This document shows, one piece after another, positions 1-64,000 of a DNA stretch of 64,000 nucleotides. The DNA lies in NCBI RefSeq assembly GCF_964355755.1, contig NC_092673.1:29703001-29767000 (forward strand). The letters run 5' to 3'. Under the pieces are notes generated by a model. The model had not been told where the DNA came from and searched no databases. It worked only from the letters and a program-made list of their open reading frames with translations. The DNA is from Antedon mediterranea (lineage: Eukaryota; Echinodermata; Crinoidea; Comatulida; Antedonidae). Position numbers and translations under genes: made by a program. Within the stretch, counting starts at the first letter, position 1. Each line of letters starts with the position of its first letter.

Positions 1-830
1 CCGAAATAGTCATGTTTACACTTTGCGAAAAAACCTCAATGTCAACAATAGTTAGTATCACCTTGTTATAGTGTATCGATATAAAGGCACCTGAGAATAT
101 CACAATTAAAACTTCTAACAACATTATCAATCTGACCTAGATAAAACTAAGGGTGCAGGGGGATAGAACAAATGATGCGTCTGGGGACATGTCCCCCGAG
201 AGACGGGGGAACTGCACCACGAGGGGACGGACTCCATCGGGGCTAATCTCTCCCATGTCATCGAGGAAGCATTTAATATCTAACCTGTTATTATAATCAC
301 CTATGATGTAATTAATTTTTGTTAATAGCGTGATTTTTTCTGTAATTTTCTGTGTTACATCCTGACCCTATAGTTGCTATTAGTCCTTCCGTTTTTCTTT
401 CTTTTTTTTTTGTATTGACCAGCTGTTAAAAAATTTACTGATCAGGTGTACAGCTGTGAACAGCCCAGATGTTCACTTGCCACTCTCAAGCTAAACATAG
501 CTTATCTAATGAGTGCAAAGGGATACGAATATATTAACTACATTAATAAGAGGAATTAAAAAGCACAGATGGTTAACGTGAAGGGGAGGAAATTATAAAG
601 GTCAAGAAGAGGTCAACTGAGAAACTATTGTAAATACTTTATAATCGAATTTATACAACATACATTACACAAATTGCACACATTAATTCCTGTGATGATT
701 GACTTATTTTTGTGGATTTTCTTCACAAATCACATGATTGTTGTTAACACAGTTTACACGCAATTTTCAGCATAATGGCAACAGGATTCATTGATTAAAA
801 GTTTGCATGGCGAAATCAAATATTGAGATA
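1..830. other. No gene recognised; probable distal CCT7 intron
   Basis: AT-rich sequence with no convincing exon on either strand. CCT7 exons stop at 2556 with only about half of the protein encoded, so this stretch is probably part of a long intron whose downstream exons lie to the left of the window. That placement is inferred from the missing C-terminal half of the protein. Confidence 0.4.
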
Positions 831-955
831 TAAAGTCTGCGGTACACTGCGTATATTAGTTCTGAAAAGAACTGTTGAGTAACTCGGGAAAATATTGTAG
901 AGTAACTCAACAGTTCTTTTCAGAACTAATATACGCGGTGTACCGCAAACTTCAA
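831..955. repeat. Foldback hairpin, arms about 47-55 bp
   Basis: Positions 839-885 are the near-perfect reverse complement of 900-946, with about two mismatches and a 14-base loop. Weaker complementarity continues outward, so each arm reaches about 55 bp. It could be a foldback MITE or a transcribed hairpin. No terminal repeat or target duplication was clear enough to assign a family. Confidence 0.75.
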
Positions 956-1499
956 TTTATGATTCACCACAGAATTGTTTTGTAAAAAGCAAAACGATTT
1001 AACAAACTTCCATGTTTCTAGTTGCAATTTGCACAGTTGCAAGGTACAGTGTCTTTTAGAAGTCGGTTGCAAAGAGCTAGTTGCAACAATGCAATTTCCT
1101 ACAGAGCTAGAAGGCCTATAGAGAATACACACAAGTAATGCGACAAGATCATTTTTGATAAATGATGATAAAGAACATCACGGTGTGTCCATGAACTTTT
1201 TTGACTCCGCTCAACCTGCCAAACTTAATTCACATCATGTACCTACAAACACACTACATTTGGACAGTATCTAAATGCTCAAAGTGTTCATTGATAAATC
1301 TTGACCCATGACCTCTAGTAATGTCATCTCCTGTCACAGTTGATTACTTCTGATATGAGATGTTTAAAAGAGAAAAAAAAAACCTATAAAAAACTTTTTA
1401 AATAACCTTTTAAAAAGTTACATTCAAAATGTTATTCAAGGAAAACAATTGGCCACCATAAACTAGCAATTCAGCATAACAGTGGTCAATTGACCGATC

Positions 1500-1662
1500 A
1501 TTCTAACACTAGGTCGAAGCGCAAGGACGTACGCGCAAGGCAAGCGAGTTGCCCAATGACTAGCCCCACTGTTCGAATAATCCATCACTTGTGATTGGTC
1601 AAATCACTTGCGTTACGTTACGTTCTTGCGTTGCATTTCCAGTGAGAACCAAGCTTTAAATA
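1500..1662. mobile_element. MITE copy ending in AACCAAGCTTTA
   Basis: GC-richer segment with a variant of the pattern found near 32500-32606 and 33695-33816: CTTGCGTTG-type repeats at both sides, a 'CCATCACTTGTGATTGGTC' core and an 'AACCAAGCTTTA' end. The ends are roughly complementary, as in a short non-autonomous DNA transposon. Boundaries are approximate. Confidence 0.5.
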
Positions 1663-2029
1663 TTACCTTAAATATCTCACTATAGTTTGAGAAATGAATA
1701 TGTATAAAGTTTAAAGATGAATACACAGATGTCATACAGTACAACCTTTTATTTTAAAAGATTAATTCATGTTTTTGTTAAATTCTTTTTCAGCTGATTT
1801 AAACACAAAAATATAGAATTAATGTTCACAATAATAAATTGAACATATTGTATATTATAAGTGTATTTTATATCTATAGTATATTCTTTTTTGAATACAA
1901 GCTGCAAATGTTTAATTACAATCTCACGAGGGCAGCAAACACATTTTACTCTGTAAATCGAGTAGTTGCCTATTATCCTGTGCAATTATAATATATTTTT
2001 GTAATGCAACATCATCCACTCAGCATTCT

Positions 2030-2340
2030 AAATCAAACTTTGTGACAAAAAAATTCTATGTGCCCATATATGGACATGATGATGTCATATCATTACCATA
2101 TTTGGACACTTTTTTTTCAAACTAGTAGTTCTAGTGGCACATCTAATATCTAGGTCACAGTCACAACAAAACTCTATATCATGAATCACCACTTTGATGA
2201 TATTAATACTGTATTGTTTTAATTGTAAGGCATGGATATAGCCACAACACCCTCTGGAACAATAGAAGAACAAACTTTCAACTACCATCACATCACATTT
2301 TTTTTTGTCAAACTAGTTTGATAGTGTAGACAGAGAGCTT
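2030..2340. mobile_element. MITE of the CTCTGTCTACACTATCAAACT family, with insertion
   Basis: Contains the family core 'TGCCCATATATGGACATG' and the right terminal repeat 'AGTTTGATAGTGTAGACAGA'. Other copies are at 3027-3135, 35113-35273 and 44981-45106, each near 110-160 bp. This copy is about twice as long because roughly 170 bp of unrelated sequence separates the core from its right end, suggesting an insertion. Confidence 0.65.
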
Positions 2341-2600
2341 ATTGTTATATTGAGTAATGTTATCTATGGGTGCATTACCTGTACTTACCTCAACATTATC
2401 TACTTCTACATTGTCTTTTATATCAAATGTTGTATTGAGTAATGATGTTGTTTTTGTAGTCTACTTACTTCAACATTATCCACTCTAACTTCAGCATTGT
2501 CCTTTTATATCAAATGTTTTATTGAGTAATGATGTTGTTTTTGTTGTCTACTTACTTCAACATTATCCACTCTAACTTCAGCATTGTCCTTTTCTGCTTT
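2341..2600 (-). repeat. Tandem copies of a CCT7 exon 3' end plus 5' splice site
   Basis: The end of the CCT7 exon at 2556-2720 and its GTAAGT donor recur in the downstream intron. The motif 'CTTACTTCAACATTATCC' (plus strand) occurs at 2551 and 2464, with a diverged form at 2394. Spacing is about 87 and 70 bp. Each copy keeps a GTAAG donor, so three potential 5' splice sites lie in series. Confidence 0.85.
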
Positions 2601-4851
2601 CAGTTCCAATTCTATATTGAGTAACGCTATCTTTGGTTTCAAGTACTTCTTTTGCTGCATCTCAAATCCTGCGTACGAGAATGTCTTTTTAAACGCTACA
2701 CCTGCCACCAATCTGGAATCCTAGCAAGAAAAATGACAACAATGGTAAAGGTAGGTCCCGTGATCATTGTCTGAACGTAGGAAAGTCTCGTATTCATTGT
2801 CTGAACGTAAGGAATTCCCGTATTCATTGTCTGAACATAGGGAGTCCCATATTCATTGTCTGAACGTAGGGAAGTCCCGTATTCATTGTCTGAACGTAGG
2901 GGAATCAGCGGCTAGGAGCTCACTTTACCAAGATTGTACATTATGTGGTAGGGTGGCCAGTTCCTTTCCACGCCGTAGTAACGACTCGGCTACCCAGCTC
3001 CTATTTATTTCAGTGCTTTGAATTCAATATGTGATGTGCCCATATATGGACATGATGATGTCATATCACTACCAAATTTGGGCACATCACTCCTTTTTTT
3101 TTTTTGTTCGTGTTGTTTGACAGTGTAGACAGAGATTTAGATTATAATTTACCTCAAGAGCTCCTCCTTTGACCTTCTTGATGCCAATCATGTCAAGAGG
3201 TAAAAGGTCATCAAGCATCAAAACGGCATCTACTACCATCTTAGAGAAGAACTCCTTTTGGCCAGATACTAATTTAGAACTGAGAGTTGTGGACGCACAC
3301 TTTGTCAAAAGGTCTCTAAGCTCCCTGTAAGAAGAAAACAATAACATCATTAGTGGGAAAGTGGGGTTGAGTTTTAAACTGCAATCACACTGCTCTTTGA
3401 AATATGACAAAAGCCACACAGGAGGGAGATAATACCACTATCCCACACATGGACTTTCTTGGCCAGTTTTTCCCAGCTCATGTGTAAGGCCGTCAAAAGC
3501 AACAAATATCCACCACCACAGTTTGATTGTCTTTAGTTCCCATGTTCAATCTTTTTAATCATACAACTAGTTGAGTTGCAAAATTAGAGATTAACTTACT
3601 GATTATCCTCTTTGTTAATCTTGACTGCAATCTCTTTAATCCTATCTACAGATAGTTGAGTTGCAAAATTAGAGATTAACTTACCGATTATCCTCTTTGT
3701 TAATCTTGACTGCAATCTCTTTAATCCTATCTATAGCTAGTTGTGTTGCTTTCCTATAAGATCTCACAATGACCTGAGGATGGACATTATCTTCTACGTA
3801 CACCTTAACCTGGTTTAGCAGCTCGGCCGCCAACATGGTCACTGTCGTCGTACCATCTCCTACCTTTTTAAAAACAATATATGTGAAATATATAGTGGAA
3901 ACTAGTAATTGTGGTTATTCTTTTAACACTGGTATTATCTTTCAAATAAAAATACATTAGACACTTCTATTCAAGGGACACGCATATTTCAGGGGACTGG
4001 GACACGTTTAAAAAAAAACGAAGGGCAACACATGTCCAACCGCTATTTAGGAGAAACTTTTATTAATTTGCGGGGTTCATACTTTGCTTGTTAATAGTGT
4101 ATAATTCACAGTTTTTAAAATATCGCACATACCTGTACCTTTCTTGCGCTGTATGCATGAGGATATTGTTTTATAATTAGTAAGTATAGTACACACGAAA
4201 ATTTAAATATGAGCTTACCTCCGCATCTTGTGACTTGGCAATATCAACAAGAGTCTTTGCTGCAGGGTGTACAATATCAAGTAGCTTCACGATTGTTGCA
4301 CCATCATTTGAAATTGTTACATTTCCTAGGGAAAAAATAGAAGAAATGTTACTTACCATCAAGCAGACACATGCATGATGGTTTTCGCAATGCAACGTCA
4401 AAAAGTTCATTATAAATATCTTACCTCCACCCTGTGCGATGAGCTTATCCATCCCCCTTGGGCCTAGGGTAGTACACACCACATCATATTATTATATTAC
4501 ATTTAATATCTTAACTCCACCCTGTGCGATGAGCTTATCCATCCCCCTTGGGCCTAGGGTAGTACGCACCACATCATATTATTATATTACATTTAATATC
4601 TTACCTCCACCCTGTGCGATGAGCTTATCCATCCCCCTTGGGCCTAGAGTAGTACACACCACATCATATTATTATATTACATGTGTTAATATCTTACCTC
4701 CACCCTGTGCGATGAGCTTATCCATCCCCCTTGGGCCTAGGGTAGTACGCACTGCATCTGCTACCACTTGACATGCTGTGATGTTACTAACAACTTGAGA
4801 TTTTCCTTGAGACGCCTCAGTCCCTTCTTTCAACAGAATTATTTGTGGTTG
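2556..4851 (-). CDS. CCT7: CCT7, T-complex protein 1 subunit eta (partial, five internal exons)
   Basis: Subunit of the cytosolic TRiC/CCT chaperonin, which folds actin, tubulin and WD-repeat proteins using ATP. Exons on the minus strand: 4698-4851, 4219-4325, 3685-3863, 3153-3324, 2556-2720. All have GT-AG borders and consistent phases (1, 2, 2, 0, 0 at the exon ends). Together they encode about 259 residues in family order: [12 protein letters not shown] near the N terminus, the nucleotide-binding [10 protein letters not shown] and NDGATI motifs, the GDGTT ATPase motif, MLDDLL, and [16 protein letters not shown] of the apical domain. The first coding residue here is Gln in phase 0, so the start codon lies in a short upstream exon I could not place. 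The C-terminal half must lie left of the window. Three of the five exons have tandem copies of their 3' ends in the following intron. Confidence 0.95.
2763..2901. repeat. Minisatellite, about 33 bp x 5
   Basis: The motif 'CATTGTCTGAACGTAGG' recurs five times at about 30-34 bp spacing with small changes. It lies in the CCT7 intron just upstream, in gene sense, of the exon at 2556-2720. It is not derived from the neighbouring exon. Confidence 0.8.
3027..3135. mobile_element. MITE of the CTCTGTCTACACTATCAAACT family
   Basis: Short copy with the 'TGCCCATATATGGACATG' core and a degenerate right terminal repeat ending AGTGTAGACAGAG. It ends 18 bp from the donor of the CCT7 exon at 3153-3324. The left terminal repeat is missing or diverged. 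Confidence 0.65.
3586..3755 (-). repeat. Two-copy tandem duplication of a CCT7 exon end and donor
   Basis: The segment from 'AGAGATTAAC' at 3671 through the end of the exon at 3685-3863 is repeated at 3586, an 85 bp period. The intronic copy encodes the same stretch ending KINKEDN and keeps a GTAAGT donor with one changed base beside it. A transcript using the distal donor would add the intervening 85 nt and shift frame. Confidence 0.85.
4411..4770 (-). repeat. Four-copy array of a CCT7 exon 3' end and donor, about 90 bp units
   Basis: The end of the exon at 4698-4851, encoding [17 protein letters not shown], and its GTAAG donor recur with donors at 4697, about 4607, 4517 and 4427. The copy near 4511-4520 reads TTAAG in place of GTAAG, so its donor is dead; the other three are intact. 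The unit also carries about 30 bp of intron. The copy fused to the rest of the exon (4698-4851) is the ancestral one. Confidence 0.9.
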
Positions 4852-4859
4852 CTGAATAA

Positions 4860-5446
4860 AGAACACAAAATCGATACTTTCAATGGAGGAATGTCTGTTT
4901 CTGCAAACTGCGATTAAATCAATACTTAATACATTACTGTATGTATCAAGAAAGAATGGTGATTACATTTGGTAGGTTGTTTTTTATCTCATAGCATGGT
5001 CATAACGTAAATCAAAATCATTTATTTTTATCGGTCAATATTTGTTAATTTACTTTGTTGTTTATTATTTATAAAAAAAATTTTATTCATCTAATCATAA
5101 TTAACTGGAAAAGAACTGAAACTTTTGCCTTTTGTTGAGAGATTACTTAATCAGAAACCCAATATCGAACATGGGCAAAATTATGCAAACAAACTTTTTC
5201 TGCACCTAGGTTAGTCTTTTATGTTTAGGCAACGGATGATACCCACTTATCTGAAGTTTCATATCTTTTTAAACTTTTCATGATTTGAATGGAAAAATAA
5301 ATGTGCAATGCCTGAAGAAAGGTGTTTTTTGGTAACAGCTTGTCATTTCACTTCTCATTAACCCCAGTCAACTCAATCATGTATAATTTAGACACAGCTT
5401 GCCAAAATCCATTCGTATTGTTTGAACGAAGCCTGTATGTACAGTA
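4860..5446. other. No feature recognised
   Basis: AT-rich sequence upstream of the first identified CCT7 exon. It probably belongs to intron 1 of CCT7. I looked for the short start-codon exon that phase 0 requires but could not choose a candidate. Confidence 0.3.
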
Positions 5447-6581
5447 CAGTAGAACCTCCATTTTACGTACGGTACGGGACCGAAAGGCGTACGTAAAACA
5501 AAGGATTCGTAAAATCAAGGTTGACCTTAAATTGACCCCAACAGCCCTCGAAATTGGGACGAAATGACCTCGGCAAAAAAATGCCGACGTAAACGAAGCC
5601 CACCTCGGCAACACGTCGGCATTTTTTTTGTTCAGCCCCCAAAGCTTTTTTTAGTATTCAATCACACACACATTAACTGTACTGTACCTAAAAATAGCTG
5701 TGTTATAATGTACAGCGCATTTGCGGCGCGGCTTGCTCTCTAAATAATAACCACGCAAACAAACCACGTGGTTTTCAATCCCCAATACAAGTTGGACTCT
5801 TCCATTCTCTCAGATCAGCCAAGTAACAATAAGTCATGTGATTTGTCATGCCTCACTAAACTCACATCATACGACGATAGAGCTGCTGAGCGTGGTTCGT
5901 TGTTGTTGTAAACGCCGGAGCGGTCTAGGCCTAGGCCTAATAATAGCTCCAACGTACAGTACAAATATTTAAAGATATATTTAATTCACTTGTAACGAAG
6001 GTAAATTTGAAAAAAACTGTAATACAGTAGGCATAAAACTATCTATTTGCTGTGTATGTGGTAGGCCTAAATCAATAAAAAGAGCCCCGGCAAATCAATG
6101 CCGTGGTAAGCTAGCAGGACCTCGGCATTTACCTCGGCATTGCCGAATGCCGAGGTAAATTTCGCGGGCTGCCCCAAATACGTAGAGATCGTAGCTATAA
6201 AGGCTACCCTGTTTGTCTACTTTACTGAACAGCATGCAGGTTGTCACTAGCTAGGCCTTGCCTAGACTATTCAGGCCAGGCTAGCAGGCCTAGCAAGATG
6301 TGAGGCCTAACTAGAAAAGTACAGTACTGTATATACAGGCTGTGAGATGTTTAAATAAAGTGTAAAATATCAATGTTCTTGTATTTTCTATCAATAAAAA
6401 CAGTCGCTGCTTAAATGCACGTGCGTAGCTTGTCTCAAACACACAGCCATAGCTTTGTTGTGCTTTGTTGTTGTTAAATTGCGCCCTCAATGTAAGAAAA
6501 TGATGACGTCATCGGTTATTTTAAGCGTATGTAAAATCAAGGGAACGTAAAATCAGGGTACGTAAAACACAGGTTCTACTG
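5447..6581. mobile_element. TA-flanked TIR element, mariner/pogo-like, non-autonomous
   Basis: Starts CAGTAGAACCT and ends AGGTTCTACTG, with a TA dinucleotide on both sides (5445-5446 and 6582-6583). The terminal repeats continue with TTTACGTAC-type matches. TA target duplication with CAGT ends is typical of the Tc1/mariner/pogo superfamily. Inside are several GC-rich 'CCTCGGCAT/ATGCCGAGG' palindromes and no transposase reading frame. Confidence 0.75.
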
Positions 6582-6648
6582 TAGGTTATAAAGCAGCTAT
6601 TCCAAATGCATTATTATCATGGTTAAACAAACTGTGGTGTATATTTTT

Positions 6649-8286
6649 CGCCGTGGTTAGGATTCCGGCACCGGAACTCAACTGCCCAGCGTTAGGGAAT
6701 CCGACACGCTATTGCGCATGCCCAGAGCGAGGTAATCGGTGACTCTATACATCAACAGCGATGGATCATTTAATAGCTGCGCCACACGGCGAACTAGCCT
6801 AGTTAGATGCCTACGAATATGGGATCCACTATAATCTAGGCTAGGGCTACCAGTTAGAAGTAACCAATGGGCCTATAGTATTTATTTTGTAATTAAAAAG
6901 TGGTTGCTTCATTCATATATAAAATTCATATCATTATGAATATATAATTACATGACTAGTTTTATGATTTTTCATAACGCATTATACTGTACATAACAAC
7001 ATGCAATCACAAGTTGATTTGTTGACGGCAGCCACCGCGTGGATGTGAAAAAACTGTTCGGGAAGTCAGGGTCGCAACGCTAAAAACAGCATTACGATTC
7101 TTAGATAGATACTGATACTTATTAATATCATTATAATTATTTTAACGCGTGGCGTAGTCGTATTTTAATTATTAATTCATGTATGGCATAGGCCAAGTTT
7201 CATCCATCGCTCTCTCGCTCGCGCAACGACTATCTAGGCTACAATAAATCCCTATAACACTCGGACTCTCCGTGGTGTGGTGGTGGTGTGGCACTATTAG
7301 TGCAAGCTATAATTCACTTCCCAGAGCTAGGGACTGGCATATATTTTTCAATTTATCTTTCTGCATTTAAATAGTGTTCAGTTTGAAAGAGTATATAATC
7401 ATAAGCATTTTAAACTTTAAATCAACAAAATTGATTGAGTATTTCGAAAGTTATGAATAAAATAAGGTGTAAAAATTTGGCACCATCGCTATCCTTTGTT
7501 TACATAGGAATCCCCACCCCGCGTTTGTGACCTTGTACACAAATAGTCACTGGGTGAAAATACTACTAAAACACATACAGTATAAATACATTTTATGAAC
7601 ATATTTTTAATTAGAAAGTTGATGGTGACAAATATATATTTGCATAGTACCACATTTTGTTTGGAAATTGTGTCAAAATCACAAAAATAAGATAGAAAGT
7701 ACTTATTTTATGTTTACCCTCTCCCCGGACTGCGCGAATGTCCCGGAGGAATACCCCCACCTCAGCCAGGCTGTGTGATGACGTCATCAGGCACTTCGCG
7801 GCCTAGAATTGCTTACTCACCTAGCATCAGGTGATTTAAAACCTTTTGTGATCCAATATAGGTGATATTTATGTAAAACCAAAGCCGTACACTGTTAAAA
7901 TATAAATATATCTAAAATATATAAGCAAAATCCCAAAATATTAGGCATATTTTCGATTTTTTCTGATTTTACTAACATTTCGAGCCCAAAATAAAAAGTC
8001 ATCGCGAAGACATGTGGGCAAAGGAATTTCAAATTTTTCATCGGAATTTTCCGAAGATCGTACAGTCATTCGTTTTTTCTGAATAGCCAATCAGAGTTCG
8101 TAAATTCATGCGCAAGTTGACCCCTTTTTAACAGGTTAAGGGTCACACTTGTCTATTCCCTAAAGATGTCTGCTGCCCTCTAGCGGTTTTGCTAGTCGCT
8201 ACCAGAGCTCTGGGCATGCGCAATAGCGCGTCGGATTCCCTAACGGTGGGCAGTTGAGTTCCGGTGCCGGAATCCTAACCACGGCG
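6649..8286. mobile_element. TIR element with 9-bp target duplication, MULE-like, non-autonomous
   Basis: Terminal inverted repeats of about 85 bp begin CGCCGTGGTTAGGATTCCGG and differ at only a few positions. The flanks are identical 9-mers TATATTTTT at 6640-6648 and 8287-8295. A 9-bp duplication with long TIRs is the pattern of Mutator-like elements; the superfamily assignment is inferred from that. No transposase frame is present. Positions 7328-8201 recur inverted at 9164-10035 in the next element. Confidence 0.8.
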
Positions 8287-8386
8287 TATATTTTTATTAG
8301 TTTTTGAAATGGCAGGCTAGGCCTATGCCTATAATAATCAACTAATCTAGGTTTAGGGCACGCTAGCCTCCTAATATTATTACAAC

Positions 8387-10101
8387 CAAAGAATATATAT
8401 CACAAGAATGAGTATTCCGCGATTTTTGCATGAGAAATTTGTAACAGAGAGCTCCAGAGAGTGATGCCCGCCCTCATAAGGGCGGATGTATACATACTAA
8501 ATAAGACTTGATTTAATAGATATTATACATGTCACATTAAATAGAATTATGATAATAGTTTTGCAATTGTAAACTATTTTATAATACATATTTATTAACA
8601 AACTAATGTACATTCACTTTTACAGACAATTATTTACTAACATGCTAATTTAGTTCACAAAAAAGGCCTAACACAGCAACACCAAAAATCAATGAATCGT
8701 TTCTCAGCACGGCCTATTCTTTACCATTGCCGTGTACTACTCTACGCCCGGTAAATTAAGTATTGTTTTTATGATATAAATTAGTATAAGATACATGTTA
8801 TTAATAGGAAAAAATGTTAAATGTCATTAACATTTATTTGTTTTACCAGAAACAAGTTAAATATAGGAATATTATTAAACTATCCTACGTGAAAACGCGT
8901 AAACACCAACACGCCCGGTCACGCTATCGTAGCGCCCGGTTGATAAAGCAAACTGTTTATACGGCAGTTTTTACTAAATAAATTGCATAAAACGAACAAT
9001 TAAATATCTAAATAGTATTTAACATGATGTTGGCATGTAGTTGATAACATTTTTTATCATGAAAATACTACCGGTGGTCCAGCCTTTGATTAGTGAAACT
9101 GTCACAAAAAGTTGTATACATCCCAGATACATCCACACTTATGGCGGCGCCCTACCACATGGATAGCGACTAGCAAAACCGCTAGAGGGCAGCAGACATC
9201 TTTAGGGAATAGACAAGTGTGACCCTTAACCTGTTAAAAGGGGGTCAACTTGCGCATGCATTTACGAACTCTGATTGGCTATTCAGAAAAAACGAATGAC
9301 TGTACGATCTTTTCCGGAAAATTCCGATGAAAAATTTGAAATTCCTTTGCCCACATGTCTTCGCGATGACATTTTATTTTGGGCTCGAAATGTTAGTAAA
9401 ATCAGAAAAAATCGAAAACATGCCTAATATTTTGGGATTTTGCTTATATATTTTAGATATATTTATATTTTAACAGTGTACGCCTTTGGTTTTACATAAA
9501 TATCACCTATATTGGATCACAAAAGGTTTTTAATTACCTGATGCTAGGTGAGTAAGCAATTCTAGGCCGCGAAGTGCCTGATGACGTCATCACACAGCCT
9601 GGCTGAGGTGGGGGTATTCCTCCGGGACATTCGCGCAGTCCGGGGAGAGGGTAAACATAAAATAAGTACTTTCTATCTTATTTTTGTGATTTTGACACAA
9701 TTTCCAAACAAAATGTGGTACTATGCAAATATATATTTGTCACCATCAACTTTCTAATTAAAAATATGTTCATAAAATGTATTTATATGTGTTTTAGTAG
9801 TATTTTCACCCAGTGACTATTTGTGTACAAGGTCACAAACGCGGGGTGGGGATTCCTATGTAAACAAAGGATAGTGATGGTGCCAAATTTTTACACCTTA
9901 TTTTATTCATAACTTTCGAAATACTCAATCAATTTTGTTGATTTAAAGTTTAAAATGCTTACGATTATATACTCTTTCAAACTGAACACTATTCAAATGC
10001 AGAAAGATAAATTGAAAAATACATGCCAGTCCCTAACATGGACAATATTACTGTTACAGGGAAAATCGCGGAATACTCATTCTTGTGATATATATTCTTT
10101 G
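8387..10101. mobile_element. Second TIR element sharing a core with its neighbour
   Basis: Terminal repeats of 40 bp start CAAAGAATATATATCACAAG (8387-8426) and end with its complement (10062-10101). Both flanks carry TTACAAC, a possible 7-bp target duplication at 8380-8386 and 10102-10108. Positions 9164-10035 are the near-identical reverse complement of 7328-8201 in the element to the left, although the two elements have unrelated ends. No coding sequence seen. Confidence 0.7.
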
Positions 10102-10108
10102 TTACAAC

Positions 10109-10829
10109 CCACCAGACAGAGCAACAGAGGGGGTCAGGCAGTGTGGGTTTTTAATAATTATTTAAAAAATTAAAAAGCACTGCAGCCTCCTTTTTTGGTT
10201 TGTCATTCCACCTGGACCAGTCAACAATAAACAATGAATTTCATATTTCTTTTTTTAATTTTTGGATTATTATTATTATTATTATTTTGAAGGGTAGTTA
10301 CGTAGCCTACTACATCTATGACTATAGGCTAGGCGGCCTAACTAGGCCATGATGACCGACAGAAGCATGGAGAGTTCAAAACTTGGGTGCCCATCCTCTT
10401 CGTCGTCCTGGACCAATAGGCGAGATATCATAGAAGATTCTAGAATCATATATTTTTTTAATTTGGTATATTCCTACAAAAATACATTTTAAAATACCCA
10501 AAAAGAACAGATTATATTATTATAGAAGTATCAATACTTTTGAGAAAGTAATAAGCTTGATTTCCATGGATTTTAAATCTTACCATCATTTTTGTAATCG
10601 GCTACGGTATCCAAGTTATTTCCAAATCAATGTGAATCAGCTAGTGCAGTGGAGAAGAGAAATACATTTATTAACGAACAGACAAACTCTTCAATAAGAA
10701 CGAAGAGGGAGACATATTCAGCATGGACGATTGAGAGTTTCGGTCTAGGCCTATAATGTACACATTAAATTGAGCCTTTTAACTGTTACTTTTTGTATTC
10801 ATAGATTAATCATAGTTTTTTTTTAAAGG
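10109..10829. other. Upstream region of MRPS26
   Basis: No open frame or repeat of note. It should hold the promoter of the MRPS26 gene that starts at 10830. I saw no convincing TATA box. An ATTATTATT run lies near 10266-10288. Confidence 0.3.
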
Positions 10830-12109
10830 ATGGAGAGAATCCAAGGCTCGCTTAAACGACTGTTCGATATCAAGGCTGCCTACGAAGCGGTTAATCGTTC
10901 TGCAGTTCTGGTTCAGCAAGTACGATGGAGAAAGATGAGAACGAACCCCATCAATAAATCGAAAATCGGTCGTGTCAAAGAGCGGACACCGATAGATCCA
11001 TGGGAATATAAGTTTTTAAAGACCAGTTTCGACCATCATAGAACAACCATGAAATCATTGCGGTAATTATTGCTTTTTAAATGTTCTACTACTAATGACC
11101 TTACACTACAGAGACAGAGAAAATACTTTCGTAGTCCCCCAGAGCAGCAGAGTACAGTAGGTGCCTGTTTATTATATATAATTGTTACTGGCTGAAACTT
11201 TTTTCCATTCTGGACATTTATAATTTGCCTAGGCCTATATTTATTAGCATCACTTGTTTTTACTAGCTTACATGTTTTTTAATGTTTATGTTAAATAATT
11301 ACACTTTATTTTTATATTTCAGTTTATTGTTCTTAGAAGATTTTCCAAATTTAAAATTACGGAAAAAACAAGTTGGAAGTGCAAACACAACGGATATTGC
11401 AGTTGATGATGAGCACAAGAGATTAATGTTATGGAATGAAGAAGAAAATAAAAAGACAAAAGCATTGAGGTATAATAACGCATACCCTAGATATCAAAAT
11501 CTGTTTATCTGAATCATATTTAGTAGATCTTGTCAAATTTGTAATGTTTTATTTAATATTTTTAGAGATGCTAGATTTGCAGAGGAAGACAAGGTGAAGG
11601 AAGAAATTATACTGAATGAAATGATGAAGGCAGAAGAAGAACATTCAAAGACAATTTCAGAATTAGAAAAGATTGTAAAGATGGAAAAAGTAAGGACTGT
11701 TTGTATGTATTTTTCGGTTCAAGAAAAGCAGTAAAATTCCAGATTCAAATGTGGTGTTGGCATCTAAGCTGTAGTTTGTTTTATAGCTTTACTGTAGCCC
11801 GCCCAAGTCAAATAATCATGGAAGTGTGCCTTGGTATTAATTTTTCCCAGTTGGGAGCTCTTTCAACGTTTTTCTTTTTAATCATCATGGTATTAATGTA
11901 CAGTAATATGATGTTGTTTTTTTTTGCAGGAGGCTAGCAAGAATTTTATCACTCTGGAAAACATGACTGAAAGAATTGAAGAAGCCATAGATAGCAAAAA
12001 GAATTACAACTTCCTCATCAACAAAACTGGTAAAATAGTGCTACCAGAAGACACGGCCTGGACGGAATTACGTGAACAAAATAAAGAAAGGGGACAGGAA
12101 TTAAGCTGA
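10830..12109 (+). CDS. MRPS26: MRPS26, mitochondrial ribosomal protein mS26
   Basis: Component of the mitochondrial small ribosomal subunit. Four exons: 10830-11062, 11323-11469, 11566-11689, 11930-12109. All have GT-AG borders, and the phases join to 227 residues, close to the vertebrate protein of about 205. The N terminus is basic and amphipathic with few acids, consistent with mitochondrial import. Family features in order are KSKIGRVKER and the aromatic DPWEYKFL block, LMLWNEEENKK, a charged coiled-coil third exon, and the conserved C-terminal block KNFIT..N...R...A.DSKKNYN. The start is the first ATG after stops in frame. The gene is convergent with MGMT, whose stop codon lies about 570 bp downstream. 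Confidence 0.94.
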
Positions 12110-12286
12110 AAATATTTATTTGGCTTGATAAGGGACATTTTTAGATAAAACCTTAGCTACTATAAAATTTATTTTGAATTGAAACATTCATTAAGGACTT
12201 TTTGATGCCACAGAGTGTGAAGATCATCTACAAAACAACTGCATTTGCTCATGTCATCATCAATGTTGTATCATCTGTATTGAATC

Positions 12287-12292
12287 AATAAA
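12287..12292 (+). terminator. Polyadenylation signal of MRPS26
   Basis: Canonical AATAAA about 178 bp after the MRPS26 stop codon, the only good match before the convergent gene's 3' region. Confidence 0.7.
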
Positions 12293-12325
12293 TATTAAGT
12301 ATGATATAAGTTGTGTTGAGTCTGT

Positions 12326-12457
12326 GTCTGATTCACACCAAACTATGCAGCGATCTCCGGAGACCAACCCCGGAGAACACCAACCTAGCAACACCTGGGT
12401 TTTTAAAATACCAACACCGAGGCATCAACTCCAGAGTTTACTTTTGGTGTGAAAGGG
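12326..12457. mobile_element. Short palindromic MITE-like element
   Basis: Imperfect inverted ends (ATTCACACCAAA... and ...TTTTGGTGTGAA) enclose CCGGAGACC and CTCCAGAG-type palindromes. It lies between the convergent MRPS26 and MGMT genes. A related internal motif occurs near 46996-47090. Target duplication not resolved. Confidence 0.45.
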
Positions 12458-12518
12458 GTATGACTAAAAATAGTTTAAATTCCTACAGTACTAGGAAAGT
12501 CATTAAAATCTGGTTTTC

Positions 12519-12524
12519 TTTATT
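12519..12524 (-). terminator. Probable polyadenylation signal of MGMT
   Basis: AATAAA on the minus strand about 153 bp downstream of the MGMT stop codon. Confidence 0.5.
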
Positions 12525-12676
12525 TTGAGAATAAAAAATATGATACAGTAATTACATAAGAGTACACCCATGTAACATCTAGGAGAGACAATGAGAGGTA
12601 GAAGCAAGCAAGGTGGGCAATACACAACAGCTGCAAAAGATTGTACAATAGAGTGATGGGCAGAAAGGCGAGGTGA

Positions 12677-13819
12677 TCATGAGACAAGGCGTGCTCCTTC
12701 ATGCTCCAGTAGCCATCGTTTAATAACATCTCCTTTACCAGACATGTAACTACCTAATTTACCATCGCTCTTTGTCACACGATGACAAGGCACTATCAAA
12801 GGGGTGGGGTTACTTCTCATAGCTCCGCCAACTGCCCTGCTAGCCTTCATGTTTCCAGACATCTCAGCTAGTTTTCCGTAAGAAACTGTTTCACCACAAG
12901 GTACATCATTCAGAAGTTTCATCCAAACCTTATAATGGAAAGAATCTATATAAAACAAGAAAAACAATATCGTTAATGGCACTTACATACAATAGATTTG
13001 CACATCATTTGTTAGTTGTTAGAGGTCGGAACGAGTAACTTCTCATGAGTGAAGTAAATTGTACCTTGCTAGTAAAAATGAGTTACATGAAACAAATTAA
13101 AAATAATATTCCAGGGACTATAAAAATTCGCACATACAGTACTGGAAGTTTTTAGAGATCTGGGTTCGGTTTGGTACACATACTTTAATAAGGTCCTTGA
13201 TTTTATACCTCCATGCTTGAACCTAGAGAACAAATTATTTTGCTTGGACATTCATATTAATGGGCAGGGTTAAGAATGGGATGGTTACCTGGATTTTTGT
13301 CTGGAAGATGCAGAGTTGGTAATGGCAATTTTCTAGCTTTTGGAAGATCAGTGAAGTACGTTTTTAACCAATTAACAGTAGCCGACATTGCGTCATTAGA
13401 ATCTCCTTTGCCCTCTACAACACTCACTGACGAGCTATACAAAAATTTAAGATTTTATTATTTTAAAACATACTCATTTTAAAAAATGGTGGCTATTCTG
13501 TCAAATAACCCAAATGTTAACATGGGATACCCTCCTCTCAGACTCTTTATTTCTCTTTAATTTATTCATTTTTCTTTTTATATTTAATTTTAATACAGTA
13601 GGTACTAATGTAATTTGTAACTAGCAATTTGAATTCTGGCCACGAGATGTTACATTTAGATCAAATAAAAGTGATATACATAAAAACGTACATGTTGTTG
13701 TTGAGTTCATCTGTACCTGTCAGGTGGATTTCATGTACACCAACTTGACAGGCTGTTACCGACACACGACCAATAGGTGTCCTTAGAACTATAAATGCCA
13801 ACTTACAAGCTGCAGCCAT
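12677..13819 (-). CDS. MGMT: MGMT, methylated-DNA--protein-cysteine methyltransferase
   Basis: Suicide DNA repair enzyme that moves the alkyl group from O6-alkylguanine onto its own cysteine. Three exons: 13692-13819, 13289-13434, 12677-12945. They join in phase to 180 residues; vertebrate enzymes are about 200. The first exon starts MAAACK and encodes a small N-terminal domain. The last carries the catalytic core: SYGKLAEM of the helix-turn-helix region, ASRAVGGAMRSNP with the arginine finger and hinge asparagine, the active site PCHRV with the alkyl-accepting cysteine, and the HEG glutamate near the end. All key residues are present, so the gene looks functional. Exon 1 uses the donor AT|GTACGT, chosen because an upstream GTACAG donor would put a stop in exon 2. 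Confidence 0.95.
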
Positions 13820-13829
13820 GATAATCTGA

Positions 13830-15243
13830 AGTTGTCCTGTTTTATGTATATTATAAAAATTAAAAACAAAACATATTACAAATACAAGGTTATTTTTAAA
13901 AGCGTACCTTATTATTTACTATTAGTATTACTGGGTTCTAATTTTTTTAAATATACGATAACATAGGCCAATCGACCCCTAAAATCATCCATCAGAAGCA
14001 CCACTATCTTTCTACCGGCCCCCAAAAAACTGCCACTAAAGAGTGGGCCTATAAGTATAAATTACTACTTTACTACTTTGGCGGTCCTCGCGTGGTTGCT
14101 GATCAGATCGCGAGGCCTAGCTACCTAAGGCTAAATATCTATCTATTACAGCTATGTTTATACTTTCATTTTATTCAAATAATTTACTTGAATTGCTTGC
14201 TTACTTTGCAAACAATAAAAGCATTTTAATAATTTCAATATACGCAGTAACTAATATACGTAAAAACAACTAAAGACTTACAGTATACTGCTCAATTGGG
14301 GGGTTCTGGGATGGGCCTCGTGTGTTTGTGTACAAATTGCACAACATGGTTGAGTCCATTTGCTACGGGGGTGTCAACTTTAAATAATCAGTAAACACAT
14401 GTCGGATCAAAATATTATTTCAGTTTACATCCCTATATCGGTAATCGCGTATTCTGTAATTACAGTTTGATTAGTCAGTACTCTACTAAATACACAAGGT
14501 TTAATGTGATGTGCAGATATTCTACAATGTTTAAATAACAAATAGAAAAAACTATGCTGACATGAAATACTGTACTGTTAGTATATCAATAGTAAATAAT
14601 AATTATACTAAAAATAAAGATTCAACAATTAAAAGTTGTCTATGTTTAATTCCACATTACTTATTTTTGCATTTGCCTGTTCAAAATGTAAATCAAATAA
14701 ATAAAAACAAGGTTTCTTTTCTCTTTTTATACGTGTGTCGTGAATAAATTTAATTTTTTTTGTTACAGAAGTGAATAACTTTTGTATTTGAAGTAAAATA
14801 CAACAAGAATTCATACTTTGATATGTCATAATTGTGCAATTGAAATTGAAAAATAAAAAATACTGAATCTGTAAAAGATGATGTGCTTATTAAATAATTT
14901 AAATAAAAATGATGTCTAAATAATATTACTTTATTATACTAAACTAGACACAATTCTGTCACTTCAGTTTATTTTATTACTAAGGTCAAGACTAAATGCT
15001 CAAATAGATTGCTGAACAAATTGTATCCTATTAGTATTACAAACAAAAACTTTACTATTATATGGACTGTTTGATAATAATTCAATGATTATCTGACAGC
15101 GAATTACAGTATTCTATAATATACGTCAAATGGGACTCATTGTAAATAGCAGAAATAATGTTTTGATTATTTGACAGTGAATTATTTATAATACTTGCCT
15201 AGGTTGACAGCAAAAACAAAGTCATTATTTATTGAACAAGATT
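13830..15243. other. No gene recognised
   Basis: AT-rich DNA upstream of MGMT. A somewhat GC-richer patch near 14030-14130 could be part of the MGMT promoter region. No exon or repeat with clear ends was seen. Confidence 0.3.
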
Positions 15244-15446
15244 TTACAGATTACTGTCTACTGCATCTACTGTATTATCAGCAAATTTGTTCATATAGTC
15301 CCAGACCTGTTTTTGGGTTTGTAATTTTAGCATGACCCATCCTAGTTTACAAATTATCAAAACGTCGGCCTCTAGAACTATAACTGCTGCTTGCTTTAGC
15401 TTCTGAATGAGTACTCCTCTTGGAACGTAGCTGGCTAAAGCAGCAG
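15244..15446 (-). CDS. Possible terminal exon of an unidentified gene
   Basis: On the minus strand, a TTTTTCAAG acceptor is followed by about 66 stop-free codons ending in TAA at 15244-15246. The product begins AALASYVPRGVLIQKLKQAA and continues through VLEADVLIICKLGWVML to end in VDAVDSNL. Base composition is clearly richer in GC than the flanks, and codons look protein-like. I do not recognise the family. Upstream exons would lie to the right, where the satellite begins at 15470, so the gene may be interrupted or have a very long intron. It could also be a chance open frame. Confidence 0.4.
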
Positions 15447-15469
15447 CTTGAAAAATATTAATACTAGAC

Positions 15470-16344
15470 TCTAGCCTGTCTGTCTGTCTAGCCTTTCTGG
15501 CCTGTCTGTCTAGCCTGTATGGGCTGTCTGTCTGGCCTGTATGGGCTGTCTGTCTGGCCTGTCTGTCTAGCCTGTCTAGTCTGTCTGTCTAGCCTGTCTG
15601 TTTGTCTGTCTCTCTAGCCTGTCTGTCTGTCAAGCCTGTCTGTCTGTCTGTCTAGCCTGCTTGTCTGTCTAGTCTGTCTGTCTGTCTAGCCTGACTTTCT
15701 AGTCTGTCTGTCTAGGCTGTCTGGCCTGTCTCTCTAGCCTGTCTGTCTAGGCTGTCTGGCCTGTCTGTCTGTCTAGCCTGTCTGTGTGTCTAGCCTGTCT
15801 AGTCTGTCTAGCCTGTCTGTCTAGCTTGTCTGTTTTGCCTCTATAGCCTGTCTGTCTAGCCTCTCTAGCCTGTCTGTTTGGCCTGTCTGGCCTCTCTGTC
15901 TAGCCTGTCTGGCCTGTCTGTCTAGTCTGTCTGGGCTGTCTGTCTGTCTGGCTTGTCTGTCTGTCTAGCCTGTCTGTCTATCTAGTCTGTCTGTCTAGCC
16001 TGTATGTCTGTCTAGCCTGTCTAGCCTGTCTGTCTAGTCTTCCTGACCTTTCTCTCTAGCCTGTCTGTCTAGCCTGTCTGTCTAGCCTGTCTGTCTAGCC
16101 TGTCTGTCTAGCCTGTCTGTCTAACCTATCTGTCTAAATCTGTCTGTCTAGCATGTCTGACTTGACTGTTTGTCTAGCCTGTCTGTCTAGCCTGTCTGTC
16201 TAGCCTATCTGTCTAGCCTGTCTATCTAGCCTGTCTAGCCTGTCTGTCTAGCCTCTATAGCCTGTCTGTCTAGCCTCTCTAGCCTGTCTGTCTAGTCTTT
16301 CTGGCTTGTGTGTTTAGCCTTTCTGGCCTGTCTCTCAAGCCTAG
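15470..16344. repeat. CTGTCTGTCTAGCC satellite, left array
   Basis: About 0.87 kb of irregular (CTGT)n interrupted by CTAGCC or CTAGTC. On the plus strand it is pyrimidine-rich, whereas the array on the other side of the LTR element (19676-20756) is purine-rich. The two arrays are therefore in opposite orientation. Confidence 0.95.
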
Positions 16345-17063
16345 TGTGATATAACGATATACTTTTATATTTAAGAAATTGACCTTTGTATCGGAATTCA
16401 AATAGGTTCACAAACTTGACCCAGAAAGTCCAAAGGAGAGTTTGTCCAGATGTTTTAATGACCATTTAGTTTATAATTGAATCCCTAAAGAAAACACTTA
16501 GCTTAATTTTGTGACCGTTCCCATCGTAAAACAATTAGATACTGACAGTTTTAAGCAGAGATTTGACAGGGCCAATTCATCATTGTAACCTCCCCAGATA
16601 AGATCAATCATTCCCACTTAAACACCCCTGGATCAACTTAGAACCAATCAGTAACCTCTAAGATTACGTAATGACATTATGCAAATGAACTGAGCCAATA
16701 TACCCCCAAGTTTCAGAAGAGCCCAGACACACCTTACAGCCACTTCTCCAGAAGCAGACTAACACACTTCACACCTCACCGACAGCATCATTGATCCTCC
16801 GCGTTCCTTATCTATACTTATAGTTGTATATTGTACTGAAGTATTATACTGAATAAACAATATAGTGTTACGACAGTCAAGCGAGTAAGAGTCTTTCATT
16901 AGTACCTCAACAACACAACATTATATTACATGGTGGAAGACCCAAATTTCATAAGGAACGGAGTGAGAAAACAAGAAATAAACACTTAACAAGACACGAA
17001 GACGAAGACAAAGACAAAAATAACCATATTTGTTTGATAGGAGAGAAATTTACTTTGACTCAA

Positions 17064-17270
17064 AAGACAAGCTGAAATTATATTTGAATGAGATCGAGAC
17101 AAGCAGAAATTTTATCAAATTATTACCATTGGATGAAGACAAAGAAGATAATCGAAGAAGACACAAAAGACAAGCTGAAATTATATATTTGAATGAGATC
17201 GAGACAAGCAGAAATTTTATGAAATTATAACCATTGGATAAAGACAAAGAAGATAATCGAGGAAGACCCA
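17064..17270. repeat. Two-copy 103 bp tandem repeat inside the LTR element
   Basis: The segment containing 'GACAAGCTGAAATTATAT' and 'GAGATCGAGACAAGCAG' is repeated once at about 103 bp spacing just inside the 5' LTR. It creates short open frames with no family resemblance. Confidence 0.85.
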
Positions 17271-17760
17271 AGAAGAATCAAAACAGAAGCAAGCGGACAA
17301 GAACTGTTTCGTTTAGAGACTTTCAACTTCACGCCGTTTTTTTTTCGATCGTTTTTTTTAACATTTACTTTTTTGAACATTGATGAACACCTTTCGCATT
17401 TTTTTTAATTCGTTGTTTGAAAATTTGAACATTGATGAGCACCTTTAACATTTCTTTAATTCGTTGTTTGAACATTTAGACATTTTTGAACACTTTTTTG
17501 CTTTCCTTTAATTCATTTTTAATTGGATCCGAAGCATTTGGGGTAAGTCAAAACCATTTTGATTTTTGATTTGTAACCTTGATTGAAAAAGTGAGAGTTT
17601 ACATATATATACACACTAAAATTGTTTTTTTAAATTGTTAAAATAATTGTTGAATAAACCCGCCGATAATAATAATGAGAAAATTCAGAACACCGTTAAC
17701 GTAGTAAATGACGAAAACAATGTTTAATTTATCGACGAACATGATAGGACACCAGCCCAA

Positions 17761-18180
17761 TTGCAATCAGATACCCTTACACATCCAACTAAAGTAGAAC
17801 CCCTTAACTTGCAACCTTACTTTGACTGTGTAGAGAATAACATGGGATTAGCAGCCCCATTCCAAATGAAAGAAGAACAAATAAAGGAACAAACTAATCT
17901 AATTATGACAGCACCTAATGATTTAAATATGACATTAAACCGAGGTAGATTTAAAGCAGGACATTTCCAAGTTTTAGTTTCATATTCTAAACCGACTTCA
18001 GCCAAACGTAACACTGATGAAACAAAACACGAATCTAATGATCGCAAATTTTGGTGGAATATTGACAGATATAACGATACAGATAATTTAATTAAAGAGA
18101 TTATTAATGATAAACAGATACCGATAAGTGGATCGCCAAAACGATTCATAAAACGTTTGTATAATGCAACAAGTTACTGA
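17761..18180 (+). CDS. Uncharacterised frame in the LTR element (139 codons)
   Basis: Open frame in the interior of the LTR element, starting MQSDTLTHPTKVEP and ending RLYNATSY. It is polar with no zinc knuckle, protease or polymerase motif. It sits where gag would be expected, so it may be a gag remnant, but nothing in it proves that. Expression is uncertain. Confidence 0.35.
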   Translation: MQSDTLTHPTKVEPLNLQPYFDCVENNMGLAAPFQMKEEQIKEQTNLIMTAPNDLNMTLNRGRFKAGHFQVLVSYSKPTSAKRNTDETKHESNDRKFWWNIDRYNDTDNLIKEIINDKQIPISGSPKRFIKRLYNATSY

Positions 18181-19675
18181 TTTAATTTTTTGCAAGAAAT
18201 TTTTTTTAATTACGACATTTGCTAAATTATTGATAGCATAGTCTACGTATTTTTGATGAGATTTGTTTAATAATGATGTGATTTCAGTTAAAAGAGAATT
18301 GAATTTATGTTTAAGTATTGATTTTGTAACGAGTTTGATAAAGATTAATTTTGAATTTTGATGATCGATATATTGAGATATTGAAAAGAACGACAATCAT
18401 TTTGTAACAAATATTTTGTTTAACCTTTGAGTCGTTAATCTCAAGCATTAATTAATTGATATACAAGAACAGGAGATTTTCTTAGTACTTTTAATTGTAA
18501 TTTTGTTGACATTGAGTACAAAAGTCGAATTTGTCGACCGATTGAAATCGTAATTACCTGTAAATATAAATGCTTAAATCGATAAAGTTGTGACGATAAC
18601 GATATATTGTGGATAAGTTTGTGTCAACGGGACACACACATTTGTTTCTTTTAAAGTTTTAAGTGATTAAGTTTGATATTTTGATTTTAGGCTAATCAGC
18701 CACAGTTTCTTGAGTTTTATGTTTTAATTTGATGATTTATGTTTGAAGACCATTAGAACGCGATGAGTTGTCGCACAATTTGATTGATGTATGTCCAATG
18801 TAACATACTATTTTTAAGTTTTGTAATTTTATTTTTAACTGATTTATGTTTGATTTACGCGAATTTTATACCAAATTCATTTTTAATTTCATTTTTTTTA
18901 AGAGAGAGAAGAGAGAGAGTGAAAGTGATAAGGTTACACTTCGGAGTCAATGGTTTTGGCTAACTCAATTTTTGCTTATATGTATAATAATGTTTTTTTT
19001 CTTTTATATAACTTTAATTTTGCATGCCACTATTATAACCATTTTTATATGTTAAATAGATTAGAAAAAAAAAAAGGGAAACAGAGGGATGTGATATAAC
19101 GATATACTTTTATATTTAAGAAATTGACCTTTGTATCGGAATTCAAATAGGTTCACAAACTTGACCCAGAAAGTCCAAAGGAGAGTTTGTCCAGATGTTT
19201 TAATGACCATTTAGTTTATAATTGAATCCCTAAAGAAAACACTTAGCTTAATTTTGTGACCGTTCCCATCGTAAAACAATTAGATACTGACAGTTTTAAG
19301 CAGAGATTTGACAGGGCCAATTCATCATTGTAACCTCCCCAGATAAGATCAATCATTCCCACTTAAACACCCCTGGATCAACTTAGAACCAATCAGTAAC
19401 CTCTAAGATTACGTAATGACATTATGCAAATGAACTGAGCCAATATACCCCCAAGTTTCAGAAGAGCCCAGACACACCTTACAGCCACTTCTCCAGAAGC
19501 AGACTAACACACTTCACACCTCACCGACAGCATCATTGATCCTCCGCGTTCCTTATCTATACTTATAGTTGTATATTGTACTGAAGTATTATACTGAATA
19601 AACAATATAGTGTTACGACAGTCAAGCGAGTAAGAGTCTTTCATTAGTACCTCAACAACGCAACATTATATTACA

Positions 19676-20756
19676 CTAGACAGACAGACAGTCTAGACAG
19701 TTCAGACAGACAGACAGTCTAGACAGACAGACAGTCTAGACAGTTCAGACAGACAGACAGACAGTCTGGACAGTTCAGACAGACAGACAGTCTAGACAGA
19801 CAGTCAGTCTAGACAGTTCAGACAGACAGACAGTCTAGACACACAGACAGTCTAGACAGTTCAGACAGATAGACAGTCTAGACAGACAGACAGTCTAGAC
19901 AGTTCAGACACAGACAGACAGTCAGTCTAGAAAGACAGACATTCTAGACAGTTCAGACAGACAGACAGTCTAGACAGTTCAGACAGAGAGACAGTCTAGA
20001 CAGAAAGCCAGTTCAGACAGACAGACAGTCTAGACAGACAGACAGACAGTCTAGACAGTTCAGACAGACAGACAGTCTAGACAGACAGACAGCCTAGAAA
20101 GTTCAGACAGACAGACAGACAGTCTAGACAGTTCAGACAGACAGGCAGTCTAGACAGACAGACAGACAGTCTAGACAGTTCAGACAGACAAACAGTCTAG
20201 ACAGACAGACAGTCTAGACAGTTCAGACAGACAGACAGACAGTCTAGAAAGACACAGTCTAGACAGTCAGACAGTTCAGACAGACAGACAGTTCAGACAG
20301 ACAGACATACAGTCTAGACAGACAGACAGTCTAGACAGTTCAGACAGACAGACAGTCTAGACAGACAAAAAGCATAGACAGTTCAGAGAGACAGACAGTC
20401 TAGACAGACAGGCAGTCTAGACAGTTCAGACAGACAGACAGTCTAGACAGACAGACAGACAGTCTAGACAGTTCAGACAGACAGTCTAGACAGATAGACA
20501 GTCAGTCTAGACAGATAGACAGTTCAGACAGACAGACAGTCTAGACAGACAGACAGACAGTCTAGACAGTTCAGACAGACAGACAGTCTAGACAGACAGT
20601 CTAGACAGTTCAGACAGACAGACAGTCTAGACAGACAGACAGTCTAGATAGACATACAGTCTAGACAGTTCAGACAGACAGACATTCTAGACAGTCTAGA
20701 CAGTTCAGACAGACAGTCAGTCTAGACAGACAGACAGTCTAGACATTCAGTTTCAG
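19676..20756. repeat. GACAGACAGTCTAGACAGTTC satellite, right array
   Basis: About 1.1 kb of tandem units made of GACAGACA, GTCTAGAC and AGTTCAGACAGACA blocks. It runs from the LTR element to the 3' end of the LINE at 20757. A 36 bp remnant of the same repeat is at 30156-30191, beyond the LINE's 5' end, so the LINE inserted into this array. Confidence 0.95.
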
Positions 20757-20998
20757 TTTTTATTTTCCAATATAACCAAGTGTCATGAATATATAGCAAA
20801 AATGGAAGGATGACCAAAAAAGAGCAAAGCTCGTACAGTATTTGGCCACCTTAACAAAATAATTAATACATGATACAAACATAATTGAAGCACAGGACGA
20901 GACAATACAGCTAAACATGTTGGCATATGAACTCAAAGATAGTGCGATAAAATCAAAAAAGCAAAAGAACAATGTACATGTAAACATATTTGTAACAC

Positions 20999-21648
20999 TC
21001 ATTGATAAGTTAAGAGCAAATTATTTTTATACAACTTTTTAAATACTTTGACAGCTGATGAATTACGAATAGAAGCATCAATACTGTTCCATAAAATTGG
21101 ACCATGTCCTCTGATAGTGTTTCTACCCATATCGGTAACAAAATTATAAGGACGATAAGTATCAAAGGACCTGATGCCATAATTATGAACTGAGTTTACT
21201 TTAACAAAATAATTAGAAAAGTTAGCTGGTAATAAATTATTCTTAAATTTGTACAAGAAAACACCTTTTGATATCTTATGAATATCATACACAGTTAAGT
21301 TGTTAAGACTAGCAAATAATGGTGGTGAGTGCTCAAGGAATTGAGAATTTGTGCATAAACGCATTATGCGCTTTTGTTTGCGATAAACAGTTTCAAGGCG
21401 ACAGTTATTGTGGTCAGCCCAAATCAAGCTGCAGTATTGAATATGAGGAAGGACTAGAGTCTTGTATAAGGATGATAGAACATTTACATGTAAAATTGGT
21501 TTTAGCCTAAAAAGAATACCAGAATATTTTGAAACTAAGTTTGCAATATGGATTGTATGTTGATTCCAGGTTAAGCATTCGTCCATTTTTACACCAAGAA
21601 ATTTACAACTAGTTACACGAGAGATGTTATTATTATCAATGAAAATGT
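20999..21648 (-). pseudogene. C-terminal part of the LINE-1 ORF2 protein
   Basis: Post-polymerase region of a non-LTR retrotransposon protein. It contains CKFLGVKMDECLTW, LYKTLVLPHIQYCSLIW and GHGPILWNSI, blocks typical of CR1/L2/Jockey-type elements. The reading ends in a stop at 20999. Upstream it is cut by the 3' end of the second LINE at about 21649. Confidence 0.85.
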
Positions 21649-21815
21649 CATAGTCATAGTCATAGTCATATATACTTTATTGTCCATTTAAAAAACAGAA
21701 ATGTGATTTGAAAACTGACAAAATACAAAAATATAAAATACAATTTACAAAAACACACACAAAAAGTTAAGAGGCTAAAAATTGTTAAAATTAGATAAAA
21801 ATTATCGGTTACATT

Positions 21816-24134
21816 TTACCTTTGTACTCTGGAGTTATATAAGTGTATAGCATTAGGTACAAACGAGCACCTAAACCGTTTTGTTTTGGTATTAAGTGCA
21901 CGTAGTCTTATGCCAGAATTCATGAGAGCAAATTGTTTGTGAAGAGGATGTGTTTCATCATCAATGATACTTTTTACTTTTTTTAACACATTTTCTTTAT
22001 ACAAGGATTCAACATCAGGTAAGTGCTCTCCTACTAGTCTAATTGCTCTATTTCCTATTCGATTAAGTTTAATTTTATCTTTTTGCATTGTATTACCATA
22101 AAAACAAACATTACAAAAAAGTATTACACTGAGAATTACAGAGTTATAAAAAAATTTAAGTATAGTTTTGTCAATTTGTAGGTACTTCATTTTTCTTAAA
22201 ATAAACATCCTTTGGTTGGCTTTGCATGTGGCTTTATTTACATTATTTATCCAATTTAGCTTATTGTCAACCCAGATATCATATTTGTACTCATTTACTA
22301 CTTCAATGTCATTTTCATTTATAATCAGAGGTTCTAAGGGTTCTTTAATTTTCCTAAAATCAATTTGCATTTCTTTTGTTTTCTTTATGTTTAGTTTCAG
22401 GTTGTTATTGCAGCACCAGTGATAAAAATCACATCCTAGTTGTCTATAGCTTGTTTCATCATTGCCAGTAATGTATCCAGTGATGACTGTGTCATCTGCA
22501 TATTTTACTATACAACATTCATTTGAATTGGCTCTGAAACTGCTGGTGAACAGTGAAAACAACATTGGGGAGATAACAGACCCTTGTGGCGTGCCAATGC
22601 TAACAGTTCTTTTATCAGATAAAATACCGTTTAGTTTAACATACTGGAACCTTTTTGTTAAGAAATTATATATCCATGAAGTCAATGTGTCGTTTACGTT
22701 CATTTCTTTAAGTTTGCGTACTAATGAACCAGGTTCAACGGTATTAAAAGCACTAGAAAAATCTATATACAAACATCTTACATATGATTTAGGCACATCT
22801 AAATGTTGGTAAATATTATGTAAGTGGAAGAGCACAGCATCTTCAACACTTCTATTACTCTGATAGGCAAATTGGAGAGGATCGAGAAACAATTTGGTCT
22901 GATCAAGCAACTGCCTAAGTACAATCTTTTCTAGGCACTTACCAACATTGGATGTGATAGCTATTGGCCTATAGTCATTAAGTTCCTTGGGATTTTTTAT
23001 CTTAGGAATAGGTGAGATACAGGCCGTTTTCCATTGATTGGGCACTGTACCACTTGCTAAACTCTCATTAAAAAGTTTGGTATATATCGGTGCCAACTCT
23101 TGGTTGCAGTATTTAATAACACGATTTCCAATTCCATCAGGGCCAGTACTTTTACCAGGCTTTACTTTGGCGAATACATTACGCACATCAACTACATTTA
23201 TGACTGCATTGTTTACTAATGAAGTCTCATTTTCGCGGATTTCTGTGTCTTCATTTTCATTTTTGATAACTAATATCTCGGATTCAAAACGACAGAAAAA
23301 GTTGTTTAAGTCATTAGCGAAGTTCTCACTTCCATGTACACGCAATATGGTTTCTTTGTAGCCGGTTAGTGTTTTAATTGCTTTCCATGCTGCTTTAGGA
23401 TTTTTGTCTTTAAATTTATTTTCTAGTGTTTTTTTGTATTTCAGTTTACTATTTTTTATACACTTGTTTATTTCCTTTTGAATTTCCTTGACTTTACGAG
23501 TATCTTTTCCTCTATGCGCTATACGCTTATCTTGTAACAGTTTCCTTAGTTGGTTAGAGATCCATGGTTTTTCATTTGCATATATCTTTTTTGTTACTTT
23601 AGGTATAACCATATCAACACAAAAGGATATGTATGCTGAGATTGTAGATACCCTTACATCAAGAATATCATCAACATCGAGCATAATATCCCAATCAGTA
23701 CATGCTAGACAGCCACGCAACTTTTCAACCACCTCTGTACTCCACAACTGCTGTTGTATAACTACTGGTTTTGACTGTTTTAATTTTGTCTTGTATTTTG
23801 GCATAATATGTATATTGTTATGATCAGAATTTCCAAGTTTTGAACAGATTTTGCTTGTGTATGCATTTTTCACATTGCAGTAGCATAAGTCCAGTGTAGC
23901 ACTGCCTCTTGTTTCTACAGAGATTGCTTGTTCATAAGTAGGTAGCACATCCTTCAAAGTGCATTTGTTGAAGTCTCCTAGAATTATTTGTGGAGCGTCC
24001 GGTGCCATTGTTTCATACCGGTGAACAGTACTGGAAATAGTCTCACTCGCATTATCAATATTTGCATTTGGGTGTATGTAGCACACTGCAGGCCCGTAGG
24101 CGATTTTTTTTTTCGTAAGTTGGGGACCCCTCAT
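21816..24134 (-). pseudogene. LINE-2 endonuclease (part) and reverse transcriptase
   Basis: Long open reading. The first few codons, before about 24088, belong to the inserted element; the LINE sequence starts at VCYIHPNA. It has the end of an APE-type endonuclease (IILGDFN and a late SDHNNI motif), then reverse transcriptase: CISPIPKIKNP...NDYRPIA, LYIDFSSAFNTV, GTPQGSVISP and the catalytic KYADDT. It ends with a long C-terminal region without zinc finger. The polymerase motifs are intact and the frame is open, so this copy decayed little apart from the insertion. Confidence 0.9.
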
Positions 24135-27108
24135 GAAACGTCACAAAATAAACATGAATAATTCATCAGTTAAATTTGTTGTTCCGTGTGCACCCAAGCG
24201 TATAGCAACAAGAAGTGATTTACACAACTGCGATACGATACTTTCTACAGTAGGCCTAGGATTCTAAGTCAATTCACGTGATTGCCTTCGCGCACTCTTC
24301 TTCACACAAAATGTGTCGAGTCGAGGCTAATCGACAACTAGGCAAGACATTAAACTAAGTAGTAATTCATTGGACATAGTCCAAAGAAAGCTTAGACCCA
24401 CAAGAATAAAGAATGTGTATAATTTGTGTACTGTATTTTTTTAATTCTGCTATTTTATTATCAAACAATATGCATGTACTCAAAGGAACTTTAAAAATGC
24501 GCGTATATGAACACATGAGATGGGAAGTTTAGACCCACGAGAATAAAAAATGTATTTTTGTGTAATGTTTATTGTTTAATTTTGCTGACTTGTTACTCGG
24601 ATTGTGTCATACCTAACACACACACGTCACACACACCCACACAGCTACTACTAGAATAGACATGGGTTTAAAGACTATAATTAGGCCTAATAGTATTAAT
24701 AGAAACTATAATTTTAACACGTAATTCTTTAGTAATAAATTATATTAAAAACACCATAAACTAAAGGCTGATTATTTCGACAATCCACACAAAACGCCGC
24801 TATTCTTCTATGAAATCGCACGCCGCAACAACAGCGGAGATAGGCCTAGAATCGTACCGCACTTGTGTAATCGCTTCTTGTTGCTATACGCTTGGGTGCA
24901 CACGACGGAACAAGAAAATGTAACTGATGAATTATTCATGTTTATTTTGTGACGTTTCATGAGGGGGTCCCCAACTTATGTACGAAAAAAAAAATCGCGG
25001 CCCGTAGCCAGGGGGGGGGGGGTTTATGGTTCGGGCGAACCCCCCTTTACAGCGACCCCCCCTCCCCCTTAACCGACTGCGAACCCCTATCCCCGACATC
25101 CACAATACCTCACCACACCCTCATCTCTGAAAATCCTCCAAATACGTGCCCCACAATACAAAAGGTTGTTTGTAAATTGAAAAATTTGTAAACTCATTTG
25201 AATAACTCATACCTTATTGTTAAACAAATGAATTGGTTGCCGATTTTCACCTGAAAAATAATACGAATTTTTGGTCCCAGGATGTAACATGATATTGACG
25301 CGAGCTTGGGCACGAACGAATCGTACAAAGAACACCGCTAGACAACCGCGTACCTATTGTTTCGATCACTGGCAGTCAGCATGCATAAAGTATATAGCCT
25401 TCCGACGTACATCAAAAAATGGAACGCGGCGGTTACCTACAATATTTATGTGTGGCTATGAAGTATAGTGTATCATCATCATAGAGGATTATAGTGAATT
25501 TAATATATTACACTATAATATCTATGGTATCATGTACTGTAGTTTACATTAGGCCTATGGCATTCGATTATTTTTTTCTAGACCACCAGCCGATACGTAG
25601 GCCTACTCAACTGTATCAATACCACCTATTTACATTGATATATTTAGTTTCCTCAACAAATTACTGTAAATAAATATAGATAGAGCTATCAGGGGCGGTC
25701 GCAGGACTATTTTAAGAGGGTTGCCCAAAGACTCCAGGGCTGTAGACACTGAGTATTTGAGCAAGCAAATTGTTAAATGACACCCCTAAATGGCCGCAAA
25801 TAGTACTCTCGCACGTAAATTTATGATAATTTTTTTTTCGTTCAAAACCACATTTTCCAAAAATTCATTTTCATTTATCCACTACAAAAGTGTTGTTTTA
25901 AACCACACTCAAAATAAAACAAAGAAAATAATGATAGGAAATTTGCAGAAAGAAGCAAACACGGTTCAAATTTTGGAACGTCTATAAATTACTACGGAAA
26001 TTCGGCCTATTTACGACGAACGTACGGAAATGAAGATAAATAGGGTACTACACGCATCGGAAATACAACACTATACGCACAATTATGATTTGGCCTAAAC
26101 ATTGGCCTTAGATTATGGAAAACCCCCGGCAAAACGCAATAATTATGGACAAATCGATTATTAGCCTTGGCAATATGCTTAATATTTAAAAGGAATGAAT
26201 ATAGGCTATATTTCGTTTGTCGATGAATTTTTTAAATCATGTGTGAATGATTGATCCATTAGAGGTAATCTGTGATGGTTCTAGTAACACTGCTATGCGT
26301 GCGTAATTTGTGAATAACGTAGTAGTATGCTACATACATGAGCCTAGATAGGGAGGATCTGTACTGTCGTTCATTGCGAGAGGAGGGGGAAGTCCGGTAA
26401 TGTGTCATGAAAAATGTAACAAGCCAGAGATGAAATAAAATTACTAACATTTAGCTGATTGTCGTTGTTTTAGTCGTCGTCAGAAGTTTATCGACCGACA
26501 TCTATTTCTCATGTGTAGTAGAGCGTTTCTTTGATTGAATAATTTTTTTTGTATTATAACACAAGTTCATTTTGGATTTTCAGTAAATTACCAATTGTTT
26601 ATTCAAAGTCAAACTGTAACTAATCCCTCACTATTCAATCAAAATGTTATTATACTACTATATTGTTGAAAATGGATTGCGTGACTTGAAAATAGATTGA
26701 TAGTAAAATATAACAAAGACACGTTCTTGTCTGGTTATTAGGTATGCATGCTCTGATAAAGCAGAGGATTATTTTTGTAGCGTTCCATTTAAAATAGATT
26801 TTATTACAAAGAAATATTTTGGTTGTGAAGGTCGTTTTAACAATTAGGCTAATATCAAAACAGTCAACAATGATAAAATGCCCTGCAACTCTGTAACTAC
26901 TTTATGACTAAGCCTATCAAGTTCTGTGTCCGGATGGTATACGATGAAATGGAACTCAATTTCAATTTAGTGGCAGAAACAACATTTAGTATGAAATTAA
27001 GGCTGTTGCCCGGGCCACAAGGGAAACACAGTGACAGTGGGACAGTGACCCAAATACTTAGTGTCCGAACCCCCCCCCCCCCCTTGACAGATCCTGGCTA
27101 CGGCCCTG
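24089..27108. mobile_element. 3 kb non-autonomous DNA element with CAGGGCCGTAGCCAGG ends
   Basis: Ends are CAGGCCCGTAGCCAGGGGG (left, interrupted by a MITE after 11 bp) and the complement of CAGGGCCGTAGCCAGGATC (right), both followed by poly-G runs. The flanks are CACTG at 24084-24088 and 27109-27113, a 5-bp target duplication. It interrupts the LINE-2 endonuclease. The end sequence resembles the hAT-type relic at 49950-51273, which also has 5-bp flanks, so a hAT-related origin is inferred. No transposase was recognised in its 2.1 kb of unique interior (25008-27060). Confidence 0.8.
24100..24998 (+). mobile_element. 0.9 kb long-TIR MITE, copy A
   Basis: Starts GCGATTTTTTTTTTCGTAAG and ends with the complement, with terminal repeats running well over 100 bp (GTTGGGGACCCC, TCATGAAACGTCAC and so on). 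The flanks are the identical 9-mer GGCCCGTAG at 24091-24099 and 24999-25007. It sits 11 bp inside the end of the 3 kb element. Same family as the three copies at 54839-57611. The 9-bp duplication and long TIRs suggest a Mutator-like MITE. Confidence 0.9.
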
Positions 27109-27371
27109 CACTGTAAGAAAAATTTGAGAAAATTCTCGTGGTAGATAGAAGGGTCTTGCACTTATGGTCAGTAATTCTATATCCGGCGTACAGAGTTGTT
27201 CACGTATCCTCCAGTTACTACACCATGCTTTATTTATATAAAAGCATACTCCTCCTCCTCGTTTTTTCCCCGACTCTACAGTTCTATCCGCTCTAGCTAA
27301 TTCAAAATTACTTAGTACTAATTCGCTGTCAATAATAATATTGTTATTAAGCCATGTCTCTGTGAAACACA

Positions 27372-27818
27372 TCACTGAAGCTTCTCTGTATTCAACATGT
27401 GTTTAGAACATGCTCGGAGTTCGTCGATTTTATTTGACAGAGATCTCACATTTCCTAAAATCATCGATGGAAGTGGAGGTTTAGACTTACGTTTTCTAAG
27501 GCGCTTTCGATTACCTCCACCTTTACCCCTTTTCCTTAACTTGACTTCCCGTGGAAACTGACAATAGTTTTCAGGTTTCGGGCTATCGTGACGCCTGAGC
27601 CGCAACAGTTCATTCCTGGCGTAGGATATTGTAATTGATACAGGCCTAGGCCTAGGCCTATGCCTAGACATATTGATACAGAAATCGGCGTGTACAAACA
27701 ACTCAGAAAAAGACAGACGCATATATAAGTTCCTAAAAACATCTAGAAAAACGTACAGACAGAAAAGTATATATATAATGGGTGCATAAAGTGAGAAAAA
27801 GAACAATCTTATAGACAA
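27372..27818 (-). pseudogene. LINE-2 5' region and start of endonuclease
   Basis: Reading includes a hydrophobic leader-like stretch, then basic RKRGKGGGNRKRLRKRKSK, then the endonuclease start MILGNVRSLSNKIDELRA. A frame break near 27372 separates it from the next block, FTETWLNNNI, at about 27109-27375. The order matches the N terminus of a non-LTR element endonuclease. Confidence 0.7.
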
Positions 27819-29907
27819 ATTTGCAATTTGTTAAGGTCATTGTAAACACGGTTACTATATCTGTTCTTAAAAATCATATAATTAGTTTTATTAGCATTAA
27901 GCGATAACTTATTTGCTTTAAACAAACTCGAGATAGTCGAGAGATCGGAATTAACATTATCAACTAGACGGTTTAAAACATTATCTGAAATTAAAAGGTT
28001 AGTGTCATCTGCATATAAAATAAGATTGGAATGTTTACAGATGTTTGCTAAATCATTAATGTAAATAATAAAGAGTAGCGGGCCTAAAATTGAGCCCTGT
28101 GGAACACCACAACAAATGTTTAAAGAAGAAGAACTATGATAATTAAAAGAGATATATTGCTTTCTATCCGTCAGGTAACTTCTGAACCAATCAAAGGCAA
28201 CACCACGTATACCATAATGCTGTAGTTTCGACAGGAGAATGTCGTGATTGACGGTGTCAAAGGCCTTTGAAAGGTCCAGAAATATCCCAAGAACATGCTT
28301 TTTCTTATCTAATTCAGAGATTATGTTATCATATGCTTGTAGAACAGCCATTTCAGTAGACATATTTTGGCGGAAACCAAATTGGTTCTCTTGCAAGAAG
28401 TTAAATCGAGAAAAATAATTATAGAGTCTTTTATGAATTATACGTTCTAAAACTTTGGAGAAAACGGGCAATACCGAGATGGGCCTATAATTGCTAAATT
28501 TATCAGTCTCACCATGTTTAAAGACGGGAATTATCTTGGCAATTTTCAGCTTCTCCGGGACAATACCGGTAGCTAGTGATAAATTAAAAATATGAACAAG
28601 TGGAGATGCTATTAATTCCCCAACAGATTTAATAATATCTGGTTTAATGTCATCGAAACCGCTGCTAGCACCAGATTTCAGATTTCTGAATATTGTGAGT
28701 ACTTCATCTTTATCAGTTGGTAAAAAAAACAGAGAGCTAACGGGTGATTTTATGTTATTTATAAAATAATTAAAAGTAATATCAGATTGAGGAATTTTAC
28801 GTAGGTATTCAGGACCGATGTTGACAAAGTAATTATTAAAGTTATCAGCAATAATTTGAGAATCAGATATATGTATATCATTTATTTAAAAAAATGATGA
28901 TATGTGTTTATTGTTTTGTCTACCCATAATGTTATTGAGAACATTCCAAGTCTGTTTTGAATTAAATTTTGTTTCCTCAAGCTTTTCAGCATAATATTGC
29001 TGTTTAGAAATCCTGATTAAAGAAGTAAGTTTATTACGATAATTAACATACGACGTTTTGTTGGATTCAGTAGGGTTGCTTGCATACTTTTTGTATAATT
29101 TATCTTTTCGAGTTATTGATTTTAGGATCGCCGAAGTAATCCAAGGTTTTTGAGGAATACAACGACGCCGGGAATTGTTGTTGGAATGTTTAGAGATGGG
29201 AAAATGTACATTGTAGACCTCTGTGAATTTATCGATGAAAACATTATATGCATGGTCAGAAGAATCAAGATCAGTAATACAACTCCAATCAACCAAGCTT
29301 AAATTTTCAAAAAGTGTTGAATTCTAGTTTGGTTAAATAAACGAGTGGAAATTTTATTCGCGGTATTTGCGTTGCTAATTGGAGTTGATTTAGTGATTTG
29401 GTAAACAGGATAATGATCAGAAACATCGGCAATAACAACACCCGATTTTATATAATGAGTAAAAACGTTAGTGAAAATGTTATCAATTAAGGAAGCTGTT
29501 GAAGGGGTAATTCTGGTGGGTCTATCGATAAGAGGAAACATATTATGGTTATAAAAAATAGAGAGGAACTCATTAATAATGTGATTGTCATTAGAATGTA
29601 GAAGGTCAAGATTAAAATCACCGGATATATAACATTGTTTTTCTTCAGTATTAATTTTTGTGAGACAATTTGTAAGATCATAAAAAAATGTTTCACTATT
29701 GGTACGATGAGCACGATAGATATTGCCAACGACAATGTTTTTCCTACCGGGAACTGTTATTTCGATAAAGATAGATTCAGAATGATCAAAGTGCTCAGAC
29801 GGTTTGTAAATTAATTTTAAATCATTCCGAATTCGAAATGAGATTGTATTATGAACATAGATAGCAACACCACCACTTCTTCTTCCACAGCGTGGTGTAT
29901 TAACCAA
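27809..29907 (-). pseudogene. LINE-1 endonuclease and reverse transcriptase, frame-broken
   Basis: Three successive blocks. 29299-29907 is endonuclease (RSGGVAIYVHN, YISGDFNLDLL, VSDHYPVY). 28886-29296 is the linker (PWITSAILKSI). The third block is reverse transcriptase, with its clearest open part at 27836-28471 (FLDLSKAFDTVNH, GVPQGSILGPLLFIIYINDL, YADDTNLL) and more RT sequence readable up to about 28880 in another frame. Stops or frameshifts separate the blocks, so no complete protein can be made. Confidence 0.88.
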
Positions 29908-30155
29908 GTTATAGTTATCTATGTGGATTAAATTGGAACCATCCTCTTTAAACCAGGTTTCTGATAAAGCTAGAATCGAAAAGGTATGGCTTAAACTAGT
30001 GAGGAAGGAACGTGCTAATCAGATCAACGTTTTTATTGAAACTTCGTGGATTGATATGTAAGATGGAAAAGTCCTTTTCACATGTAGCTGAGATGTTATG
30101 ATCAAAGGTATAAGAACATGAATGTGGTATGTCATAATCAATTAAATTATGTTTT

Positions 30156-30191
30156 GTCTAGACAGACAGTCTAGACAGTTCAGACAGACAA
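30156..30191. repeat. Satellite remnant flanking the LINE-1 5' end
   Basis: TCTAGACAGACAGTCTAGAC followed by AGTTCAGACAGACA, identical in unit structure to 19676-20756. It marks the far side of the array that LINE-1 entered. Confidence 0.85.
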
Positions 30192-31123
30192 GGCAAAACC
30201 ACGTAACTCGTGTCAATTTTGAGATTTTTACATTTGGGGAATTATTACAAATTTATGAACAACCTGTAAAAATTTCAGGTTTCAGAGATCATTATTTTTA
30301 GAGATAGTACCACGTATCTTTAAGCAAAAAACAAATAATTCTGATATTTAGGCTTATTACGCTAGACAACTAATTTAATGTATTAAAATTTATTCTAAGA
30401 ATTAACTATATTTACGAAAAATTTAGGCTATTATTTTTGACAAACCTACCTAATCTAACCTAGAACCCCAGTACTGTCGTTGGAAGTAGGCTAGGCCTAT
30501 CCTAGTAGGACGGCCGTCTTTGCATTGTTGTACTAGGCCTTGTAGTAGCAGACTAGTAGGTAGGCTATAATAAGTCTATATCATAAATAGGCCTAAGTAG
30601 ATGCAAATGGCTAAGCCTAGCTTCAAATGCATTTTTTGTTAAGCCAACCTAGTTTCTAGCCATCATTGGTGATCCCAGCTCTCCCTGTTGTTCAAAAAGA
30701 GTTTCAATCCATTGTTTTTAAAATCATCACAGTTACGTTGTTTTGTCATGAAATGACCACAGTTACGTTGTTTGCCACAGAATATCGCAGTTACGTTGTT
30801 TTGCCTCAGAAATGACTTTCATTCTATGAACGTCATTTCCAAGGCAAAACAACGTATCTGTTAAAAGTGGTAATAACTTTCGATCAAATTGTTTAAATTA
30901 TTTAACATTTTGTATTTAATAATAATTATTATTTATATATACTCATGCAAAATTTCACATCATTACGATAATTTGTTGTTGAAATGCAAACACTCAAACT
31001 TCAATTCAATTTTTCTCGAAAAGCAACATTTTGTAGTTACGTTGTTTTTTCTTGGAACGGCCGACTAACTGAGACTTAGAAAACGTAAGCATACTTTTTA
31101 CAAGTGTATACGGTGTCATGTGT
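30192..31123. other. AT-rich repeat with recurring GTTACGTTGTTTTG
   Basis: The motif AGTTACGTTGTTTTG and its complement occur about seven times in this stretch. The left border (GGCAAAACCACGTAACT) and right border (AGTTACGTTGTTTTTTC) are roughly complementary, suggesting a MITE-like element. No gene seen. Confidence 0.4.
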
Positions 31124-31128
31124 AGGAC

Positions 31129-31487
31129 TGTAACGGTAGTCGTGTCGAGGGCCAAGACAATAACGATGGCACACAATTATTCAATGTACAAAATATAATA
31201 TTTATTCAATCAATAAGTAATATTATAAAACAAGGTGAAACGTAGTGATTCTGACTGATGTTATAGTCTCAAGAATCAATACCCGAACGAACTAACTTAA
31301 CTACAAAACATATATTTATATTAAGGGGACAGGAAGGATGACTAATTATAATTTGGTACCACATCCTGATTGACTTTCCTTGGAAGACCCACCTCAGGAA
31401 TGTAGTGTTCCAAGTTAAGTAGGCATCGGGGAGAGTCAGGGGTGAATAGCCTGTGTGACTAATAGGGTTTGGTCCCACCATGTTACA
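31129..31487 (-). mobile_element. Solo LTR, 359 bp
   Basis: Read on the minus strand it starts TGTAACATGGTGGGACC and ends CCGTTACA. It carries AATAAA at 31200-31205 and is flanked by the identical 5-mer AGGAC at 31124-31128 and 31488-31492. There is no internal region, so it is a solo LTR left by recombination. It lies about 290 bp downstream of the sulfotransferase stop codon, in the same orientation, and could supply a poly(A) signal to that gene. Confidence 0.88.
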
Positions 31488-31775
31488 AGGACATAAAGTA
31501 TTTAATCAACTGAACCGAGAATTACAAAATGTAATATTATCATTTTACATTTTAATAAGCAGTTCACTTATTCGTTTTAGGTTTATCTATTTTTTAAAAT
31601 TTTAATCAGTATGATACTTGTTGACTTTTATATTTCAATTTTCTCGTAATTTTAAGGGTCACTATCATCAAGCTCATTTCGATTTTTGTTTTGTCTTTCA
31701 GTCTTTTCATCGACCTTATTCTGATTTTTCTTTGATGATAACGAAGATAAATTAAGAATATTTGATTCAATGAAA

Positions 31776-34700
31776 TTAACTCCAAGTATATCGTGGGTCT
31801 TGCAGAACTGTGGCCAAATCTTCCATATACGGTCTGTAAAATTCATTTAGTAAAGCTCGTGTTTTCGGTAGCATAGGGCCGATTTGTTTCGCAACGGTCA
31901 ACGTATTCATTCTTCTAGTATTGCAGATCGAAACAATTTGTTTTTTACTCATTTCACCTGTGTGACAAAAGAATAGTCTTGTTTTGGTTATGCTTGTTAT
32001 ATAGATATTAGGAATTTACTTTTAAAAAATAAATAAAAAGCTATAATGGTTATTTGATTTGAAACTAAATAAATATATATATTATAGGCCCTATAAGTCA
32101 TATCGGTGTGTCGGTCTTATGTTCACATATACATTTTCTTTACTTCGAAACTGAGTGAGACAGGGATACAAAAGTAATCAATACACTGAGACTCGTATCT
32201 AGATGACTTTCAATAGTCAGTTACGATAAACCTAATGACAGCTGCAGAAAATGTTACTCACCGAGTTCTAAGAACTCAACGATTTTCGGAAAGGCAATTG
32301 TACAGTTCATCCACTCGTCAGTCCGAAGAAAATACAGGTTTTTATGAGGAAAAACGTTTAACCAATCACGAACGAATATATTGTATAATCCAACATGAAT
32401 TCTCTGAAAAAAGTTAATATTTAATTATCTACAGTGTAATATATAACAGTATCGTAGAAATTCGTATGCATTTGTGTATAATGTTTGATTTTGGTTCCCA
32501 GAAACGCACACTTTGACCAATCACAGCGATGGATTATTTGAACTCTCGCTCTTTTCTTTGGTCATCTCGCTTGCGTTGTGCGTCTCTAGTGTGAACCAAG
32601 CTTTAGTTCTCTACTTAACATAAGGTACAGTTATGTTTGATTGGTTTTTCCCCACAGACGAAACGTAAGCGCGACGGAAAGCTGGATTCCCACTCGGGCG
32701 CAACGTAAGGACGTAGATGCAACGCTAGTCTGGGTTCCAGACGGAGTTTTGTCTTAATATTAGTAAAAAGATAAATATTTTGGCACATATGGCGTTTCAT
32801 ACGTTTACTACTTGATTTTGGATACTCCGTCTGGGGAAACACGCACAAGTCACGTGGTTTGACACCAAGAATTCTTGGTGCATACGATTATCCGGTTGAC
32901 TAGTTTCAGCTGCATGCGATTGGCTACTCACTCGTACACTATTTTAATATTCATATTTCAGAATTTCAAAGACTCAACATCTAAGATGATGCGCATGCGC
33001 TATTTTACGTTTAGACAATGTGTACTTGGGTACATCATGAAGGTACCTCCATGGGTACATTGATGAAAGTTTCTGAAGGCTAGAAATGATTTTATCCCTA
33101 GTAGTCTGGTAATTATTTGATGGGATTTTTCCCAAGAACATGAAAACTCGTCTTGATATGATAGGTTAGCTTCTCCGCAAATCAAACATTGATTGAATGG
33201 ATCATTTATTACGCGGAGATATTTTGATTTAATTCCCACCCAGACCCTGTCCTGTTCTGTGTGGTGGTGTAGCCCTGTTGTGTGCCGGTGGTGGTATGTA
33301 GGCCTACCTTATTGGCGTTTTATTCGGCAGGTCATACGTGCGAGTTGAGTAGGACCTACGAAGGAGGCCTAGGCCAAGGACTAAACAATTAATAAACAAA
33401 ACAACTTGGCAACACGATTTTATATTTCAACAGTCTTGATCGTACATTCAGCACTGTTCGTATAGTACTCGATCTTTTTTATTTTGAAACAAAATGATCA
33501 TTGGCTGATTCGAAATCCATATTTACATACCGCCCGCCCCATATAGCCAAATACGGTATCGTAACCTACGTCATTCTTATCGGATGCTTGCGGTCTGCAA
33601 ATCGATTTCTATACGTGTTTCACAAGTCTGTATTTTCAGACAAAAATCGCGGTCGAAATAAAAACAAATAAATTAAAAAAAAGACAATACAGACTTGGAG
33701 CAAGTCTAATGCAACGCAAGCGAGTTGACTAATCACAGCGATGGATTATGCCAATTGGCGCTTTTCTTTTGGTCGACTCGCTTGCGTTGTGCGTCTGCAG
33801 TGGGAACCAAGCTTTAGTTCTCTCCCTAAAATAATTGTTAATGAATAATATCGAATGTTTACCCCTCCAAGAGCTGCACTTTCGCTGCGGTATACACATT
33901 GCCGTTCACCATACGTCTGTAGACATTTTGTCAAACTATTCACAGCCGTCAAACAATAGGAGTGAAATTTTTCTGGTGATCGTGAGTCGCCTTTTCGTCT
34001 GCCAAAATACTTATAACCTGAGTATAGTCTGTGAAAAATGATTATAATTTTCACTACACTTTGGGAAAGCCAACTGATAGTTGGCGAAACGTTAGGTAAA
34101 TAAAATAATCGTTATTTACTATTACTATTACGGTTGAGATAATTAACTATTATATTTTAGTGATAATAATTTTTATTTCTAATAAAATATCCATGCATAT
34201 CAAATGGTAATACAATTGTGAAATGTTTTTAGTGTTTTTATTTCTATCACTGATTATGATTAGTTTTATTTTAGACTGATTTCGAAGTTTACAAGCATTG
34301 TTTACAAATCCACAACAATCAAAAGAAACAAATTCTGGAAACACAAAAAACAAAAACAGTAACGAATACAGTAGGCCTACCTATCAGCGGGATTTCTGAA
34401 AATAGCAATGACTTTAGCATTTGGTTGCACCACTTCGAAAATATCGGCGTTACTATACTTTGTCGTCTTATAGTTGTTGCAATCCCAAAGCGTTGAAGCC
34501 GACCCTTCTCCTATTGATTAGATTGAAAACCGCTTACGTCACATATGCCGCCCAAATTCAGTAAAGGTGGGCTGAATTAAATTACGTTTGCTCAAATCAC
34601 AACGATTTTAGCTATTTTTCTATTATTAAGCGCTTTTTATATACACTAGCTATACCTATAGGCTTATTCATTTTGCAACACACAAACAAATTATTTCAAT

Positions 34701-36569
34701 AGTCTATTCTGTTTTATGTTCATAATTCCGATCTGCTTGACTTGATTTTTACTGCAATGGATCATCTATTAAAAATTACAAAGCCCCACAAGAAGAATGA
34801 AACCTTACCTATAACTAACCGAGCTGCATCAGCAGTTTTTTTGTCTAACAAGCGTACTATGCGAGATTGCTTATTCAAGTACCAACTTAAACCGGCTGAA
34901 ATATGTATCAATAGTATTAAGTTATGGACAAAAAAGTAATGCAGTTAATTGTATTACACTGTAACTTTATGATTGACAATGTTAGCATGACCACAAAATG
35001 ATACTGAATTTATGGATTCCGCTGCTGAAATTTATCATTTTAGGCCTATATTATATTTAGGTCTCAATAATATGGCGATCAAAAACTGATGATACACCGT
35101 ATATTTTCGTCAAGTTTTGTCTAAACTATCAAACTTCATGTGACCAAAAAAATGTGATGTGCCCATATATGGACATGATGATGTCATATCACTACCATCT
35201 TCGGTCATATCACTAGCATATTTGGGCACATCACACTTTTTTGGTCAAACTAGTTTGATAGTGTAGACAGAGGTTAAAATAATAAGAGTTGAAGGAACAG
35301 TAAAAGAAACAACATGCCATTAAAACGACGTCTTGTCCACCAGTGCAGCTCCTTCACTGAATGGACCACATCTGGATGCGAGTTTATTTTACTGAATAAA
35401 TCTGTTGTTCCACTTTTTGGCATTCCAGCAACGTAGAAATAAGGAAGACAGCGAAGCGATTGCTTCGTTTCCCAACATGGATTCTTAAATTTTGAACTAA
35501 AAACTTGTGGTATTGATTGAAGTATCTAACAGACAAGATATGGAGATTATTATTGAAGGATTCGTTCATCCTCTAAACATCTATTGAGCTTATTTTGCTT
35601 TCCATTTTTTTGAAACAGAAATATATACAAATAGAAAGGTTGACAGCATTCTTTTAAACATGTATTGACACCCCCACCCCCATCTTCCCCCAAAAAATAA
35701 CATGAAACATTAAGATAAATCAATTCAGACTTAGAATAGGTTAGTTTTTAGTATTGATAAAGTTATTCAATTCGGTAGAAAAAATGACAAAATAAATTGG
35801 TAAATTCATCCAAAGACTTATTTTATAGATTATGTTCCTATCTTTGCTGTAAATTGAAGAAAAAAAATGTTTAATTCGATTTGATTCGACAGTTTCATCT
35901 CCAAGAGATTATTGTCAACGTGCAGAATTGTTGTTGCTTTTTAATTTATAATCCTATATAAAGAACAGACAGCTTATTTCCACTTACTGAATAATAAATG
36001 CTTTATTTGTCCATCAATAAAATAACGATTAAAAATGTTAAGATAAAAAAACTAATAATTAATATAATAATCCTAGTGGCCAATAACAATAACAATTATC
36101 AACTTACTTGTTTTCCAATGATGTGACGCAAGCTCGTGGGAATGTCCAATTCACTGACGAACTTTCCCTTCATCCTTGTTGAGTTTGAAGTGGTGTTTGT
36201 CAGTATTCCTCCTGGAAACGGCAATTTTGGTAATGTTCCATTAGAAAGCCTGGCTATGTAATTTCCTGGTAAAGGGTACCGTAGTTTATCACCTGTATCG
36301 GTTTGACTAAAAAGCGTTGATAGAGAGCCTGCAAACGATATAACTAAAATACCAGCCAAAACGGGTGTGCATTTTATCACCTAAATATCAATTAATCAAA
36401 TTAAAAGTGTTAATACTGTACGAATACCCGAATATATAAATTAAATCTTAGACCTACTAAGTGTACAGACGAAACTATAGTTCAATAAATATTAAATTTA
36501 ATTATTTAAGAAATTAAAAAATCTCACCCACACACCTTCAACATTTTTAAAACCGAACTGATCAATCAT
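31776..36569 (-). CDS. CHST15-like carbohydrate sulfotransferase
   Basis: Predicted Golgi type II membrane enzyme moving sulfate from PAPS to a glycosaminoglycan sugar; CHST15 itself acts on GalNAc 4-sulfate 6-O. Exons: 36534-36569 (tentative, M start), 36108-36380, 35327-35525, 34809-34895, 34381-34510, 33863-34028, 33047-33251, 31776-31957. The phases all agree, giving about 425 residues. Visible features are a hydrophobic anchor (PVLAGILVISFAG), NPCW, CLPYFYVAGMPKSGTTDL with the 5'-phosphosulfate loop, KELHWWTRR, GEGSASTLWD, the 3'-phosphate loop region IAIFRNPADRLYSGY, and the C-terminal NEFYRPYMEDLATVL block. The exon at 33047-33251 is the most diverged. The donor of the third exon (C|GTTTTA) is weak and chosen by phase. 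Echinoderms have many such paralogues, so orthology is not claimed. Confidence 0.85.
32500..32606. mobile_element. MITE copy ending in AACCAAGCTTTAG
   Basis: Carries the 'CCAATCACAGCGATGGATTAT' family core (shown here as part of a shared motif with 33695-33816), CTCGCTTGCGTTG, and the AACCAAGCTTTAG end. It lies in the last intron of the sulfotransferase gene. Confidence 0.6.
33695..33816. mobile_element. MITE copy with CAACGCAAGCGAG inverted ends
   Basis: The left side has CAACGCAAGCGAG and the right side CTCGCTTGCGTTG, an inverted pair around AATCACAGCGATGGATTAT. It ends GGGAACCAAGCTTTAG. The copy is in a sulfotransferase intron, 47 bp from the exon at 33863-34028. Confidence 0.65.
35113..35273. 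mobile_element. MITE of the CTCTGTCTACACTATCAAACT family
   Basis: Copy of about 160 bp with both terminal regions (TTGTCTAAACTATCAAACT and AGTTTGATAGTGTAGACAGA) and a partly duplicated core. It lies in a sulfotransferase intron. Confidence 0.75.
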
Positions 36570-36712
36570 TGTTTAGCCAAACTATTGTGCAAATATTTGT
36601 TTCTTTTACAGGTGGCAGCATACAGTCAACAAAACACACTTTATTCTATTATGGTAGTAAATCTAAAGCACACAATACCCTAACCAGTGGCAGAGTGATT
36701 ATAGTTTGAAGG

Positions 36713-37060
36713 AGTGTAGCTTCTTGTAGTGGAGCTGTAGCTTGGTGGTTACCGCGCTTGTCTTCCAATCAAAGGTTCAATTCTGACCTAGTGCTAGACC
36801 CAGGTCTGTTACTCACGACTCTTTCAACTCCACTCAAATAAGACTCTTTTTACTGCGTCAAACTTAATCATATATTGTACTAGGCCCAACCACTCACTTT
36901 TTCAGGTAATACGGATTGGACCCCATTGGAAATAAGTTTACTTTTTATTTGTCGATATAATGGGTTATCCTGGTATTATTTTTAATATGTACATTGTATA
37001 TTTTAACTATTTTTATTAATATCGATCGAATAAAATCAATCAATCAATGGGTATAAGCAC
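36713..37060 (+). mobile_element. tRNA-derived SINE
   Basis: The head has an A-box-like TAGCTTGGTGGTTACCGCG and a B-box-like GGTTCAATTC at tRNA spacing. A tRNA-unrelated body follows, ending in the tail AATCAATCAATCAATGG. That combination marks a SINE transcribed by RNA polymerase III. Boundaries are approximate. Confidence 0.75.
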
Positions 37061-37265
37061 AATAAAATATAAAATAGTTTATCTCATCCTGTAATTGGCG
37101 AGTTTGTGCTCGCTGTTGGATGAATATGAAATAAATAAATAAATGTATTATACATTTATTTTAAGGTGCTAAATATGTCTCAAAATAGTTGAAAACGGTA
37201 GAGTTTTGTAAAATTCATTTATCAATCAATATATTAAATTACAGTAGATTTATTTATAATATGTA

Positions 37266-38425
37266 TCTATATTATAAGTGAGAGAGTTTGTCTGTTTGTC
37301 TGTCTGTTTGTTTGTTTGTTCGTTATACAAAACAAAATTTTGTTACTGCACATAATCTTACATATGGGGTATCAAAATGACCGCAATTGTACCGGGAATG
37401 TTCTAAGCTATATTTCAACATCATCCGCCAACTAGGATCCATGTTAGGGACCAAAATGTGGTCAAAACCCCCACTTTCGATGTTTGTTCGTTATAAACAT
37501 TTCTGTTTCTGCACATAACCATACGTATGGGGTATCAAAATGATGGCAATTGTACCCGGAAGGTTTTAAACTACATTTAAACAAATTCCCCTGACTCCTG
37601 AGGTTTTTGTGGGAGGGGTGGGGGGGGGGGGGATGGTGTGGTGGTTTGTGATGTCATTTTTTGCTAGGGCTCGGGGTTGTAGGCTATCGAATTGTAAAAT
37701 TATACTACAAAAGTTTTACAGTATTTTAATTATCCTCAGCAAGGCGTATATAGATTTACATATTTTATTCATTAACCAATATGACACCTATTCATTTACA
37801 CATTTAGCAAAGTACTTTAACCATATCCAGCTATGTATCGGTCTCATGGGTTGTCTCATTACTGACATCCATTCCTGTGTGAACATACACACGTTGTTTA
37901 CTGTTACCATGCCTCCAAGGAAAAAACGTCAATTGTGGGAGAGTGGGGTTGGGAGATAGGGTTTGGGAGTTGGGTTTCAGGGGATAGTGGGGATTTAATA
38001 ACATCATTTGTACTGGAACCGTCTTCAACACATCCCCCAGTGTATCAGGGGTGTGTTTGTAATACTAGCGTAATGAAGTAGCCTATATGATTGGAATTGT
38101 ACTAGGAGGCTGGGGACCGCAGTATCTAAATTAGATATTTTAATTATCAGCCAATATGACACCTATTCATTTACACAATTTACAACGTACTTCAACCATT
38201 ATTAGACCCATCATAGCTATGGTATACTCCTCTCAATTTGAAGCTTAGGTTGAATTGAATTTGTCCATCACTGGGAAGAATTTGTTTTTAAGAAAGAGTA
38301 TGGGGTGTTATTGAAAAGAGGGGTGGAGGTTGGTGAGTATAGACAGATACTGGCGTCGGGTGTTATGTACTGAGAAGGCTGTAAACTAATTTTGAAACCT
38401 GCCCTGGGGCGGGTATAATTGCTAG
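37266..38425 (+). mobile_element. Non-autonomous Helitron, copy 1 (1.16 kb)
   Basis: Starts A|TCTATATTATAAGTGAGAG and ends with a GC-rich hairpin (CCTGCCC/GGGGCGGG) followed about ten bases later by CTAG|T. TC start, hairpin and CTRR end at an A/T target are the Helitron hallmarks, and no target duplication is seen. No Rep/helicase is encoded. A second copy lies inverted at 51397-54205 inside CDC23 intron 1. Confidence 0.85.
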
Positions 38426-38970
38426 TTATACATAAATCCAAAGGCAAATTATTGAAAAACATAATGCTGGATCTTAATGGGGATACATAATACAGTTAAA
38501 ACGATAAAGAAAAACAGCCAGAAAAATTTGCAGAGCTTTTGGGCAACCTAGCCCTTCATCATCAGTGTATACAGTATATATATTAATCATTTTTATAAGA
38601 TAAGACCTCATGATGTCTAGAAATGATACATTTTTGCAATATTATCAAAATCGTTCGTTTTTGTTATTCATTTTTTATTCAAGTATTTCAATAAACACAT
38701 TACACCAGTGTGTATAGACACATTTTGTATAGGTATACTAATTGTACTGTACGTATCAATTTATATATGATTTTTTTTTTATATTGTCAGCATACATGTT
38801 CTATATCGTGACCATTTTACAGTGTGTGAACATGAGGCAAGACTTCTCTTATGTCTGGGTTATTTTAGGTAAATTGCCAAGGATAACTATATTCCACTAT
38901 CCTAGGTGGACAATACAAGATGCACCACACAAATAAAGTCTTGTAGAGTTGTATTTTGTCATGAGAAGTC
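38426..38970. other. No gene recognised
   Basis: AT-rich sequence between the Helitron and the detached CDC23 tail repeat. It may hold the distal CDC23 3' UTR if transcripts read through the element at 39050-42374. Confidence 0.3.
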
Positions 38971-39049
38971 TGTCATAGGCGACAGACGGTTGCCAAGTGG
39001 TGTTTGCTGCCACCATTCAGGGTGTAAACATGAGATTCATAGGCGACAG
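38971..39049 (-). repeat. Detached copy of the CDC23 C-terminal repeat
   Basis: One full and one partial copy of the 64 bp unit (GACAGACGGTTGCCAAGTGG) found in the CDC23 tail array at 42375-42860. The two parts of the array are separated by the 3.3 kb element. Confidence 0.9.
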
Positions 39050-42000
39050 CAGGTATATAAAATATACCAAATTGGCTAGTTGAGAATTCTCAACTATTAC
39101 CGCAGTACGCCTGTAACGACGAAGCCTACCGGTATAATGGGATAGGCTGATTTCCTTGTTAACTTAAGGGGTCATTTAATTACTGAATTATGATTGGTAG
39201 TAAAGGAAATTTACTGGAATCCTATTGGATGGAGGTGGTAGTAGGACCATGTCCATCCCATTGCAGTAATAAAGTTGAGCCACCTGCGACCATTACAATG
39301 TCCTACCATGCTAATGTAGGAGTGGGGAAATGTTATGCTTACTACTGTTTCTTTTAATAATTTAGTACAATTAATAAGAATAAAGAATACACTTAACAAT
39401 ATACAACAAATAACATTAATGTACGATGTAGTTTAACACTGTTCTCAAATAAAGTCATTTTGGTATACTTGAGCACATTGATAAAGAATAGGATAAACTT
39501 AACAATATACAACAAATAACATTAATGTACGATCCCGTTTAACACTGTTCTCAACTATAGTCATTTTGGTATACTTGAGCACAGTGATAAAGAATAGGAT
39601 AAACTTAACAATATACAACAACAATGTACGATCCCGTTTAACACTGTTCTCAACTATAGTCATTTTGGTATACTTGAGCACAGTGATAGAATAGGATAAA
39701 CTTAACAATATACAACAAAAAACATTAATGTACGATCCAGTTTAACAATGTTCTCAACTATAGTCATTTTGGTATACTTGAGAACAGTTATAAAGAATAG
39801 GATAAACTTAACAATATACAACAAAAAACATTAATGTACGATCCCGTTTAACACTGTTCTCAACTATAGTCATTTTGGTATACTGAGCACAGTGATAATA
39901 TGAAAAACATAATAACACTATAATATTTGTAGATGAATGACGCGGACACGTACATATGTTCATAAGTAATTGATATAAATTGACTTTTATAAGTGGAATT
40001 AACACAAATGATTGTAGATAAATATGACGTGAATTGCACGTACATAATGTTGATGAGTAGTATATTTATATAAATCGACTTTGAAAAGTGAAATAACACT
40101 AATATTTGTAGATGAATATGACTTGGACACGATTTACATATGTTGATGAGTATATTGATATAAATCGACTTTTAAAAGTGAAATAACACTAATATTTGTA
40201 GATGAATATGACGTGGACACGTACATTTATTGATGAGTATATTGATATAAATCGACTTTTAAAAGTGAAATAACACTAATATTTGTAGATGAATATGACG
40301 TGGACACGTACTGTACATAATGTTGATGAGTATATTGATATAAATCGACTTTTAAAAGTGAAATAACACTATTGATTGTAGATGAATATGACGTGGACAA
40401 GTACATTTATTGATGAGTATATTGATATAAATCGACTTTTAAAAGTGAAATAACACTATTAGTTGTACACTATTGATCATATATGAATATGACGTGAATT
40501 GCACGTACATTATGTTGATGAGTAGGCCTATATTGATATAATTGACTTCGAAAAGTGAAATAACACTGATTTGTAAATGAATATGACGTGGACAAGTACA
40601 TTTATTGATGAGTATATTGATAAATCGACTTTTAAATGTGAAATAACACTAATATTTATAGATGAATGCACACGTACATACGTTGATAGGTATTGATATA
40701 AATAGATTTTTAAAAGTACGGTAATAGACACTTTATTTGTAGATGAATACGACATGGACAAGTTGCAATAAATTCTATCGTTATATCGTATGTTGATGAG
40801 TATTGATATAAATCGACTTTTTTAAAGTGGAATAACACTAAAATGTATAGATGGATATGGCCTCAACAAGTATTGTATTAAGCGGTACTGTATATTGATA
40901 GACTTCATACCTGTAATGTCAATGAAATCTGGCAACAAGAATTGTGTTTGATCCTCCTAATAGTATTCTAATAATCTTGGTTTGTAAAGGAGGCATGAAA
41001 AATCTAAACGCATAGCCAGGGGAGGGGTTGGAGTTTTGAACAAACTTCCCTGTGCCCGTCCTACGGTTTTTGTGAACTTTTTAGTAGCGTGCAAACGCGA
41101 GTCTACAGCTCACTATGTCGATCGGTCGGTCGGTAAACACCAACTCAAATTTGAGCACGCGACTGCAGCCATGTATAGGCCTATGGCCTGTTTATACTAG
41201 AAATCAGCAGTGAAAGTAATGTAAATAATATGTGTTAATATAGAATTAGTTTTTTAATTTTTTAATTTAATAAATAGTATTAAAGTTGATCTTATTCTTT
41301 ATCTGTGATTAATTATACTCAAATGACTATAGTTTAAAACAGTATTAAACGGCATCTTACATTAATGTTATTTGCTGTTTATTCGAAGTTTATCTTATTC
41401 TTTATCACTGTGCTCAAATATACCAAAATGACTATAGTTGAAACAGTGTTAAACTGGATCGTACATTAATGTTATTTGTTGTATATTATTAAGTTTATCC
41501 TATTCTTTATCACTGTGCTCAAGTATACCAAAATGACTATAGTTGAGAACAGTGTTAAACTACATCGTACATTAATGTTATTTGTTGTATATTGTTAAGT
41601 TTATCCTATTCTTTATCACTGTGCTCAAGTATACCAAAATGACTATAGTTGAGAACAGTGTTAAACGGGATCATACATTAATGTTATTTGTTGTATAATG
41701 TTAAGTTTATCCTATTCTTTATCACTGTTCTCAAGTATACCAAAATGTCTATAGTTGAGAACAGTGTTAAACTGGATCGTACATTAATGTTTTTTGTTGT
41801 ATATTTTTAAGTTTATCCTATTCTTTATCACTGTGCTCAAGTATACCAAAATGACTATAGTTGAGAACAGTGTTAAACTGGATCGTACATTAATGTTTTT
41901 TGTTGTATATTTTTAAGTTTATCCTATTCTTTATCACTGTGCTCAAGTATACCAAAATGACTATAGTTGAGAACAGTTTTAAACGGGATCGTACATTAAT

Positions 42001-42374
42001 TTTATCCTTTGCTTTACTGTGCTTTGATTTGATAAGCAAGTTTGGTTGCCCCGCCCCCATATGCTGCCTACTAAATTAGGATTCCCTAGCTTTTCTATAA
42101 AAATTGAAGTACCCACAATGCACGTTATACGGAAGTCATAGTCTTGTAAAATACAGACACAATAGTTTTTATCGTATTGCTTTCATTTAAATATCACTAA
42201 GATTGTCTTAAACTACAAACAACTAAAATTAGTGAAGGTATGCAAGTGTTTCTAAATATTTATTACTGGTAGTATTAATACAATTTGGATTATATCATTT
42301 TCCAGAAAGGTAGAAAAAAACATAAAATAGTTGAGAATTCTCAACTAGCCAGGATGGTATAGGAAATATAGCTC
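39050..42374. mobile_element. 3.3 kb TIR element carrying inverted minisatellite arrays
   Basis: Inside the flank GCGACAG (39043-39049 and 42375-42381), the ends are imperfect inverted repeats containing the palindromic core GGCTAGTTGAGAATTCTCAA. The interior is mostly tandem repeats. A left array (39400-39895) has about five units of 99-107 bp. A middle array (39900-40860) has units near 87 bp. A right array (about 41300-42000) holds inverted copies of the left unit. No transposase was seen. It split the CDC23 tail repeat array. Confidence 0.7.
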
Positions 42375-42860
42375 GCGACAGACGGTTGCCAAGTGGTGTT
42401 TGCTGCCACCATTCAGGGTGTAAACATGAGATTCATAGGTGACAGACGGTTGCCAAGTGGTGTTTGCTGCCACCATTCAGGGTGTAAACATGAGATTCAT
42501 AGGTGACAGACGGTTGCCAAGTGGTGTTTGCTGCCACCATTCAGAGTGTAAACATGAGATTCATAGGTGACAGACGGTTGCCAAGTGGTGTTTGCTGCCA
42601 CCATTCAGGGTGTAAACATGAGATTCATAGGTGACAGACGGTTGCCAAGTGGTGTTTGCTGCTACCATTCAGGGTGTAAACATGAGATTCATAGGTGACA
42701 GACGGTTGCCAAGTGGTGTTTGTTGCCACAATTCAGGGTGTAAACATGAGATTCATAGGTGACAGACGGTTGCCAAGTGGTGTTTGCTGCTACTATTCAG
42801 GGTGTAAACATGAGATTCATAGGTGACAGACGGTTGCCAAGTGGTGTTTGTTTGTCCTGT
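42375..42860 (-). repeat. 64-bp array of the CDC23 C-terminal coding tail and stop
   Basis: GACGGTTGCCAAG occurs at 42381, 42445, 42509, 42573, 42637, 42701, 42765 and 42829, exactly every 64 bp. The unit at the right is the end of the CDC23 coding sequence ([12 protein letters not shown], stop); the others lie in the 3' UTR. Two further part-copies at 38971-39049 show that the array was larger before the 3.3 kb insertion. Confidence 0.95.
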
Positions 42861-45800
42861 AAAGCAGCGTTCTGTCCTTGCACTATTGACCCATTTAGAT
42901 TATCGCCACCCGTTGCACCTTTCCTTTGAGCTTCAATCTCTCGTAAGATCTCTTTGCCTTCTTCCCTAACCTAAAATATCAAAACATTTATGTTCAATAA
43001 AAAGATCTGTCTCTCAAGTTATCTTTGCCTTTCTCCCTAACCCATAGGTGAATGCAAAAGCACCATACTACAACTAAAAAGAAGAGCATTTTTACCTCGT
43101 TATATTCACTGCATTTTTGAGCATATATTGATGCTTGGTCATATAGTTGTCGTTTTAGATAATATCGTCCAAGAAACATATAAGCCTGGCATTGCTCATC
43201 ACTCCCTGCAGTCTAAAAAAAAAGATAAGTAATGTTTAAATCTGGTGTTTTCACCTATAAATTGACAAAATAAATGGTTAAATTCAACCAAAAACCCACT
43301 AACTGGCAGCCAATTTGGCAATTTTTTTCTTTAAATTACAGTTTTTTCAGGTAAATACATTTTTTTTCGATCCACTTTGTGGTCAAAGTGGATAACTTTT
43401 ATATTACATTAAAATGGCATATTCAACTAAAAATTTTGTTAAGAATTATTTTTTCAGGGGACATACATATCTTTAACAATGTATTCTAAGTTTATACCCC
43501 AAAGGATTCAGCTTGTTCCAAGAATTTATTATAGAAATAAGCGGCCTTTTCTTCATCTTCTAGCTTCTGTTTTAATAACCTAAACAAAAGAGAGAAAAAA
43601 CAAACAAAAAACTAGTAGCTAATTATTATAATTTAAAACTTTGTTGGTACCAAACCCGTAAAACAGCACACTGGTTAATTTGTAAAGGTGGAGCCAGGGG
43701 TATAAAGTCATAGTATCTTTATTAAAAAGGATAAACAGAAATTTGTTTTGAAAAACTGGCATATCATCATAAATATATAAATATAACAGGTTAATAAAAA
43801 ATCACCATCCCCTCCTCAGTATGTCATCATTAATGAAAGAGCTTAAGTGTAAATATTGAAGCACATTAAGCACTTTGTGGTAATGTGCGCTTTCTAAATA
43901 TTATCTTATTCAGCTGCAGAAAGACTAGACAACATAGTAACTTACTTAGCCAGTCTAAGAACTGCAGTGCCCTCAACGTCACCAACAGAATAGGCTTTCC
44001 AGTAGCACTTTTTGGCCTCTTCTATCTTCTCTAGGTTTTCATAACTCTCTGCTAATGCTACTAACATCCGAGAATCATTGGGCCTACACAGAGAGTTATG
44101 TAACTTAAATAACCATCAATTTGTCATGAATTATGAGATAAATTAGCTAATTATTTGTCATGCAGTTGCTTTTTTGTTGTTTTTGTTTAGGGGTTGATAT
44201 TTGACAAGTTCTTTTACTTCTTTTTCTGATCCCAGAAACAGTTCTTATTTAATGTTACCATTTAAGTTATTGTAATTAATGTATGCTGCTTTTATTTCTT
44301 GAACCGTTTCTAAGTAAATGTTGTTGTTGAAATTATATAAGTAGCATTAATCTAAACACTAACTTTATGTCACTGGCTACCAGATGTGTCTATGTAGACG
44401 GTTACTTGAACCAGTACCCATAATGATGTAATTAAAATATATATATATATATTGTGTTCATATTTACAAGTTTACAAGATCAAGTGGACAGTAGCAAGGG
44501 TACATTCACTACCATCACAACTAATCTTCAAGACAAATCTTTTTAGAAGAACCTGATCAGAAGTTCCGTTTTTGTCAAACTCACCTGAGCTGTTGAGCTT
44601 GCTTATAGTAATATGTACAGTAGAATGGCATTCGTAAAATCTCATATGTTTGACCCAGACCATACCATGCTCGGAAATCTCTTGGATTTACCTCTACAAG
44701 AAAACAAATGGAATGATTACATACATACTTGGTTGATTCATCGTGTTTGTAATTACAAACTTGCGATGGTTTCTATAGGCAAAAAAAAAAACACAAAAAA
44801 AACTTTGCAAATAACTGAATTGTTTTAATTGCCATGACAAAATGTATAATACTTTTATTAGGTCAAAAGTACCATACACATTTTTTTCAGACTTAAAGCG
44901 TGTTTTCTACTAGGTGAATTTATTCATGTGAATACAATGTTTTTCCAGATTTAAAAAATAGTGTGCTACTCTTTCCACTAAAGCTCTGTCTACACTATCA
45001 ACTTTTATGTAACAAAAAAATGTGATGTGGCCATATATGAACATGATGAAGTCATATTACTACCATATTTGAGCATGTTACTAGTTTGATAGTGTAGACA
45101 GAGCTTAAGAATGTGATTAATGTTAGATTATCAATGAGTAAGTGCAAATAAAAATATAAAACAACCTATAGCTTGTCTGTAAGCCTGTATTGCAGCAGAC
45201 GAGTTCTTCATCTCCATGAACTCGTGGCCCATCAGTGTCCAGGCTGACAAGTAATGTGGGTTGAGCTTCAACGCACGCTGGAAGTATAACACTGCTTTCT
45301 CATGCTGGGATCGTAATGAATAGTAGTTACCTAGCAAGGCATAAATTGAAAATACATGAATTGTACATATTATATGGGATCCAAGCTTCAACGCACGCTC
45401 GAAGTATAACACTGCTTTCTCATGCTGGGATCGTAATGAATAGTAGTTACCTAGCAACGCATAAATTGAAAATACATAAATTGTACATATTATATTGGAT
45501 CCAAGCTTCAACGCACGCTGGAAGTATAACACTGCTTTCTCATGCTGGGATCGTAATGAATAGTAGTTACCTAGCAAGTCATAAATTGAAAATATGTAAA
45601 TTGTACATATTATATTGGATCCAAGCTTCAACGCACGCTGGAAGTATAACACTGCTTTCTCATGCTGGGATCGTAATGAATAGTAGTTACCTAGCAAGTC
45701 ATAAATTGAAAATATGTAAATTGTACATATTATATTGGATCCAAGCTTCAACGCACGCTGGAAGTATAACACTGCTTTCTCATGCTGGGATCGTAATGAA

Positions 45801-48800
45801 TAGTAGTTACCTAGCAAGTCATAAATTGAAAATATGTAAATTGTACATATTATATTGGATCCAAGCTTCAACGCACGCTGGAAGTATAACACTGCTTTCT
45901 CATGCTGGGATCGTAATGAATAGTAGTTACCTAGCAAGGCATAAATCGAAAATATATAATCCTACCCTTAATATAGGCTAAATTCACTAAATTTCACCAT
46001 AAGTTCAGTTATATACGATATATCAATTCAATAAGTATATACAGACAGTATATAAATATTGAGTAAAATAAAAAGACAGCTAAAACGACTGACAAAAATA
46101 ATACTCAATAAAACCTTAAAATATGTTGTAAATATGAGTAGTTGAAATAGGAAATATTTATATAAAATGCATATTAAAAATAGCAAATGGTAAAACATGA
46201 AAACTATTAGATCTTGTAAAATGTTAGATAAAACATTTAAAATTGTATAAAGGTTACATAATACACAATATCAATTATTCACAGAAATTTAACACTGGTA
46301 AGACCATTCCCAATAGTGATTCTCAATCAATAAGAAGTGGAGACATTAAAAATGCAACTTCATTTTACACTTCATAAGAAAAGAGCAAAATATTTATACC
46401 AATAACACAGCATGTTTCCACCCTGTATTTATCCACTTCACAAACATGGTGTGCCAAGTACGCAAGCTCTGCTTTCATTTCCTAGCAAAACAAAATATAG
46501 TTTATTATCAAATCTGTAAACCTTGCTGTTGAGTGGACAGTATTATATAAAATGGCATGCAATAGTATGCACTATTAAAAGTTCGTTTAATAGTACCCTT
46601 TTTCGTGTACGAAAACAAAAATCTGTTCGCATTTGGAAAATATAACACGGTAGGTGTATTTATAAAATCCATATACACAATATTTCATATAATTATTAAA
46701 AACCAAATGTTACTGTTTTAATCAATGTGAATCAAATGTAGGCTTTGGCTATGCCTACCTTTTATTTGATTCAAATGACAGGAATCTATTTAGATGTTAT
46801 ATAAAACAAATAATGAATGTTTTATATTCGTGTAATGGTACAAATAATGGCATCTGTCGCCTCGTTGATATATAACCAGTCAGCCTTTCATCTTTCATCA
46901 TTCACCTCATGCCATTATTTGTACCACTACACTCATAAATATTCATTATTATATATCAAACCACTTACTTTGCCTAACAATCCAGATTTTACACACATCG
47001 GGGCATCAATGCCATAAAAAACACAGGTGTTGACGCCCTGGTGTTTGTAAACTCCAGAGTTTGCTAGGTAACATGAAAGTGCTATAGGTCTTAAGTAAAA
47101 CTTATATGACTAAAGCAGCTTATTGGTCTGACACAAAACTCAATACATCTTTTACACCAAGATTACATTGATATCTGGTTAGTATAATAACTTACCCGCA
47201 CATACAATAAGTTAGAATAAGTGTCCATGTTCTCCAAGCGATAAGGGTCTATCTTTTGAAGGTTATCAAACAATTTCAATGCACTCTCAAAATCTAGAAA
47301 ATTAAATCGTAAGACAAATAAATAATTTATAAAATATTTCTTTATTCAAAAAACTTTAAAAATATATATATTATTTTTTCTTGTTCAATAACATAATTTG
47401 ATAATGATCAAATAAACAAAAAACAGAACATAGTATTCTTAATAGCATTATAATTTAGCATAAATATAATTAATAGTTAATGGCTGCCAGCCAGTGGGTA
47501 ACATGATGTCCGGGCCTATTACTGGGCTCTAGTGTTATGTCTGGGCCTATTCCTGGTGCTATGATTACCTCTTAAGTTATGGTGGGCTACCGCAATTTGT
47601 GACATAATATAAGTGCTCTGTCCGAATCCAGCTTCGCTAAGTGCTCTGTAACGCTTCAATGATTCCTCGTTTAACTGAAGTTCTAAGTAGATATGCGACA
47701 AAAAAAGCTGCTTCATCCAGTGATCAGGTAATGTTAATGAATTTAACTAGAAAATACAAAACCAACATTGATATCAGAGATACAAATATATGCCAAAGCC
47801 AGGGGTTCTTTGGTTTTCATAAAATTTGGCAAAAATTGTAACCCAGGGTTGATACGGTGGGATTATTTTCTTCAAAAGGGGAAAAATCATCTAGGCTACT
47901 TAAAACATATTTAGCATAATTTACACTGTTGTTCTTTAGTTTGAAAGGGCACTTCTGGAAATAAGGATCGGCTGAAACCCTTCATCCCTATATGCCGTAT
48001 TAAAGGGCGTTACGCCCTTTAATATTTGGATCATTAGGTGATCATAACCATTTCGAAAACAAGTTGTACGTTTTTGAAAATGTATACAAATTTGTCATTG
48101 TCATGGTGAATTAGTGAACATATATGACATAGTGTTATTAAAGTTCCAAATGGCTGGGTAAAAGGGTCTTTCACACCCGGCTACGCACATATCGATTGGC
48201 GCATAGCCGCGTGAAAACGAAACATTGATGTTCAATTCGCTGGACGGGAACCATGCCAGAACAGGTGTGAAAGACCCTAAAACGTTGAAAATCTTGGTCC
48301 TTGTTTATTTATGTAACCTTACCACTTCTTTACTTGATACCATGGAAGATAATTCAATCCAAGCGCCCCAGTATAGTGGATTTCTTTGTATAGATTCTGC
48401 TAATACTCTCATTGATTCTTTCTTCAGTTCTAACTTCTTTAAAACAACTCCATACCTTTGGTAAGAACGAGCAAAAATGTAATTTTATTGACTTTTAAAC
48501 AAGAAGATATAGATCATGGCACAAAAACACAGTGACAGATCGTGATTTGGAAAGTTTATAGGTAGGGTAGATGTAAGTCTGCAATTGAGTGTTATTGATT
48601 TTAAAATAAAAGAGGAAATATGGTGGAGTATGTGAAAAGGGTATGTGTAATGGATTGGTCCATTTTATTTGAAGGGGTGTTCCTTTATTTTCTAGGTACC
48701 AAGAAGCAATCAACTAGTATTATTACTTACAAGTATAAACAAAAGCTATCCAATTGTCCTGCATTGTATTTTTTGCAGAGCTCAATTCTGAGTGATTTTA

Positions 48801-51800
48801 AAGTTTCATTTTTAGTAGCTTTATACTCAATTGGACCCATTTGTCCAGCTAACTCATCATATCTTTGTTTTTCTCCTGCCTGAAATATAAATAATAATAC
48901 AGTAATATCTAACCGGGTACCCATTTATACACCTGGGTGGAGGGAGGCAAACGTAAGTATCTTGCCTAAGGATACAAGCAATGCGACAGAGTTGGGTTCG
49001 AACCTCGATCTCACGATCAGTAGTCCAACGTCCAACACACTGTGCCACCCACCCTTACATAATAAATATAATAAATTATCAAATAAAAATAATAATTTAA
49101 TTGATTTAAAATTATATAATAGCTCATTATATAATAGCTCATTATATAATAGCTCTTTATTTATTAACAATGTAGTGGCAGCAAAAGCTGAATTGTTACA
49201 TTCTGGTATACAGAAAAAAAGTTATCTGAAAGCTGGATTAGAATCTTTCCAGTAGTATAGGCAAATTGACATAATACAAGTGCCACTTGTGATAATGCAA
49301 CACTTAGTATTTGCCTATGACATAAGTAATGCCATATATGGAGATACAGTACAGAAATATTAATATTATAAAACTTAGTTAAAAACAACTATTGCTGTCG
49401 TTTAAATTCATTTATATAGAGTTTGTATATTAGAAGATTATTATGTAATATTTTTTATGGATAAAGTCTGAAATAGAGAAATGATCAAATAAAAAAACAT
49501 AGTTTGACTTACTAAATATTTGGCATATGCATAAATGAAATATGCTTTATGACTTGTGCAATCTTTAACAAAGAAAGCTGCCCGGTCATACTCCTTAACA
49601 TCGAGGTATGATTTACCCAAAGTGTATTTATCAAATTCCAACAAAAAATCCTAAAAGAAAATAAGGTTTAGCAGTTACATAAACATCATTATAGAGCATT
49701 TGACATATTAGTTTGTATTATGAACAAACAAAAATGATCTGGCTTTAGATTTAAATATTTGTTATTCATAGAATGTGCCTACCTCTGTGTCATCATTTGG
49801 TTTTGGTGCAGCTGATGGTTTTACTCCAGCTAAAGAATGGCACAACTCAGCACACCTACAAAAAATTGATCATATCATACATTTATTTACAGACCTCCCA
49901 CCAACTCCCCCAATGATGGTGGTGGTCTCCCGATATTTTGAGTCATCTCCAGGGGTGCAGCCAGCAAAGAATTAAAGGGGGGGTCAACCAATATGTGAGT
50001 ATTTTGCGAGCGAAGCGAGCAACCATGGGCTGGGGGCCAGGGGGCCGCCAAGGGCCCCCGGTTCCAGGGCCCCCTGGAAGCTTTGGCGGTCTAGGGCAAT
50101 CTAGATCATTTGAATTGGTTTACGCACACACAAATATGACAATGTTAACACTAATAAACTGAAACAAAGAAAACAAAAAACAACTCTCATTTTCACTATA
50201 GAACATTTTTATATTCCAGGCTGCCACAGACAAACACTTTTCTTCTTGCTTGTTTGTTGATTTGTGTAGAGAGGCTGTAAACTCAGAGGAGGAATTATTT
50301 GAATTCCTCCCTTTTCACCAATACAAAAGTTGCATGAAATGAACGTAGAGATGCAAAAGTTTGAAAAAAGAAACTAGAATGATAGCATGGAGTGATATTA
50401 TTAAATGAGAACCGTAAGGTTAGAGTTCATACACTGTGCAAGTCCAAGAAGCTATCTTGGCTCCGTGTGTATGTGAGACGCTTATCATACCCAGTACATA
50501 CAATATTTTGTTTAAAAATATACCTATTTTGTTCGAATGTATAGTATAGGTGATAGCTTATACATAATTGTAATAACTAACTTCTAAATTGTTATCATAC
50601 ATTTTACGTTAGTTACTATAACGGCGCTCTAGACATCGCGTGATGCATCTTTAAACATAAGTTTGGAACATTCTTCTTGGCTTGGAGACAGAATTCGCGA
50701 ATGACATTCTCTGTATTAATGTTCATGTTAAAGTGTATGTTCATGAGGCACAATCCCGAAAGCTGCTCATAAGACATGTGATTTCGCAAACAGGTTTTCG
50801 TTCTCCATAAAGTCGAAAAACTTCGCTCAGCTTCAGCAGACGTTACGGGCATAGGCCTACGCGATTAGAAGAAGTGCACGCACATTCGGGAACACATCTG
50901 GATCCGCTAATTTTACACAGTCGCTTCCATCACTGAAGCTCGGAATGAAGATGTTCGTGTCTTGGCAGATCATCGTACCAAATTCAAGTTCCTTGAAGAC
51001 TTCTTCAACATTACACTTCACGATAGACTCGGGTGCTACGCCAAATATTTTAAAGCATGGCCTGTTATCGGCAGAAAAACGGGTGTTTAACTCGGTTTGT
51101 AAATGATCAAGAAGTTGATTTGGTAATACTGCTCGGTGGTAATCTTCCACAGTATCTCCAGGATGATTTGATCTGTATTGTTGTCTCATGTTTTTATTTA
51201 TTTTTTCTAAAAAAGGGGAGGTGGGGGTCAAGACCCCGTGACACCCCCCCCCCCCCCACTGGCTGCGCCCCTGATCTCCCATATAAAAATGGGATAGGCA
51301 TAAACCAAAAAATATCCAGATATATATAAATTTTACACTCCATGATAGAAGATGGTGAAGTTTGTCAACAATAAATATTAAAGGATTTATTTGTTACCAG
51401 CAATTATACCAGCCCCAGGGCGGGTTTCAAAATTAGTTTAAAGCCTTCTCAACACCCGACGCCAGTATCTGTCTATACTCACCAATCTCCACCCTTCTTC
51501 AATACCACCCCATACTCTTTTTTAAAAACAAATTCTTCCCAGTGATGGACAAATTCAATTCAACGTAAGCTTCAAATTGAGAGGAGTATACATAGCTATG
51601 ATGGGTCTAATAATGGTTGAAGTACGTTGTAAATTGTGTAAATGAATAGGTGTCATATTGGCTGATAATTAAAATATCTAATTTAGATACTGCGGGCCCC
51701 CAGCCTTCTTTCTCCTCTCACCACCCCAGCCACAATCAACAAACCTTAACTCCTCCCCTAGACAGTTCAAATATAGTAACTTTTCCTAGTACAATTCCAA

Positions 51801-54745
51801 GCATATAGGCTACTTCATTACGCCAATATTTTCGCTCTTCCACCTCCCCCTACAAACACACCCCAGATACACTGGGTGATGTGTTGAAGATGGTTCCAGT
51901 ACAAATTATGTTATTATCACTCCCAACCCATAATCCCTCAGTGGCAGTTTTCAAATGTAGTTTAAAACATTCCAAATACAGTTTCGGTCATGGTGATAGG
52001 CCTACATCCCCACCCCAAACTCCCAGCCGCTTCCCAGGAATAATTAAATACTTTAACATTTTCCAAACACAATTCTGGTCTAAGCAAAACCCCCACTATC
52101 CCCTGAACCACAACTCCCAACCCCACTCTCCCACAATGGACGTTTTTTCCTTGGAGGCATCGTGATGTAGTTGAACACAGTAACGGTAAACAACGTGTGT
52201 ATGTTCACACCGGAATGGATGTCTGTAATGAGAAAATCCAAGAGACCGATACATAGCTGAACTGAACTGAACTTTTATTGTATCTCTTTTAAATCAGAGG
52301 CACAGTTTCAATGAGATGTGCAACAAGTTTACAGTGAAAAATAATACATACACACTTAAATATAAATACAAAACAAGAAATTAGACATAAGAACAAAATA
52401 ACAAAAAAAAAAAAAATTTAAGAAAACTGAGACAGATTAAATACTAAGAAAATGAATAAATTAAGTTTGAGAAGGAATTGTATTATATATATCATTTCGT
52501 GTGTTCCAAGCCATGGTCAGAAAAATTTTACAATGTTTGTTGAAAATAATACTTGCTAATTCGTATACATCATGGGTCAATTGATTTGGTGTAATTTTAA
52601 ATTCATTATGGATTTCAAGATCATCGAAGAATAAGTGGTATTTAAGATCTAGAGAGCTAGTAGTAAACAATTCCCAGAACATGGATAGATTATTGTTGTT
52701 TAGCTCATCTTTAAGGTTCATGAGTATTGGATGTCTAACGTACTCAAGTCGTTTGCATTCAAATATGAAATGATATACAGTTTCCTTTTCATTACAATTA
52801 CACAATAAACATATACCTGCATTTTGAGATGACCATGCTTCTTTTCTACCTTCAAGTGGTAGAGAATTGGAGCGAATTTTAAATTTTAGGTTTGAAGCAT
52901 GGTAGTTACACTTATCTAATAAGTATTTTTCTAGTTTTGGTTCATTTTTATACCTTATATAATTACTTAGTGATGGTTTATTCTTAGCATTCTCAAGCCA
53001 TTTCATCTTATCTCTTATAGTGTTTTTTTCTTTGAAACCTTTAAGCCAATTATTAGCATATTCTAAGTTAAAATGTTTTTGTATATCACAGTTGATTAAA
53101 ATAGATTTTATATTATGTAGCCAATTCCAATTTAAAGTGTTTTCAAGTGCAAAGAGCGCTCTTAGCAGAACTTTTGGTAAACGACCTTCGTCCATGTTTT
53201 TCAATCTTTTGAATTAGGATATTTCTCTATCCGATAGTATGGACTCAATCGATTGCCATCCAAGTTCACCATAAAGGGCTTCCTTTGCAACATACCTTGG
53301 TGCTTTTAAAAGATATTTAGCCATTTGATATTGCATATTTTCAATTTTTTGGATAGATGTTTTGCTTTCACAAAACCAAATACTGCATGCATAGGTTATA
53401 CTTGGTATTCCAATGCCTTTCCAAAGTATATTACCATACATAATTCTATTGAAATCATTTTGTTCATTTATGATTGATTTTATATATGCAATAATTCTGC
53501 TTCCTTTTTTAATCGTTTCATCTATATGGCATGTATCTTTTAAATGTCTTGATATGTGCATGCCTAGGTATTTATACGTGTTGGCTTCGTCTATAAATTT
53601 ATTACCGATTGGCCATTTTCTATGTTTGTTAATGCGTTGGTTGGTTACAATTACATATACTGGATATGGTTAAAGTACTTTGTTAAATGTGTAATTGAAT
53701 AGGTGTCATATTGGTTAATGAATAAAATATGTTTATCTATATATGCCTTGCTGAGGATAATTAAAATACTGTAAAACTTTTGTAGTATAATTTTACAATT
53801 CGATAGCCTACAACCCCGAGCCCTAGCAAAAATGACATCACAAACCACCACACCACCCCCCCCCCCCCCTCCCACAAAAACCCCAGGAGTCGGATGAATT
53901 TTTTTTAATGTAGTTTAAAACCTTCCGGGTACAATTGCCATCATTTTGATACCCCATACGTATGGTTACGTGCAGAAACAGAAATTTGTATAACGAACAA
54001 ACATCGAAAGTGGGGGTTTTGACCACATTTTGGTCCCTAACATGGATCCTAGGTGGCGGATGATGTTGAAATATAGCTTAGAACATTCCCGGTACAATTG
54101 CGGTCATTTTGATACAACATATGTAAGATTATGTGCAGTAACAAAATTTTGTATAACGAACAAACAAACAAACAGACAGACAAACTCTCTCACTTATAAT
54201 ATAGATTTTTTATATGTGAAAGTATGCACAAGGCATCTACACAAAATCAATACTAGCCTCTAGGCCTATACTATAGTAATACTAATACTAATAGGCCCTA
54301 TATTTATTAATATAATATTATTTAAAGGTGTGTTTATCCACGAAGTTTAATTAACACATTTAGAGTAAAAAAAATATGTAGGTGCGAAACATCAGTAGGT
54401 CCAACCTAGGCAGCTACGGCTAGATAGGCGTCCTGGACCCTGAGTGAGACTAGGCCTAGCTAGAGGCCTAGGCCTAGTAGTAGTAGGCCTAACCTAGACT
54501 AGGCCCTACTAGCCTAGCTAGTAGTACGCATAGCTAGCCAGCAGGGCAGGCTATTTGGTAAGACTCTACTACTAGGCCTAAGCCTAGAGGTTTTATAAGT
54601 AATATCTAGACTACCATTTAACACTTTGTTGAAGGCTCCGTTGTGAACATTGATGAATTGAAGTTAACAGCTCTCTTTTGATTTGTGGAAGGTTAATATC
54701 GCCGACAGAAGTTGTAGCGGCAAGAGGGATTGGAATTGCCGCCAT
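42797..54745 (-). CDS. CDC23: CDC23 / APC8, anaphase-promoting complex subunit 8
   Basis: TPR scaffold subunit of the nuclear APC/C ubiquitin ligase. Fourteen exons: 54615-54745, 49783-49855, 49513-49650, 48731-48879, 48323-48455, 47569-47746, 47196-47293, 46400-46481, 45166-45330, 44585-44693, 43946-44083, 43498-43579, 43096-43212, 42797-42970. All phases agree, giving 588 residues (human about 597). Landmarks are an N-terminal helix ([11 protein letters not shown]), [88 protein letters not shown] and a tail RLSPMNL..TP. Intron 1 is 4.8 kb and filled with mobile elements. Exon 9 uses the nearest of six tandem acceptors in this model. The start codon is 94 bp from the first of three MITEs. 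Confidence 0.97.
44981..45106. mobile_element. MITE of the CTCTGTCTACACTATCAAACT family
   Basis: Copy of about 126 bp. It starts AAGCTCTGTCTACACTATCA and ends TGATAGTGTAGACAGAGCTT, a near-perfect terminal inverted repeat. It lies in CDC23 intron 9, 60 bp from the exon 9 donor. Confidence 0.85.
45211..45960 (-). repeat. Six-copy 120 bp array of the CDC23 exon 9 acceptor and TPR segment
   Basis: Each unit has a CTTGCTAG acceptor, 22 codons for [22 protein letters not shown] and about 54 bp that is intron in the ancestral copy. Acceptors precede 45330, 45450, 45570, 45690, 45810 and 45930. The unit is 40 codons long with no stop, so the whole array is one open frame continuous with exon 9. Use of the most upstream acceptor would insert five extra 40-residue units. 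Copies differ by only a few bases. Confidence 0.95.
48163..48278. mobile_element. Palindromic MITE, AGGGTCTTTCACAC ends
   Basis: Starts AGGGTCTTTCACACC and ends GGTGTGAAAGACCCT, a near-perfect 15 bp inverted terminal repeat around a 116 bp GC-rich body. It lies in CDC23 intron 5. Confidence 0.75.
48905..49055 (-). mobile_element. tRNA-derived SINE fragment
   Basis: On the minus strand it has the A-box-like TGGCACAGTGTGTTGG, the B-box-like GGTTCGAACCC, and the body CCACCCAGGTGTATAAATGG, a block often seen in marine-animal SINEs. It lies in CDC23 intron 3. The long A-to-B spacing argues against a functional tRNA gene. Confidence 0.7.
49950..51273 (-). mobile_element. hAT-type DNA transposon relic in CDC23 intron 1
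   Basis: Ends are CAGGGGTGCAGCCAG and the complement of CAGGGGCGCAGCCAG. The flanks are ATCTC at 49945-49949 and 51274-51278, a 5-bp duplication (most hAT elements leave 8; some lineages leave 5, as I recall). Long G runs follow both ends. It encodes the remains of a transposase C terminus. Confidence 0.85.
50616..51240 (-). pseudogene. hAT transposase C-terminal fragment
   Basis: Two abutting frames. The first has [16 protein letters not shown] and ends at [13 protein letters not shown]. The second begins [14 protein letters not shown], the hallmark of the hAT dimerisation domain, and continues [14 protein letters not shown] stop and frame change near 50855, at a TAGGCCTA motif, separates them. 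The N-terminal zinc finger and catalytic core are missing, so it is a relic. It resembles the ZMYM1/THAP12-type hAT group. Confidence 0.85.
51397..54205 (-). mobile_element. Non-autonomous Helitron, copy 2, interrupted by a LINE
   Basis: Inverted relative of 37266-38425. It starts at 54205 with TCTATATTATAAGTGAGAG and ends at 51397 with the GC hairpin and CTGG, still a CTRR end. The LINE at 52253-53667 splits it. It lies in CDC23 intron 1, 410 bp from exon 1. The two copies differ by numerous substitutions and small indels. Confidence 0.85.
52253..53667 (-). pseudogene. 5'-truncated LINE 3' end (non-LTR ORF2 C terminus)
   Basis: Frames 53214-53660 and 52461-53204 encode the end of a non-LTR element protein: [46 protein letters not shown] and a CCHC-like [19 protein letters not shown], typical of L1/Tx1/Nimb-like C termini. 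A stop near 53214 separates the frames. The 3' end is (TTCAG)n-like on the minus strand. It is inserted in Helitron copy 2 with a possible imperfect ACATA-type target duplication. Confidence 0.8.
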
Positions 54746-54838
54746 CTTTAATCAAAGATATGTTTTTAACACGCCCTCTATAATTGCGATTACCGACGTG
54801 TGATCTTCTTGACGGGATCCAGGGGGGCGCGCCGGGCC

Positions 54839-55751
54839 GCGATTTTTTTTTTCGTACATAAGTTGGGGACCCCTCATGAAACGTCACAAAATAAACATGA
54901 ATAATTCATCAGTTAAATTTGTTGTTCCGTGTGCACCCAAGCGTATAGCAACAAGAAGTGATTACACAACTGCGATACGATACTTTCTACAGTAGGCCTA
55001 GGATTGTAAGTCAATTCACGTGATTGCCTTCGCGCACTCTTCTTCACACAAAATGTGTCGAGTCGAGGCTAATCGACAGCTAGGCAAGACATTAAACTAA
55101 GTAGTAATTCATTGGACATTGCCCAAAGAAAGCTTAGACCCACAAGAATAAAGAATGTGTATAATTTGTGTACTGTATTTTTTTAATTCTGCTATTTTAT
55201 TATCAAACAATATGCATGTACTCAAAGGAACTTTAAAAATGCGCGTACACATGAGATGGGAAGATTTGACCCACGAGAATAAAAAATGTATTTTTGTGTA
55301 ATGTTTATTGTTTAATTTTGCTGACTTATTACTCGGATTGTGTCATACCAAAGATAGTGTAACTATCTTTGGTCATACCTAACACACACACACACGTCAC
55401 ACACATCCACACAGCTACTACTAGAATAGACATGGGTTTAGAGACTAATAATTAGGCCTAATAGTATTAATAGAAACTATAATTTTAACACGTAATTCTT
55501 TAGTAATAAATTATATTAAAAACACCATAAACTAAAGGCCGATTATTTCGACAATCCACACAAAACTCCGCTATTCTATTATGAAATCAGCGGAGATAGG
55601 CCTAGAATCGTACCGCACTTGTGTAATCACTTCTTGTTGCTATACGCTTGGGTGCACACGGAACAAGAAAATTTAACTGATGAATTATTCATGTTTATTT
55701 TGTGACGTTTCATGAGGGGGTCCCCAACTTATGTACGAAAAAAAAAATCGC
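54839..55751 (+). mobile_element. Long-TIR MITE, copy B
   Basis: Same family and orientation as 24100-24998, starting GCGATTTTTTTTTTCGTACA and ending in the complement. It carries an additional palindrome, CCAAAGATAGTGTAACTATC..., at about 55350-55372. Its outer flanks (CGCCGGGCC and GGGCCGGGG) do not match, unlike those of the other copies. It begins 94 bp upstream of the CDC23 start codon. Confidence 0.9.
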
Positions 55752-55760
55752 GGGCCGGGG

Positions 55761-56701
55761 GCGATTTTTTTTTTCGTACATAAGTTGGGGACCCCCTCAT
55801 GAAACGTCACAAAATATACATGAATAATTCATCAGTTAATTTTTCTTGTTCCGTGTTCACCCAAGCGTACGTATAGCAACAAGAGTGATTACACAAGTGC
55901 GGTACGATTCTAGGCCTATCTCCGCTGTTGTTGCGGCGTGCGATTTCATAGAAGAATAGCGGCGTTTTGTGTGGATTGTCGAAATAATCAGCCTTTAGTT
56001 TATGGTGTTTCTAATATAATTTATTACTAAAGAATACGTGTTAAAATTATAGTTTCTATTAATACTATTAGGCTAAACATTAGTCTCTAAACCCATGTCT
56101 ATATCTAGTACACTAGTAGTAGCTGTGTGGGTGTGTGTGACGTGTGTGTGTGTTAGGTATGACCAAAGATAGTTACACTATCTTTGGTATGACACAATCC
56201 GAGTAATAAGTCAGCAAAATTAAACAATAAACATTACACAAAAATACATTTTTTATTCTAGTGGGTCAAATCTTCCCATCTCATGTGTTCATATACGCGC
56301 ATTTTTAAAGTTCCTTTGAGTACATGCATATTGTTTGATAATAAAATAGCAGAATTATAAAAATACAGTACACAAATTATACACATTCTTTATTCTTGTG
56401 GGTCTAAGCTTTCTTTGGGCTATGTCCAATGAATTACTACTTAGTTTAATGTCTTGCCTAGCTGTCGATTAGCCTCGACTCGACAAATTTTGTGTGAAGA
56501 AGAGTGCGCGAAGGCATCACGTGAATTGATTTAGAATCCTAGGCCTACTGTAGAAAGTATCGTATCGCAGTTGTGTAATCACTTCTTGTTGCTATACGCT
56601 TGGGTGCACACGGAACAACAAATTTAACTGATGAATTATTCATGTTTATTTTGTGACGTTTCATGAGGGGTCCCCAACTTATGTACGAAAAAAAAAATCG
56701 C
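55761..56701 (-). mobile_element. Long-TIR MITE, copy C
   Basis: Opposite orientation to copy B. Flanks are identical 9-mers GGGCCGGGG at 55752-55760 and 56702-56710. It also has the CCAAAGATAGT palindrome (56162-56185), which links it to copy B as a sub-family. Confidence 0.92.
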
Positions 56702-56711
56702 GGGCCGGGGA

Positions 56712-57611
56712 GCGATTTTTTTTTTCGTACATAAGTTGGGGACCCCCCCCCCCCCTCATGAAACGTCACAAAATAAACATGAATAATTCATCAGTTAAAT
56801 GTTCTTGTTCCGTGTGCACCCAAGCGTATAGCAACAAGAAGTGATTACACAAGTGCGGTACGATTCTAGGCCTATCTCCGCGCTGTTGTTGTTGTTTCAT
56901 AGAAGAATAGCGGCGTTTTGTGTGGATTGTCGAAATAATCAGCCTTTAGTTTATGATAGTGTTTTTAATATAATTTACTAAAGAATTACGTGTTAAAATT
57001 ATAGTTTCTATTAATACTATTAGGCCTAGGCCTAATTATTAGTCTCTAGACATTATGTCTATTCTAGTAGAGCTGTGTGTGTACTGTGTGTTATAGGTAT
57101 GACACAATCCGAGTAATAAGTCAACAAAATTAAACAATAAACATTACACAAAAATACATTTTTTATTCTCGTGGGTCTAATCTTCCCATCTCATGTGTTC
57201 ATATACGCGCATTTTTAAAGTTCCTTTGAGTACATGCATTGTTTGATAATAAAATAGCAGAATAAAAAAAAAATACAGTACACAAATTATACACATTCTT
57301 TATTCTTGTGGGTCTAAGCTTTCTTTTGGCTATGTCCAATGAATTACTACTTAGTTTAATGTCTTGCCTAGCTGTCGATTAGCCTCGACTCGACACATTT
57401 TGTGTGAAGAAGAGTGCGCGAAGTCAATCGCGTGAATTGACTTACCTAGGCCTACTGTAGAAAGTATCGTATCGCAGTTGTGTAATCGCTTCCTTTGTTG
57501 CTATACGCTTGGGTGCACACGGAACAACAAATTTAACTGATGAATTATTCATGTTTATTTTGTGACGTTTCATGAGGGGGTCCCCAACTTATGTACGAAA
57601 AAAAAAATCGC
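56712..57611 (-). mobile_element. Long-TIR MITE, copy D
   Basis: Same orientation as copy C. Flanks are identical 9-mers GGCCGGGGA at 56703-56711 and 57612-57620. It lacks the extra palindrome. It ends about 146 bp before the start codon of the first TRIM gene. Confidence 0.92.
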
Positions 57612-57756
57612 GGCCGGGGATATACGCTGCCAGGTGCGGATGCATGCATGACGACTGTGCAGATGTGCAATTCCACAGGTCCTGACAGACACGATCAGAG
57701 CAGCCATATCTTTTACTGTATGTACGTAGTGTACTGATTTTGAAGTCTTCCGAAAA

Positions 57757-59444
57757 ATGGTATATCCTGTTTTAGAGGAATTAAAAGAACAAGCGCTAAC
57801 GTGTCAATTGTGTTTTGAGATTCCCGACGGAGGTCGAGGTGAATCAAATGTTTTTAAACAGCTAAGTTGTTCTCACACATTCTGTAAATTGTGTATTGAG
57901 AAGTTGATAGATTCTAATGGCGGTAAATATAAATTCCTCTCAACCCTTATTAATTGCCCTAATTGCAGGGCTCTTACCCATATAAAAGAGGGGAATGTAG
58001 ACGCACTTCCGTCGGCATTTCAATTTAATAATGTGATAGAATGGATAAATAAGAAACAAGAAAAAACAAATCGAGTTTGTCGCGAGCACGGAGTACAATT
58101 GAATTTCTTCTGTCTAAATTGCCTTCAATTCGTTTGTGGTGATGATTTGAGATTAACAGAAAATCACGAGGAACACACAACTTTGTATGTGAAAACCGAA
58201 GCAGAACCAATACGTAAGGCAGCTCATGATATGATGGAAGAAATTGGATGTCAACTGGGCCACTGGAAGAAAGCTCATGAAGAAGTCGAAGCAATGATAT
58301 CTATTATTGACGATGATACCTCAAAATCAATTCAACTATTAGAAAAGTATACGGAAGAAATAAAAAGGAGTTTGATTTCAGCACAAGATCGTCTAAAGGA
58401 AACAATAATGAACACACAGAAGAAAAAGATTCAACTACTAGAAAAAGATAAAGATGCAATCATGACGAAAATTCAGGAAGTCGAGAAGAAGATTTCGGAA
58501 CACAAAGTATCAATGAAAAATGCTGACAGTTTTGAAACATTTATTGAATATGTTGCGATCACTGAAATTCATGAATTTTGTGCAGACGAACACGCAGGTG
58601 GCCAAACAAACAAAGCAAGATTCCCTGGACCTTTCTCCAAATTTCATCTCACTCAAACGTTTGAAGAAAGATATTGCTCATTTTGGAGAAGTTAAGTGCA
58701 CAAGAAATCTGAAAGCAAGTACAGTATAGTATACACAATAATATTTAATAAATCTAACAGCAGGCCTACAATCCCGGAGAGGTTCCATGGTTCTGGTGGT
58801 AGAACAAGTTCTTCTCGGATAAGGACTATAAACCGTAGGTCCAGTGTATGCATATTGCTCGTGTGCACTTTAAAGAACCTATAACCTGTACATCTTTCGA
58901 GACGAGTAGGGGGTTACCCCCGGTGTAATAGTACACACACACACCCACACACACACTGTCGTGGACAGACGTAATGGCACCGTAGTTGGCTGCCGATGAC
59001 ACGATGTGACCCTTAGGGGAGAAGAATGTTGTTGAAAAGGTGTAACATCTCAAGTCCACAGCGTTCTGATCTTCATGAAATAGCGCTATATAAATGTCGC
59101 ATTATATAAGTTCAATTCCTTGCTATTGTCTCTTCGGCTTAACAGTAATATTGATATTCTGTAGCTAAAACTATGAACCTGGATTATTAGTATTATGTTG
59201 TTATACAGTGGAGAAAATAAATTTGAATACATAATTAGAAATTCATAAAAATTGGAAAAAGAACTTTTCATTGAATGTATAAATATCTTCTTTTTTTTCA
59301 GAATCCTATACTAAAAAGATGTACAAAGAAGACAAATATGCGGGAGAAGTAGACTCATATGATGGTTACAACAACTGTAAAGGTTATAATAGGAAAAGCC
59401 TTCGTAAGATATGCACAGTACTTACAAAGAAGAACATGCTTTAA
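57757..59444 (+). pseudogene. RING/B-box/coiled-coil (TRIM-like) gene with a frame break
   Basis: Probable E3 ubiquitin ligase. Exon 1 from ATG at 57757 gives an N-terminal RING (C16, C19, C38, H40, C43, C46, C67, C70), a B-box2 (VCREHG...FFCLNC...VCGD...NHEEH) at about residues 105-145, and a long coiled coil. Relative to the paralogue at 59833, a 2-nt deletion near 58570 throws the frame off, and a 5-nt insertion near 58690 restores it. In the unrepaired frame a stop falls at 58693. The homologue of the paralogue's GTAAGT donor is GCAAGT at 58715. A second exon at 59302-59444 follows TTTTTTTTCAG and stays open in the restored phase to a stop, encoding a short Tyr/Lys-rich tail (SYTKKMYKEDKYAGEVDS). 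It may still make a truncated RING protein of 312 residues. Confidence 0.8.
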
Positions 59445-59568
59445 TTTATGAGAGCCTCATCTGTCTGCATGTTGTCAAATGTAAATGGTATTCTATTACG
59501 GTATTGTTGAAAAAAACGTGTATGATTAAAATGTGCTTGGATTCTTAAATTTAAGTTGGCTTCTAACA

Positions 59569-59574
59569 AATAAA
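59569..59574 (+). terminator. Polyadenylation signal of the first TRIM gene
   Basis: AATAAA 125 bp after the stop of the predicted second exon, which supports that exon being transcribed. Confidence 0.55.
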
Positions 59575-59832
59575 TTTATTAAAAAACAATTTAGTGCATG
59601 TCCGTGTTTTCCTGCGGCAAAGGCCCCCGGTGTTTTGTTCTGACTGAACGATACGATAAGCTACGTGATAATGCTGTTGTTGATCACGCCCTCTATTATA
59701 GTTTGTATTAATGGGGAATCCCCTTTTAGATGGGGAATTCCATTTGTACACCCGACGCCATTTAGAGTATTAACCGTTCAGTCCTAGGCCTAAATTAGCG
59801 TTAGCCGCTCGCGGGCTGTGTCTTTCAACAAA

Positions 59833-62115
59833 ATGGCTTATGCCGTGTTAGATGAATTGAAAGAACAAGCACTAACATGTGAATTGTGTTTTGAGGTTCC
59901 TGGAGGAGCACAAGGTGATACCAATGTTTTCAAACAGCTAAGTTGTTCTCACATATTTTGTAAATTATGTATTCAGAAGTTAGCAGACACGCAAGCAGAT
60001 CCTTCAGGTATTTGTCGACATATACGTATTTCTTGCCCTAATTGCAGGGTTTTTACCTCTATACATGAGGGTGATGCAGAAACACTTTCATCCGCATTTA
60101 AAGTTACAAATGTAATCGATTGGGTAAATACGAAGCAAGAAAAGGAGGAGAAAGAAAAGAAAGATCGGGTGTGCAATGAGCACGGAGTACCATACAATTT
60201 CTTCTGTCTGGATTGCTCTAAATTTGTATGTGGTGATGGTTTGATATTAACACATAGTCACGAGGGACATACTCCATTGTATATTAAAATCGCAGCAGAA
60301 CCAGTACGCAAGGCAGCTCAAGATATGATGGAAGAAATTGAATTTCAACTGGGCCACTGGAAGAAAGCTCATGAAGAAGTCAGGGGAATGATATCGCGTA
60401 TTGATGATGATACATCAAAAGCAATGGAACTATTAAACAAATATACGGAAAAAATTTGTTTGAGTTTGATTTCAGCTCAAGAACGGTTAACAGAAAAAAT
60501 AATGAACACACAGAAGAATAAGATTGAAGTACTGGAAAAAGAAAAAGATGCGATCATGAGGAAAATTCAGGACATTGAGAATAAGATGTCAGAACACCAA
60601 GAAACAATAAAAAATGCAGATAAATATGAAGTGTTCAATGAACACGTTGCAATCACTAAAATGCGTCAAGAATTCCTGAGAGATCAACTTCCAGACATGA
60701 CACGGATGACCAAACAAACAGAAGATGATTCATTGAGGTTTGCACCAAATTTCATCTCTCTCAGACGCCTGAAAAATGATATTGCTCATTTTGGTAAAGT
60801 GCATAATAAATCTGAAAGTAAGTATAGATTATACATAAACTTCGATAATTTAATTCATATATATTATAAAGTAGAGCTAATACATACAGTATCAGTAAAT
60901 ACAGAAGAGTATTAAATAACTACAGTAAATTTCTTGTACTCGAAGTTCACTTTATGTTGTCCATATTTTTTTTTATTGTTAAATGGTTATTTAACTTATC
61001 AATTTTAGGTCACCTTTTTTCTATCTGTATCTAATTCTTTTAATTAACTAATTAGGCCTAATTGATTTAAAATATGTTCTTCTACCTATATCTTGACCTG
61101 TTGAGCTCCATTACAAGAAAGTATGTGCCTAAATTACTGTAGTATTATGTTTGAGCACAGCAAATTCAATAACTTTATTTAATATTGCGTTGCTATTACT
61201 AAAATGAGTCAAGAATTTCTGATAAATGATGACCCGACAAGCAGAAGAATCACTGAAGTAACTAAAAGTTTACTCCAAATTTAATCTCTCTCAAACGCTT
61301 GAAAAATGATATTTCTCATTTTGGAAAAGTACACAAACAATCTGAAGGTAAAATAAATTTACAGTACGTTTTCCCTACAGTAAATTAATACTTTATTCAA
61401 ATTAAATTAATTTTGAACTTGATTGAATGTGGAATAATAATTACTATTTATAATATAATCACTAGTGTATCATGATTGATATTGAAAATAATTGTTAATA
61501 GTATAGTGGTAAATTTTAAAGAATACTGTACATTGAATTAAACTGTGATGTTTTTTTTAAGATTCATTTTCTGTAACAATTTCACATTCTGAAGGATTAT
61601 CTCGAGAAGTGTTGAAAACCATGGAAGATGTCGTCAAGGAAGCATATGAATTAGATATATCAAATATGGACAAAGTTAAAGACAGAAGAACCAAACTGAC
61701 ATTTATTGTAAAGCATTTGGAAGATGTTCTTGAAGGAGAATGGAAATGCATTTTAGGTGATTTTGAAAGATCGCAATGGCCAGTGCAAGTTAACAAAACT
61801 GTGTCATTCTTTGTAAATGACACAGATAATGTTACTATTTATAATTTAGTGAAAGAGGTATACAGTGGCTACAAATATTATAACGTAGCAGAATGGGATA
61901 ATAATGAAATGAAAGTATGTGAAGAAGAGGAAGAAAGTGACAAAGAGGATGAAAGTGACAAAGAGGAAGAAAGTGAAAAAGAGGAAGAAATTGACAAAGA
62001 GGAAGAAAGTGAAAAAGAGGAAGAAAGTGAAAAAGAGGAAGAAAGTGACAAAGAGGAAGAACATGAAACATATGGTGAGGAAGTAGAAGTGATCAATATC
62101 CCTTGGCAATGGTAA
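59833..62115 (+). CDS. TRIM-like protein with RING, B-box, coiled coil and acidic C-terminal exon
   Basis: Probable E3 ubiquitin ligase, 512 residues. Exons 59833-60817 and 61562-62115 join in phase 1 (GTAAGT donor; TTTTTTTTAAG acceptor). The RING has C16, C19, C38, H40, C43, C46, C68, C71. A B-box2 (VCNEHG...FFCLDC...VCGD...HSHEGH) at about 115-155 and a coiled coil to about 290 follow. Exon 2 encodes no SPRY, NHL or filamin domain. Instead it has about 90 residues (DVVKEAYELDI...FIVKHLEDVL.GEWKCILGDF) that distantly recall the dynein light chain LC8 fold, then an acidic run of (D/S-K-E-E-E-S)-type hexads from an 18 bp repeat, ending NIPWQW. The start is the ATG after an in-frame GTG. AATAAA follows at 62458. 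Confidence 0.85.
61195..61346 (+). pseudogene. Decayed copy of the TRIM exon 1 end and donor
   Basis: In the intron of the TRIM gene, ATGAGTCAAGAATTTCTGAT... matches the exon 1 segment MRQEFLRDQ, and further on ...CTCTCTCAAACGCTTGAAAAATG matches SLRRLKND. It ends GAAG|GTAAAA like the real donor. Stops and frame shifts (TAA near 61283) rule out coding use. It is an old duplication of an exon end with its splice site. Confidence 0.8.
61922..62065 (+). repeat. 18-bp coding repeat in the TRIM acidic tail
   Basis: GACAAAGAGGAAGAAAGT-type units, about eight copies, encode acidic hexads. Length changes in multiples of 18 keep the frame. The long open frames on the complementary strand here are artefacts of this repeat. 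Confidence 0.9.
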
Positions 62116-62457
62116 TCATGTCACAGAAGTACACAGTGCAGAGAGAGTAGGCCTACGTCAGTACTACAATATTCTTTGAACAGAGAGGAAAAGTGTACAA
62201 GTAGGCCTATGAGAAAACTAAAAAAAAAACAGATTTGCAAGAAACATGCCAGAGAAGTGGAAAGGGTGAAACAAAAAGACAATTCATTTCATCATTGGCG
62301 AAAAAATGTTTCTTAAAAGATTCGAAAAGTGCAAAATGGATCAATGACAAAGTTGTACACTATGAATTATGTAAAATACAAGAATTAGATTAAAACTTAG
62401 CAAGAGAAAAAAATTGTAATGAATAACAAGATTTGAATCATGTTTCTTTGATGACCA

Positions 62458-62463
62458 AATAAA
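62458..62463 (+). terminator. Polyadenylation signal of the TRIM gene
   Basis: AATAAA 343 bp after the stop codon, the first canonical signal downstream. Confidence 0.6.
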
Positions 62464-63344
62464 ACTACAATAATAATGTCATGTAGTTTCAATATTATTG
62501 AAAATAAACATTTTAAAAACATGTATTAATACTTGTTACAAGTTCTCTAGTAGGCCTATAGTGACAACTTACCGTAAAAAATTCACTGTAAATAAAAGAT
62601 CCAAATATTAAATCTGAATATTAAATTTTAACATTTTTATAAATAAATAACACATTTTATTTTATATAGTGTTATTTTTTAGAGATTTCAACATTAGAAT
62701 GAAAATAATCTTAATTTAAATAAAACGATAAATCAGAGTATTTGGCTATTCATTTACTATAGTTAAAATAAAAATAGACTAATTTTATTTAAGTATAACA
62801 TATTTAATAATATCAAATACACAAATTAATTTTTAAGTTCTGTCCCAATCATAACATGGTATTATTATCCACCCATATATGTGGTAAAAAAGATGAATGA
62901 AAGTAATTTGATGTGTTTATTAGTTTTTAAAAAGTTAGTTTTTATGTCACTTTAATTTATTACATAGCTGCTGAAAAAAAAGATTGCCTTGTTTTCGACT
63001 TGCTTGTGTATATAATTATATATATTTAGTTATTATAAAAAATAATATAAAATCTGCATTGTTTATTTAACTTTCCTAATTTCAGACATGAGTAATAAAC
63101 AATATAAAACAAATATATAAGAGGATGGAAATAATTATTATATCTTTAAAGATATTGAAAAAAACGCCCTTAATTGTGGCAGTGAGTTAAGTTGTATTGT
63201 TTATTATACAATAATATATGTATACAACAATTCTAAATGCATTTAATATTTAACAGATTGGAAATTCCAAAGTTTGCCTAACTGTCGCCATTATTATTGC
63301 TGAATGATCGTTTTTTAAAAAATAAATAGCATATCAAGTTTTAC
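62464..63344. other. No gene recognised
   Basis: Very AT-rich spacer between the intact TRIM gene and the decayed TRIM copy. No frame, repeat or hairpin of note. Confidence 0.3.
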
Positions 63345-63560
63345 TTGAATTAAAGGTAAAACAAATGTTTTTAAACAGCTATGCTGTGTTCTCACACATT
63401 TTGTAAATTATGTATTAAAAAGTTAAACTGGAGTTGAATGCCATGCCAACATTTATATTTAATATCACTTGCCCTACCTGTAGAATGGAAACCCACTAGA
63501 CAAATTCTGTCAGCATTTCATTTACAAATGTGATAGAATAGATAAATAAGAAGCAACAAG
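63345..63560 (+). pseudogene. Decayed TRIM RING fragment
   Basis: ACAAATGTTTTTAAACAGCT matches the TNVFKQL segment of the TRIM genes and is followed by CSHTFCKLC, ITCP.C and SAFHLQM. Small insertions and several stops break it. It shows that the TRIM cluster once extended further right. The B-box and coiled coil are gone. Confidence 0.85.
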
Positions 63561-64000
63561 TAAAAGAACAAGGCCAACAGCCATTAAGTCGCGTGCTACA
63601 ATGCACAATGCATAGTGATACCGGACCGACAGACAGACCGACAGACAGACAGACAGACAGAGAGACCGACCGACCGACATAGTGAACTATACTGACCGAA
63701 ATTACTGAACATGTTTAAAAATGTTGAAATGTTTAAAAACATTTATTTTTTTTTAATTTACACGTGCGTAGCCTGTCACTTTCGACGTGCTCGTATAACG
63801 TAATTTCGAGTTGAAAAGTAAGTCAAGAAAACAGAAATCGGGCAAAAAGAGTGCGCAATAACATTTAACGCGCAGTGCGCGCGCAAAAATATGCGCACTC
63901 ATGGCAATTTTGTAAACGCTTAAAATTGCCTAAAATGTACTCTTATTTCATCGAAAATCAATTTTGAAAATGTTAAGCGCGCGTACGCATGCGTTACATG
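63561..64000. other. GACA microsatellite and GC-richer end of window
   Basis: A (GACA/GACC)n microsatellite lies at about 63625-63680. The last 250 bases are GC-richer with GCGC-type dinucleotides and no reading frame. Confidence 0.5.

Follow-up and report, generated by a model that had tools for sequence, protein, structure and literature searches.

A tandemly copied acceptor and exon start in CDC23, very probably a mirage minisatellite without effect on the protein

Introduction

The closest described counterparts of the array reported here are the mirage minisatellites of amphioxus. In the globin gene BflGb6, the 3' end of an intron and the 5' part of the following exon form a repeat unit of 150-160 bp, present in six or three units according to haplotype, and RT-PCR suggests that splicing is regular (PMC3087553). 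The mirages of Adh3 and troponin C are likewise minisatellites that duplicate exon-intron boundaries, reportedly with no aberrant mRNA (PMC3087553, PMC3902484). Normal splicing is either reported or inferred for the Adh3, troponin C, globin and PGBD5 mirages. PGBD5 provides a further lesson, in that an automatic gene model translated its 108-bp copies as an extra exon without reported transcript support (PMC3902484). The term mirage was coined in cephalochordates; the taxon of the host is, nevertheless, no structural criterion.

We have analysed a window of 64,000 nucleotides (the whole stretch of DNA under study) in which the gene CDC23, encoding APC8, carries such an array. Like BflGb6, with its six units in one haplotype, CDC23 repeats an intron end, an acceptor and an exon start in tandem next to an intact exon, on its intron side, and it shares with BflGb6 the AG/GT signals in many units, the homogenised interior and the distinct edge (PMC3087553). 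The two differ in the unit, which is 120 bp in CDC23 compared with 150-160 bp in BflGb6, where the units are 81-100% identical. They differ also in host and in record: BflGb6 belongs to a cephalochordate and has haplotype variation and RT-PCR behind it, whereas the CDC23 array is the sequence of one assembly (PMC3087553). As in Adh3 and troponin C, an exon-intron boundary of a conserved gene has been duplicated, although the Adh3 unit is described as 10-72 bp long and somatically unstable (PMC3087553, PMC3902484). The 60-bp and 108-bp repeats of lancelet PGBD5 share with CDC23 units that are multiples of three and overlap splice sites; unlike the CDC23 array they are imperfect, and the error made by the automatic PGBD5 model is a trap that CDC23 also poses (PMC3902484).

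Results

A normal CDC23 protein is predicted from splicing to the authentic acceptor. Thirteen exons separated by GT-AG introns join into one 544-aa frame, with the C-terminus ...SPMNLMFTP before the stop, when the acceptor at 45330 is used (Table 1). The joined protein matches human CDC23/APC8 (5g04_C) with an E-value of 5e-207 and runs without a gap across the array join; hence no extra unit is required for a normal protein. The intron that precedes the array measures 469 nt to the first of the candidate acceptors and 1069 nt to the last. An RNA family search found no RNA family in the window.

Table 1 Features of the CDC23 and CCT7 arrays within the window (slash, splice point)
Feature	Position	Strand	Basis
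CDC23 (APC8), recovered part: 13 exons coding for 544 aa; one or more N-terminal exons not located	42797..49855	-	
CDC23 exon upstream of the array, ending ...TGTTATTG, donor GTATAA	46400..46481	-	
CDC23 tandem array, five full 120-nt units	45331..45959	-	Repeat analysis
First 29 nt of the CDC23 array, original intron tail	45959-45931	-	
Authentic 67-nt exon start, source of the copies; acceptor 45330 gives canonical CDC23	45264..45330	-	
Remainder of the array-bearing CDC23 exon, unique sequence, donor ATAG/GTTGTT	45166..45263	-	
Second CDC23 array, 64 bp x 7.4	42377..42850	-	TRF
CCT7 array, 90 bp x 3.7: exon end, donor GTAAG and intron	4415..4752	-	
CCT7 array, 85 bp x 2.1: exon end and donor	3568..3749	-	
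CCT7 array, 87 bp x 2.2: exon end and donor	2402..2593	-	

TRF describes the array as 120 bp x 5.8 at 45264-45959 (97% matches, 0 indels, score 1301), a repeat that far exceeds chance. Each full unit begins with 67-68 nt taken from the start of the CDC23 exon and goes on with 52-53 nt derived from the intron, the last part of which resembles the original intron tail and terminates in TTGCTAG, the acceptor core common to all units. The exon-derived parts of the five full units begin at 45930, 45810, 45690, 45570 and 45450. Together with the authentic edge there are six junctions of TTGCTAG and GTAACT, all in a single open frame on the minus strand, and the extra units all sit on the intron side of the intact exon edge. 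Units 1-3 are identical, while unit 4 (tail GTTGCTAG) has four differing positions and unit 5 (tail CTTGCTAG) has six. The array thus combines a homogenised interior with distinct edge units at a unit length of minisatellite size, and internal homogeneity with variation toward one edge is typical of minisatellite turnover. When the 354 Mb of the assembly (18 contigs) were searched, the unit found no match elsewhere.

An earlier note, made from the letters of this DNA, had already recognised the gene, the acceptor, the 120-nt period and the frame arithmetic, and all of these are correct. Its number for the exon, exon 9, is provisional, given that the N-terminal exon(s) were not located. Its six acceptors, those of the five full units and 45330, are exact on the minus strand; it had spoken of six copies of the unit, which holds for the acceptors, the array itself being five full units and the authentic partial one. 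Its division of the unit into 22 TPR codons and 54 bp of intron is replaced by the composition given above, and its observation that units differ at several bases applies to units 4 and 5, the other three being indistinguishable. The stretch given in the note starts at 45211, a position inside the exon, which continues to 45166. The note had also overlooked that other arrays of this class occur in the window, and that the class already has a name.

Splicing to any of the six acceptors preserves the reading frame. As the earlier note had stated, the 40-codon copies are free of stops and continuous with the exon: every unit is 120 nt long and the stop-to-stop frame spans 45961-45134, or 276 codons. 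Any given frame of CDC23 intron sequence is free of stops over 54 nt with a probability of 0.33, and a period is divisible by three with a probability of 1/3, so that about one in nine such arrays (about 0.11) would be open. In the CDC23 unit one antisense frame is open as well as the sense frame, and a 57-bp array beyond the window end (L068, below) also has a long open frame. Of the eight codons altered in units 4 and 5, seven encode a different amino acid. Variable sites are fewer in the exon-derived part (1/68) than in the intron-derived part (6/52; Fisher P=0.04), which could be a hint of constraint. No synonymous change occurs in the exon-derived part, so its low variation does not demonstrate constraint on a protein, and homogenisation or recent origin would account for it as well. 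The earlier note had attributed the preserved frame to youth or selection. Youth, or homogenisation together with chance, agrees with these observations; selection on the frame is unsupported and we reject it, given the predominance of non-synonymous changes, the open antisense frame, sibling arrays that are out of frame (below) and the chance expectation. We regard the open frame as due to chance, the period being divisible by three and the intron part happening to lack stops.

The strength of the splice sites was compared with a position weight matrix built from the 12 other CDC23 acceptors, a small matrix whose values are rough. Scores of the array acceptors lie within 6.2-11.0, with the authentic one at 8.2; since they score alike, sequence alone does not pick among the six. 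Every unit also carries TAG/GTAACT (slash, splice point), and AG/GTAACT scores 6.2 as a donor in a small matrix, compared with 5.6 for the real donor of the upstream exon. Judged from these signals, array units could be removed stepwise.

Translated through all units, the extended frame matches the TPR family in HMMER (TPR_1, E 3.6e-39), and residues 48-195 of the query align to residues 198-345 of the LGN/Pins chain, over equal lengths and with a 40-residue period. The alignment is aided by the acceptor TTG CTA G/GT (slash, splice point), which by accident reads L-L-G, a TPR-like motif. A single-sequence AlphaFold2 model of the extended frame predicts helix-strand repeats in which the intron part is a strand, at a low-confidence mean pLDDT of 52.

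The CDC23 acceptor array has siblings. The unit of the second CDC23 array takes in the end of the coding sequence with its stop codon, together with some 11 nt of 3' UTR, and in CCT7 the 3' ends of three exons have been tandemly copied, with their donors, into the downstream introns. In the CCT7 and CDC23 3'-end arrays alike the authentic copy lies at one edge and the duplicates extend into non-coding DNA. None of these four siblings is in frame and open; the 90-bp CCT7 array has stops within its intron part, and one of its copied donors has decayed to GTTAAG. A weaker case occurs in a chaperonin (CCT) gene on C7, where an array of 44 bp x 7 (C7:23671746-23672047) begins at the exon donor. The donor there reads CTAAG/GTAAGATGAACTTTGACCC (slash, splice point), and several of the 44-bp units contain the donor-like GTAAAG.

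To place these arrays in the genome, we surveyed 26 gene regions (129 kb) taken through searches for the chaperonin and proteasome families. The survey found 33 local tandem arrays, or one in every 3.9 kb. Overlap with exons by at least 15 bp was seen for four arrays against 9.1 expected under random placement (P=0.03), and the number of array bases overlapping exon matches was also below random placement (P=0.001). Three of the four overlapping arrays are those of CCT7 and the fourth has hardly any coding sequence. We reject preferential targeting of exon edges in view of this depletion, which suggests instead that arrays arise widely and that those within exons are purged, while those at exon edges can survive. 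Five coding exon-edge arrays lie in two genes of the window (2402-4752 and 42377-45959), compared with about one in 25 other sampled gene regions; we note this cluster in CCT7 and CDC23 as either a local hot spot or chance.

Other repeats were observed nearby. A single 106-bp unit makes up two oppositely oriented arrays (39387-39898 and 41283-42005) with about 1.4 kb between them, and long arrays rich in TCTG/AGAC, with units TCTAGCCTG or CTAGACAG, lie at 15470-16342 and 19676-20750, again in opposite orientation and about 3-4 kb apart. Tandem, intron-poor, TRIM-like RING/B-box genes are found at 57730-58692, at 59794-60912 and at the locus L068; some of them are followed by a conserved region and a repetitive acidic tail. 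The array of L068, a 57 bp x 22.7 repeat about 5.4 kb past the end of the window (C4, 29772359-29773655), has a plus-strand frame that stays open for 475 codons, and its units contain GTAAGATA and ACTTAC motifs.

Discussion

Taking sequence and analogy together, we consider the CDC23 array to be, with high probability, a mirage minisatellite, most probably without effect on the protein. Its unit spans an exon-intron boundary together with the splice site, an intact copy at the edge yields the normal protein, and the pattern recurs in the same genome, at the ends of three exons in CCT7 and again at the 3' end of the CDC23 gene itself. A tandem duplication would have taken in the last bases of the intron with their acceptor and 67 nt from the start of the exon, and slippage or unequal exchange would then have raised the number of copies. 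With the authentic copy still in place at the edge of the exon, the normal splice would be kept, the extra units would leave with the intron and the protein would be unchanged. Since AG/GTAACT (slash, splice point) makes each unit a possible acceptor and donor at once, splicing, should it reach an early copy, may go on to a second splice that takes out the rest in frame.

It is tempting to suppose, as the earlier note did, that choice among the six acceptors adds 0 to 5 TPR-like units of 40 residues and so creates functional APC/C isoforms. None of the six acceptors scores outside the range seen in the rest of CDC23, every choice is in frame, and the extended frame reads as TPR and aligns with the TPRs of LGN/Pins. 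The TPR match is, however, driven by the copied exon, and the low-confidence structural model renders the intron part as a strand instead of a helix. Furthermore, the altered codons carry no sign of coding constraint, the sibling arrays are out of frame, the amphioxus precedents are reported or inferred to be spliced normally, and added units would break the superhelix that the TPRs form in a core APC/C subunit. We therefore hold functional isoforms to be very improbable, and think it just as improbable that some CDC23 transcripts carry one to five extra LGN-like units of 40 residues through the duplicated acceptors. Were this so, the length of a core APC/C subunit would differ among molecules and, through minisatellite instability, among individuals. 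A milder version, in which the array is neutral for the protein and a minor share of transcripts contains extra units that are tolerated or degraded, is possible though doubtful. The acceptors are of similar strength, and the open frame would spare such transcripts nonsense-mediated decay; against it stands the regular splicing reported for the precedent (PMC3087553). This leaky splicing is compatible with a mirage minisatellite, and our confidence in the one overlaps with our confidence in the other.

Two further explanations concern the origin of the array. Duplication of an AG/GT site in tandem can give birth to an intron in the Rogers model, as has been suggested for the amphioxus mirages (PMC3087553) and for other tandem genomic duplications (PMC4974935). 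CDC23 resembles this model in having AG/GT inside the duplicated segment, and the AG/GTAACT of each unit scores as both donor and acceptor; yet the copies adjoin an existing intron and lengthen it, so that the array extends an old intron, and we judge intron birth improbable here. That the assembly has collapsed or expanded a repeat, or joined two haplotypes, might be suspected from the identity of three of the five units. This is hardly credible, given that units 4 and 5 bear their own variants, that the 720-bp array fits well inside one long read in a genome of 18 long contigs, and that comparable arrays with other periods occur across the genome.

As regards the host, amphioxus carries many GFP genes. 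Searches for the GFP family, COX1, mir-2, bantam and Chitin_bind_4 gave no match, which does not prove their absence. The genome has a GC content of about 34%, and that of B. belcheri is 41.3% (PMC12373286). Together with the lack of a GFP match, this makes a host outside Branchiostoma probable.

Our findings thus add two essential genes, one of the cell cycle and one for a chaperonin, to the places where mirage-type minisatellites, known from amphioxus, occur, and they do so in an animal that probably lies outside Branchiostoma. The CDC23 mirage is new for this gene and perhaps new outside cephalochordates. Each mirage offers a natural experiment on how, among several splice sites that are almost identical, a single one is chosen by the spliceosome. 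Where an array happens to be open, as in CDC23, gene predictors will invent protein repeats and, rarely, real ones may have their starting point.
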